The notes beneath the pieces were generated by a model that made no database searches, was not told where the DNA came from, and was given only the letters and a program-made list of their open reading frames with translations. This document shows, in pieces, positions 1 to 52,621 of a stretch of 52,621 nt of DNA. How positions within the stretch are numbered: position 1 is the stretch's first letter; every line of letters starts with the position of its first letter. The position numbers and the translations under genes were made by a program. Source of the stretch: Bdellovibrionales bacterium (GTDB lineage Bacteria > Myxococcota > XYA12-FULL-58-9 > SYDY01). The stretch is taken from contig SYDY01000104.1 in assembly GCA_005801425.1 (NCBI GenBank), positions 1 to 52,621 on the forward strand. The letters are read 5' to 3'.

Positions 1-612
1 ACCAATTTTCATGCGGATCTGATTGATAAAGATCACACAGGTGCGACTTTTTGCGATGATCGCCGTAAGTTTGCGCAGGGCCTGACTCATCAAACGCGCT
101 TGCAATCCCATGTGGGAATCGCCCATTTCCCCTTCAATTTCAGCACGCGGGACCAAAGCGGCCACCGAATCAACAACAAGCACATCGATGGCATTGGAGC
201 GCACCAGCATTTCTACAATTTCCAACGCCTGTTCGCCGGTATCAGGCTGTGACACCAGCAGGTCATCGGTTTTTACACCCAATTTGCGCGCATAATGCAC
301 ATCGAGCGCATGCTCTGCATCCACAAACGCCGCGATGCCACCCAGCTTCTGCGCCTCGGCAATCACATGAAGTGTCAGCGTTGTTTTACCACTCGATTCG
401 GGTCCGTATATCTCAACAACGCGTCCTCGCGGCAAACCGCCCGTTCCCAATGCAACGTCAATACCGATAGAACCCGTTGAAATAACAGGAACCCGTTGCA
501 CGACCTCGTCTTTCCCAAGCCGCATCAGCGATCCTTTGCCGAATTGCTTGTGGATCGCACCCATGGCCAGCTCGATGGCCTTTTCTCGGTCGAATGTATT
601 GCTGCTTGTCAT
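1..612 (-). CDS. recA: RecA recombinase (N-terminal 204 residues; runs off the window)
   Basis: This is the ATP-dependent strand-exchange protein that also triggers LexA self-cleavage. I translated the open frame from the ATG at 612 down to base 1. Walker [10 protein letters not shown] is at residues 70-78 and the catalytic-type Glu is at 100 in VDAEH. Walker B-like [10 protein letters not shown] is near 144-153, and the L1 DNA-binding loop [18 protein letters not shown] is near 160-177. The C-terminal part of the protein lies outside the window. GGGAG sits 8 bases upstream of the start. The upstream spacer carries a candidate promoter with a palindrome (see separate entry). Identification is certain; only the 3' end is missing. 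Confidence 0.98.
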
Positions 613-654
613 GGTATTTTCTCCCGCTTTAAGCGCTTCTCACGTTCGTAATCT

Positions 655-683
655 TTCTTAAATCTCTCAGATCCATCTGACAA
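655..683 (-). promoter_or_regulatory. Candidate recA promoter with an overlapping palindromic operator
   Basis: Read on the minus strand, TTGTCA (683-678, 5 of 6 to the -35 consensus) is followed by 17 bases and TAAGAA (660-655, weak -10). The palindrome TCAGAT-2-ATCTGA (667-680) overlaps the -35 element and the spacer, which is where a repressor such as LexA would act. TCAGAT occurs again at 721-726. The sequence is not the E. coli or Gram-positive LexA box. This is inference from position only. Confidence 0.3.
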
Positions 684-810
684 AAAGACTGTGTGTTCTT
701 TTTACACGCAACACCTTACATCAGATGCCGATAAAATAAATAGTTGGTATGGCTTTTGACTACATCAGGTTTGCCGACAGCGCTGACTCATAAACCAAGC
801 AGCGAATGAC

Positions 811-890
811 TTGCGAAAATGGCGGGGCTCATTTGAGGGGAATTAAATGCACGGGGGGGACCTTTGGGTGAGCCCCGCCTTCTTTCGCAA
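811..890 (+). other. Long imperfect hairpin upstream of the hydrolase gene (leader element or small RNA)
   Basis: The arms TTGCGAAA (811-818) and TTTCGCAA (883-890) pair perfectly. Inside them GGCGGGGCTCA (821-831) pairs perfectly with TGAGCCCCGCC (869-879), with a 2/3-base internal loop between the two helices and a 37-base apical loop. A short T-run (894-898) follows, and an AGGA sequence (899-902) precedes the ATG at 915. The structure would lie in the leader of the downstream gene if transcription starts before 811. It could be an attenuator, a small RNA with its own terminator, or a non-mobile repeat. It lacks the conserved apical motif of 4.5S RNA. Confidence 0.55.
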
Positions 891-914
891 ACATTTTTAG
901 GATAATTCATCGGC

Positions 915-1553
915 ATGCTTGAACGACGAACTTTTCCTGTTGGCCGGCTCCAATGCAATTGCACGATCCTTCATGACAAAAACACAGATGAAGGTATCAT
1001 CATTGATCCGGGTGATGAACCCGACGTAATCCTCGATCATCTTCAAAATATGGGTATCAAAACAGTCAAAGCGATGGTTCACACCCATGCGCATATCGAC
1101 CATGTCGGCGCTACGGGCGTTCTCGAGAAAATACTCAAAGCACCTGTCTATCTCCATGATGGCGACAAATTTTTGTACGAAATGCTGCATATGCAAGCCA
1201 AGTTTTTAGGCTACGCCGAAACACCCGAACGCTGCACCATCGACCATGGGTTGCCCGATCAGTTGGCAATTTCCTTTGGTAAATACGAACTAGGCACACT
1301 CCACACCCCTGGCCATACCCCTGGTTCGGTTTGCTTTGTCGTCCCCAATCACGATTTATGTTTCACCGGCGATACGTTATTTCGCGGCGGCATTGGTCGA
1401 ACCGATTTATGGGGAGGTGATGGCGAGGAAATCGTCCGCTCCATCAAAAACAAGCTCTATACTCTCAACGATGCCGTCAATGTTGTTCCAGGCCATGGCC
1501 CCGAAACATCCATTGAACATGAAAAACGAAAAAACGCGTTTGTGCGTACATAA
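915..1553 (+). CDS. Metallo-beta-lactamase-fold hydrolase (glyoxalase II-like)
   Basis: This is a 212-residue stand-alone MBL-fold protein. The zinc-ligand motif H58-x-H60-x-D62-H63 (THAHIDH) is intact, followed by H134 (GHTPGS), D153 (FTGDTLF) and H194 (GHGPETS), so both metal sites should be complete. FRGGIGRTDL is typical of the hydroxyacylglutathione-hydrolase-like YcbL group rather than true beta-lactamases. The natural substrate is unknown, most likely a thioester. There is no signal peptide, so it should be cytoplasmic. The only in-frame start is ATG 915, because a stop precedes it at 903. AGGA is 12 bases upstream, which is a long spacing. The hairpin at 811-890 lies just upstream. 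Confidence 0.9.
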   Translation: MLERRTFPVGRLQCNCTILHDKNTDEGIIIDPGDEPDVILDHLQNMGIKTVKAMVHTHAHIDHVGATGVLEKILKAPVYLHDGDKFLYEMLHMQAKFLGYAETPERCTIDHGLPDQLAISFGKYELGTLHTPGHTPGSVCFVVPNHDLCFTGDTLFRGGIGRTDLWGGDGEEIVRSIKNKLYTLNDAVNVVPGHGPETSIEHEKRKNAFVRT

Positions 1554-1573
1554 AAAACTGTTATGATCCATAC

Positions 1574-1957
1574 ATGGTAAAACGGATCAATCGGGGAGAT
1601 GGACATCCCATCGACAATCAGCCGCCGCCCTCAAAACGGCCGCGCCCCAACCCCCCAAATGACGATCAGCAAATCCACGCCAGAGACGCAGCCCCTCATC
1701 CGGCACCTTTGGCCATGGAATTGCAACCTCCTCAAAGACGCGTACTCGTACGCCAAATGGGCGTCGATCCAAGACAACCGCCTTTTCATGTTCGATTTGA
1801 TGAGGCTGGAAACATCCGTCCTCAAAATGAACAGATCCAGGCTTTGGTTGAATTTTGGGGTATCGATTTCCATGACCCCGCACAAGGGCAAGCACGCTTG
1901 GAGGCAGAACTCGTTATCCGCGAAGGAAAAGAAATAGACCCGATGTATCAGCGTTAA
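1574..1957 (+). CDS. Small proline-rich hypothetical protein
   Basis: This is a 127-residue reading frame that I do not recognise. The first 60 residues are rich in Pro, Asp, Asn and Arg and look disordered. The C-terminal half (from about residue 70, VRFDEAGNIRP to DPMYQR) looks like a small folded segment with alternating charges. It begins 20 bases after the hydrolase stop in the same direction and ends two bases before the 3' end of the convergent tRNA-Phe. No clear Shine-Dalgarno precedes the ATG. Two overlapping frames are also open here, but this one has the most protein-like composition. It could still be spurious. Confidence 0.5.
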   Translation: MVKRINRGDGHPIDNQPPPSKRPRPNPPNDDQQIHARDAAPHPAPLAMELQPPQRRVLVRQMGVDPRQPPFHVRFDEAGNIRPQNEQIQALVEFWGIDFHDPAQGQARLEAELVIREGKEIDPMYQR

Positions 1958-1958
1958 A

Positions 1959-2034
1959 TGGTGCCCAGGGACGGAATTGAACCGCCGACACGTGGATTTT
2001 CAGTCCACTGCTCTACCGACTGAGCTACCTGGGC
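1959..2034 (-). tRNA. tRNA-Phe (GAA anticodon)
   Basis: The 76-base cloverleaf is complete on the minus strand. The acceptor stem pairs 2028-2034 with 1963-1969, the D-arm carries AGCTCAGTCGGTAGAGC, and the anticodon stem GTGGA/TCCAC encloses loop CTGAAAA, giving anticodon GAA. The T-arm carries GTTCAATTC. The 3' CCA is encoded (1961-1959). It is the only tRNA I find in the window. Confidence 0.97.
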
Positions 2035-2054
2035 AGCCGGAGACAAGGCCCGAA

Positions 2055-2083
2055 CGAATATCCGTACCCGCGATTTTGGTCAA
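2055..2083 (-). promoter_or_regulatory. Candidate tRNA-Phe promoter
   Basis: On the minus strand TTGACC (2083-2078) is followed by a 17-base spacer and TATTCG (2060-2055). Transcription would start a few bases before the tRNA 5' end at 2034. A GC-rich stretch follows the -10, as is common for stable-RNA promoters under stringent control. The -35 is good and the -10 is weak. Confidence 0.4.
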
Positions 2084-2103
2084 GGGCCAAGGAGCGAAAC
2101 CCC

Positions 2104-4368
2104 CTACACCGAATCAGCTTCCACTTCAGCAATCACACGTGCCTTGGAAGACTTGCTTTCTTGGGTTGCAATAGTAAGCTTCTGTTCGCTTACATCCACC
2201 CGCACTTCGCCGCCTTGGGCAAGCACCCCAAACAAAATCGCATCGGCAAGAGGGCGGCGGAGCTCACGGTCAATCAAACGCCCCATGGGACGCGCACCGT
2301 GTTTTTCATCATAGCCGTGTTCTGCAATCCAACGTCGTGCCGAAGGGCTTACACGAAGTTCCACATGCTTTGGTGCAAGTTGTTTTTCCAATTCGGCAAG
2401 CTGTTTTTCCACCACCTGCTCAATCACGTCCCGCGAAAGATGGTGAAATTGCACCATCGCATCCAAGCGATTGCGGAATTCAGGAGGAAACATTTTATCC
2501 ACTTCACTTTTGCTGTTGCCAAACAAACTCCCTCCAAAACCGATGGCACCGCGCTCCAATTCGCGTGCCCCCGCATTGGTCGTCATGATCACCACGATAT
2601 TGCGGAAATCTGCTTTGCGTCCGTTGTTGTCGGTAAGTGTCGCATTGTCCATCACCTGCAACAAAATATTAAAGATCTCAGGATGACCTTTTTCAATTTC
2701 ATCAAGAAGCAAAACAGCATGGGGTTTTTTGATCACGGCATCGGTAAGAAGTCCGCCCTGATCAAATCCAACATAACCGGGAGGTGCACCGATCAAACGC
2801 GATACAGTGTGTTTTTCCATGTACTCGCTCATATCGAAGCGAATCAGCTCGATCCCTAAAGCCAATGCCAATTGCTTGGCCAGTTCCGTTTTTCCAACCC
2901 CTGTGGGGCCTGCAAAGAGAAAACTTCCAATGGGCCGATTGGGCATACTTAAGCCCGCGCGCGACAATTTAATGGCACTCACAACGTTTTCGACCGCTTC
3001 ATCTTGTCCGTACAAAACAAGCTTAATGTCGCGTGCCAGCGTCGCCAATCGCTCACGATCAGAAGTAGACACCGATCGGGATGGGATCTGCGCCATGCGT
3101 GCAACAATAAATTCTATGTCTTTTGGACGAACCGTACGCTTTTTCTTTAAATGCGCCGATGCACCTGCTTCATCGATTACATCAATCGCTTTGTCAGGCA
3201 AAAATCTTCCCGTGAGGTGACGCGAAGAAAGCTCAACAGCCAGCTTCAAAGCCGCGTCGGTGATCTGCACCTTGTGGTGCTTTTCATAAGCACCTTTTAA
3301 ACCGCGCAAAATAATAAGCGTTTCTCCCTGACTCGGTTCATTCACATCTATTTTCTGAAAACGTCGAGCCAATGCGCGATCACGTTCAAACGCACTTTGA
3401 TATTCTTTGTGTGTCGTGGAACCAATGCAACGCAATTCTCCTGATGCAAGTGCTGGCTTTAATATATTGGATGCATCAAGTGAGCCTCCGCTCACCGATC
3501 CTGCGCCAACAATCGTATGAATTTCATCGATAAATAAGATTGCGTTTTTCTTGGCTTTAATTTCTTCGATAAGCGACCGCAAGCGTTGTTCAAAATCACC
3601 ACGAAACTTTGTGCCTGCAACCAAAGCACCCATTTCTAGCGCATAGACTTCGGCATTTTTAAGAATATCAGGAACATTGCCTTCAAAAATAGCGAGCGCC
3701 AAACCTTCGGCAATCGCTGTTTTACCCACACCCGGTTCACCTACAAAAAGAGGGTTATTTTTACGACGACGACACAATACTTCGATCGTACGTTGAATTT
3801 CTTGGACACGTCCCACCAAGGGATCAATTTTCCCAGCAGCCGCCTTATTCACCAAATCGACGGCAAACATATCCAATGCAGAACGTCGCTTGCCTTCATG
3901 CTGGCCTTCTTCCGAAGACGTCAAAAGAGGTTGAGAATCCCCTTTGGTTACTTTGTGCGAAAGATAATTAAGAACATCGAGTCTCGTCACACCAAACTTC
4001 TGTAACGCATACACCGCTGGGGAATCTTCTTCTTGCAGCATGGCTGCAATCACATCGCCCGGGTCCATGGTCGCCTTTTCTGCACTTTGTACATGGATCG
4101 CGGCACGTCGTACAACCCGTGTGATCGCAACCGTTTGCTCGACCTCGTAGTCTTCATCCTCAGGAACAGTATCCATGCCTTTCAGAATGCCCTGAAGTTC
4201 TTGACGCAGGGCTTCGATATCCACAGCACACGCCTCAAGAACTTCGATGGCATGCGTATTAAACAAAAGCGCACACAAAAGATGTTCAAGGCACACAAAC
4301 TCATGCCGACAACTGCGTGCTAGCGCCACAGCACGTGAAAAAATTTCTTCAAGTTCTGGCGTGATCAT
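2104..4368 (-). CDS. clpA: ATP-dependent Clp protease ATP-binding subunit ClpA
   Basis: ClpA is the AAA+ unfoldase that feeds substrates to ClpP. It has about 754 residues against 758 in E. coli. The N-terminal Clp_N repeats (about 1-150) are followed by D1 with Walker A GEPGVGKT and Walker [10 protein letters not shown]2 has Walker A GPTGVGKT, Walker [12 protein letters not shown] and the ClpP-docking loop AIGFGG. Two ATGs lie in tandem (4371-4369 and 4368-4366). I chose the second because GGAGG is 7 bases upstream of it. The first ATG forms ATGA with the clpS stop, so translation is probably coupled to clpS. The C-terminal tail is rich in Lys, Ser and Glu. Confidence 0.96.
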
Positions 4369-4703
4369 CATTCGGCCTCCAAGCTGCATCGAAGCGGGAA
4401 TTGCTCTTTACGGGCCATCTGCATGGTCTGTGAGGCTTTCGTTTCAGCAATTTCGTAGGTGTACAAACCGGCAATACCCATGCCTTCACGATGAACCTTC
4501 AGCATAATTGCCATAGCATTTTCTTCAGAATGCCGGAAAATTTGCTTCAAAACCAAAAGCACAAATTCCATGGTCGTGTAATCGTCATTGTGGAGCAATA
4601 CTTTGTAGCGTTTTGGACGCTTTACTTCACGCTCTTCAGCGACAGCTACGCCTTCTTGGCTTTGTGTGTCCAGATCAGGTGGGGACTCTGTCTTTTTTGG
4701 CAT
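4368..4703 (-). CDS. clpS: ClpS, N-end-rule adaptor for ClpAP
   Basis: This 111-residue adaptor delivers proteins with destabilising N-terminal residues to ClpA. A flexible acidic tail (1-30) precedes the folded core. N39-D40-D41 (LLHNDDYTTMEF) and H71 (LKVHREG) correspond to the N-degron alpha-amino-group ligands of E. coli ClpS. The ClpA-contacting C-terminal segment AETKASQTM is present. Its stop overlaps the tandem clpA start codons. It lies 27 bases downstream of the biotin carrier gene and may be in the same transcript. Confidence 0.96.
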   Translation of the reverse strand: MPKKTESPPDLDTQSQEGVAVAEEREVKRPKRYKVLLHNDDYTTMEFVLLVLKQIFRHSEENAMAIMLKVHREGMGIAGLYTYEIAETKASQTMQMARKEQFPLRCSLEAE

Positions 4704-4730
4704 GGCACTATCGAGTATACCGCAATCAAG

Positions 4731-5240
4731 CTAAGTGATCACGCATAACAGTGCACCGCCGTCGACGACCGCACCCACCAAAGCATTGACACTCGAAACG
4801 GTTCCCGCTTTAGGGGCCTTGAGCTCATTTTCCATTTTCATGGCTTCGACAACAACAAGACCCTGACCTTCTTGAACGACATCACCCACTTTAACCAATA
4901 CCGCAATCACTTTACCTGGCATCGGTGATGTCATGTTGGCTGGACCATCAAGAACACCGCTTGATGCTTGCGCGCGGCGCAAACGAACTTGTCGCAAATC
5001 CAGCACTTCAACAATAACGGCACTCCCCCGAACCAGCAAAGCACTGGTCGCATCCTGAGGAGATTCGACTTCAATTTGATACGCGTGTCCGCCCACGATC
5101 AGCGACAACGTACGCTCTGCGACGCGCTGAGCATCAACGTCATATACCTTCCCATCAAGCACAATATGGTAATGCCCAGGCGAAGGTTCTGTGACTTCAA
5201 TTTCACGCTCATTCTCGTCAACGGTTGCAACGTAGTGCAT
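4731..5240 (-). CDS. Biotin carboxyl carrier protein of an acyl-CoA carboxylase
   Basis: The C-terminal biotinyl-lipoyl domain (last about 75 residues) contains the biotinylation motif EAMKMEN. Its Lys receives biotin and shuttles carboxyl groups between biotin carboxylase and the carboxyltransferase. The N-terminal half (VLDGKVYDVDAQRV, LIVGGHAYQIEVE) resembles the linker domain of propionyl-CoA-type carriers. Two tandem ATGs occur at 5243 and 5240. The second has GGAGG 6 bases upstream and overlaps the biotin carboxylase stop. The open frame extends further upstream to 5276 but lies there inside the previous gene. It works with the two genes encoded immediately upstream. Confidence 0.92.
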   Translation of the reverse strand: MHYVATVDENEREIEVTEPSPGHYHIVLDGKVYDVDAQRVAERTLSLIVGGHAYQIEVESPQDATSALLVRGSAVIVEVLDLRQVRLRRAQASSGVLDGPANMTSPMPGKVIAVLVKVGDVVQEGQGLVVVEAMKMENELKAPKAGTVSSVNALVGAVVDGGALLCVIT

Positions 5241-6751
5241 CATCCACCTCCCCAACGCCAAGGGGTTGCACGCCAACTTCGGCCCGTTCGCACACCACCA
5301 CGGGCCGCCTTTTCCTGCGCTGAACCGGTGTTCATTTGATAAGTCAAAATGGCTTTTGCAAGAATAGCCACATCCACAAGATCGGGTGAGATCTCATAGT
5401 TGGCCGTGGTCATCATCTCTGCAATACTTCCAGTGTGATAGTTGCCAGAAATAAACGAGGGATCATCAAGCAATTGTCTTAAAAAGCTCGCATTGGTCAC
5501 AATCCCGTTGACCGCCGTATCAGCAAGCGCACGGTGCAGCTTCACGCGTGCCGCTTCGCGTGTTTCAGCCCATACCGAAATTTTTGCGATCATAGGATCG
5601 TAATACCGGCTTACTTCAACACCTGACGCAACACCTGTATCAACACGAATACCAGGCCCTGAAGGCAATACCAATTCTTCGATCATGCCTGGTGAAGGCA
5701 TGAATTTTTTCCGCGGATTTTCCGCATACAAGCGCGCTTCAATCGCATGCCCACGACGTACGATTTCATGCTGCTCCCACGGCATTGGCAAACCCGCTGC
5801 AACATTCACCTGTGCGCGCACCAAATCGGTGCCACAACACAATTCAGTCACCGGATGCTCAACCTGCAAGCGTGTATTCATTTCGAGAAAATAAAAACTT
5901 CCATCGCCATCAAGCAAAAACTCAATGGTACCCGCACCCCGATAATCCACGGCCTTTGCCGCACGGCATGCCACCTCTCCCATACGTTGACGTAATGTTT
6001 CGTCAACCACAGGACTCGGCGTTTCTTCTATGACCTTTTGATGACGCCGCTGCATGGAGCATTCACGCTCACCAAGCCATACCGTTTCACCATCGGGCCC
6101 ACTAAAAATCTGAATTTCTATATGTTTCGGATTAAGGATGGCTTTTTCCAAATAAACAGTATCATCGCCAAATGCGTTCTTGGCTTCGGATCTGGCGGAA
6201 CGAAGCCCAGGCAACAGATCTTTTTCCTGGTGCACAAGTCGCATGCCTTTGCCGCCGCCACCTGCCGACGCTTTGAGCATCACGGGAAAACCAAATCGTT
6301 TGGCAATGTTTAAAGCCTCTTCATCAGAACGCAAGGCCCCTTCGCTCCCAGGAACCGTTGGTACTCCTGCTGCTATCATCGCCGTACGTGCTGCAGTTTT
6401 TGATCCCATCTTACGCATGGCATCGGCAGGCGGGCCGATAAAAACGATCCCTGCATCGGACACAGCATCGGCAAATGTCGGGTTTTCAGAAAGAAAACCA
6501 TAGCCTGGATGGATTGCATCGGCTTTGGCTTCGCGTGCCACTTTCAATATTTTTTCAATACACAAATAACTTTCGGCCGCAGGCGCTGGACCGATGGGAT
6601 ATGCAAATTCGGCCACACGAACATGGGGCGAACGACGGTCCGCTTCCGAAAAAACGGCAATTGGCGCAATGCCCATCTCTCTGAGCGTCTGAGCGATGCG
6701 AACGGCAATTTCTCCACGATTGGCAATAAGTACGCGTTTAAACATTGGCAT
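5240..6751 (-). CDS. accC: Biotin carboxylase subunit of an acyl-CoA (probably propionyl-CoA) carboxylase
   Basis: This 503-residue ATP-grasp enzyme carboxylates carrier-bound biotin with ATP and bicarbonate. The N-terminal domain starts FKRVLIANRGEIAVRI. The glycine-rich lid ASAGGGGKGMR is followed by the metal and bicarbonate site ERECSMQRRHQKVIEE and by MNTRLQVEHPVTE. The last 25 residues are rich in Arg, Gly and Trp and look non-conserved. The ATG at 6751 shares one base with the pccB stop (TAATG). An internal ATG at 6745 is an alternative start. Because it is co-encoded with a PccB-type carboxyltransferase, propionyl-CoA is the likely final acceptor rather than acetyl-CoA alone. Confidence 0.94.
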   Translation of the reverse strand: MPMFKRVLIANRGEIAVRIAQTLREMGIAPIAVFSEADRRSPHVRVAEFAYPIGPAPAAESYLCIEKILKVAREAKADAIHPGYGFLSENPTFADAVSDAGIVFIGPPADAMRKMGSKTAARTAMIAAGVPTVPGSEGALRSDEEALNIAKRFGFPVMLKASAGGGGKGMRLVHQEKDLLPGLRSARSEAKNAFGDDTVYLEKAILNPKHIEIQIFSGPDGETVWLGERECSMQRRHQKVIEETPSPVVDETLRQRMGEVACRAAKAVDYRGAGTIEFLLDGDGSFYFLEMNTRLQVEHPVTELCCGTDLVRAQVNVAAGLPMPWEQHEIVRRGHAIEARLYAENPRKKFMPSPGMIEELVLPSGPGIRVDTGVASGVEVSRYYDPMIAKISVWAETREAARVKLHRALADTAVNGIVTNASFLRQLLDDPSFISGNYHTGSIAEMMTTANYEISPDLVDVAILAKAILTYQMNTGSAQEKAARGGVRTGRSWRATPWRWGGG

Positions 6752-8274
6752 TACAACGGTATATTTCCATGTTTGCGGGGAGGGTTGCTTTGTCTTTTGT
6801 CTCGCAACATCGCCAAAGCAGACACAAGTCGGATCCTAAGCTCTTCAGGCTGGATTACATCATCGATATATCCAAGCGACGCTGCATCAAATGGGTTGGC
6901 ATGTTTTTCTCTATATTCCTTCGCAAATAAGCGCCTGGTTTCTTCAGGATTTTTGCTTTCTGCAATTTCACGGCGATGAACCACATTCGCCGCTGCATCG
7001 GGTCCCATCACCGCGATTTCCGCCGTAGGAAATGCAAAGTTCAAATCCGCACGGATATGCTTTGAGGCCATGACATCGTAAGCACCGCCATAGGCTTTCC
7101 GGATCACCACCGTCACCTTCGGTACAGTGGCCTCTGCAAAAGCATACAACAACTTTGCACCATGGCGAATAATTCCACCACGTTCTTGATCCACACCGGG
7201 TAAAAATCCTGGCACATCCACAAGCGTGATCAGTGGAATATTGAAACAATCACAAAAGCGTACAAAGCGCGCCGCTTTCATGGATGCCGCAGAATCAAGA
7301 CATCCGGCCAAATGTGTCGGTTGATTGGCGACTATTCCCACCGAACGGCCTGCCATGCGCGCAAAACCGCATACAATATTTCGCGCATAGGCTTCATGCA
7401 CTTCAAAAAAGTTCGCATGATCTACGGCAGATCGGATTACCGATTTCATATCATAGGGTTTGCTTGGATCGCTCGGAATCATTTTGGCCAAGCCATCACA
7501 GCTACGCCCTGGATCATCATCCATATCCAAGGTTGGCGCATCTTCCGCGTTGTTAGCAGGAAGAAACGATAAGAGCGTTCGAACCTGCTCAAGGCATGCA
7601 CTATCATCGACAGACGAGAAATGTGCCACCCCGCTGATTTCACTGTGCGTGCGTGCGCCGCCCAGATCTTCTTTCGAAATATCTTCGTGGGTAACTGCTT
7701 TAACAACATCTGGCCCGGTCACAAACATGTAACTGTTGCCACGAACCATCCACACAAAATCCGTGATGGCCGGTGAGTACACAGCCCCACCGGCACAAGG
7801 TCCCATAATGCATGTGATCTGTGGGACAACACCTGAAGCAAGCACATTACGAAGAAAAATATCAGCGTAACCGGCAAGGCTTTCCACACCACCCTGAATA
7901 CGTGCACCGCCAGAATCGGCCAGCCCTATAATGGGCGATCCCGTCGTAGTCGCAAGATCCATCACTTTGCAAATTTTGGCAGCGTGGGCAGCCGACACCG
8001 ATCCGCCTTGAACCGTAAAATCCTGGGCGTAAACAAAAACCTGGCGACCCTCCACAAGCCCATGGCCTGTGACCACGCCATCACCGGGGATCTCGTCGCC
8101 TACACCACGCCGAAGCTTGTCTATTTCAACAAAACTTCCCGGATCAAGAAAGGCCTCGAGCCGCTCACGCGCAGTAAGCTTACCGCTTTCGTGTTGCTTT
8201 TGAATGCGCTCTGGGCCACCACCGGCTTCAGCCCTTGCAATAAGGTTGGACAAAGTTGTGTTTTTGTTCACCAT
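6751..8274 (-). CDS. pccB: Propionyl-CoA carboxylase beta chain (carboxyltransferase)
   Basis: This 507-residue crotonase-fold carboxyltransferase moves the carboxyl group from biotin to propionyl-CoA, giving (S)-methylmalonyl-CoA. Visible motifs are GGSVSAAHAAKI, LADSGGARIQGGVESL and GPCAGGAVYSPAITDF in the N-terminal domain, and VDVPGFLPGVDQERGGIIRHGAKLL and AYGGAYDVMASKH in the C-terminal domain. It ends in KHGNIPL, as is common in the PccB group. It is the first gene of the carboxylase operon and is preceded by a candidate promoter at 8309-8338. A methylmalonyl-CoA epimerase (mce) at 40.1 kb supplies the next step. Acetyl-CoA as an additional substrate cannot be excluded. Confidence 0.93.
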   Translation of the reverse strand: MVNKNTTLSNLIARAEAGGGPERIQKQHESGKLTARERLEAFLDPGSFVEIDKLRRGVGDEIPGDGVVTGHGLVEGRQVFVYAQDFTVQGGSVSAAHAAKICKVMDLATTTGSPIIGLADSGGARIQGGVESLAGYADIFLRNVLASGVVPQITCIMGPCAGGAVYSPAITDFVWMVRGNSYMFVTGPDVVKAVTHEDISKEDLGGARTHSEISGVAHFSSVDDSACLEQVRTLLSFLPANNAEDAPTLDMDDDPGRSCDGLAKMIPSDPSKPYDMKSVIRSAVDHANFFEVHEAYARNIVCGFARMAGRSVGIVANQPTHLAGCLDSAASMKAARFVRFCDCFNIPLITLVDVPGFLPGVDQERGGIIRHGAKLLYAFAEATVPKVTVVIRKAYGGAYDVMASKHIRADLNFAFPTAEIAVMGPDAAANVVHRREIAESKNPEETRRLFAKEYREKHANPFDAASLGYIDDVIQPEELRIRLVSALAMLRDKRQSNPPRKHGNIPL

Positions 8275-8308
8275 AGATCCCCGGCAAAATTGTCACCTGT
8301 GGCGCAAC

Positions 8309-8338
8309 ACCCTACTCTTGGATAAAGATAGGGGTCAA
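8309..8338 (-). promoter_or_regulatory. Candidate promoter of the carboxylase operon with a palindrome in the spacer
   Basis: On the minus strand TTGACC (8338-8333) is followed by 18 bases and TAGGGT (8314-8309). An inverted repeat CCCTA-C-TCTT ... AAGA-TAGGG (8310-8333) fills the space between the two elements, the usual position for a repressor operator. The initiation codon of pccB is at 8274, preceded by GGGGA. The regulator is unknown. Confidence 0.4.
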
Positions 8339-8379
8339 GTCAGTAGCGATGCAACTTGCTATGCTATGACGGATCGTCG

Positions 8380-11300
8380 CTACGCCAGCAGCTGGTAAAC
8401 AATCAATTTGCCTTCACGCGAAGACCCCGCACGACCTGCATCAATCAAGGACTTAAGATGCTTCTTGAGCTCTTTGGGCTCGATCTCACATGCCGATTGC
8501 AATGTCTCTATGGATGACGGGCAGTGGTGAGCCATATAAGTAAGCAATTTCTTTTGTGAATCATCGAAGTTATCAGATGCGTCCCAAAATGGTGCGAGAA
8601 CCGCATAATTCCGTACGCCTATCACAAGCTTAACACCCGTTTTTGTACTCAACACCGTCACATTTTTAAGACCATTCAGCGCTTTTTCAATTTCACGAAC
8701 TGCCACATCAATACTTTTCTGAATTTTATCGGTCAGCTGTGTTTCTTCGCCCAACAAGGCCATTGCAAGCTCTTTGCTTGAAACCACATGGGGCGCACGC
8801 ATTGCCAAGAGTGACCAAATACGTGTTGCGGCAAACGACAACTTCATCGCGACAATACTTTCATGGTCCTGGATTGTCTGCGACGCAATATCCAGAATCA
8901 CGCTTGCCTCACCCAATCCACACACAGCCAAACGCGCAATACTATCACAGCTTTCACCGGAGGCATCACGCATCACCATGGCATGCCATGGAGGCATGTT
9001 AAGTTGCTGAAGTCGTGCCGTCATGCTTTTTTGTGTCGATTCGTCCTGCGCTACAAGCATTTGGATCCATTGCTTACGACGTCCGGCAACAACACCATAA
9101 TCACCGGCCATCCATGCAAGGGCCTCACCAAATCGCCACATTAAGAGATACGTCCATACTGCCATGCCGCGTGATGGAATTTCTCGAAAACACTTGGATG
9201 CGGCATCCAAACGACCCCTGTGCAACAAAACCACCCCACATAGGATGATGACTTGCAAACGCTCGTCGCGCAGTGCCAGACGCTCGGCATCTTCTCGCAA
9301 ACGTAATCCCAACTTGAGTGCAGAATTAAGATCGCCATGCGCAATAAATACAGATAAAAGCTGGATCCCCACACGTACAACATCTCGTTTCAAACCAAGT
9401 TGGCGAAGTGCAGGCATCGCCAATTTCAACAACGCAATGGATTGTCTCAATTCACCCGAAGATAAAAGAGCAACTGCAAGAATCGCCTGTGCATATGCCG
9501 CAATGTTCGATGCAGAACAGGATGTTGAAATATCGAGGGCTGCTTGGGCATGCCGAATTGCATTTTTATCATCACCGGCCTCACAGGACCATCTTGCCAT
9601 GAGAAGAAGAGTTCGAGACTCTTCCTGTTTATGTTCCGTACGTACAAATAGTTTTCGCGCTTGCGCTATTTTTTTATTGGAAGACGCAACATCATCGTCA
9701 CCGCCCAAGGCGTGCTCTAAGACGCTCCATGAACGTAAAAGATATGCAGCACCTAGAGGACTTTTCTTTTCATCAATGATTCGGCTGGCTAAAAATGACT
9801 TCGCCTCATCGTAATTGCCTTGCTTGGTCGTCAATTCGACAAACAACATAGCAAGCACATCACTTAAATGTGAATTGCCTTCGCTTTCAAAATACAGCGC
9901 AAGCTCTGCAAGAAGAGGAAGCTTTTCCATATCTTCATGCAAATACACATCCACGGCACACCGAAGCGCCTGCATCATACGACGCAATCGACTGTTGGCG
10001 CCCACATGATGTTGCGCCTCAAGCACTCCGAGTGTTTTTTCTGCCTGAAGAAGATTGCCTGACAAAAAATGATTCCAAACTATATTTGCATCAATGCGCC
10101 ATGCGAGATCACGATCAGACAATACCTCGGCCTGTTCTCGTGCACGCTGATAGCTTAGCAAAGCGTCTGAAAAATTCCCCGTATTACGTTGAACATCCCC
10201 GAGAAGCACCGTCGCTTGCACTGTCGCCTGCACTTGACCTTCGTCCTGATACGCAGCAACAGCTTTTTGAAATGAGATCACCGCGTCTGTAAAACGACTC
10301 GAGCGATTTTGCAGATCACCTATCAATTGATGAATTTCTGCCAATCGCGATGTCTGCTTGTTGTCCTGCAAATGCTGTAACAATTGGAGTGCTAATTTTT
10401 CCGCATCACTGACGCGTTCTTGACGTGCCATCGCCATCACAGCACGATGTGCCGACGGAACAATAAACGAAGGATCTTTTGTTTTTGATTGCAGCAAATC
10501 AAATGCAACAAGGACCTGTTTGTCATCAGATCCGCCGTCAAGAAGGACTATCAAGCATTGCAAAGCACGAATTTCAGCCCAAACATCACCACAAGAGGAA
10601 AGCATTTCAAGCTCATCTCTAAGTGATCTTCCTTGTGCAGTATCCATGCGTGCAGCGGCCGATAAAACACGTACTCGAAAAGCTATTTCATCGGAAATAG
10701 GCATTGATTTTAGACTCATCAGCAATGCATGCTGATGGCCCATGGCACACACTTGAGCCATAGCGTCATCGAGAATATCCAATGCCTTTGTGGACTCGTG
10801 AACGCCGGCCAATACTTCCGACGCACGGATCAGTCCAAGGACTTCGCCATACAAAACCGACCGCTCACAAAGATATTTTGCAATGCCACTCGCACGTGAT
10901 TTTTTAACGGGCAACAGTTCCGGCGCAACGACATCGACCAATGCATGGACCGATACTTCCCCATCCAAGAGCTGCAAAACACCAGAACACAGCAATTCTT
11001 CAACAGGCGCATCGCCACACCATGCCTTGGCCTCTATCAAACCAACAGGCACACGCACATAAGCAAGAAGTTCAAGTGCAGCACGACCTTCATCGCACAA
11101 ATCCGCCACATACGACGCAAGAAGTTGCTTGCACATCAACACAGATCGTGCACTGCCCCCTGTAAGGTTCTGTGCATCAGCATAGCCACAAGCAAGCAGT
11201 TTAAGCGTCAGCGGATGTCCAGCAGAGCCTCCGCGAGAAGCGTCGGCGACAAGTGCGCCGCGAATTGGATCAGAAATACCCCAGGAATCGCATGCGCGTA

Positions 11301-11838
11301 CAACTGCTTCCATCGACAGTGCACCTAGCCGCTCGTAATACAAAAAAGGCATTTCAAGAGCAGGCAATGATACTGGGGTAGAAGTTGTTGCGATAACCCG
11401 AAAGTCTTTCTGATGGGATGTGGCAAACAAGCGCGTCAGACGCGAAATATCTTCGGCCGCCAAATGATCCATGTCATCCAGAACCAGCACAGCACGGTGC
11501 TGGCACAAAAGATCAAGCAAACGAACGTAAACATCGCTGGGGGTCGTTTCAAAAGCAGCCCCAGGTCCCAATAAGCGGGCCTTCGTGCGTACCAACAGAG
11601 ACAGCACGCTTTCGCCCTTGGAGACAGGCAGATAAATGACCTTCCCAGATCCCATGGCCAATGCCTGTTCAGACAAATGTGCGACAAGAGTAGATTTTCC
11701 AATCCCAGGTAAACCCTCATAGATAAAAAGACGATAGTGTTCACAGCGCGACACAAAGCGCGCCATTGGGTCTTCGCGACCAACAAACAACGAGTATTCG
11801 AAACCAGTTGACATATGTTGTAGCATCGGCGGACACAC
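8380..11838 (-). CDS. STAND-type AAA ATPase with helical/TPR repeats and C-terminal winged-helix domains (putative transcription regulator)
   Basis: This 1152-residue protein probably uses ATP-driven assembly to switch a response. The N-terminal NTPase has Walker A GLPGIGKST (42-50) and Walker B VLVLDDMD (about 117-124). A long alpha-helical middle (about 350-1000) contains recognisable TPRs, for example LGDVQRNTGNFSDALLSYQRA. From about 1001 to 1073 a segment resembles an OmpR/SARP-type winged helix (HVVSSKELAMALLGEE, then a long helix and a TKTGVKLV hairpin). Residues 1090-1152 look like a second small helix-turn-helix. This is the MalT/AfsR architectural logic, but I recognise no orthologue. 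The gene is divergent from the DUF4175 operon. The start is uncertain: ATG 11838, or ATG 11814. Confidence 0.8.
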   Translation of the reverse strand: MCPPMLQHMSTGFEYSLFVGREDPMARFVSRCEHYRLFIYEGLPGIGKSTLVAHLSEQALAMGSGKVIYLPVSKGESVLSLLVRTKARLLGPGAAFETTPSDVYVRLLDLLCQHRAVLVLDDMDHLAAEDISRLTRLFATSHQKDFRVIATTSTPVSLPALEMPFLYYERLGALSMEAVVRACDSWGISDPIRGALVADASRGGSAGHPLTLKLLACGYADAQNLTGGSARSVLMCKQLLASYVADLCDEGRAALELLAYVRVPVGLIEAKAWCGDAPVEELLCSGVLQLLDGEVSVHALVDVVAPELLPVKKSRASGIAKYLCERSVLYGEVLGLIRASEVLAGVHESTKALDILDDAMAQVCAMGHQHALLMSLKSMPISDEIAFRVRVLSAAARMDTAQGRSLRDELEMLSSCGDVWAEIRALQCLIVLLDGGSDDKQVLVAFDLLQSKTKDPSFIVPSAHRAVMAMARQERVSDAEKLALQLLQHLQDNKQTSRLAEIHQLIGDLQNRSSRFTDAVISFQKAVAAYQDEGQVQATVQATVLLGDVQRNTGNFSDALLSYQRAREQAEVLSDRDLAWRIDANIVWNHFLSGNLLQAEKTLGVLEAQHHVGANSRLRRMMQALRCAVDVYLHEDMEKLPLLAELALYFESEGNSHLSDVLAMLFVELTTKQGNYDEAKSFLASRIIDEKKSPLGAAYLLRSWSVLEHALGGDDDVASSNKKIAQARKLFVRTEHKQEESRTLLLMARWSCEAGDDKNAIRHAQAALDISTSCSASNIAAYAQAILAVALLSSGELRQSIALLKLAMPALRQLGLKRDVVRVGIQLLSVFIAHGDLNSALKLGLRLREDAERLALRDERLQVIILCGVVLLHRGRLDAASKCFREIPSRGMAVWTYLLMWRFGEALAWMAGDYGVVAGRRKQWIQMLVAQDESTQKSMTARLQQLNMPPWHAMVMRDASGESCDSIARLAVCGLGEASVILDIASQTIQDHESIVAMKLSFAATRIWSLLAMRAPHVVSSKELAMALLGEETQLTDKIQKSIDVAVREIEKALNGLKNVTVLSTKTGVKLVIGVRNYAVLAPFWDASDNFDDSQKKLLTYMAHHCPSSIETLQSACEIEPKELKKHLKSLIDAGRAGSSREGKLIVYQLLA

Positions 11839-12014
11839 ATGACGCCGTGGTGCGCGTCGGACATACCTACGAGGGAAACTGCAAAACAGTGCTCATATCA
11901 GATTTTCATAGCCGCTGGCTACAAGAAAATCTTCTTTGGACATGGGAAAGCATAAGCTTTCACGCGAGAACGCCTATGGAGGGTGAGGATTATGATTGCC
12001 CAAGTCCTTAACAA

Positions 12015-12043
12015 TTGACAATTGCTCCTGTGCGAAAAATCAT
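12015..12043 (+). promoter_or_regulatory. Promoter of the DUF4175-peptidase-lpdA-ribF-aroE gene block
   Basis: A perfect -35 TTGACA (12015-12020) is followed by 17 bases and AATCAT (12038-12043, 4 of 6 to TATAAT). A start point near 12050 would precede the ATG at 12072. The TTG that opens the longest reading frame is part of this -35 box, which argues against translation starting there. The rest of the 11839-12071 spacer contains no gene I can support. Confidence 0.6.
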
Positions 12044-12071
12044 ACGGAAACAGGAATGCCAGGAACCACAT

Positions 12072-15000
12072 ATGCACACCGATAGCCAAGGGTTTTTTTC
12101 CACTGAGAAGCCGGTGGGATCTTCTGCCTCCACGCTGCAGGCAATTCTGGGCAGCCTGGCCCATGGCATCCGCAAACACTTTTGTTGGGTATGGCTCATC
12201 CGCAGCACCCTTGTCTTGAGCGCTTCTTGGGGGCTGACATGCATCCTAGCAACGAAACTCTCGGGCCCATGGCTCATCGCTGGACTCCTGTGGATCCCAC
12301 TTTTTTTCCTACTGCTGTTGGCCGGATGGGCCTTCAGAGCAATATATCTTGCGAGCAGGCCCTATCAGTTGACCTTGCAGGCCGAAAAAATTGATCCGGC
12401 ATTGGGTTCATCCCTAAGCACTGCGCTGGCCTTGTTGCATGGCCATGATGCTTCCACATCCCACGGCCTTGCGGAAGCTCATATCACCACCACTGTGCGC
12501 GCACTCACGACACACAATTTACCTCAGCATATCGCGCTCCATTTTACGAAGAAACGCAAAGTTTGGAAAAACTACGCCGTCGCAGCATGCGTTGTTGTCT
12601 CCTGTCTTGCAGCGTTTCGTATGGAAACCCTTAAACAACGTATTGAAACATGGGCACGCTTAGGAAGTACCATCACCGTACATCCGGGGCTTCTCAACAA
12701 TATCACCGTAACCTATCACTACCCGGCCTACACCCAACTGTCCGCACGCGTTGTACCAGGCAGCAATGGAACACTTCAGGCCGTGCGCGGCACCGAAGCC
12801 CATGTGCGCCTGGCCAGCATCAAAAAGGCACAATCGGCCAATGCGGTGATCCGAACACAAACAGACGAAACAATCACACTCCCGATGGAGATCCACGATG
12901 CCAATACGCTTAGCATCAAGATCCCCATGCTCCAATCGGGCAGTTATCGCATCGAAATCGTGGACGCAGAGGATGAACATATCGGCGACGGGCGCGAATA
13001 CACCATCACCGCAGATCCTGACCTGCCCCCCAACATTCGGGCATGGCTTCCCGAACCCAAAGCGACCGTGCGTGATCTCGATACCATTTCAGTCGCCTGG
13101 CAGGCATCTGACGACTATGGTCTTTCAGAAGTTCGGCTGGTGGTGGAAGGCGGTACGGAGCCTATTCCTATATGGAAAAATCTACAGGCAGTCACACTTC
13201 AAAAAGAAGATTTTTTCCCCGTGGCCGTCGCCCAATTACGGCAAGGCCGTGATGAGGATGCAGATATTCGTTTTTATCTCGAAGCTTTGGACAACAACGC
13301 ACGCGATGGTATCGCAACGGTGCGTTCAGAAACAATGACACTCTCAGTCTTTAGCGCGAGTCGTGTGCACCAAAAGGTTCTTGCTGATCAACGTGCTATC
13401 ATAGATGCACTGGTTGATTGGCTCGATGTCGAAATGAGAACAGAAGATCCAAGCGTTCTCCCCAAACCAACACCAGATGAAAGAATTAAGCCTCTTGCGG
13501 AAGCCGTTAAAAATACACATGCAGTGCTTGAGGCTTTAAGCGAGGACACGCTTAGTCAAGCCGGCCTGCACAATGCCATCGCAGCCCTTCACGCACGACT
13601 CACAACACAGCAAAAAACGCACAAAGAGCAAAGTATCACAGGCCAAATTCCGGCCATCGGCCCAAAAAAGAAAAAGCAACTTGAAAATGATATTTTGTAT
13701 TTCGATGATTTATTTGCATCTCAACGCATCGACGATCTTCGACACACGGCCGATGAGCTTCTGAGTGCACAGCAAAAACTCCAAACCATGTTGGCAGAAT
13801 ATCGCAATACGGGTGATAAACAGCTACGCGAAAAAATTGAGCAACGCATTCATGCACTTAAACAAGAAATGATTGGGCTTTTACAACGCATGGCCAACAT
13901 CCGTCAGACCTTGCCGGATGGCTATAGAAACGCAGAAGCCGCAACAGGCACCCAGGTAGGAAGAAAACTTAAAAATTTAGAAGACATGCTGGCTTCTGGT
14001 AGCTTTGACGATGCCGCACGTGAACTAGAAGAACTGGCAAGCCTTGTTGAAAATATGGCACGCCAACTGGATAACACACAAAAACAATTCGGCGATGAAC
14101 GCTATGAAGCAGCGCGTGGCGATATGGAAAAATTGTCCCAAGAGTTCGAAGCCCTTAGTGAAGAACAAAAATCCATTGCAGGATCTTCTCAGAAAATCCG
14201 TGAAGCCAATACCAAACAAGCCCTAGAGAAAAACGGTTTTAACGAAAAGTCATTTCGTGAAAAAGCGAAAAAACTTCTCGCCGAAGCAACACAACAGATA
14301 GAAACCATGGTTGAGAATTCAAGCTTCGATATCCAGCCACTCACGCAAATACGCGAAGAAGCTTTGGAACTAGATCTTAAAATAAATTCAGAATCACCAA
14401 GCAAGATTTTCCCGTTTGCCGACCAATTTGCTCAGGTCGTGCAACTCAATGCACAACGCGCACAAGGCCGTGCCGAACGTTTTACCGACGATCACTTGGC
14501 CAAACAAGCCAATAAATTATTTATCAAAGCATCAGATCGTGCCAATGCATTGCGGAAATTATTTGACGACCTTTTGAAAAAAGAAAACAACGCACTGTCT
14601 GAAGAACAAAAGAGTAAACTTGAACAATTGGCCAAAGAACAGGCCGATGTGTCATCTAAAGCCGATAAACTCCAACAAAAGATGGGCAACCTCGCGGAGA
14701 AAATTCCTTCACTTCAAGGCGAGCCCTCAGAGGCCCTAGAACAAGCCACCAAAACAATGAGAGAGGCGGCACAATCCTTTGCAGAAAAAAAGGTCGCTCC
14801 TGCCGCATCGCAGAGTGCGCGCGCAAGTGCACAGCTTCAACAATTGCGTGAAGCCCTATCACAGGCTTCAAAAGGAAGCGGATCTGGGGTACCTCTTCCT
14901 ATGGGTCGTCCTGAGCAAAGACAGAGAGAAGGACAAGGCGGTGGTTTCAAAAGTGAGCCTGTCGCTCTTCCCGGAAACACGTCACGTGAAGAAGAAGCAC

Positions 15001-15095
15001 GATTCCGCCAGCGTCTTCTGGAAGCAGCAAAGCTTGCCCCTCCAACACGGTATCAAGATGCCGTCAAAAACTATTACAAAGAGTTGGTCCAGTGA
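12072..15095 (+). CDS. Large DUF4175-like membrane protein with coiled-coil C-terminal half
   Basis: The protein has about 1007 residues. Two N-terminal transmembrane helices (about residues 40-95) and a third (about 170-190) are followed by a beta-rich extracytoplasmic segment (about 200-430). A long, charged, helical coiled-coil region (about 450-910) follows, and then a Gly/Pro-rich tail ending PPTRYQDAVKNYYKELVQ. This layout matches the poorly characterised DUF4175 family. Its function is unknown; an envelope role is likely. ATG 12072 has AGGA 7 bases upstream. The longer frame from TTG 12015 would begin within the promoter. The stop overlaps the next start by 4 bases (GTGA), so the two products are probably made together. 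Confidence 0.78.
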   Translation: MHTDSQGFFSTEKPVGSSASTLQAILGSLAHGIRKHFCWVWLIRSTLVLSASWGLTCILATKLSGPWLIAGLLWIPLFFLLLLAGWAFRAIYLASRPYQLTLQAEKIDPALGSSLSTALALLHGHDASTSHGLAEAHITTTVRALTTHNLPQHIALHFTKKRKVWKNYAVAACVVVSCLAAFRMETLKQRIETWARLGSTITVHPGLLNNITVTYHYPAYTQLSARVVPGSNGTLQAVRGTEAHVRLASIKKAQSANAVIRTQTDETITLPMEIHDANTLSIKIPMLQSGSYRIEIVDAEDEHIGDGREYTITADPDLPPNIRAWLPEPKATVRDLDTISVAWQASDDYGLSEVRLVVEGGTEPIPIWKNLQAVTLQKEDFFPVAVAQLRQGRDEDADIRFYLEALDNNARDGIATVRSETMTLSVFSASRVHQKVLADQRAIIDALVDWLDVEMRTEDPSVLPKPTPDERIKPLAEAVKNTHAVLEALSEDTLSQAGLHNAIAALHARLTTQQKTHKEQSITGQIPAIGPKKKKQLENDILYFDDLFASQRIDDLRHTADELLSAQQKLQTMLAEYRNTGDKQLREKIEQRIHALKQEMIGLLQRMANIRQTLPDGYRNAEAATGTQVGRKLKNLEDMLASGSFDDAARELEELASLVENMARQLDNTQKQFGDERYEAARGDMEKLSQEFEALSEEQKSIAGSSQKIREANTKQALEKNGFNEKSFREKAKKLLAEATQQIETMVENSSFDIQPLTQIREEALELDLKINSESPSKIFPFADQFAQVVQLNAQRAQGRAERFTDDHLAKQANKLFIKASDRANALRKLFDDLLKKENNALSEEQKSKLEQLAKEQADVSSKADKLQQKMGNLAEKIPSLQGEPSEALEQATKTMREAAQSFAEKKVAPAASQSARASAQLQQLREALSQASKGSGSGVPLPMGRPEQRQREGQGGGFKSEPVALPGNTSREEEARFRQRLLEAAKLAPPTRYQDAVKNYYKELVQ

Positions 15096-16885
15096 GCCGA
15101 TTATTAATTGTTCCCTTTTTGTTGCTTTTAACTTCGCAAATAACCGCGTCGACCACCGACGACGTCCATGAAAAACTTGATGCATGGGACATCACTTCAG
15201 CGACAACACAAGCCAAGCAACTTTTGTGGCAAGATCCCGAGAATAGACACGTTCAATTGCTTGCAGCGCGGGTTCAGCATCAACGGGGCCAATACAAAAG
15301 TGCGATGTCGTTGATTCATGCGACACAAGATCCGCTGTCTAAAAGCGTTCAAGATCTGGCTGATCGAACTTCGGGTTCTTTGCGTTGGATGGCCGAGTCC
15401 AAAGAAATTAGAACGCCTCATTTCATCATCCGATTTCTAGGAAAAGATGAGATCACAGCATTCTATGCAGGAAACGTTTTGGAAGCCGCTCTGCGCAATA
15501 TAGGACGAGAACTTGGATACCAACATGCAGAGTCCGACGAGCCCATTCTCGTTGAATTTTATCCCGATGCATTTGGACTGGCGGATGCAACAGGTCTCAC
15601 CATTCGTGAAATTCAAACGACAGGAACCATCGCCATTTGCAAATATCATCGTGTGATGATTACATCACCACTCGCCGCAAGCGCAGGTTATGGGTGGGCC
15701 GACACATTGGCGCACGAACTCACACATTTGATCATTGCGAAAGCATCCAACAATCATGTGCCCATTTGGCTTCATGAAGGCATTGCAAAATATTTCGAAA
15801 CCACATGGCGCGGAAAACCTGGCGAAGCATTGGAGCCCTATGGCGAAAAACTTCTTCGGCGTGCTGTCGAAAAAAATAGCTATGTTACTTTTGCAGAAAT
15901 GCATCCCTCGATGGCCAAACTTCCCTCTCAAGAAAAAGCAGCGTTGGCTTTTGCGGAAGTATTTTCTGTACTCGAATTTATACAAGCGCGATTTCCGCAT
16001 GACAAAGTAGGCCTCTTGCTACGACATCTCGCAAGCAGCAACGACCTCGATGCCTCACTCAAGGCCACTTTGGGCTTATCCTTAAATGGACTAGAAACAG
16101 CATGGCATGGATATCTCAAAACACGACACTTTCGTGATGTTGCTGGCGCAAAACCATCTCAAATACGATTTACTGATGGCGCAACAAACACCACAGATGC
16201 ATCCCCACTTGAAGATCTTGTTGATCTCGAAGCCAAAGATGCTGCACGACTCGGCGAACTTTTGCAGCTACGGGGGCATCATCATAGCGCTATGCGTAAA
16301 TATGAAAAAGCCTATGCCAAAGTCGATGCACGGTATCCCACACTCAATCATCGATTGGCTCACGCCTATCTCAACGTTGGTAACGAAGAAAAAGCACGCC
16401 AAATCATCGATGCTTCCCTAAAGATTCATTCCCAAGATGCCGATGCATTGCTTCTCGCCGGGCAAATAGAACAACGTGCGGGGAAAACAGATGAAGCCAT
16501 CGCACGTTTTGAAGCATTGCGATGGATCAACCCCTATATCCCAGCACTGCATGAAGCGCTTGCGCTTCTTTACGCAAAATCCGGCAAACCGACTTCACAA
16601 ATTACACGCGAACAACACTTCGCACAACTTGCCAAGACACCTATGCCGCCCACCCAGCCCTTGCGTGCAGATCTCAAGCCGACTCCAGGATCCGCGGGTA
16701 TTTCTTTCCTCCAAATCGACTGGCAACCCATAAGCATCGACGGACAGCCTCCACAGGAGACCCCTTTGTGGAATCAAACACTCACGCCGGGCAAGCACAA
16801 CGTAAGCACTACAGCCCTTGATGGGACCTCAACGACCCAAGAAATTTTTGTTACCTCCCACCCACAAATCATTCGCCTTGATTGA
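15092..16885 (+). CDS. Secreted TPR protein with HExxH peptidase domain (peptidase MA-like)
   Basis: This is a 597-residue protein with an N-terminal signal peptide (LLIVPFLLLLTSQITAS). An N-terminal helical repeat precedes a gluzincin-type zinc site, AHELTHLIIAKASNNHVPIWLHEGIAKYFE near residues 210-240, in which HELTH and the downstream glutamate of HEGIAKYFE supply the ligands. TPR repeats follow (about 385-510). A small C-terminal beta domain resembles PEGA repeats (LTPGKHNVSTTALDG). It likely acts in the periplasm. GTG 15092 overlaps the preceding stop. The substrate is unknown; tight coupling to the DUF4175-like gene suggests a common envelope task. Confidence 0.85.
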   Translation: MSRLLIVPFLLLLTSQITASTTDDVHEKLDAWDITSATTQAKQLLWQDPENRHVQLLAARVQHQRGQYKSAMSLIHATQDPLSKSVQDLADRTSGSLRWMAESKEIRTPHFIIRFLGKDEITAFYAGNVLEAALRNIGRELGYQHAESDEPILVEFYPDAFGLADATGLTIREIQTTGTIAICKYHRVMITSPLAASAGYGWADTLAHELTHLIIAKASNNHVPIWLHEGIAKYFETTWRGKPGEALEPYGEKLLRRAVEKNSYVTFAEMHPSMAKLPSQEKAALAFAEVFSVLEFIQARFPHDKVGLLLRHLASSNDLDASLKATLGLSLNGLETAWHGYLKTRHFRDVAGAKPSQIRFTDGATNTTDASPLEDLVDLEAKDAARLGELLQLRGHHHSAMRKYEKAYAKVDARYPTLNHRLAHAYLNVGNEEKARQIIDASLKIHSQDADALLLAGQIEQRAGKTDEAIARFEALRWINPYIPALHEALALLYAKSGKPTSQITREQHFAQLAKTPMPPTQPLRADLKPTPGSAGISFLQIDWQPISIDGQPPQETPLWNQTLTPGKHNVSTTALDGTSTTQEIFVTSHPQIIRLD

Positions 16886-16918
16886 TTTATTCTGAAGCAG
16901 GCCCTAAACACCGTCACT

Positions 16919-18313
16919 ATGCAAAACTACGATGTCATCGTCATAGGCGCAGGTCCCGGTGGATATCCCGCTGCTATTCGTGCCGCACAAAGCGGTAAAA
17001 AAACCGCCATTGTAGAAAAAGATACACGTCTTGGTGGAACATGCCTTTTGCGCGGCTGTATCCCTACCAAAAGCCTTCTGCATTCTGCCGATCTTCTCAC
17101 CGAAGTTAAAAATGCAAAGAACCACGGCATCACTACGGGTGAGATAAGTTTTGATTTCACGCGGGTTCAACAATCACGTACGGATATCGTCGACAAATCC
17201 GCGTCCGGTGTTCAGTATTTAATGAAGAAAAACAAAATTGATGTGCATTACGGTGTTGGAACATTGGGGGGCGGGAAAACGGTAATCGTCAAAAGCGCTC
17301 AGGGCACTATCACGCTCAAAGCCACAACGATTATTATCGCAACAGGCTCAACACCGAGGATCCTCCCATCGCTTCAACCCGACGGGAAAAGTATCGTCAC
17401 CTCCAATGAAATACTCGAACTTCACCAACCGCCAAAGTCTCTTATTGTTTTGGGGGGTGGTGCGGTTGGTGTTGAGTTTGCATCGGTTTATGCACGATTT
17501 GGAACATCCTGCACTGTGATTGAAATGATGGACCAATTGTTGCCCGTCGAAGACACGGAAGTAGGACTCGAATTCGCAAAGATGCTTAAAAAGCGGGGCA
17601 TCGCCGTTCACACAAGCACAAAGCTCGATAACGTCCTCCACAAGGAGAGTGGTATTGAAGTCACCCTTTTGAAGGATGACAAAAAAAGCACGCTTCAGGC
17701 CGACATGCTGCTTGTGGCTGTCGGGCGGGCTCCTGTTACCGAGGGTCTTGGCACCAAAGATGCCGGTATCAAAGTCGATTCTGGTGGATTCATTGAAGTT
17801 GATCGATTTATGCAAACAAGTGTTGCTGGGATTTACGCCATAGGCGACGTGGTAAGAACACCCCAGCTCGCACACGTTGCAACCGCAGAGGCTCTCCTTG
17901 CGATCGATCATGCTCTCGGCAAGCACGTGTATCCCATCAATTACACTCTGGTCCCCTCGTGCACCTATTCAGATCCTGAAGTCGCAAGTGTTGGCCTCAC
18001 AGAACGGGCTGCGACCAAGCTGGGGTACACGCTCAAAATCGGGAAATTTCCGTTCTCGGCCCTTGGCAAGGCGCGGATCATGGGACAACCCGAAGGTTTC
18101 GTAAAAATTGTCGCGGAAGACAAATATAACGAAGTACTTGGCGTTCACATTATAGGGCCACGTGCGACCGATCTTATCGCCGAAGCATGTGCGGCCATGA
18201 AGCTTGAGTGCACCCTCGATGATCTTGCGCATACGATTCATGCACATCCTACCCTACCTGAAGCGATGCTTGAGGCAACCCATATGGCCTTGGGACATGC
18301 GCTGCATATTTAG
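16919..18313 (+). CDS. lpdA: Dihydrolipoyl dehydrogenase
   Basis: This 464-residue FAD/NAD disulphide oxidoreductase is the E3 component of 2-oxoacid dehydrogenase or glycine cleavage complexes. The N-terminal FAD site is VIVIGAGPGGYPAA. The redox disulphide is C42/C47 in GGTCLLRGCIPTKS. The NAD site is IVLGGGAVGVEFA and the second FAD motif is GIYAIGDVV. The C-terminal His-Glu pair lies in HAHPTLPEAMLE. Its E1 and E2 partners are not in this window. It lies 33 bases after the peptidase gene. No strong Shine-Dalgarno is visible before the ATG. Confidence 0.95.
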   Translation: MQNYDVIVIGAGPGGYPAAIRAAQSGKKTAIVEKDTRLGGTCLLRGCIPTKSLLHSADLLTEVKNAKNHGITTGEISFDFTRVQQSRTDIVDKSASGVQYLMKKNKIDVHYGVGTLGGGKTVIVKSAQGTITLKATTIIIATGSTPRILPSLQPDGKSIVTSNEILELHQPPKSLIVLGGGAVGVEFASVYARFGTSCTVIEMMDQLLPVEDTEVGLEFAKMLKKRGIAVHTSTKLDNVLHKESGIEVTLLKDDKKSTLQADMLLVAVGRAPVTEGLGTKDAGIKVDSGGFIEVDRFMQTSVAGIYAIGDVVRTPQLAHVATAEALLAIDHALGKHVYPINYTLVPSCTYSDPEVASVGLTERAATKLGYTLKIGKFPFSALGKARIMGQPEGFVKIVAEDKYNEVLGVHIIGPRATDLIAEACAAMKLECTLDDLAHTIHAHPTLPEAMLEATHMALGHALHI

Positions 18314-18364
18314 AAACATGAACGGGCTAGCCCTCAAGACGCGCATATGCCAAATAGGCACTGC

Positions 18365-19333
18365 ATGGAGACTGCATCACCCAAAGTCCACTTGCACGGC
18401 GCAGCCCATGCTCCCATTTCTGATCGCGGACGCGTTGTCGCTATCGGTGTTTTTGACGGCATGCACATTGGACATCAAGCACTTCTTCAACACGCGATCC
18501 ACACAGCATCTGTCCACAATCTAGATTCCTGTGCCTATACGTTCGATCCACATCCACTTGCGTTGTTGCGCCCTGACCATGCGCCAATCATGCTCGAGTC
18601 CATCTCAACACGCATTCAACGACTTACCAATTTAGGGATCACGACCGTTATCGTTGAACCCTTTACACAGAACCTAGCAAACACGTCGCCCGAAAATTTT
18701 GTACAACATATTTTGCATGAACAACTGCAAGCAAAACATATTGTTGTCGGCGATGGTTTTCGATTCGGAAACAAACAGCGAGGCGATCTTGCACTGCTTC
18801 GTTTGTGCGCCGAACAATACAACATTCACGTCCATGCGATTCATCATGCGATGATTGATCACGAAAAAGTATCGTCATCACGCATTCGACAAGCTTTGGC
18901 AAACGCAGATCTTTCTTTTGCACGCAAATTACTAGGGCGCTATCCTCGCATGCATGGCATTATCGTGCATGGAAGACATCAAGGTGCGCGCCTTGGGTTT
19001 CCAACAGCCAATTTAAAAACCGATGTGCCTGTTATTTTGCCGCGTGGCGTTTATGCCGCGCAGTGCCATGGCTCTTTTGGCACTCGAATTGCTGCAGTCA
19101 ATATCGGTTTTGCACCCACGCTTCATGATCATCGATTCCAAGTAGAAGCACATCTTCTCGATCATGAAAGCGGTTCTTTGTACGGCGAATCCATGTCCAT
19201 TGATTTCGCCCTTAAAATTCGCGACGAAATTTCTTTTCCAAACATTGAAGCACTCAAACATCAAATATCCACAGATATCGCATGTATTCGTCGTTTTTGG
19301 TCTAAGGAAATATCATGCAACGTTACGCTCTGA
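18365..19333 (+). CDS. ribF: Bifunctional riboflavin kinase / FAD synthetase
   Basis: RibF converts riboflavin to FMN and FMN to FAD. The N-terminal adenylyltransferase domain has VVAIGVFDGMHIGHQ (nucleotidyltransferase HxGH) and VGDGFRFGNKQRGD. The C-terminal kinase domain has HQGARLGFPTANL and PRGVYAA, followed by NIGFAPT. At 322 residues it has the usual length. I chose ATG 18365 because AGG lies 6 bases upstream. An in-frame ATG at 18347 lacks a Shine-Dalgarno. The 3' end overlaps aroE by 19 bases. FAD made here would serve the lpdA product encoded just upstream, though this may be coincidence. Confidence 0.94.
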   Translation: METASPKVHLHGAAHAPISDRGRVVAIGVFDGMHIGHQALLQHAIHTASVHNLDSCAYTFDPHPLALLRPDHAPIMLESISTRIQRLTNLGITTVIVEPFTQNLANTSPENFVQHILHEQLQAKHIVVGDGFRFGNKQRGDLALLRLCAEQYNIHVHAIHHAMIDHEKVSSSRIRQALANADLSFARKLLGRYPRMHGIIVHGRHQGARLGFPTANLKTDVPVILPRGVYAAQCHGSFGTRIAAVNIGFAPTLHDHRFQVEAHLLDHESGSLYGESMSIDFALKIRDEISFPNIEALKHQISTDIACIRRFWSKEISCNVTL

Positions 19334-20145
19334 TTGGCCATCCCATCGCACAATCTCCATCTCCTGCCATGCACAATGCTGCATTCAAACATTTAGGCAT
19401 TGATGCAATCTACGAACGATTTGAAGCCGATGAACATGCACTTTCAAAAGTTCAAACCTCTTTAGAAAATCCTATATGGTCGGGATTTAACGTCACAACA
19501 CCCATGAAAGAGCATGTTGCCACATTGGTCACGCTTGAGGGGCACGCTACGCGCGCCAAAGCCACAAACACGCTCTTTCGTCGCGATAACCGCTGGTTTG
19601 GCTACCTCACCGACGTAGAAGGCATCGTAGAGCCATTGCGAGCACGCCCTGTGCAGTCATCAGGTACAATGCTCATTATCGGTTCAGGCGGTGCCACACG
19701 TGCTGCAGCCCTTGCTGGTGAAATGCTTGGTCTCTCTGTCATTATTGCGGCACGCCGCCCCGAAGCCGCACATGCAATCATTCATACACTTAAATTAAAT
19801 GATGATTGTCATGCGGTTGCATTGGATGACACAACAGCAATGCACAGTGCATTGCAAACAGCTTCTGTTCTCGTGCAAGCAACCCCCGTAGGGCGCAACA
19901 ACGAGCGGCACGATATTCCCTGGCATGCGTTGCCACCTCATGCAATTGCCTTTGAAATGCTTTACGCCGCAAAACCCACGGCTTTTTTGGAAGATGCACA
20001 GCACCATGGATTGGCATGCGTCGAAGGATGGGAAATGCTTCTTGCACAAGGCGCTCGTGCTTTTGAGATTTGGACCCAGCGCAAAGCACCTATCGAGATC
20101 ATGCGCAAAGCGATGTTTGAAAACATGCATAACAAGATATTATGA
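19315..20145 (+). CDS. aroE: Shikimate 5-dehydrogenase
   Basis: This 276-residue NADPH enzyme reduces 3-dehydroshikimate in aromatic amino-acid synthesis. The shikimate-binding loop is GHPIAQSPSPAMHN. The catalytic Lys is in NVTTPMKEHV, and KATNTL and GYLTDVEG supply further substrate contacts. The NADP fold has IGSGGATRAA and the C-terminal motif is EGWEMLLAQGARAFEIW. The usual NTD is LTD in the GYLTD segment. AAGGA lies about 8 bases before the ATG inside the end of ribF. It ends only 2 bases from the convergent parB stop. Confidence 0.95.
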   Translation: MQRYALIGHPIAQSPSPAMHNAAFKHLGIDAIYERFEADEHALSKVQTSLENPIWSGFNVTTPMKEHVATLVTLEGHATRAKATNTLFRRDNRWFGYLTDVEGIVEPLRARPVQSSGTMLIIGSGGATRAAALAGEMLGLSVIIAARRPEAAHAIIHTLKLNDDCHAVALDDTTAMHSALQTASVLVQATPVGRNNERHDIPWHALPPHAIAFEMLYAAKPTAFLEDAQHHGLACVEGWEMLLAQGARAFEIWTQRKAPIEIMRKAMFENMHNKIL

Positions 20146-20147
20146 AA

Positions 20148-21029
20148 TCACAACCCGGCAAAACGGTCGAGCAAACTGTCCAGTGCATCTAAATTATCGA
20201 AATATATTTCGATATGTCCCCTTCCTTCGGCTTGTTTTAATTTAACCCGCGCTCCAAAAGTCTGTTGTAGATTTTCTTCAATTTCGCGTTCTGCGGGTGT
20301 TCTGCGCGGCGTTGCGTCGCCATTGCGCGGCACGGGAGGCTTGGCAAGCGCACGCGCCCGAGACTCCACTTCACGCACTGACATACCGCGCTCTGCCGCC
20401 TGTGTAGCCAACCGAACCATTACGTCAATATCGTGTATCATCAAAAGCGCACGTGCATGGCCTGCCGTAAGCTTTCCATCACGCATCATTGCTAAAATAG
20501 CGGGAGGCATCGCAAGCAACCGCAGCGCATTGGTAATGGCCACCCGACTACGGCCGACCGCGTGTGCAACTTGCTCATGGGTAAGCTTAAAATCGTCGAT
20601 CAAACGCTCAAAAGCTTGGGCTTCTTCCAGCGGATCCAAATCAGCCCGTTGGATATTTTCAATCAACGCAACCTGCAGTGCATTGGAGTCATCAAACTCA
20701 CGCACAACAACAGGAACCTCTTGAAGCCCCGCACGTCCGGCCGCACGCCATCGTCGCTCGCCTGCAACAATTTCGTAGTGAGTTCCTTGCTTTCGCACCA
20801 CAATTGGCTGAATCAACCCATGAACAGCGATGGACTGTGAAAGCTCTTCAAGTTGAGCCTCATCGAAATAACGCCGTGGTTGGGTCGCGCAAGGAATAAT
20901 TTTCTCAATGGGCAAGGTGCGAACCATGCTCACAGGAGCCTTTGCACTGTCCGGATCAGACATCAGGGCCGCAAGACCTCGCCCAAGAACACGTTTATTT
21001 TTTGGATCTTTTTCAGGATTGGCAGCCAT
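20148..21029 (-). CDS. parB: Chromosome-partitioning protein ParB
   Basis: ParB binds parS and, with CTP, slides and clusters to form the segregation complex. It has about 293 residues. The N-terminal RGLAALMSD is followed by the ParB/Srx nucleotide domain with QPRRYFDEAQLEEL, GLIQPIVVR and the GERRWRAA motif. A helix-turn-helix (LTHEQVAHAVGRSRVAITNALRLL) follows, then a linker and a C-terminal dimerisation segment. I chose ATG 21029 because a G-run lies 7 bases upstream; the frame is open to 21053. Two perfect parS sites occur nearby (22460 and 22503). parA is 20 bases upstream. Confidence 0.96.
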   Translation of the reverse strand: MAANPEKDPKNKRVLGRGLAALMSDPDSAKAPVSMVRTLPIEKIIPCATQPRRYFDEAQLEELSQSIAVHGLIQPIVVRKQGTHYEIVAGERRWRAAGRAGLQEVPVVVREFDDSNALQVALIENIQRADLDPLEEAQAFERLIDDFKLTHEQVAHAVGRSRVAITNALRLLAMPPAILAMMRDGKLTAGHARALLMIHDIDVMVRLATQAAERGMSVREVESRARALAKPPVPRNGDATPRRTPAEREIEENLQQTFGARVKLKQAEGRGHIEIYFDNLDALDSLLDRFAGL

Positions 21030-21049
21030 AATCATTCCCCCCAAGTCCC

Positions 21050-21829
21050 TCATGCAGCCGCTAACGTTTCATCGGCAGCAAGAAATTCCCTGGCAAACTC
21101 CAGGTAGCTCTGGCATCCACGTGATGCGATATCGTACAGCACAATGGGTTTCCCAAAACTTGGCGCTTCGGAAAGCCTAACGTTGCGTGGGATCATCACG
21201 GTAAAAACACGATCCCCAAACATTTTCCGCACGTCTTCTGCGACCTGCCGTGCCAAATTATTACGACTGTCGTACATCGTGAGCAAAATTCCACCGAGAC
21301 GCAAGTCAGGATTGGGGCCCGCTTTCACCATCTCCATCGTCCGCGTGAGCTGCGTCAAACCTTCTAACGCGTAGTATTCACACTGCATCGGGATCACAAC
21401 GTAATCCGCTGCCGTAAGTGCATTTAAAGTTAAAAGCCCCAGCGAAGGGGGACAATCCAATACAATAAAATCGAAATGGTCTTGTTGCGCTTTCAACGCC
21501 TCACGCAAAAGAGAAAACCTATCCTCTTCGGCCACCAGTTCTATTTCCGCGCCGTACAAATCAGCGCCAGAGGCCAAAACACTCAAAAAAGGCAAACTTG
21601 TGGGCTTAATCAATTCCTCTACGGTGCGATCACCTATCAGGGTCGCGTAAACACTATTTTCAAGCGCTTGTGCCCCAACCCCCACACCACTTGAGGCGTT
21701 GGCCTGGGGATCCAAATCAACCAACAACACGCGCTTTTCCGCTACAGCAAGGGAGGCCGCCAAGTTAACAGCTGTGGTTGTTTTGCCCACGCCGCCTTTT
21801 TGATTGGCCACGGCGACAACTCTCGCCAT
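21050..21829 (-). CDS. parA: Chromosome-partitioning ATPase ParA (Soj)
   Basis: This 259-residue deviant-Walker ATPase powers segregation of ParB-parS complexes. The deviant Walker A KGGVGKTT is at residues 11-18, [12 protein letters not shown] carries the A' motif, and VLDCPPSLG is the Walker B region. It lacks an N-terminal helix-turn-helix, as is typical of chromosomal ParA. AAGGAG precedes the ATG with good spacing. It lies in the order mnmG-rsmG-parA-parB, a common origin-proximal arrangement. Confidence 0.97.
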
Positions 21830-21855
21830 GATTTGCTCCTTCGTTCATTCAAAAG

Positions 21856-22476
21856 TTAGGTAAGCTTTTCAACCACCCTCGTCCAGAGTGCAAGGGTTCT
21901 TTTTCGTCCCGCCAAAATGTATGGACGAAACTCAGGATCCAGGGGCAAGGGTGCCTCAAGATCAGATCGATATGCAATTAATTTTCCCCGCTCTTCAAGC
22001 CAAGCAAGACATTGCGCAAGGCCTGCAGTATCGGAAAATACTGCCCGCGTTACGGCTGTCGTAAAGAGATCGCCAACAACCTTTGCAACATCGCCTTCAA
22101 GGACCCGTACGTTGCTAAGGCCTATATCCGCCACTGCTTTACGTAAAAAAGAACACCGTCGCCGACGCAGCTCTAAAAGTGTCACGCGTACGTCAGGTCG
22201 ATAAATGGCCAAAGGTATGCCAGGATACCCACCCCCTGAACCAATATCCAGCAAACGATCTCCGAAAAGGTCGGGTGCCGCGGTCAGGCTATCCGCGTAA
22301 TGCAAAATAGCCGCATCAATGTCGGTGTCAATGGATGTAAGATTCGTGCGCTCATTCCACACATGAACCATCTGCCAGTGTTGCCACATACGCTGGACTT
22401 GCAACGCTCTAAGCTGAATGCCCCACGGTTCTACAATGTCACGCAACGCTTTTTCAAAATGTTTCACGTGGAACAT
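21856..22476 (-). CDS. rsmG: 16S rRNA (guanine-527-N7) methyltransferase RsmG
   Basis: RsmG is a 206-residue SAM-dependent enzyme that methylates G527 of 16S rRNA. The SAM site is LLDIGSGGGYPGIPLA, followed by VTLLELRRRRCSFLR and VTRAVFS. Its first six residues, MFHVKH, are encoded by a parS site (22460-22475), and its start overlaps the end of mnmG by 13 bases. The N-terminal peptide is therefore constrained by the centromere sequence. It is 26 bases upstream of parA. Confidence 0.96.
   Translation of the reverse strand: MFHVKHFEKALRDIVEPWGIQLRALQVQRMWQHWQMVHVWNERTNLTSIDTDIDAAILHYADSLTAAPDLFGDRLLDIGSGGGYPGIPLAIYRPDVRVTLLELRRRRCSFLRKAVADIGLSNVRVLEGDVAKVVGDLFTTAVTRAVFSDTAGLAQCLAWLEERGKLIAYRSDLEAPLPLDPEFRPYILAGRKRTLALWTRVVEKLT
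22460..22475. promoter_or_regulatory. parS centromere site 1
   Basis: TGTTTCACGTGGAACA is a perfect match to the bacterial parS consensus TGTTNCACGTGAAACA read on the other strand. It contains the mnmG stop codon and all but one base of the first six rsmG codons. With parB and parA 1.5-2.5 kb away it should be a genuine ParB-binding site. Confidence 0.96.
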
Positions 22477-24347
22477 TCCTTCAATTCTGGGATACCTTCT
22501 GATGTTTCACGTGAAACAACCCGATGGGCCAAAACTCGAAGCAAAGCCAAAGAAGTCGGTGTTACCCCTGGGATCCGAGAAGCTTGCCCCAATGTGATCG
22601 GCTGAACTGCCAGAAGCTTGCTTCGTACTTCATTCGATAACCCATTCATTGCCAAATAATCCAAAGCGTCAGGCAATCTATAATTGTCGAGCTCAGACAT
22701 TCGCACAATTTCCCGCGCTTCTCGCTCAATATAGCCAGCATACTTCACCGACTCTTCCACCACGAGAGCTATTTCGTCATCAATTCCATCGAATAAATGC
22801 CCAAGTGTGATCTCAGGACGACGCAACAGAGATTCCAAGGTTGAGCCTGGAACCATACGACCTGTGAGGCCAAGACGTGCAAGCATGGCGGGATCCGCAC
22901 GCTGCATGCTGAGTCTATCTTTTAATTCAACACGGGCAGTGTCGCGCATCGATGCTCGTGCTATGCGATCTTCAGGCAATAAGCCCCAGGCCATAGCGTG
23001 GCGCCACAACCTCTCCTCTGCATTACTTTCGCGAAGGATCAGGCGATACTCAGCCCGCGATGTAAATAAGCGATAGGGTTCATCAACCCCCTTCGTGACA
23101 AGATCATCAATCAACACGCCAATATATGCTTCATGTCGCCCTAGGATCGCAGGGCTGTCCCCTGCCATCCAACGAACAGCATTAAGACCCGCCATCAAAC
23201 CCTGACCTGCTGCTTCTTCGTATCCGCTTGTTCCGTTGATCTGACCCGCAAGAAACAGGCCAGGCAAAACTTTGGTCATCAACGACGGTAAGAGTTGTGT
23301 TGGAGGTGCGTAATCGTATTCGACTGCATAGCCATATTCGAGGATCCGAACATCTTCCAATCCAACAATACTATGCAAGAATCGGTCTTGAACATCTTTG
23401 GGGAGACTGGTGGAAATTCCATTGGGATACACACGTTCGGTATCAAGGCCCTCAGGCTCAAGAAAAATCTGATGCCTCTTTCGATCCGCAAATCGAACCA
23501 CTTTGTCTTCTAGCGATGGGCAGTAGCGAGGACCCGTGCCCTCAATAATTCCACGATACAAAGGTGAGCGATCTAAATTTTCACGCACAATGGCGTCGGT
23601 CTTTTCGTTGGTATACGTGAGAAAACACTGGATTTGCGGTAAATCATTCCTCACAGGATCAAAAGAAAAGCATGGCCTAGGTATATCACCCGACTGCGGC
23701 TCTAAAGCATCCCAATGAATACTCGCTGTATCCAATCGTGGCGTAGTTCCTGTTTTAAAACGTCCAAGCGTAAGTCCTATTTCACGCAAAGACGTCGAAA
23801 GCCCCTTTGCCGCTGCATCCCCTACACGGCCACCTTCGAATGTCTCATCGCCTACAAAGCATTTGCCCGATAAAAACGTGCCTGTTGTTAGAATAACGGC
23901 GCCTGCAAATACAGATCCTACAGAAGCACCGCGAACACCTACCAAACGACCATTTTCAACGAGCAGTGCCAGCACTTCATCTTCAACAATGGTAATATTC
24001 GTACACGATTCGATTTCTTCGCGAACAAATTGCCGATACCGTGACGAGTCGGCCTGTGCACGACTGGATCGCACCGCCGGGCCACGACTTGCATTAAGCC
24101 TGCGAAATTGGATCCCCGTTGCATCAATGGCACGTGCCATGAGCCCGCCGAGCGCATCGATCTCACGAACGACATGCCCTTTGGCAACCCCGCCGATGGC
24201 GGGATTGCAGCTCATATGCGCAATACGATCCCGGCGCAGGGTAAACATTGCCACTTTGGCCCCAAGCCGCGCCGCCGCATACGCTGCTTCGCAACCCGCG
24301 TGCCCTCCCCCAACCACAATCACATCTGCTTGCACGACTGTTCTCAC
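22464..24347 (-). CDS. mnmG: tRNA uridine-34 carboxymethylaminomethyl modification enzyme MnmG (GidA)
   Basis: With MnmE, this FAD enzyme modifies the wobble uridine of several tRNAs. It has about 627 residues. The N-terminal FAD site is VIVVGGGHAGCEAAYAAARLG. CNPAIGG and the family signature GPRYCPSLEDKVVRF are present, followed by GLFLAGQINGTSGYEEAAGQG. The C-terminal helical domain contains the NYRLPDALDY segment. The start is uncertain: GTG 24347 forms GTGA with the mnmE stop, GTG 24335 gives the most family-like N-terminus, and TTG 24359 is the longest. The 3' end contains one parS and terminates inside another. Confidence 0.96.
   Translation of the reverse strand: MRTVVQADVIVVGGGHAGCEAAYAAARLGAKVAMFTLRRDRIAHMSCNPAIGGVAKGHVVREIDALGGLMARAIDATGIQFRRLNASRGPAVRSSRAQADSSRYRQFVREEIESCTNITIVEDEVLALLVENGRLVGVRGASVGSVFAGAVILTTGTFLSGKCFVGDETFEGGRVGDAAAKGLSTSLREIGLTLGRFKTGTTPRLDTASIHWDALEPQSGDIPRPCFSFDPVRNDLPQIQCFLTYTNEKTDAIVRENLDRSPLYRGIIEGTGPRYCPSLEDKVVRFADRKRHQIFLEPEGLDTERVYPNGISTSLPKDVQDRFLHSIVGLEDVRILEYGYAVEYDYAPPTQLLPSLMTKVLPGLFLAGQINGTSGYEEAAGQGLMAGLNAVRWMAGDSPAILGRHEAYIGVLIDDLVTKGVDEPYRLFTSRAEYRLILRESNAEERLWRHAMAWGLLPEDRIARASMRDTARVELKDRLSMQRADPAMLARLGLTGRMVPGSTLESLLRRPEITLGHLFDGIDDEIALVVEESVKYAGYIEREAREIVRMSELDNYRLPDALDYLAMNGLSNEVRSKLLAVQPITLGQASRIPGVTPTSLALLRVLAHRVVSRETSEGIPELKECST
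22503..22518. promoter_or_regulatory. parS centromere site 2 (perfect palindrome)
   Basis: TGTTTCACGTGAAACA is a fully symmetric parS located 43 bp (centre to centre) from site 1. It is inside the 3' part of mnmG, where it encodes the VSRET residues near the C-terminus. The pair gives ParB two loading sites about 12.6 kb from the origin array. Confidence 0.96.
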
Positions 24348-25699
24348 TTCCCGATACAAAATTCGGAAAAAATCCCCTCAAATATCGACATTTCCACATC
24401 GCGCCCGAGGATGCTCCCCAGTGCATGCAGGGCTTCTTCCAAATCACGTGCCATCATATCCAGTGGCAAAGACTCCGAAGCCAACACTTGTAACACATGA
24501 ACATGAGCATGTTTTATGAGACCAAAATGCCGGCGACGCAGATGGGGGGTATCATCACAAATTCGCAACTGGTCCATGGATGACGTCATAAGTTCATCGA
24601 TACCATCACCATTTAAGCCAGAAATGACGCCTGCCCATGACAAACCTCGCTCATATGCGCACTTTTTAAGTCGTTCAGCGCACTCGAGATCTGCCAAATC
24701 AGCCTTACCCATAACAACGGCAAGCGGTGCCTGTTTCCAAATACCATCCGGCCAGATCGGTTCCTGTGGATCGATGATCCAAAAAGCAACATCCGATTCA
24801 AGTGCGCGAGCCAAGCTCATTTCAATCCCACGGGATTCAAGTGCCTCGGCATCATCACGGATCCCCGCAGTGTCCCATACAGAAAAAAGTGTCCCCGCGA
24901 TCTCAAGCGTGATCTCGACAGGATCACGTGTTGTGCCAGGAATAGCATCGACCAAAACGCGCTCAGATCCCGCCAAACGGTTCAAAAGCGTTGATTTGCC
25001 CACATTGGGCGCGCCACACAGCGCAACACGAAATGCACCTGATAGTGCCGGTCGTCCCGCTGCCAGCAAAGCGCTTAGAACATCCGCAACGTCAGACAAA
25101 ACCTGCCAATGTGCTTCTGTGGCACCATCCCCCGTAGGATAATCAGGAAAGTCCAAAGCAGCACGCCAGTCGATCAGAACAGACTCAAGGCGAGCGAGAA
25201 GATCTCCAATCCTTTTCGAGAGCGCACCCCGTACATTGGCCGCAGCCGATAACGCCTGTGATGTGGAACCCGCACTGATCAAATCTGCAATCGCTTCCGC
25301 CTGGGCCACGTTCATGCGGCCATTTAAAACAGCCCGCAAACTGAATTCACCAGGACCTGCCTGCCTCGCACCAAGTGCACAACTGCGTTCTAAAACCTGA
25401 TGCACCACAGGCTCTGATCCATGAATATGGAACTCGACTACATCCTCCCCCGTAAACGAATTAGGAGCACGCATGAGCACAACCAGGGCGTCATCCAGAA
25501 CACGCCCTTCCCCATTCAAAATAGCCCGCCTGAGCATTTTGTGGGTGGGCATCTCAGCCTCAAACCCCATTCCTGTCATTTCACGAACGATAGTCTGAGC
25601 CAAAGACCCTGAAAGCCTTAAAACAGCCACAGGAGCCGCCCCACGGGCAGTGACGACCGAAACAATGGTATCTGCAAATGATTCGATATTGGAACGCAT
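24344..25699 (-). CDS. mnmE: tRNA modification GTPase MnmE (TrmE)
   Basis: This is the GTPase partner of MnmG. It has an N-terminal tetrahydrofolate-binding domain, a helical domain and an inserted G domain. The P-loop is GAPNVGKST, followed by IPGTTRD and DTAGIRD. The protein ends in the catalytic FCIGK. The G4 motif, normally NKxD, reads GKAD here (VVMGKADL), which is unusual. I favour ATG 25699 because the conserved DTIVSVV segment then starts near residue 10. TTG 25726 and GTG 25720 are alternatives. None has a good Shine-Dalgarno. About 95 bases separate it from lgt. Confidence 0.94.
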   Translation of the reverse strand: MRSNIESFADTIVSVVTARGAAPVAVLRLSGSLAQTIVREMTGMGFEAEMPTHKMLRRAILNGEGRVLDDALVVLMRAPNSFTGEDVVEFHIHGSEPVVHQVLERSCALGARQAGPGEFSLRAVLNGRMNVAQAEAIADLISAGSTSQALSAAANVRGALSKRIGDLLARLESVLIDWRAALDFPDYPTGDGATEAHWQVLSDVADVLSALLAAGRPALSGAFRVALCGAPNVGKSTLLNRLAGSERVLVDAIPGTTRDPVEITLEIAGTLFSVWDTAGIRDDAEALESRGIEMSLARALESDVAFWIIDPQEPIWPDGIWKQAPLAVVMGKADLADLECAERLKKCAYERGLSWAGVISGLNGDGIDELMTSSMDQLRICDDTPHLRRRHFGLIKHAHVHVLQVLASESLPLDMMARDLEEALHALGSILGRDVEMSIFEGIFSEFCIGK

Positions 25700-25794
25700 A
25701 GGAGGCTGGAGGGATAGCACAATCAAATGCCAGCCGTCACCCCAAGGGCTCGAACAACAAATAATCTGTGGGTTAAGAGCACACCCAAAACGGG

Positions 25795-26622
25795 TTAAAG
25801 CGCCTGAAGTGCAACCACGCGTTTTTTGAAATAGAAATAAAGGCCAATCGCCGCCAACGCGACAACAATCGAAATATACTGCGAGGTTGATAAGACATAA
25901 ACGCCACGCTCTTTGTCGCCACGAAAAACCTCAATGCATGAGCGCATCACCGGATAAATCGCGATCCAAAGCAAAAACAAATGGCCATGAAAACGTTTGC
26001 GATGACGAAATGCCACAAGCCCCGCAAAAAGCATAAATTCTGCCGCGGCTTCATACAATTGCGTTGGATGAACCGTTAAAAGTGCATCGCCATAGGAAAC
26101 CAAGCCATCTGCAACATGCGACTGATGGACCATCGACCCTTCAGGAAAGACGATGCCCCATGGTAATTTTGTCGGTTTCCCAAAACAACAGCCTGCCGCC
26201 AAACATCCCAAACGGCCCACAGCATGCGCAAATGCCATATTAGGGACGAGGATATCGAGGACTTTAAAAGAGGAAAGATTGTGCTTACGACAAAACCACA
26301 AAATAAATGCCACGGCCCCGATAAAGCCGCCATACCACACCAAACCGCCACGCCATATTTTTAAAATTTCGAGCGGCTGCTCCGCGTAATATCCAGCTTT
26401 CGTAAAAATAAATAAAATACGTCCGCCAAGCAAACCAAACAAAAGTACGTAAAATGAGAGATCGACAATTAGTTCGCCATCTTCTCCTTCGCGCTCTGCT
26501 TCTCTGCGCGTGAGTGACATCGCGCCCAAAAATCCAAGCGCAATCATCAAACCGTAGGTGTGCAAAGATAACGGTTCTTGCAACAATCCAAAAAAATCTG
26601 TCTGGAAAAGTACAGGATGCAT
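25795..26622 (-). CDS. lgt: Phosphatidylglycerol-prolipoprotein diacylglyceryl transferase
   Basis: Lgt attaches diacylglycerol to the lipobox cysteine of prolipoproteins in the inner membrane. It has 275 residues with about seven transmembrane helices. Family motifs are the N-terminal LHTYGLMIALGF, the central RGGLVWYGGFIGA, the signature HAVGRLGCLAAGCCFGKPT and the late VHPTQLYEA. Its start is 9 bases after the lspA stop, so the two lipoprotein-maturation steps are co-transcribed. Lipoprotein candidates in the window include the genes at 44.6 and 48.5 kb. Confidence 0.96.
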   Translation of the reverse strand: MHPVLFQTDFFGLLQEPLSLHTYGLMIALGFLGAMSLTRREAEREGEDGELIVDLSFYVLLFGLLGGRILFIFTKAGYYAEQPLEILKIWRGGLVWYGGFIGAVAFILWFCRKHNLSSFKVLDILVPNMAFAHAVGRLGCLAAGCCFGKPTKLPWGIVFPEGSMVHQSHVADGLVSYGDALLTVHPTQLYEAAAEFMLFAGLVAFRHRKRFHGHLFLLWIAIYPVMRSCIEVFRGDKERGVYVLSTSQYISIVVALAAIGLYFYFKKRVVALQAL

Positions 26623-26631
26623 TGAGAAATC

Positions 26632-27216
26632 CTACCTGCGTGTCGACTCTGGCCGACTTAAAAATAAATCCAATGCCATAAACACAACACCCACGGTAAT
26701 CGCCGAATCCGCGATATTGAATGTTGGCCAACTAAAAGCATCTCGCCAATGCCAATGGATAAAATCAATGACGTAGCCAAGACGCACGCGATCAATAAAA
26801 TTGCCGATTGCTCCACCAAAAACCAACGCAAGCGCTGTTCGCAAAAGCGTCTGGTACCTGCTTGTGCTGTAAAAATAAAATAAAATAAAAACCATCGCTG
26901 CAACAGTCACAACGATAAAAAATGGCGTACGTAAACGGCTTTTCGTTTGCGAAAGAAATCCCCAAGCCGCGCCGGGATTTTCGACATAGCGATATTCCCA
27001 AACATCGCGCACGACCTCCACAGCACGCCTTGAGTCTGGGTGACGTGTTGAAGTAAAGCGTGACACTTTATCCGCAAACGAAAGAGGAACACCTGAAGTA
27101 GATGGCTCAAACGTGTTCGTTAAATGTTCAAGCGCCTTCCATTTGGATATTTGATCCCCCACGAGAACCAAAAACGCCACCAATGCAAACCCTTTAAACC
27201 GCGACCATTCTGGCAT
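26632..27216 (-). CDS. lspA: Lipoprotein signal peptidase (signal peptidase II) with extended periplasmic loop
   Basis: LspA cleaves signal peptides of diacylated prolipoproteins. It has 194 residues with four transmembrane helices. D21 in GDQISKW, N80 in ENPGAAWGF, the catalytic aspartates D142 (GNFIDR) and D170 (FNIADSA) are all visible. About 55 residues separate GDQISK from NPGAAW, some 30 more than in E. coli LspA. This adds a soluble loop rich in Ser, Arg and Asp after the first helix. The start lies 1 base after the ileS stop. Confidence 0.95.
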   Translation of the reverse strand: MPEWSRFKGFALVAFLVLVGDQISKWKALEHLTNTFEPSTSGVPLSFADKVSRFTSTRHPDSRRAVEVVRDVWEYRYVENPGAAWGFLSQTKSRLRTPFFIVVTVAAMVFILFYFYSTSRYQTLLRTALALVFGGAIGNFIDRVRLGYVIDFIHWHWRDAFSWPTFNIADSAITVGVVFMALDLFLSRPESTRR

Positions 27217-27217
27217 G

Positions 27218-30037
27218 TTAAACCTTGCCTATAGACAGCAGAGCATCCGCACAACGCCGACACACTGTTCCATCTGAAGTGATTTCGTCGCGATACAACC
27301 AGCATCGTGGGCATTTACCACCCGATGCACAATGAATCGTGATGTCGTCCAATCTATTCCCTACAGAAGCCTGGGATACAATAAAAAACTCTCCCAACTC
27401 TTCTTTTGTAAATTGTGTTGCAAGGTCACCCAGTTTTTCTGAAGGGAGCACAATGGCAGCTTCAGTCGACGAACCGATAAGATGATCACGTCGCATCACT
27501 TCCAATGCCGTATTAACCCAAGGGCGCAGAGCCCGCAGTCCCGCATACCGCAATACATCGGCAGCACCTTTTTGACTCGGAAATGCACGAAGCGCACCAA
27601 TAGCCGCTGGATCCCTGTCCCCCGGATAATACGTCAAATGCACACTGTCAGGATCTCCTTCAATTTTAGGTAAATGGCTCCATGCTTCATCCGCCGTAAA
27701 ACAGAGCACAGGCGCAAGCACCCGAATAAGATCACGGGCCGCCATGTACAGTACGCTCTGCGCGGAACGACGCTCATGCGACGCCGCGGGACTTGCATAC
27801 AAACGGTCCTTCAATACATCCAAATAAAATGCAGACAAATCAACCGTGCACAATTCGTTGATCGCATGAAGTCCATGATGAAAAATGTAACCCTCAAACG
27901 ATGTTTTCACTTTTTCTATGCATTGGTTCACCAACGACAAAGCATAAACATCAACGCCGTACAAAACCTCAGGCCGGACTAAATCTGTATTGGGATCGAA
28001 GCCATCCAAACTGGCAAGCAAAAACCGAAGCGTATTGCGGATCTTGCGATACATTTCAGTTAAGCGCGTAAGGATCTCTTTTGAAAGACGGATATCTTCG
28101 CGATATTCTTCGCTCGCAACCCACAAACGCAAAACTTCTGCGCCATCTTGTTTGATCGCAGCAAAAGGATCCACAAAATTTCCCTTTGATTTGGATATTT
28201 TCTTTCCTTGACCATCCACAACAAAGCCGTGCGTTAAAACCTGTCGAAAGGGCACTTCTTCACGTGTCGCAAGTGAACACAACAGCGAGGAATGAAACCA
28301 ACCACGATGTTGATCAGAACCTTCAAGGTACAAATCAATGGGAGGTTTTTCAGACAATCCTAATTTCTCTCGCTCAATCACCGCCGAAAAAGAAACGCCC
28401 GAATCAAACCAAACATCAAGAATATCTGTTTCTTTCCGAAAGGATTTCCCTTTGCATTTAGGACACTTCACTTCACCCAACAGTTCTTCCACAGAACGAT
28501 CAAACCAAGCGTCAGCCCCCTCTTGCTCAAAGCAATCAGCGACTTTCCGCATTAAATCGGCATCAAGCAATGGGTGTTCACACGACTCACAATAAAGTAC
28601 CGCAATTGGAACGCCCCACACACGCTGGCGAGACAAACACCAGTCAGGCCGTGCGGTAAGCATCCCCGAAATGCGATCTTTCCCCCATGCAGGCAGCCAT
28701 TCCACTTGATTGAGCGCATTAAGCGCTTGTTCTCGTAGTGTTTTTTTCTGTTTTCCATAGGCCTTATCAACAGCAACCCACCATTGCTCCGTTGCACGCA
28801 ATATGATCGGACGATTGCATCGCCAACAATGTGCGTAACGATGCTGTATCGTGAGTCCTGGATCGCTCAACAATGCACCACAAGAAGCCAAATCTTCGAT
28901 AATCTGCTTTGCTGCAGCATCAACATGCAGTCCTGCATATTGCCCCGCTTGCACAGTCATAAGCCCCGCTGCATCCACTGGACTTAGAATTTCGAGACCT
29001 TCTCGACGTCCTATTTCAAAGTCATCCGCACCATGGCCTGGTGCCGTATGAACACATCCAGTGCCTGCTTCGAGCGTCACATGATCGCCACAAACAATCG
29101 GCGACGTACGCGCAAACAATACATGACGATAAGTCATCCCTACCAACGATACGCCCGACCACGTGCCAGCAATTAAATTTACGTCGACTTCACCTGCATG
29201 CAAGACAGCAAGAACAGACCCCAGAAGATCTTTCGCGAGCAAGCGCATCTTCCCTTGTATGGGGTAAGCCACATACGTAAAATCTTTATGAACAGCCACC
29301 GCCATGTTTCCAGGAAGTGTCCAAGGCGTCGTTGTCCAAATCATCACATCAAGCGGGACGCTGCTATCCCATCCTTCAGGATAGGAAGCCAAAGGGAATG
29401 CCACATAAATCGATGGCGATGTTTTATCAGCAAATTCCACCTCGGCTTCGGCAAGCGCTGTTTGGTGGGTTGTACACCAGTTTACAGGGCGCAAACCCTT
29501 GTACAGCAACCCCTGATCGACAAAACGAGCAAGCTCACGAAGCGTGGTCGCTTCATATCCAAAATTCATCGTGAGATAGGGTTCATCCCATCGTCCAAAA
29601 ACGCCCAAACGCTCGAATTCGTCACGCTGGATCTGTACATATTCCTGGGCATACGCGCGACATGCACGCCTAATCTCACTTTTCGACATATCACGTTTTT
29701 TGGCGCCCAATGCCTTGTCCACCTGCACTTCGATGGGCAAACCATGACAATCCCAGCCAGGCACAAACGGAACATCAAAACCCGCCATGGTGCGATCTTT
29801 CACCACGAGATCTTTGAGCACCTTGTTCAGGATATGCCCCTGATGAAGGTGCCCATTCGCATAGGGAGGACCATCATGCAGCACAAAACGGGCTTGCCCT
29901 TGATGGGCTTCGCGAATTTGCGACCACAACCCCATAGAATGCCACTGCGCAAGCATAGCGGGCTCTTTTTCTGCAAGCCCTGCTCGCATACTAAAAAGGG
30001 TCTTCGGGAGATTTAGCGTATCTTTGTAATCCACCAT
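27218..30037 (-). CDS. ileS: Isoleucyl-tRNA synthetase
   Basis: IleRS charges tRNA-Ile. It has about 939 residues. The class I HIGH motif reads HQGH (PPYANGHLHQGHILNK) and KMSKS reads KISKSKGN. The editing domain has TWTLPGN (as MIWTTTPWTLPGN) and GCVHTAPGHG. The C-terminal zinc finger CPRCW...CRRC places it among bacterial-type IleRS. I chose ATG 30037, which gives the family N-terminus VDYKDTLNLPKT. TTG 30061, four bases after AAGGG, is a real alternative. It heads the ileS-lspA-lgt series. Confidence 0.96.
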   Translation of the reverse strand: MVDYKDTLNLPKTLFSMRAGLAEKEPAMLAQWHSMGLWSQIREAHQGQARFVLHDGPPYANGHLHQGHILNKVLKDLVVKDRTMAGFDVPFVPGWDCHGLPIEVQVDKALGAKKRDMSKSEIRRACRAYAQEYVQIQRDEFERLGVFGRWDEPYLTMNFGYEATTLRELARFVDQGLLYKGLRPVNWCTTHQTALAEAEVEFADKTSPSIYVAFPLASYPEGWDSSVPLDVMIWTTTPWTLPGNMAVAVHKDFTYVAYPIQGKMRLLAKDLLGSVLAVLHAGEVDVNLIAGTWSGVSLVGMTYRHVLFARTSPIVCGDHVTLEAGTGCVHTAPGHGADDFEIGRREGLEILSPVDAAGLMTVQAGQYAGLHVDAAAKQIIEDLASCGALLSDPGLTIQHRYAHCWRCNRPIILRATEQWWVAVDKAYGKQKKTLREQALNALNQVEWLPAWGKDRISGMLTARPDWCLSRQRVWGVPIAVLYCESCEHPLLDADLMRKVADCFEQEGADAWFDRSVEELLGEVKCPKCKGKSFRKETDILDVWFDSGVSFSAVIEREKLGLSEKPPIDLYLEGSDQHRGWFHSSLLCSLATREEVPFRQVLTHGFVVDGQGKKISKSKGNFVDPFAAIKQDGAEVLRLWVASEEYREDIRLSKEILTRLTEMYRKIRNTLRFLLASLDGFDPNTDLVRPEVLYGVDVYALSLVNQCIEKVKTSFEGYIFHHGLHAINELCTVDLSAFYLDVLKDRLYASPAASHERRSAQSVLYMAARDLIRVLAPVLCFTADEAWSHLPKIEGDPDSVHLTYYPGDRDPAAIGALRAFPSQKGAADVLRYAGLRALRPWVNTALEVMRRDHLIGSSTEAAIVLPSEKLGDLATQFTKEELGEFFIVSQASVGNRLDDITIHCASGGKCPRCWLYRDEITSDGTVCRRCADALLSIGKV

Positions 30038-30088
30038 TTGAGCATGCTTGTAATCGCTCAAAAGGCCCTTATCAACCGTTACAATCTT

Positions 30089-31516
30089 TTATCCCAACAC
30101 TTCAGGACCTGTTTTTTCCCCGCACCATCGGCAGAGCATCGCCTCGTTCCCATTAATCTCAACAAAAGTCATACCCTTGCCCTTTTCACCCCGAACCCCC
30201 TCATTGGTCACCCATGAACCACTGTTGATATAAATAGCCGGCGCCCCATCTCGAGAATGACCAAAGAGAATATTCAAATCGACACGCTCAGGATGATGAG
30301 AATGCCCAAAAACAACACAAGGAGCGCCTGTCGTATTTGCAATACCCCACGCAGCCCGGCGCAGCAGCATAGGAATATTCGCGGCCTCACGATCTTGCGA
30401 TAACCACCGAACGACCAGCCCGACCAAGCCCCACACCACAAGGTGTAAAAAGCGCCATGATTTGCCGCCCAATAATTCGATCATGAGTGAAAAAAATAAC
30501 CCATGACTAAAAATAAGAATCCGATCGAGGTAAAAACAATTAAGCATTTTCCATGTGGAAAACTCCGCGGGAGTCGCCTTTAAAGCATCAAGTGCCTCCA
30601 GTGTTTTGAGCCCATAGGGCGCTGATGCGCTCATTTCCAGCAGACGATTTCGATGATGGATTTTCCAGGTATCAAGCTCTTTCCTGCGCCGTTCACCGCT
30701 TTTTGTAAGTAGTTCAATCCCAAACAAAAAATAAAACTTAAAAAGTAAAAGACATAAGCGGGGCCCCTGTTGCCACGCAAAGCGCATAAATTGTCCAAAT
30801 GTCCAATGCTCAACGCTATGTGTAGAAAGCTGTGCGAGAAGCTCTCCAAAAAATGGGACGGCTCGTTGGGTCATGGGCGTCATTAATCGTTCTGAAGGTC
30901 CGCTATCGTAGGGTGCAAGCTGATATTCAAACGAGCAAAAAGCATCATACTGGTGCCCATGCTCAATATGATAGCGCCCAATTTCTACCTGAAACCAAGA
31001 ACGAAAAGTCAAACGAGACGAGATCTGTCGACTTACTTCTTCCGGAGTAAAATTTTCACGACTGGCATCCAATAATGTAATCACGTAAGACGTAATACAA
31101 TTGCGGATCTCCTGAAAATACAATTCCGCATCGTGATTTCCTTCAACAATCGTCACGCGATTTCCCGCCAAAAGAAAGTGGCCAAGTTCGCGAAACAACG
31201 GACGATGGACATAAAGCACATTCTTTAAAATAGTCAGTAACTCATGCTGATAATCAACACTGCACTCAGGATCTGAACCCACCAAGCGTAAAAAATCGAC
31301 CATGTCGCCATCAATTACGAGATGCCACGGTAAATTGTTACGACGATTGCATTCATAATATCGAATAAAATCAGACAATTCTTTGTTTAAGATCCGGATA
31401 TACCCCTCAGCACCTGGGGTATTTTCGTTGGCAAGGGACTCCCCAAGATGCAAATCGCTGATAACAAGTATGTTTTCAGTGAATTCAATAGGATCGCGCA
31501 GCGTCAGGTGCTCCAT
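30089..31516 (-). CDS. Calcineurin-like metallophosphoesterase with hydrophobic insert
   Basis: This is a 475-residue protein. The dinuclear-metal motifs are complete: ISDLHLG (D, H), DGDMVD, EGNHD, HGHQ and, after a long insertion, VFGHSHHPE near residue 405. The insertion (about 235-395) contains at least two hydrophobic stretches (GPRLCLLLFKFYFLFGIELL and LILIFSHGLFF-like segments), so the enzyme is probably attached to the inner membrane. The substrate is unknown. Relationship to LpxH-type UDP-diacylglucosamine hydrolases is possible, but the length and insert argue for a separate group. It ends 51 bases upstream of the chosen ileS start. Confidence 0.82.
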   Translation of the reverse strand: MEHLTLRDPIEFTENILVISDLHLGESLANENTPGAEGYIRILNKELSDFIRYYECNRRNNLPWHLVIDGDMVDFLRLVGSDPECSVDYQHELLTILKNVLYVHRPLFRELGHFLLAGNRVTIVEGNHDAELYFQEIRNCITSYVITLLDASRENFTPEEVSRQISSRLTFRSWFQVEIGRYHIEHGHQYDAFCSFEYQLAPYDSGPSERLMTPMTQRAVPFFGELLAQLSTHSVEHWTFGQFMRFAWQQGPRLCLLLFKFYFLFGIELLTKSGERRRKELDTWKIHHRNRLLEMSASAPYGLKTLEALDALKATPAEFSTWKMLNCFYLDRILIFSHGLFFSLMIELLGGKSWRFLHLVVWGLVGLVVRWLSQDREAANIPMLLRRAAWGIANTTGAPCVVFGHSHHPERVDLNILFGHSRDGAPAIYINSGSWVTNEGVRGEKGKGMTFVEINGNEAMLCRWCGEKTGPEVLG

Positions 31517-31547
31517 AGAGCATCATAATACGTGCGAAAAGCGATAT

Positions 31548-31570
31548 AAAAAACTCAACGGCAAAAGCCG
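31548..31570 (-). terminator. Possible weak terminator after jag/khpB
   Basis: On the minus strand CGGC-TTTT-GCCG (31570-31559) is followed, after TTGAG, by six T (31553-31548). It lies 27 bases past the jag stop and before the metallophosphoesterase start. The stem is only 4 bp, so termination would be weak or Rho-assisted. Confidence 0.3.
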
Positions 31571-31596
31571 AAAAGATATTAAGGGATCGGAATACA

Positions 31597-32514
31597 CTAA
31601 ACTTCGGTAGGAACAATTAGCAATCGGCGAAAGAGACCCTCGCCCTCAGAATGTGTAGCAACGCCACCTACGTCTCGCAAAGCCATATGGAACACACGGC
31701 GATCGTGCGCAGACATAGGCTGCATACGCACTGCTTTGCCTTCTTCACAAGCGCGCCGTGCCAAACGCGTCGCCAGATCCTCAAGTGCACGACGACGACG
31801 TTCGCGATATCCTGCCGCATCAAGAACAATCACTGATTCTCTTTCCTCGTCACGAGAAACCAGTCGATTTACTAGAAACTGCAATGAAAGAAGTAAATCG
31901 CCCTTAGGCCCAATCACATCTTGCGACGATTCGCCCACAAGATCGATATGGATTTCATCTGGGGCCTCTTCCACCACACGAGCCTCAAGATCAAACCCCA
32001 TAAGAACAATAAGATCTAACGCCACTTTCGATGCGGCAAGTGCCCGTTCAGACGGATTAGAAATCGCACCACGGCCACGAAGCTCTTCCTGTTTAGGGGC
32101 CTCAACGCGAAGCAAGGATTCGACAGCATCACGACCCTCTTGGATCTCAGAAGCCGACTCACGCCGTTTTTGACCACGCTCTGGACGATCCGTCCGCGGG
32201 CCCCCTCGATCACCACGGCTAGGGCGATCCCCACGTGCACCGCGTTGCGCATCAACATGACGCTCTGGGCGTTCCGTGCGTGTTGTAGGACGTGCTGGTG
32301 CGGATACACCTTGTTGAGAAACCACACCGGCTGCTGAGGACGGTTTACGCTCCATGCTGGCCACACGGATCTTTACGCGTCGCTCCAAGCCTTCACCGAC
32401 CTCAGACACAACTTCATACCGCAGATCCGACCGCGTTACACCAAGCGCCTCACATGCGCGTATAGCTGCCTCAGCGGCGCTTCGACCTTCAAACACGTGT
32501 GACTCTGCTTCCAT
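31597..32514 (-). CDS. jag: Jag/KhpB RNA-binding protein (Jag_N, KH, R3H)
   Basis: This is a 305-residue RNA-binding protein. The Jag_N domain (about 1-55) has FEGRSAAEAAIRACEALGV. An Arg/Gly/Pro-rich low-complexity linker follows (about 57-135). The KH domain has IGPKGDLLLSLQFLVNRLV, a GxxG-type loop, and the R3H domain has MSAHDRRVFHMAL. KhpB proteins bind many transcripts, and this gene follows yidC as in many bacteria. The linker is longer and more basic than in compact homologues and probably adds nonspecific nucleic-acid contacts. The start is 34 bases after the yidC stop. Confidence 0.92.
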   Translation of the reverse strand: MEAESHVFEGRSAAEAAIRACEALGVTRSDLRYEVVSEVGEGLERRVKIRVASMERKPSSAAGVVSQQGVSAPARPTTRTERPERHVDAQRGARGDRPSRGDRGGPRTDRPERGQKRRESASEIQEGRDAVESLLRVEAPKQEELRGRGAISNPSERALAASKVALDLIVLMGFDLEARVVEEAPDEIHIDLVGESSQDVIGPKGDLLLSLQFLVNRLVSRDEERESVIVLDAAGYRERRRRALEDLATRLARRACEEGKAVRMQPMSAHDRRVFHMALRDVGGVATHSEGEGLFRRLLIVPTEV

Positions 32515-32548
32515 CTGTTTTATCTTTCGGAGTTTTCTGTGGAAGGTG

Positions 32549-34156
32549 CTAAATCCGCACCTCGCGCCTGTTGATAACGAGCTGCTGGATAATGGTCAAG
32601 ATGCTGTTCGCCAGGATGTATAGCACCAAGCCGCTGGGAAGATAAATCATAAAAAACGTGAGCATAATAGGCATCACGTACAGCATTATTTTCGCCTGCT
32701 GACTATCAACCCCGGTTGGCGTCATTTTTTGCTGAACAAATGTCACGATCCCCAACAATAACGCCATGATAGGGAAAGGTTCTGCCGCAGTCAAATCTTT
32801 CAACCATAAGAACGGTTGCTGATACAAATCTACCGCAGACCACAAGGTACGATACAAAGCAAACCAAACGGGCATCTGGAGTAGCATAGGCAAACAGCCA
32901 CCCAAAGGATCCACACCCGTCTCTCGGAAAAGCTTCATTTGCTCTTCCTGCTGCTTCATCCGATCATCCTTAAATCGCTCACGAAGTGCTTCGATTTTGG
33001 GTTTCAGCAACTGCATCCTTCGCATAGAAACAACGCTTTTGTAGGTAATGGGGAACAACAGGGCCTTGACCGCAAAGGTCAAAAGGACAATCGCGAGACC
33101 CCAGCTTCCAGTCCAAGCATGAAATAATGACAACGCCCAAAGCATGGGCTTTGCCAAAAAAGCGAGTGGAAGCCCCATAATAGTATAATCAATGGCTTCC
33201 ACAAGCGACGAATCCACCCTCTCAAGATCACCCGATCGTTTCGGGCCCAGATACACCACAAAATGCTCTGAAGATGACTCGCCCGGCGCTATCGTCCCTG
33301 ATGCAACCCCATAACGCACCGCGACGATGGGTCCCTCTCGTTTCACTGTGCAAGATTTTTGACCTTCTTTCGCACCAATCGCCGCAATCACAAAATACTG
33401 ACGATCAATCCCCGCCCATCCTTTGCTTCCGGACTTTTCAATCACCTCTTCTAAGCCTTCAGCATCTTCGCGGACAAACTCATCACCCATGCGGCAAAGC
33501 GCTGCAGAGGCATCCACCGGCGGAGCAAAAAAACTTCGCTTTTTCTGAGACAACCCCAGGGCCAAATCGACATCCACCCGAAGGGCCAAGGGTACAGCAC
33601 CGCGATTGGTGGTCACCACATCATAAGTTACCGCGTAATCATTCCCGCGCAGGCCTACACGAATATCTGATGACCATACCCCGTCGCCTGATGCCGCACG
33701 AAGCACAATCTGATGATCTCCCAAAGGCCTGGTTTCCGCAACATAGGCTTGTTCAGTCCCGTTAATAGAAACATGCACAACTGCCTGCTCAGGCCCATTC
33801 TTCCCTTGTGACACCAAAGAAACCGGCGATCGCTGTACAGGATCCTTTCCTGTTTCTTCGCTAAAATCACGCAATTCAACCATGCGCAGTGAAGGGAAGC
33901 CGTCTGCGATCTCTGTGCGCATGACGCCATTTTCAAGAGGAATTCGTTTCATTTCACGCGACAAGACCTGCTGAACAGACGGAGTAGGATCCGCAGGTAT
34001 CGGGTCAACTGGATTTAAAGCATCGGCAGGTTTTACATCAGCAATTGCTGCCACTTGATCCTGGACAGGCACAGGAGGGGCAAAAAATGTTTGCCACGCA
34101 AAAAGGATCCCAAAAGACAACGCAAGAGCCAAAATAATTCGCTGCTGTTCACTCAT
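32549..34156 (-). CDS. yidC: Membrane protein insertase YidC (Oxa1)
   Basis: YidC inserts and folds inner-membrane proteins with or without SecYEG. It has 535 residues. The N-terminal anchor (RIILALALSFGILFAWQTFF) is followed by a large periplasmic beta domain (about 60-320) and the five-helix core beginning near WGLAIVLLTFAVKALLFPIT. The hydrophilic groove carries the family Arg in the first core helices. A cytoplasmic hairpin is rich in Lys, Arg and Glu, and the core contains GGCLPMLLQMPVWFALYRTL. The C-terminus (VINRREVRI) is short. It overlaps yidD by 8 bases. Confidence 0.97.
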   Translation of the reverse strand: MSEQQRIILALALSFGILFAWQTFFAPPVPVQDQVAAIADVKPADALNPVDPIPADPTPSVQQVLSREMKRIPLENGVMRTEIADGFPSLRMVELRDFSEETGKDPVQRSPVSLVSQGKNGPEQAVVHVSINGTEQAYVAETRPLGDHQIVLRAASGDGVWSSDIRVGLRGNDYAVTYDVVTTNRGAVPLALRVDVDLALGLSQKKRSFFAPPVDASAALCRMGDEFVREDAEGLEEVIEKSGSKGWAGIDRQYFVIAAIGAKEGQKSCTVKREGPIVAVRYGVASGTIAPGESSSEHFVVYLGPKRSGDLERVDSSLVEAIDYTIMGLPLAFLAKPMLWALSLFHAWTGSWGLAIVLLTFAVKALLFPITYKSVVSMRRMQLLKPKIEALRERFKDDRMKQQEEQMKLFRETGVDPLGGCLPMLLQMPVWFALYRTLWSAVDLYQQPFLWLKDLTAAEPFPIMALLLGIVTFVQQKMTPTGVDSQQAKIMLYVMPIMLTFFMIYLPSGLVLYILANSILTIIQQLVINRREVRI

Positions 34157-34376
34157 CTTTCAGAACCGGATCCCAACCGCCGCAACACCATGGGTGACAC
34201 CGCAACAAACGTTTAATAATAAGTTCAAACCCACGCCAACCATGGATATGCAGCGCATCGATCGCATAGGCAGAGCATGAGGGAGAAAATCGACACTGTC
34301 TCCCCAGCAAACCTGAGAGAGTCCATCGGTACAGATGGATCAAACCAATGCATGCGTACGTGATGGCGCGGCACAT
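34149..34376 (-). CDS. yidD: YidD membrane protein insertion efficiency factor
   Basis: This is a 75-residue amphipathic protein that supports YidC-dependent insertion. The family signature CRFSPSCSAYAIDAL is followed by RCHPWCCGGWDPV, giving the conserved cysteines. The ATG at 34376 lies 37 bases inside the end of rnpA in another frame, and the 3' end overlaps yidC by 8 bases, so all three genes are interlocked. Confidence 0.94.
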   Translation of the reverse strand: MCRAITYACIGLIHLYRWTLSGLLGRQCRFSPSCSAYAIDALHIHGWRGFELIIKRLLRCHPWCCGGWDPVLKDE

Positions 34377-34687
34377 CGTAAACCCGACAAAATATCATTT
34401 CGTAAATGCTCAAAAGAAGCCTTTGCCGCTTCTTCGTGCACAATAAAAACGTAGTCATGTCCTGGAAGCAGCCGTGTCCACTCCCCCCGAAGGATTTCCC
34501 TCATACGACGTCGAACACGGTTTCTAACCACCGCATTTCCAACTTTTTTTGTAATTGTGATCCCCACCCGAGTCGCCAATGTTTGCCCTGAGCGGACAAG
34601 AAGCAAAACAGTATCACGTCGTGCCCGTCTACACCCAAAACGCATCGCAACAAAGTCACGACGTTTTTTTAGCATGACAAGCGCCAT
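34340..34687 (-). CDS. rnpA: Ribonuclease P protein component
   Basis: This is the 115-residue basic protein subunit of RNase P, which matures tRNA 5' ends. The RNR motif is visible in VGNAVVRNRVRRRMREILR, and the N-terminal LKKRRDFVAM matches the family. ATG 34687 has AAGG 7 bases upstream, overlapping the rpmH stop. ATG 34675 is an alternative. The C-terminal 12 codons overlap yidD. Confidence 0.95.
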   Translation of the reverse strand: MALVMLKKRRDFVAMRFGCRRARRDTVLLLVRSGQTLATRVGITITKKVGNAVVRNRVRRRMREILRGEWTRLLPGHDYVFIVHEEAAKASFEHLRNDILSGLRCAAPSRTHALV

Positions 34688-34696
34688 TCTCCGACC

Positions 34697-34849
34697 TTAT
34701 TTCGATGTGCCTGCAGAAACGGTCAAGCGCTTACGGCCCTTGTTGCGACGGCGTTTCAAGACAGCCCTGCCACCCGGCGAAGCCATACGCGTAAAAAATC
34801 CATGGGTACGTTTTCTTTTTCGATTGTGGGGCTGATACGTGCGTTTCAT
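34697..34849 (-). CDS. rpmH: 50S ribosomal protein L34
   Basis: This 50-residue protein is [19 protein letters not shown] followed by [24 protein letters not shown] and a short tail, a textbook L34. It is the first gene of rpmH-rnpA-yidD-yidC-jag, reading away from the origin. A candidate promoter lies at 34920-34948. The ATG is at 34849 and the TAA at 34699-34697. Confidence 0.97.
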
Positions 34850-34919
34850 TGCGTTCTCACCGTGAAGGTCATCGTAGTACTAAAAACACCACCAGTGTCG
34901 TACACCGAGGGAGCTGGGG

Positions 34920-34948
34920 TCTATAGCCGCGCCCCCAGAAATAGGCAA
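34920..34948 (-). promoter_or_regulatory. rpmH operon promoter
   Basis: On the minus strand TTGCCT (34948-34943, 4 of 6) and TATAGA (34925-34920, 4 of 6) are separated by exactly 17 bases. The start point would be near 34912, giving a leader of about 60 bases before rpmH. A short G/C inverted repeat (CTGGGG ... CCCCAG) overlaps the -10 region. The left edge of the DnaA-box array is about 50 bp away, so DnaA binding could influence this promoter. Confidence 0.5.
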
Positions 34949-35021
34949 GTGCTGCAAAAAATGTTTCTAGCGAAGAGTGGCTGGAATGATCGTTTTTTCC
35001 ACAAAAAGAAGAATAATTGCC

Positions 35022-35123
35022 TGTGCATAACTCTGTGCACAACCCTGTGCGCAACATGTGTACAAGGCTGTGCACAAAGTTACACACAACATTGCACACA
35101 ACTAACACACAGGTTTACGCACA
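35022..35123. repeat. Array of nine phased DnaA-box-like 9-mers, five in one orientation then four in the other
   Basis: Units start at 35022 TGTGCATAA, 35034 TGTGCACAA, 35046 TGTGCGCAA, 35057 TGTGTACAA, 35069 TGTGCACAA, then inverted at 35080 TTACACACA, 35092 TTGCACACA, 35103 TAACACACA, 35115 TTACGCACA. Steps are 12, 12, 11, 12, 11, 12, 11 and 12 bp. Read on one strand the family is TTRYNCACA with two exceptions (TTATGCACA at unit 1 and TAACACACA at unit 8); all nine keep CACA. Most differ from TTWTNCACA at positions 3 or 4, as expected for lower-affinity sites filled cooperatively. Confidence 0.85.
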
Positions 35124-35373
35124 GGGGAAACTCTTTTAAATACAAAGACTTAAGCATGTTATCCACAGAAAAACAGCACTCCTATTATTATAGATCAGAT
35201 CTTAATACTATAAGAATAAGAAAGAGCCGTGGGTAAGAAAAGCAAGCGAGATGATGTCTTGTGTTCGGGCACAGACGTCGCTAATAAGTCGACAACAACG
35301 TCATCTGCGTTTTTGTGCTTTTGAGTCGGATCGAATACTCACAGGGTGCGTTTAGCTATCTGGAGACGAAAAC

Positions 35374-36492
35374 GTGCGTTCTATTATTCAAACAGCCGAA
35401 TTAATACGTGCCCTTTTCCGCATCCAAGGTATTGCGGAACGTAAAACGAATCGACCCGTTTTGTCACATGTGCTACTGCAAGCCTCGTCTTTAGAGGGTG
35501 GCCTCGTCGTGCGTGCAACAAATCTGGAAGTTGCTATTGGTGGGACCTATCCAGCCGAAATACTCGAAGAAGGCTCAGTTCTCGTACAAGCCAAGCAGCT
35601 TTATGAAATCATAAAGTCGCTTTCAGCTAGCCAAGTTGAGCTTGTGGGCAAAGCTAATCATTGGCTAGAGATCTCTGCAGGATCAAGTCAATTTAAGCTT
35701 GTGGGTATGCCTTCGCAGGACTTTCCTGAAATGGCCGAAGACGCCTCAGTGGAAATGTTTTCTGTGCCTTCTGATAAGTTTTTAGGGATGGTCGAGCGTA
35801 CGCAATTTTGCGTTTCAACCGACGAGAACCGTGCGAGTCTCGGTGGGATTTATTGCGAAAGAACAACAGCAAACAGCATGCGCATGGTTTCTACTGACGG
35901 CCATCGTCTTGCGGTTGCAACATGCACGTTTGACAGAGATATAAAAACGCCTCTTGGTGTGCTCGTACCACGCAAGGCCCTTCAGGAACTTAAACGTATT
36001 GTTGCAGATCCTAGCGCCTCTCATGATGATATTGAGATTGGATTTTCATCAACTGCAGGGCATTTTAAAATAGGGAATGTGACGCTTATTACGCGTTTGA
36101 TTGATGCAAAATTTCCTGATTACAAACAGGTTATTCCAGAACAAAGTAAGCACGAAATAAAGCTTTCGCGCGTTGTTGTTAGTGATGCCTTAAAACGCGT
36201 TTCTTCGCTATCTCAGGGCAAAACGCATGGCGTCCGTTTTGTTTTTGAACCAGGAAAGCTAGAAATTGTTGCTGAAGATCCTGAGTTTGGTGTTGCCCGT
36301 GAAACCATCATGTTAGACGACTGCCCTTTAGAACTTTCAATAGCATTTAACGCACGATATATCATGGACGTTCTTGGCTTGATCACCGAACAGGGTTTTG
36401 TTCTCTGCGTATCAGATGATTTGTCACCCACAATCATTCGTCCTATCGAAGATCAGGGTTTTACAGCCGTTGTTATGCCCATGAGACTGTAA
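35374..36492 (+). CDS. dnaN: DNA polymerase III beta sliding clamp
   Basis: The 372-residue beta clamp forms the ring that tethers DNA polymerase III. The N-terminus RSIIQTAELIRALFRIQGI, the DGHRLAVAT motif in the second domain and the C-terminal VVMPMRL are all typical. The start is GTG 35374 with GGAGA (35362-35366) 7 bases upstream. It is the first gene to the right of the origin; in many bacteria dnaA would precede it. recF follows after 9 bases. Confidence 0.97.
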   Translation: MRSIIQTAELIRALFRIQGIAERKTNRPVLSHVLLQASSLEGGLVVRATNLEVAIGGTYPAEILEEGSVLVQAKQLYEIIKSLSASQVELVGKANHWLEISAGSSQFKLVGMPSQDFPEMAEDASVEMFSVPSDKFLGMVERTQFCVSTDENRASLGGIYCERTTANSMRMVSTDGHRLAVATCTFDRDIKTPLGVLVPRKALQELKRIVADPSASHDDIEIGFSSTAGHFKIGNVTLITRLIDAKFPDYKQVIPEQSKHEIKLSRVVVSDALKRVSSLSQGKTHGVRFVFEPGKLEIVAEDPEFGVARETIMLDDCPLELSIAFNARYIMDVLGLITEQGFVLCVSDDLSPTIIRPIEDQGFTAVVMPMRL

Positions 36493-36501
36493 AGGACTTC
36501 T

Positions 36502-37614
36502 GTGTTTCTCGAATCACTATCGCTTCATAATTTCCGTAATATTGCGCAACTCGAATTGACTATTCCTGCACAGGGGGTCCTTCTGCAGGGGAATAACGGA
36601 CAAGGAAAAACAAGCATCCTTGAGGCTTTGTACCTTTGTGCGACAGGGCGTTCCTTTAGAACACAGCGTGTTCATGAAATGATACGCCACGGAGAATCGG
36701 CAGCACGCATAAGTGCACGGTTTATAAGGCGTGGTGTTCGTCACGTTATCGATGTTTCTTTGCAGCCCAAGCACCGGGTTATCACCGTGGACGATAAGCG
36801 ATTGCCTGCAACATCATCATTGCTACAAATGGTTAATATTGTAGCATTCTTTCCGGATGATTTGTGCATCACGAAAGGCCCAGCCGAAGGGCGGCGCCAT
36901 TTTGTCGATCGTATGGTTGCAAATATACAATCCGATTTTCTCATGTCTTCGGTTAACTATGCGAAGGTTTTAAAATCCCGTAATCACGTACTTCGTCAAA
37001 GTCAGAATGGGATTGATCCCGTATTGATGAAAACATTGGATGAACAACTGATTGGCTATGGAGAAAAAATTCATACTTATCGGTCGCAAACACTCAAAGC
37101 ATTGTTGCCCCTGGCCATTGAAATTTACACTGAAATAAGTATGGGAAAAGATCCTACTCCGAACATGGAACTAACCGCGGGATTCCTCCTTTCTTCTGAA
37201 TACATGAGTGATTATAAAACAAATTTTAAAAAAACTTTGGAAAAGGACCTTCCCCGTGATCGAGCGCTGGGAATGACATCATCAGGGCCTCACAGGGCTG
37301 ATCTGTTCATCTCTTTGGGGAATTATAACAGTCGCCAATATGCGTCTCAGGGACAGCAACGTGCCCTGGTTTTGGCGCTTAAACTTGCTGAAGTACATAT
37401 GTTACGGTCTATTTTAGAAAGTCCACCCATTTTATTGTTGGACGATGTTTCTAGCGAATTGGATTCCGAACGTTGTTCGGTTCTTTTTAACGACCTGGTT
37501 CAAAGTGAGGCACAGGTATGGTTGAGCACTACAGGGGCTGCAAAGCTTCCCGAAAACCCGAAGATGAGTAAATACGAAGTCACGGATGGACATGTAAACC
37601 TGCTTAACAGTTGA
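36502..37614 (+). CDS. recF: RecF recombination mediator
   Basis: This 370-residue SMC-like ATPase loads RecA at single-strand gaps through RecOR. Walker A is GNNGQGKTS near residues 30-38. The signature region ASQGQQRALVLALKLAE precedes Walker B ILLLDDVSSELD, and SSGPHRADL is present. GTG 36502 is preceded by AGGA. It is co-transcribed with dnaN. Confidence 0.96.
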   Translation: MFLESLSLHNFRNIAQLELTIPAQGVLLQGNNGQGKTSILEALYLCATGRSFRTQRVHEMIRHGESAARISARFIRRGVRHVIDVSLQPKHRVITVDDKRLPATSSLLQMVNIVAFFPDDLCITKGPAEGRRHFVDRMVANIQSDFLMSSVNYAKVLKSRNHVLRQSQNGIDPVLMKTLDEQLIGYGEKIHTYRSQTLKALLPLAIEIYTEISMGKDPTPNMELTAGFLLSSEYMSDYKTNFKKTLEKDLPRDRALGMTSSGPHRADLFISLGNYNSRQYASQGQQRALVLALKLAEVHMLRSILESPPILLLDDVSSELDSERCSVLFNDLVQSEAQVWLSTTGAAKLPENPKMSKYEVTDGHVNLLNS

Positions 37615-37734
37615 AATAAAGCCAAAAAAATGATTAACTTCTAACCTTTTGATCAGTACTGTTGCGACATCGTATTTCCGATCTCCGCACCTTTTTGTGT
37701 GTCTGTCGGTTCAGTCGCAAATATCGTGAGGTGA

Positions 37735-40569
<2,835 letters not shown>

Positions 40570-40595
40570 AACGTGTTTCTTTCACTTTGAGTTTT

Positions 40596-41327
40596 ATGAT
40601 GCCCACGCGTCCTATTTTATCTGTTGAATCGGTGTCTGCACGTGGCATCACAAGTATTGATTTTTCTGTGCACGCAGGTCAATGCGTAGGACTTATCGGA
40701 TGCAACGGTAGCGGGAAAACCTCTGTGTTACATGCAGTGTCTGGGCTACTTCCCCTTGATAAGGGATGTGTCTTTTACGGTCAATCCAAGATCAGTGATC
40801 TTAGTCATAAAGAACGTGCAGCGTATCGATTTTTGGTGATGCAAGATCATTCGATTTATCATGAGCTGACGGTTAAAGAATATTTGATGCTCGCATCTTT
40901 TTTTGACCAATCGTGGTTTCAACAATTTTCGGGTAAGATTAAAAACGATTTACTTGAACAATTTGAGCTGGATACGTTTTTGAACCGATCCTGCGCTTCA
41001 CTGTCATTGGGAGAAAAACAGCGAACAATGCTTTGTCAGGCTTTTGTGTCAAAGCGATCTTTGGTTTTGCTGGATGAGCCGACCAATGCACTTGATGTTC
41101 GCCAAACACGTCGATTCGGGCATTTTTTAAATGCCGATCGACGTGAAAACAATACAGCTATTGTTCTTGTTTCGCATGATATGCACTTTGTACAAAATGT
41201 TTGTGATGTTGTGTTGGTTTTAGATCGTGGCGTGATGATCGCTTGTGGCACACCCCAAGAAATTTTAGCAATGCCGTTGGTACAAAATACGCTTGAAATA
41301 TGGGTTACATCTGATTCATCAAATTAA
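40596..41327 (+). CDS. Orphan ABC transporter ATP-binding protein
   Basis: This 243-residue ABC ATPase has Walker A GCNGSGKTS, a Q-loop in VMQDHSIYHELTVKEYL, the signature LSLGEKQR, Walker B LVLLDEPTNALDV and the switch His in VSHDMHF. Domain order and length are those of an importer or small exporter ATPase. There is no permease or binding protein next to it, so its partner is unknown. Tandem ATGs occur at 40596 and 40599; the frame opens at TTG 40587. It overlaps the convergent beta-barrel gene by 4 bases. Confidence 0.9.
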   Translation: MMPTRPILSVESVSARGITSIDFSVHAGQCVGLIGCNGSGKTSVLHAVSGLLPLDKGCVFYGQSKISDLSHKERAAYRFLVMQDHSIYHELTVKEYLMLASFFDQSWFQQFSGKIKNDLLEQFELDTFLNRSCASLSLGEKQRTMLCQAFVSKRSLVLLDEPTNALDVRQTRRFGHFLNADRRENNTAIVLVSHDMHFVQNVCDVVLVLDRGVMIACGTPQEILAMPLVQNTLEIWVTSDSSN

Positions 41328-42193
41328 AGAAAAAACTTAATGGTTGCTATGAGCTCTCTGGTTAGATTGCCATTGATAGATTGTTGATATGCCATATCTA
41401 TGGCGCCAATTTCATTCACAAAAGCAACGCCACCCGTGATTTTGTTTTGAAATGATATTTCGAGGATATTGTGTTGTTGTGGAAGCCAAGCACCGATGTA
41501 GCCGCCGCGAATAGCCAACAGTCCAAAGAGGAAGACTTCGATGCCGCCATGGTAAGTCATATCTTTAGACTTAAAATCGAATCCATTGGCAACAACATCC
41601 GCTGCGAACAAGACAGGGCCGAGAGTGAGTGATGTGGCGAAGCCCATACGATATGTGGATAAAGGATTGTCATGACTGCGAACGATGTTGTGCAATGTGA
41701 TACCAAGTGCAAAAGCAGAGCCAGGCTTGAAGATAAAACCGAGATCTGTTGTGAAAAAATCCCGTGTAATTTTTTCTCCAGTGGGATCTGTATATATACC
41801 ATGAACATATTTTAGGGTTGATCCCATACTAAGCATGGGGGCCACCTGGTAGGCACTCCCCAGGTAGACGCGATGATTCGTATCTCCATTTTGTCTAGAG
41901 ACAGTATAGCCAAGACCTCCTGCCACAGGGGTCGATTTTGAGTCCACGACAGAGAGATGGTAATGACTGGGTAAGTCTTCAAAACCATGGGCATAGGCAA
42001 GATCGATCGAGTAACGTGCGGCGCTTGTAAGGCCAGCAGGATTGAGGACAAGTGTATCATTGCTCGTTCCAACAGCCCTATGGGCGTTGCCCATTGCCAT
42101 CGATCGTGCTCCAGCAAACTCGTGAAAACGCGGATCCTCGTCAATGGACAGCGGTCCAGCCGCTATCAGAGTCAAGGCAATGGCTACGAACAT
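41324..42193 (-). CDS. Outer-membrane beta-barrel protein (PorV/FadL-like)
   Basis: This 289-residue protein has a short signal peptide (MFVAIALTLIAAGPLS). The N-terminal motif GARSMAMGNAHRAVGTSNDTLVLNPAGL is shared by PorV/PorQ and FadL-type barrels. Alternating hydrophobic strands follow, and the final strand ends in aromatic and hydrophobic residues (IATIKFFL). The ligand is unknown. It is divergent from tyrS, with 95 bases between the two starts. Confidence 0.75.
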   Translation of the reverse strand: MFVAIALTLIAAGPLSIDEDPRFHEFAGARSMAMGNAHRAVGTSNDTLVLNPAGLTSAARYSIDLAYAHGFEDLPSHYHLSVVDSKSTPVAGGLGYTVSRQNGDTNHRVYLGSAYQVAPMLSMGSTLKYVHGIYTDPTGEKITRDFFTTDLGFIFKPGSAFALGITLHNIVRSHDNPLSTYRMGFATSLTLGPVLFAADVVANGFDFKSKDMTYHGGIEVFLFGLLAIRGGYIGAWLPQQHNILEISFQNKITGGVAFVNEIGAIDMAYQQSINGNLTRELIATIKFFL

Positions 42194-42295
42194 TGTATCA
42201 GCAAGCCAGGCTCGCCCTTAACAGTCAATATCCAGACCGATCTCAATCAAACTTGACCATATTTAGAACCCTACGCCATAAGGGTTCTATGGCGT
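42194..42295 (+). promoter_or_regulatory. tyrS leader with permuted inverted repeat over the start codon
   Basis: Four blocks follow in order: AGAACCCT (42265-42272), ACGCCAT (42273-42279), A, AGGGTTCT (42281-42288) and ATGGCGT (42289-42295). Blocks 1 and 3 are perfect complements and so are blocks 2 and 4. Helix 1/3 would bury the AGGG purine tract and helix 2/4 the start codon. TTGACC (42253-42258) with CATAAG 18 bases later (42277-42282) is a possible promoter, which would put the start of the mRNA at or near the ATG. In that case the repeats would act as DNA. Confidence 0.55.
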
Positions 42296-43575
42296 CTACA
42301 AATACTTTCGATGTGCTTAAAGAACGTGGTTTTGTGCGCCAAGTGACCGACGAAACGGCTGTCCGTGAACTTTTCTCGAAAGAGCGAGTGACCGCCTATG
42401 TGGGCTATGATCCCACGGCCGGGAGTTTGCACATTGGCAACCTGGTTACACTGATGGCATTGCGGCACCTTGCGCGGGGTGGACATCGTCCTTTGGTGTT
42501 GTTGGGTGGGGGCACGGTTCGCGTGGGTGATCCCTCAGGTAAAACCGAAATGCGTCAAATGCTTGAGGAAGCGCAGATCATCGATCACACCGAAGCCATC
42601 CGTGCACAAACAGATGCCATTTTGGGTCTCAAAGAGACCCATCCGATTGTGGAAGACAACGCCGAGTGGCTTCTTAAGCTCAACTATATTTCATTTTTAC
42701 GCGATGTTGGGCGCCATTTTTCCGTCAATAGAATGCTCTCTGCCGAATCGGTTAAGATACGTTTAGAGCGTGGTTTATCGTTTCTCGAATTTAACTATCA
42801 ACTTTTACAGGCTTACGATTTTCATTGTTTGCTATCAAAACACGGATGTCGCGTGCAGATGGGCGGCGATGACCAATGGGGAAATATCGTTGCAGGGGTC
42901 GATCTCTGTCGTCGCTTGGATCAGACGGAAGTTTTTGGTGTCACATTCCCACTTCTTTTAACAGCACGTGGAGAAAAGATGGGTAAAACGGCTTCTGGTG
43001 CCGTTTGGCTTGATCCTACACGTGTGTCGCCCTTTGAATATTATCAGTATTGGGTGAATACCCACGATGATGATGTGGTGCGTTTTTTAGGATTTTTTAC
43101 CGAACTGCCTATGGAAGAAATCAAACGCATTGAGGGCTTTGAGGGCGCTGCATTGAATCAGGCCAAAACCATTCTTGCATTTGAATCGACAGCTATTGTG
43201 CATGGCAACCAGGCAGCTCTTGAGGCGCACCGGGCCGCTCAAGGTGCCTTTGGCGGCCGTGATCTGAACGCTGATATTCTTGCTTCTAGCACATGTCCGA
43301 GAACACAGGACAGCGATGCAACGCAGATCCCAACAACTTTATTGTCCCGCTCTGATTTCGTCGAGGGCGCGATTACTGTTGTTGATTTATTGCTGAAAAG
43401 TGAATTGTCGGATTCTAAACGTAATGCCCGTCGATTGATGGGGCAAGGTGCTGTTCGGATTGGTGATGAAGTTGTGAATTCTCCAGAAGCGGCGTTGATG
43501 GCCACAGCTATTTCAGGAGAAGGACTGCTTGTGCGTGTTGGGAAAAAGCGACTTCATCGATTTGTGATCGAATAG
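42289..43575 (+). CDS. tyrS: Tyrosyl-tRNA synthetase
   Basis: TyrRS charges tRNA-Tyr. It has 428 residues with the E. coli-type N-terminus (MASTNTFDVLKERGFVRQVTDE), which fixes the start at ATG 42289 although the frame opens upstream at 42052. The class I motif reads HIGN (SLHIGNLV) and KMSKS reads KMGKT. GGDDQWGNIVAG binds tyrosine and tRNA features. The C-terminal S4 domain has NARRLMGQGAVRIGDE. It ends 2 bases from the convergent KOW-domain gene. Confidence 0.96.
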   Translation: MASTNTFDVLKERGFVRQVTDETAVRELFSKERVTAYVGYDPTAGSLHIGNLVTLMALRHLARGGHRPLVLLGGGTVRVGDPSGKTEMRQMLEEAQIIDHTEAIRAQTDAILGLKETHPIVEDNAEWLLKLNYISFLRDVGRHFSVNRMLSAESVKIRLERGLSFLEFNYQLLQAYDFHCLLSKHGCRVQMGGDDQWGNIVAGVDLCRRLDQTEVFGVTFPLLLTARGEKMGKTASGAVWLDPTRVSPFEYYQYWVNTHDDDVVRFLGFFTELPMEEIKRIEGFEGAALNQAKTILAFESTAIVHGNQAALEAHRAAQGAFGGRDLNADILASSTCPRTQDSDATQIPTTLLSRSDFVEGAITVVDLLLKSELSDSKRNARRLMGQGAVRIGDEVVNSPEAALMATAISGEGLLVRVGKKRLHRFVIE

Positions 43576-43577
43576 TC

Positions 43578-44516
43578 CTAACCCGCGGACGCAGGTGCCA
43601 AGTCACCGCCGGCCACCACAACAGACATAGCCCCCACGTTGACTTTGACCTGTGCTTTTGTGTCAGTTTCTTGCACGACCCCGGTTTTCCCGCGGAACAA
43701 TCCTGTCACAATACGAACTTTATCCCCAGGCTGAAATTGTGTGGAATTTTTCCGTTTTTGTGCTTTCTCTTCTTGAAGGTGCTTGGTGACTTCAATGGCA
43801 TCGTTGTCACGGGTCCAAGCGATATAACGATACAATGGAAGTAAAGAATCAACCATTGCACTTAGGGTTGTTCCAATCTCACCGCCAAGCTCAAGGGCGT
43901 TTTCCCGCGCAAGATGATACCCCACCGACCACGTCGCTTTGCTATTGCGTGTTTCTGACGCCATGTCCGTGAGAACTTCTATTGAGAGTTCAGTGCATGC
44001 AATGGGATTATTCTCAAATCCTATGCGTGCATCAGGGAGTAGATCCGCGAGAAGTTTTTCGAGCTGCTGGCGATCCCACGAACGATCAATTTTTGCTGCA
44101 AGGTTGCGCTGATCGACAATCGCACCTGGGGGCACGCGAACCTGAACATCAACGCCATTTTGTCGAACGATGATTGCAAGGGTGACATGCTTATCGGTGG
44201 GGGCGATATTAAAGATGGTCAACTTGTCGAGCGAAGTTTTGTCGAGAAAAGAGGCAATGGCATCACGACCCGCCGCATCGCGATACCAATAAATCCACTG
44301 AGCATCAACTTTTTTTTGATTGTTGATATTTGGGATCTCATCGGAACTTCCTCGTTGGAGCCCAATAAGAGATCCTTGAAAAGAGGTGGTTGCAACATCA
44401 ACGAGGGCAAGCAACGCTGTTTTCGCTTGCATGCGTTTAAGGTTGTGGACATTGCTCGCCCATTTATCGGGGGCGTAAAGATCAAACAGCTCTGAGGTAA
44501 ATCCCGAAGTAGCCAT
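43578..44516 (-). CDS. Hypothetical protein with C-terminal KOW (NusG-like) domain
   Basis: This 312-residue protein has no signal peptide. I do not recognise residues 1-250, which are mostly helical and contain IDRSWDRQQLEKLLADLLPD. Residues about 258-308 form a KOW/SH3-like domain: QPGDKVRIVTGLFRGKTGVVQE, then AQVKVNVGAMSVVVAGGDLAP, closely like NusG. An RNA-polymerase or ribosome contact is a reasonable inference, but the NusG NGN domain is absent. A Lys-rich helix (EEKAQKRKNS) precedes the KOW. GAAAGG lies upstream of the ATG. Confidence 0.75.
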   Translation of the reverse strand: MATSGFTSELFDLYAPDKWASNVHNLKRMQAKTALLALVDVATTSFQGSLIGLQRGSSDEIPNINNQKKVDAQWIYWYRDAAGRDAIASFLDKTSLDKLTIFNIAPTDKHVTLAIIVRQNGVDVQVRVPPGAIVDQRNLAAKIDRSWDRQQLEKLLADLLPDARIGFENNPIACTELSIEVLTDMASETRNSKATWSVGYHLARENALELGGEIGTTLSAMVDSLLPLYRYIAWTRDNDAIEVTKHLQEEKAQKRKNSTQFQPGDKVRIVTGLFRGKTGVVQETDTKAQVKVNVGAMSVVVAGGDLAPASAG

Positions 44517-44588
44517 TTTCCCGACCTTTCATGCAACCGCGTCCAATGGGACGTCTAGCGGCAAAACCAGGGATCCGTCAATGGGGCC

Positions 44589-45017
44589 TTAAGGCGCACT
44601 CTTTAGGCATAAATTTGCCTGATCCTGTGCTCCTGAGATGATCTCCCATCGCCCATGATGATATTCCCATTGCTGTGTGATGACACGATTACATGTGGTG
44701 ATACTTGGGAGAGTATAACCTTCTGAAAGTACGAGAACAACAGCCGCCGCCGGTGAGCTATGGGGCACGATCTGGATGTGTTGAATGGCAACATGCGTAA
44801 GATGAAGGGCATTTTTATCTGTAAGAAAAGTACGCAAAAAGTCGCCACGAGCCTCCGTTGGGAGGAAATTGACGGCGGCGTCAAAGCGTTGCCATCTCAC
44901 GGCGTCATTAAATGTTTCTGCAGCCATCGTAAGTTTGTGTTGGCTTGCCATAGGGTTGCACGCCGAAAAGCAGAGTGCGAGACTCATCATCCAATATGGA
45001 GAGTACGGCATCTGCAT
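44589..45017 (-). CDS. Small putative lipoprotein
   Basis: This 142-residue protein has a hydrophobic N-terminus and a possible lipobox FSAC (Cys20). The n-region has no Lys or Arg, so lipidation is uncertain. The mature part (MAAETFNDAVRWQRFDAAVNFL ... WEIISG) looks like an NTF2-like or small alpha+beta fold, but I cannot name a family. AAGG lies 7 bases before the ATG. It shares a 25-base divergent gap with mfd. Confidence 0.7.
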   Translation of the reverse strand: MQMPYSPYWMMSLALCFSACNPMASQHKLTMAAETFNDAVRWQRFDAAVNFLPTEARGDFLRTFLTDKNALHLTHVAIQHIQIVPHSSPAAAVVLVLSEGYTLPSITTCNRVITQQWEYHHGRWEIISGAQDQANLCLKSAP

Positions 45018-45054
45018 TTTTTGACCTTAGCATTGCTCTGAAGTGGCGGCAAAC

Positions 45055-48000
45055 ATGGCGAAAAAAACAGAAGAACAGCTGTTTGGTTCAGGAAAAACAA
45101 CCAGGCGGATCCGTCATGCGACGATGTCGCAGCTTGCCTACACATGCGCACGCTACGTTGAGAATTCTAAAGCCAAGACGGTTGCGATTGTTTTTCCCAA
45201 TGATGAATTGACCTTGCGATTTCAACAGGACTGCAGGGTGTTTGGCGTGCATGATGTTTGGGCGTTGCCGGGCGGAACCCACCCCGCTGTGGGGGATCTG
45301 GGATCTGACGACCGTGATGTGTTTATGCGCAATGCATGGCGTGCCCATTTTTTATTTAAGAAACAACCCGCGGTCACGGCCGTCTCAGCATCGGCGCTGA
45401 TGCGATATTGGATGCCAGAGAAAGACTTTGCAGCAGCAAGTTGCACGGTACGGGTTGGCGATCATATTCCCCGTCAAAAATTGGTTGAAGCCCTGCTTTG
45501 TTGCGGATTTCGCCGTGTCTCAGAAGTCGAGGATCAGGGAACTTTTGCTCTTCGTGGTGGATTTGTCGATGTGTGGATCCCTGAAAATTTAGAATTGCAC
45601 CGAATTGACACGTTTGGTGACGAAATCACAGATATTCTCACTGCAACCAAATCATGTGCAGAAATCCAGTTTTATCCCATACGAGAGGTCTGTTTTACAC
45701 CTCAATCGGTGTCTAATTTTATTACGAAAATACATCAGAAATCTGCAAATATGTCTCATGCAGAGCGACTTAGTTTGCAGGTAGAACAGCATCATTATTT
45801 TTATGCCATTGAAAGTTATCTTTCATATTTCTATGAGGGTATAGATCCTTTGCGTCAAAGTTTGATGTTGGGATCTAGAGTTGTGTGGGATGTCGCCGCT
45901 GTGAAGCGTGAGATTCTTATCTATGATGAACGAGCAAACGCTGCATGGTCAGAACTTTCATTGCGCGAAGATAATCTAATTTTGAAAGATGCTTTGGGAT
46001 TGTCTGGTCCCGATGTTGTTGCCTGGATTGAGGAACAATCCGACGTGCAGTGTGTCAACGATATTGACGATCGAAGCTCAGCTGAAACATTGCATGAATT
46101 TACAGCGCTTTCAGATTTAGAACGCCATTTTTCGGAAGCACGCAAGGGAGCCGATCCTACCCTGTTTTACGATGCACTTGCGACCTATTGCCGTAGAGAA
46201 CAAGGCATCGGCCAATGTGTTGTTTTTTCTGTTTCTACCGAAGGCAAGCGTCGTGCATTGCAGGAGGCTCTCTCGTTTCGGGGTGTACGCACGCGATTAA
46301 GTGATAACATCTTGTCGCAAGACATTCGTCAGTCGTCTCATGTTCTTCTCGTTCATGCCGGTTTGTCTCAGGGATTGCGCGATCAGGAGAATAAACGAAC
46401 CATTCTTACGGATCGTGAAGTGTTTGGAAGTGCCCCTTTAGGCACAACGGGAACACGACGTACTCGCGATGACCGTAAGTCGCTTGGCATGTTGGCGCGG
46501 ATGCGTGAAGGCGATCCTGTTGTCCATGTTGATCACGGGGTCGGCATTTATCGTGGTTTATGCCGTCTAACATTGCATGGTGTGGATGGCGATTTTGTTC
46601 ATCTTACTTATGCTGATGGGGATATACTTTATGTCCCTGTTTTCAGAACCTCGCTTCTTAAGAAATATCCGGGTGCTACTTTTGGTGTACGGGTTGATAA
46701 ATTGGGTGGTAATGCATGGTCTAAAACAAAATCACGTGTTCGTGATGCGGTTCTCGATCTTGCACATGAATTGATCAAGCTTCAAGCGCAGCGACAATCG
46801 CGTAAAGGTTTTAAATTGCTTCCTCCTGATGATGGATACCGTCAATTGGAAGCATCCTTTCCTTACGATGAAACGCCAGATCAAAGGGCAGCCATAAATG
46901 ACATTTTGGCTGATTTACAACGCGATCGTCCCATGGATCGTTTGTTGTGTGGTGATGTTGGTTTTGGGAAAACAGAAGTCGCTATTCGTGCGGCATATCT
47001 CGCGGTTGCATCGGGGCATCAGGTTGCTGTCTTGGTTCCTACCACGGTTCTTGCTGAACAGCACGGCGCCACTTTTAGTGGACGGCTGTCGGGATTGGGT
47101 GTTGAAGTTCGCGTATTGAGTCGATTTCGTACGACCAAAGAAGCCCAAGAAATAGTTGAAGGTTTATCGGGTGGTCGTGTAGATATTATTATAGGCACGC
47201 ATCGTCTTCTTGGCTCACACATTCGATTTTCGGACCTGGGACTTTTGGTGATCGATGAAGAACAACGTTTTGGCGTTCGTCACAAAGAAGCTTTAAAAAA
47301 ACGGCGCGCAACAACCCATATTCTTTCCATGAGTGCCACGCCTATTCCGAGGACATTAAATATGGCGTTGGCGGGTCTTCGTGATTTATCTATTTTATCT
47401 TCGCCGCCAGAAGGGCGCCTTAATGTGCATACGGAAGTCACAAGGTTTTCTACTCAGCTTCTAGAAGAAGTCATTGGAAGAGAGCTTGTACGAGGTGGCC
47501 AGGTTTTCTTTGTTCATAATCGTGTCGAAACCATTGATACGCTGGCGGGGTTGATTCAAGAAACGGCCCCATCGGCACGTATTGCTGTGTGTCACGGGCA
47601 AATGCCTGCAGCACGTTTGGAAGAAATTATGGTGGCTTTTATTGCACGCCACATTGATGTGTTGGTTTGTACGGCAATCATTGAGAGTGGTATCGATATT
47701 CCCAGCGCCAATACAATGATGATCAACCGTGCGGATTGTTTTGGATTAAGCCAACTTTATCAGCTTCGTGGAAGGATCGGCCGTGGACGTGATCGTGGCT
47801 ATGCTTATCTGTTACTTCCAAACGATATGGAGATCACCGATGAAGCGCAGGCCAGACTTGAAACCATGAAACGATTTTGCGAGCTGGGGAGTGGTTATGG
47901 GGTTGCGTCACATGATCTTGAACAGCGTGGCGGTGGTGATCTCCTTGGTTCGAATCAAAGCGGCCATGTTGCTGCGGTGGGTTTAGAATTATACAGCGAA

Positions 48001-48519
48001 TTGTTGGCTGAAGCTCTGCAGCGAGCAAAAAACACTCATGTGATTTCAGTCATAGATCCTGAAATACAGGTACCTTTTACGGCGCTTTTGTCCGAAGTGT
48101 ATATTGCAGATCCAGGCCATCGTTTGGACTTCTATGATAAATTAAGTTCTGCGAACGAGGAGAGTGAAATTGATGATGTTTTCGACTTTCTTAAGGCAAG
48201 GTACGGGCATATGCCGGAAGAGGCCATTCATCTTAGAGAAGTGATGTTAATGCGTTGTCGCATGAAAAAATTAGGTGCAACACATCTTCGTTTAACGTTT
48301 GATGATGAAAATGTTCGTGTTCTGTTAACGTTTTCTGAAGGTGCGCCCGTGGACACGTTAAATGTGGCTTTGTTGTGTCAACAACATCCAGAAAGCTACA
48401 TGATGCAAACATCGGGTCGCTTATTGATTTGTTCGCCGCGTGAAGGCAATGAACACCATGTTTTGATAACGGGGCGGAAAATCTTGGGTGTATTGCGAGT
48501 GATGGATGAGCATGCATAA
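45055..48519 (+). CDS. mfd: Transcription-repair coupling factor Mfd
   Basis: Mfd removes stalled RNA polymerase and recruits UvrA to the lesion. It has about 1154 residues. The N-terminal UvrB-homology region is followed by the RNA-polymerase interaction domain (VHVDHGVGIYRGL to DILYVPV). The translocase has GDVGFGKTEVAIRAA, VIDEEQRFGVRHKE and SMSATPIPRTL, with the second RecA lobe QLRGRIGRGRDRGYAYLL. The C-terminal D7 domain is present. GTG 45043 is an alternative start; neither start has a strong Shine-Dalgarno. uvrA follows three genes later, so the two partners of the pathway may share a transcript. Confidence 0.96.
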   Translation: MAKKTEEQLFGSGKTTRRIRHATMSQLAYTCARYVENSKAKTVAIVFPNDELTLRFQQDCRVFGVHDVWALPGGTHPAVGDLGSDDRDVFMRNAWRAHFLFKKQPAVTAVSASALMRYWMPEKDFAAASCTVRVGDHIPRQKLVEALLCCGFRRVSEVEDQGTFALRGGFVDVWIPENLELHRIDTFGDEITDILTATKSCAEIQFYPIREVCFTPQSVSNFITKIHQKSANMSHAERLSLQVEQHHYFYAIESYLSYFYEGIDPLRQSLMLGSRVVWDVAAVKREILIYDERANAAWSELSLREDNLILKDALGLSGPDVVAWIEEQSDVQCVNDIDDRSSAETLHEFTALSDLERHFSEARKGADPTLFYDALATYCRREQGIGQCVVFSVSTEGKRRALQEALSFRGVRTRLSDNILSQDIRQSSHVLLVHAGLSQGLRDQENKRTILTDREVFGSAPLGTTGTRRTRDDRKSLGMLARMREGDPVVHVDHGVGIYRGLCRLTLHGVDGDFVHLTYADGDILYVPVFRTSLLKKYPGATFGVRVDKLGGNAWSKTKSRVRDAVLDLAHELIKLQAQRQSRKGFKLLPPDDGYRQLEASFPYDETPDQRAAINDILADLQRDRPMDRLLCGDVGFGKTEVAIRAAYLAVASGHQVAVLVPTTVLAEQHGATFSGRLSGLGVEVRVLSRFRTTKEAQEIVEGLSGGRVDIIIGTHRLLGSHIRFSDLGLLVIDEEQRFGVRHKEALKKRRATTHILSMSATPIPRTLNMALAGLRDLSILSSPPEGRLNVHTEVTRFSTQLLEEVIGRELVRGGQVFFVHNRVETIDTLAGLIQETAPSARIAVCHGQMPAARLEEIMVAFIARHIDVLVCTAIIESGIDIPSANTMMINRADCFGLSQLYQLRGRIGRGRDRGYAYLLLPNDMEITDEAQARLETMKRFCELGSGYGVASHDLEQRGGGDLLGSNQSGHVAAVGLELYSELLAEALQRAKNTHVISVIDPEIQVPFTALLSEVYIADPGHRLDFYDKLSSANEESEIDDVFDFLKARYGHMPEEAIHLREVMLMRCRMKKLGATHLRLTFDDENVRVLLTFSEGAPVDTLNVALLCQQHPESYMMQTSGRLLICSPREGNEHHVLITGRKILGVLRVMDEHA

Positions 48520-49054
48520 TTTGAAGTTTGTTTTTCTCTGTGTCACTGTTTTATGCGCGTGTCATCGAGGGCTTGAGAAAGACGCGGTGCTTGTTACCGT
48601 GAATGGAACATCAATTCGTCGTTCCGAACTTGATAAAAATGTGGCTTTGCGTATGGGGCTGAAAGCCATTCATGCGTTGCCAAAAGAAGTATATCGAAAA
48701 ATTCTGGAAGATCTCATCGATAAACGGCTTATTTTACAGAAAATAGAGATGCAGCCGATCCGTATTACCGAAGATGACGTAAAACGTGCGATTTCTGAAA
48801 TGCGTGGTGGATGGGCGTCGGATGATTATGAGAAAGAACTGCATGAGTTAGGGATGACGGGTGTAGAAATTGATGCGATGATCCGTGAGCAGATCCAGAT
48901 TGAGAAATACCTTAGGGAAGAAGTGTTATCGCGTATTGCATTGGGTAATGAACAGGCAGTGCGTTCCCAGGAAGCATTAAAAGAGTTTGTGAAAAACCTT
49001 CGTGGGCAGGCGGATATCCAGATCAGTGAGGGCGAATTTGCGAAACTTTATTAG
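48506..49054 (+). CDS. SurA-N-domain lipoprotein without PPIase domain
   Basis: This 182-residue protein has a lipoprotein signal (VFLCVTVLCAC, lipobox LCAC with Cys19). The SurA/PpiC N-terminal chaperone helix region follows (VLVTVNGTSIRRSELDKNVALRMG ... LEDLIDKRLILQK). No parvulin domain follows, unlike full SurA. It probably acts as a membrane-anchored periplasmic chaperone. It overlaps the mfd stop by 14 bases (ATG 48506; ATG 48512 possible) and the next gene by 29 bases. Confidence 0.8.
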   Translation: MSMHNLKFVFLCVTVLCACHRGLEKDAVLVTVNGTSIRRSELDKNVALRMGLKAIHALPKEVYRKILEDLIDKRLILQKIEMQPIRITEDDVKRAISEMRGGWASDDYEKELHELGMTGVEIDAMIREQIQIEKYLREEVLSRIALGNEQAVRSQEALKEFVKNLRGQADIQISEGEFAKLY

Positions 49055-50006
49055 TATTGTTTTTATGACGATGTGTTCTTCTGCTTATGCTGCGCGAGAG
49101 AGTATCGACCGTGTTGTGGCGGTGGTAGATAACGATGTGATCACGTATCTTGAGTTACAGAAAAAAGCGGAGGATTTTTTACGGCCGACGGAGTCAATTT
49201 CTGATGTTGCCGAGCGTGAGACAAAACGAAAAGAAATTTTAGCAAAAACACTTGAAATAGAAATCGGCGAGAGGCTTGTTACGGCTGAGCTTGAGGCGAA
49301 TCGTGATAAGCTTTCGATCTCTCAGACCGATGTGGATCGTGCGATAGAACAGGTTTTAAAATCAAACAATTTAAATCGTGAAAAGTTGAAATCTGCGTTG
49401 TACAGTCAGGGCCTTTCCTGGTCTGAGTATGAGAAAAAACTACGTGATCAGCTTGAGCGTTCACGGCTTGTACAGATGACGGTACACAGCAAAATCAAGC
49501 TTGACGATAGCGATGTGAATCAGCGATGCCAGTCGATGCAATCCAATACGAATGAAGCATACCAGGTATGCGCATCACATATTCTTTTGCAGATCCCGAA
49601 AAATGCATCGTCTGACGCAAAAAAACGTTTGTATCAACGTGCAATACAAATTCGAACGTCACTGGTGAATGGGGCTGATTTTTCAAACAATGCGATGAAG
49701 TATTCTGATGATAAAGGTGCGCCCGATGGCAGTCTTGGTTGCTTTGGGCGAGGCGAAATGGTTGAAGCATTTGAAAACGTTGCATTTTCCATAGAGCCTG
49801 GAATCATCTCTCCTATCGTTCAAACTGAATTTGGCTATCATATTATTCGCGTGAAAGAGCGCAAAAAAGAATCCGTAAGAGATTGCTCCGATCCTGATAC
49901 AATCAATACGATCCGAAATAAACTTTATCAGGAACAATTCGAATCCCAGATGGATCTTTGGCTTAAAGATCTTCGGAAAAAGCGTTTCGTTGATATTCGC
50001 TTGTAG
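49026..50006 (+). CDS. Periplasmic peptidyl-prolyl isomerase, SurA-like (parvulin)
   Basis: This protein has about 326 residues. The signal peptide [21 protein letters not shown] is followed by the SurA N-domain ([21 protein letters not shown]) and one parvulin domain (ASHILLQIP ... [16 protein letters not shown] ... FGYHIIRV). It should help outer-membrane protein folding. GTG 49026 is chosen because it gives the best signal peptide; the frame opens at GTG 49002. True SurA has two parvulin domains, while this one has a single copy. Confidence 0.87.
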
Positions 50007-50013
50007 GTTCACT

Positions 50014-52621
50014 ATGGAGCATGAAATTGTTGTTAAAGGTGCCCGAGAGCACAATCTAAAAAATGTTGACGTTAAAATTCCGCGCGATCGTTTGGTGGTG
50101 ATCACAGGTCTTTCCGGGAGTGGAAAAAGTTCACTTGCGTTTGATACTATTTATGCGGAGGGACAACGTCGCTATGTTGAATCGTTGTCTGCATATGCAA
50201 GACAATTTCTAGACCAAAATCGTAAACCCGATGTGGACAGTATTTTGGGCCTTTCCCCTGCTATTTCTATCGAACAAAAATCGACCAGCCGTAATCCACG
50301 TTCGACGGTGGGAACGTTGACTGAAATTTACGATTATTTACGACTGCTCTATGCGCGTGTTGGACAACCGCACTGCCCAAAATGTGGTAAAAAAATTGAA
50401 GGCCAGACGGTACAGCAGATCGTTGATCAAGTTCTTACGCTTCCTGAGGGATCGCGTTTAATCATTGCGGCGCCGATCATACGCGGGCGTAAAGGTGAAT
50501 ACCGCAAAGAAATGCGAGAATGGCTCAATGACGGCTTTGGTCGTATTTTCCTTGATGGCGAGCAGCGCGATCTGAGTGATGATATTATTCTAGATAAAAA
50601 CAAAAAACACGATATCGATTTGATTGTGGACCGTCTTGTTCTTAAAGAGGGCATTCGTCAGCGTCTGACCGAATCTGTGGAGCTTGCTCTAAAAAAAGCC
50701 GAAGGACTTGCTATCGTTGCCTTGGCCGATGGCGAACGTCATTTGTACTCACAACAATTTTCATGTGTCGATTGCGGTGTGAGTGTCCCAGAGCTTGAAC
50801 CTCGGATGTTTTCTTTTAATAGTCCCCATGGTGCATGCCCTACCTGCGATGGCTTGGGCATTAGTTTAAGCGTGGATGAGGATAAACTGATCGATGATCA
50901 GGATAAAAGCATTGCAGGGGGCGCCATTAAGCCCATGCAAAGTGTGTTTGCGTTTGCCTTGCGTGATTCGGTTTGGGATCTTTCGAGAACGCATGATATT
51001 GATTTGAAAAAACCGTGGAAAGCTTTAAGCCAGAAGCACAAAAACTTAATTCTTCATGGAACGAAGAGCTTTGAAGGGGTATCGGGCCACGTACTTCGTC
51101 GTTGGCGCGCTGCTGGAAGCGATCGTATGCGTGATGAGTTGCAAAGTTATCTGGCCGAGGGACAGTGCGATGTCTGTAATGGCTATCGTTTAAAGCCAGA
51201 AGCACGGTCGGTTAAAGTCGCGGATCTTGGTCTTCATGACGTTTGCGATTTATCGATCTCGGAATGTGCGATGTTTTTTAAAGAATTATCACTTCCTCCG
51301 ATGAAACAGCACATTGCGGATCGCGTTTTACGTGAAGTGCGAGAGCGTTTGGAATTTTTAAGTGCGGTGGGCCTCGAGTATTTAAGTTTAGGTCGCTCGG
51401 CGGGATCGCTCTCGGGCGGTGAAGCACAACGTATTCGTTTGGCAACGCAAATAGGAAGTGCACTTCAGGGTGTTATCTATGTGCTCGACGAGCCATCCAT
51501 CGGTTTGCATCAGCGCGACAATGATCGATTGCTTCGTACGCTGAAACGATTGCGTGATCTGGGCAATACGGTTTTGGTGGTTGAACATGATGAAGATACC
51601 ATGCGTGCAGCGGATCACATCGTTGATTTGGGTCCAGGTGCTGGGCGCATGGGCGGAACATTGGTTGCCGAGGGGACAGCAAAACATATCGAGTCTTGCA
51701 AAAACTCCATGACGGGCGATTATTTGAGTGGTCGCAAAAAGATCCCGGTGCCGAAAACACGACGAAGTGGCAATGGGCATGTGTTTGTCGTTCACGGAGC
51801 TCATGGAAATAATTTGCGTGGGATCGATGTGTCGTTTCCTGCTGGGACTTTTATTTGTGTCACGGGTGTTTCTGGGAGCGGGAAAAGTACACTGGTGAAC
51901 GAGACATTGTTCCCTGCCGTTGTGGCAAAAATGGGAAAAAAAAGGCTAGGTAAGATCCCATGCAAAGACATTGTAGGTGCAGATATTTTTGATCAGGTGA
52001 TCGATATCGATCAAAGTCCCATCGGTCGTACACCTAGATCCAATCCGGCAACCTATACGCAAGCATTTCAATTGATCCGTGATTTGTTTGCCGAACTCCC
52101 TGAAAGCAAAGTGAGGGGATATGCACCTGGACGTTATTCATTTAACGTTAAAGGCGGGCGGTGTGATGCATGCGAGGGTGATGGGATCATTCGTATTGAG
52201 ATGCACTTTCTGCCCGATGTATTTGTGATATGTGATACATGCCAAGGAAGCCGATATAATCGCGAAACATTGGAAGTGACGTTTAAAGGCAAAAGTATTG
52301 CCGATGTGTTGATGATGACCGTGGATGAAGCCGCAGAGTTTCTTTCTGCAATCCCCCGTATTCGTCGTAAGCTTGAAACTTTGCAGCAGGTGGGGTTGGG
52401 CTACATTCAGCTTGGGCAAAGTGCCACAACGCTTTCGGGGGGCGAAGCACAGCGGATCAAATTGTCCCGTGAGTTATCGAAACGCCCAGGAACGCATACA
52501 TTGTATATTCTTGATGAGCCCACAACGGGCTTGCATTTTTATGATGTCCACCGACTTGTGGGCGTACTTCAAGCTTTGGTCGACGTGGGGCATACGGTGG
52601 TTGTGATTGAACACAACCTTG
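50014..52621 (+). CDS. uvrA: Excinuclease ABC subunit A (first 869 codons; runs off the window)
   Basis: UvrA recognises DNA damage as a dimer and loads UvrB. The frame is open from ATG 50014 to the last base. The first ABC half has Walker [10 protein letters not shown] and the early zinc-type CPKCG. A second zinc site is CVDCG ... CPTCDG. The first signature and Walker B are [16 protein letters not shown] and [13 protein letters not shown]. The second half has [21 protein letters not shown] ... [21 protein letters not shown] and [12 protein letters not shown]. Roughly the last 70-90 residues are missing. It starts 7 bases after the PPIase stop. Its substrate-handover partner Mfd is encoded upstream on the same strand. 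Confidence 0.97.

Follow-up and report, generated by a model that had tools for sequence, protein, structure and literature searches.

We analysed a 52.6-kb stretch of DNA (52,621 nucleotides, referred to here as the window) in which an array of DnaA boxes lies between rpmH and dnaN, the gene order being rnpA-rpmH-array-dnaN-recF-gyrB. The minus strand carries rnpA (RNase P protein; 34340-34687), which flanks the putative origin, was identified from the ORF list and has homologues upstream of dnaA in relatives, and rpmH (ribosomal protein L34; 34697-34849), with 56-80% identity by tblastn to rpmH of same-order relatives. The plus strand carries dnaN (beta clamp; 35374-36492; Pfam PF00712, PF02767, and PF02768), recF (36502-37614), and gyrB (37738-40158), the latter two being ORFs identified from gene order and their translations. 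Within the window, taken from a genome of 121 contigs, the sign of GC skew switches at the array: values of about -0.14 extend to 35 kb and are followed by about +0.05.

Nine phased DnaA boxes between rpmH and dnaN

We found nine DnaA-box-like 9-mers in unbroken succession at 35022-35123, five on the minus strand followed by four on the plus strand. The minus-strand arm (35022-35077), distal to the DNA unwinding element (DUE) described below, has boxes at 35022 (TTATGCACA), 35034 (TTGTGCACA), 35046 (TTGCGCACA), 35057 (TTGTACACA), and 35069 (again TTGTGCACA), in steps of 12, 12, 11, and 12 bp. The DUE-proximal plus-strand arm (35080-35123) has boxes at 35080 (TTACACACA), 35092 (TTGCACACA), 35103 (TAACACACA), and 35115 (TTACGCACA), in steps of 12, 11, and 12 bp. 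At the turn of the mirror (35078-35079) 2 bp separate the two back-to-back boxes, giving a step of 11 bp across the turn and a mean start-to-start step of 11.6 bp; inside each arm, neighboring boxes are 2 or 3 bp apart. The original prediction of nine boxes at 11- or 12-bp spacing without a break, five facing one way and then four the other, held at every position. It had also described two flanking boxes of full consensus, which is true of the perfect plus-strand box at 35159-35167 (TTATCCACA), while the outlying plus-strand box at 34995-35003 (TTTTCCACA) carries one mismatch (8/9). The box at 35159 is the fifth directed at the DUE and is comparable to R1 of Escherichia coli; counting it, ten boxes are present, five facing the unwinding element and five facing away. 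Agreement with the consensus is best in the outer boxes (9/9 at 35159 and 8/9 at 35022) and is 7/9 in the central boxes.

Such a chain is not expected by chance. In local shuffles at orders 1, 2, and 3 (3000 each, 9000 trials), which kept up to 4-mer content and therefore also the excess of CACA/TGTG, the longest chain was 3 boxes vs the 9 observed, and the longest chain in 40 simulations of the whole window was likewise 3. Across the whole 3.38-Mb genome, spaced CACA pairs gave 30 matches, 5 of them inside the array, vs 9 in the reversed control, and this spaced-pair scan of the genome returned no second array of comparable length.

A predicted unwinding element beside the array

The least stable 50-mer of the entire window (rank 1 of 52,571) is at 35177-35226 and is the predicted DUE. 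Basal unwinding systems are defined by a DnaA box with at most two mismatches, a spacer of at most 16 bp, and at least three trios with a central A (PMC8287927). All of these were found here as the box TTATCCACA at 35159, a 14-bp spacer, and the DnaA-trio-like repeat CTATTATTA on the plus strand at 35182-35190, which reads as trios GAT-AAT-AAT on the complement. The top-scoring trio match in the window is on the minus strand and starts from a weak box at 35228-35236 (TTACCCACG), from which eight NTN triplets run back into the same DUE; we ranked this set as secondary because the plus-strand arrangement owns the perfect box. The minus-strand box and its triplets (35205-35236) form a possible second unwinding motif that would enter the DUE from the opposite side. 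In the gap between the plus-strand arm and the box at 35159, the best match to an IHF site is a weak plus-strand sequence at 35140-35152 (ATACAAAGACTTA, two mismatches to WATCARNNNNTTR), and the genome has three HU/IHF-family genes.

Our data indicate that the array is very probably the DnaA-oligomerization region (DOR) of the chromosome's oriC, working like the DOR of E. coli, given its position between rpmH and dnaN, the skew switch, the perfect TTATCCACA box, the trio-like repeats, and the least stable 50-mer. The sequence, skew switch, DUE, and gene order thus bear out the earlier suggestion of a mirror-symmetric, closely phased DnaA-box array at a probable replication origin. From these features we infer DnaA binding, its filling order, unwinding, helicase loading, and origin activity at the array.

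The mirror layout in relatives and the location of dnaA

Conservation of the spacing in related genomes had been named beforehand as a check of the prediction, and the outcome supports it. Using a generic DnaA-box matrix that was not trained on the window, we scored each of 27 dnaN-upstream regions of the phylum (probably Myxococcota), the window included, for four layouts: minus-arm/plus-arm, plus/minus, all-plus, and all-minus. The mirror layout, i.e., minus-arm/plus-arm, was the best of the four in 20 of the 27 regions, with z up to 13.8, although these counts are not independent because the species are related; counting against the oriC assignment, the other 7 regions do not favor the mirror layout and several more favor it weakly. 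Among same-order relatives the mirror z was 13.8 in L053, 12.2 in L081, 9.5 in L082, and 8.6 in L079, where the plus/minus layout scores slightly above it, and was weak (2.8 each) in L080 and in L083, the latter having other layouts that score higher. DNA regions upstream of alphaproteobacterial dnaN, which are not expected to be origins in that group, gave negative layout scores. By traceback, which placed some positions in relatives on poor boxes, the minus-arm steps are 12, 12, 11, and 12 bp in the window, L053, and L082, and 12, 12, 12, and 11 bp in L081. The first plus-strand box and the perfect or nearly perfect one preceding the trios are 79 bp apart in the window; in L053 they are 78 bp apart. 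A literature search by title brought up no description of a Myxococcota oriC array that stood out.

In the minus arm, the boxes at 35034 and 35069 come close to being palindromes (CTGTGCACAA) and are therefore readable on either strand, a point against the oriC assignment. Their orientation rests mainly on spacing and on comparison with relatives, where the aligned boxes are unambiguous (TTGTCCACA and TTCTCCACA) and support a minus-strand reading as the probable one.

Other arrangements occur in these relatives as well. L082 and L083 have dnaN and dnaA in divergent orientation, the boxes lying in between, and L061, from the same phylum, has a very different origin layout, with approximately two dozen TTTTCCACA-type boxes of mixed orientation spread over roughly 600 bp before dnaN.

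Also counting against assignment of the array to oriC, the linkage to dnaA that origins usually show is absent. In favor of the assignment, the genome does have a single intact dnaA, encoding ATPase and DNA-binding domains, which lies on contig C3 at about 40379-41860 (L052 8380-9861); judging from translations, RluA-like and GNAT-like genes lie upstream and another GNAT-like gene downstream. We considered a bipartite origin with a second part at dnaA and rejected it, as a search around dnaA on contig C3 found no DnaA-box cluster. Since the same-order relatives L053, L079, and L081 keep the order rpmH-dnaA-[array]-dnaN, with rnpA preceding rpmH in relatives, the simplest reading of the gene orders is that dnaA departed from the rpmH-dnaN cluster while the origin stayed and retained its layout. 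Simple misassembly is an unlikely cause of the relocation because the dnaA and array loci both lie inside contigs, although this is a single draft genome that has no close relatives. Retention of the layout after dnaA left would mean that the initiator gene and its target have become separated in nature. The relocated dnaA is without the upstream DnaA boxes seen in L053, L079, and L081, and on that basis its autoregulation may have been lost.

Comparison with known origins and a proposed mechanism

The layout had been thought unlike the well-studied models, a view that the comparison with E. coli overturns. The E. coli oriC consists of two oppositely oriented five-box arrays (PMC10316083, PMC4285127), the left DOR with five boxes in one orientation and the right DOR with five in the opposite one, forming two facing pentamers (PMC10316083). 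The four-layout score, with a central gap allowed, also selects the mirror layout for E. coli oriC (z 4.5). In the E. coli sequence that we retrieved, the sites that we take to be R1, R4, and R5M are at 358, 538, and 413; R1 points to the 13-mers at 301 and R4 points away, with an IHF-type sequence at 385 between R1 and R5M. Similar to the E. coli DOR (R1-R5M-tau2-I1-I2 / C3-C2-I3-C1-R4), the array described here, with 35159 counted, has two opposed sets of five boxes, of which the DUE-proximal arm faces the DUE and the other arm faces away, so that both origins have the same DUE polarity. Strong boxes lie outside and weaker, close-set boxes inside in both, and the gap from the strong box to its arm is also similar (44 bp start to start here and 55 bp for R1-R5M). 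The order from the DUE is as in E. coli: 35159, the gap, the DUE-facing arm, the turn, and the away-facing arm ending in TTATGCACA at 35022.

There are also differences. The array has neither a central R2-like box nor a central gap, its arms being 2 bp apart, and we therefore liken its working to that of the E. coli DOR without treating the two as one type throughout. It mixes 11- and 12-bp steps where E. coli has 2-bp gaps throughout, and every arrayed box is near consensus whereas those of E. coli are cryptic. No clear IHF site is seen here, the best match in the gap having two mismatches, and E. coli oriC lies at mnmG-mioC rather than at rpmH-dnaN. Binding assays are needed to detect the cryptic boxes of the two opposed arrays of E. 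coli. Here, in a phylum distant from that of E. coli, the same 5+5 plan can be read from the letters, and relatives have related spacing. Should binding be confirmed, bacteria would widely use opposed pentamers to open their origins, and the plan would not be peculiar to enterobacteria.

Three other systems share parts of this plan. With its perfect box, 14-bp spacer, and AT-rich DNA past three trio-like triplets that begin with GAT, the region resembles the basal unwinding system of the Bacillus subtilis type, except that only three trios are clear here and a second candidate set enters from the opposite direction. Bdellovibrio bacteriovorus oriC (rnpA-rpmH-dnaA-oriC-dnaN-recF-gyrB) has the same neighborhood, and its boxes adjoin a DUE with trios (PMC5124646), but the cluster around the array here is without dnaA. 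Thermotoga maritima oriC likewise has close-set boxes, including an inverted one, on which DnaA binds head to tail, with contacts best at a 2-bp gap between like-oriented boxes and at 4 bp for inverted ones (PMC10316083); unlike the array, it has only five boxes, one of them inverted, and no 5+5 symmetry.

We propose that DnaA would first occupy the strong outer boxes at 35159, 35022, and perhaps 34995. ATP-DnaA would next fill the weaker, close-spaced boxes cooperatively and head to tail, giving two opposed pentamers. The plus-strand pentamer (35080, 35092, 35103, 35115, and 35159) would aim at the AT-rich element and hand DnaA to the trio-like strand, leading to opening, and the minus-strand pentamer (35069 to 35022) would point away and probably aid loading of a second helicase. 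The genome encodes the helicase operator DciA, and helicase is probably loaded with it. Inward filling is the order that we favor because DnaA bound at R1 and R4 of E. coli donates to the nearest weak site so that the arrays fill inward (PMC6727663), because of the gap preferences of T. maritima (PMC10316083), and because neighboring boxes here lie 2 or 3 bp apart.

The original prediction had the filaments running the other way, as a new type of origin whose two DnaA filaments would extend outward, in opposite directions, from the central turn. In a form of this reading that would depart from E. coli, both filaments would be nucleated together at the turn, one then growing onto the unwinding element and the other away from it, and one point would set both forks. 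The gapless, back-to-back center without an R2-like box would suit such a start, and the sequence of the turn is similar in a same-order relative (TGTGGACAAAAGTTACCCACAA in L053, resembling TGTGCACAAAGTTACACACAA in the window). We nevertheless regard outward growth as improbable, given that the strongest boxes are outer rather than central and that E. coli arrays of the same polarity fill from outside to inside (PMC6727663).

It is very improbable that the array serves DnaA titration or regulation (datA/DARS-like, or controlling dnaN transcription) and is not the origin itself. Regulatory DnaA clusters also have weak boxes in close array, dnaA is elsewhere, and a separate cluster (G000:C19:1643-1695) could be a site of this kind. 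Sites of the datA/DARS type are box clusters away from the origin, whereas the array is at the skew switch beside the DUE, where the trio-like motif and origin gene order also converge; in addition, the spaced-pair pattern gives no comparably long array elsewhere in the genome and no box cluster accompanies dnaA. Slimmer still is the chance that the array binds another protein recognizing the palindrome TTGTGCACAA, as the two nearly palindromic boxes might suggest, since relatives have ordinary DnaA boxes at the aligned positions (TTGTCCACA, TTATCCACA, and TTCTCCACA, among others) and the location is that of an origin.

The separate cluster (L085 1643-1695) is upstream of a PspC-like ORF and consists of TTATCCACA, TTATCCACA, and TTATGCACA in one orientation, 12 and 11 bp apart, plus CGATCCACA. 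Its spacing is as in an arm of the origin array and its boxes are stronger, which suggests a possible DnaA reservoir or DnaA-regulated promoter.
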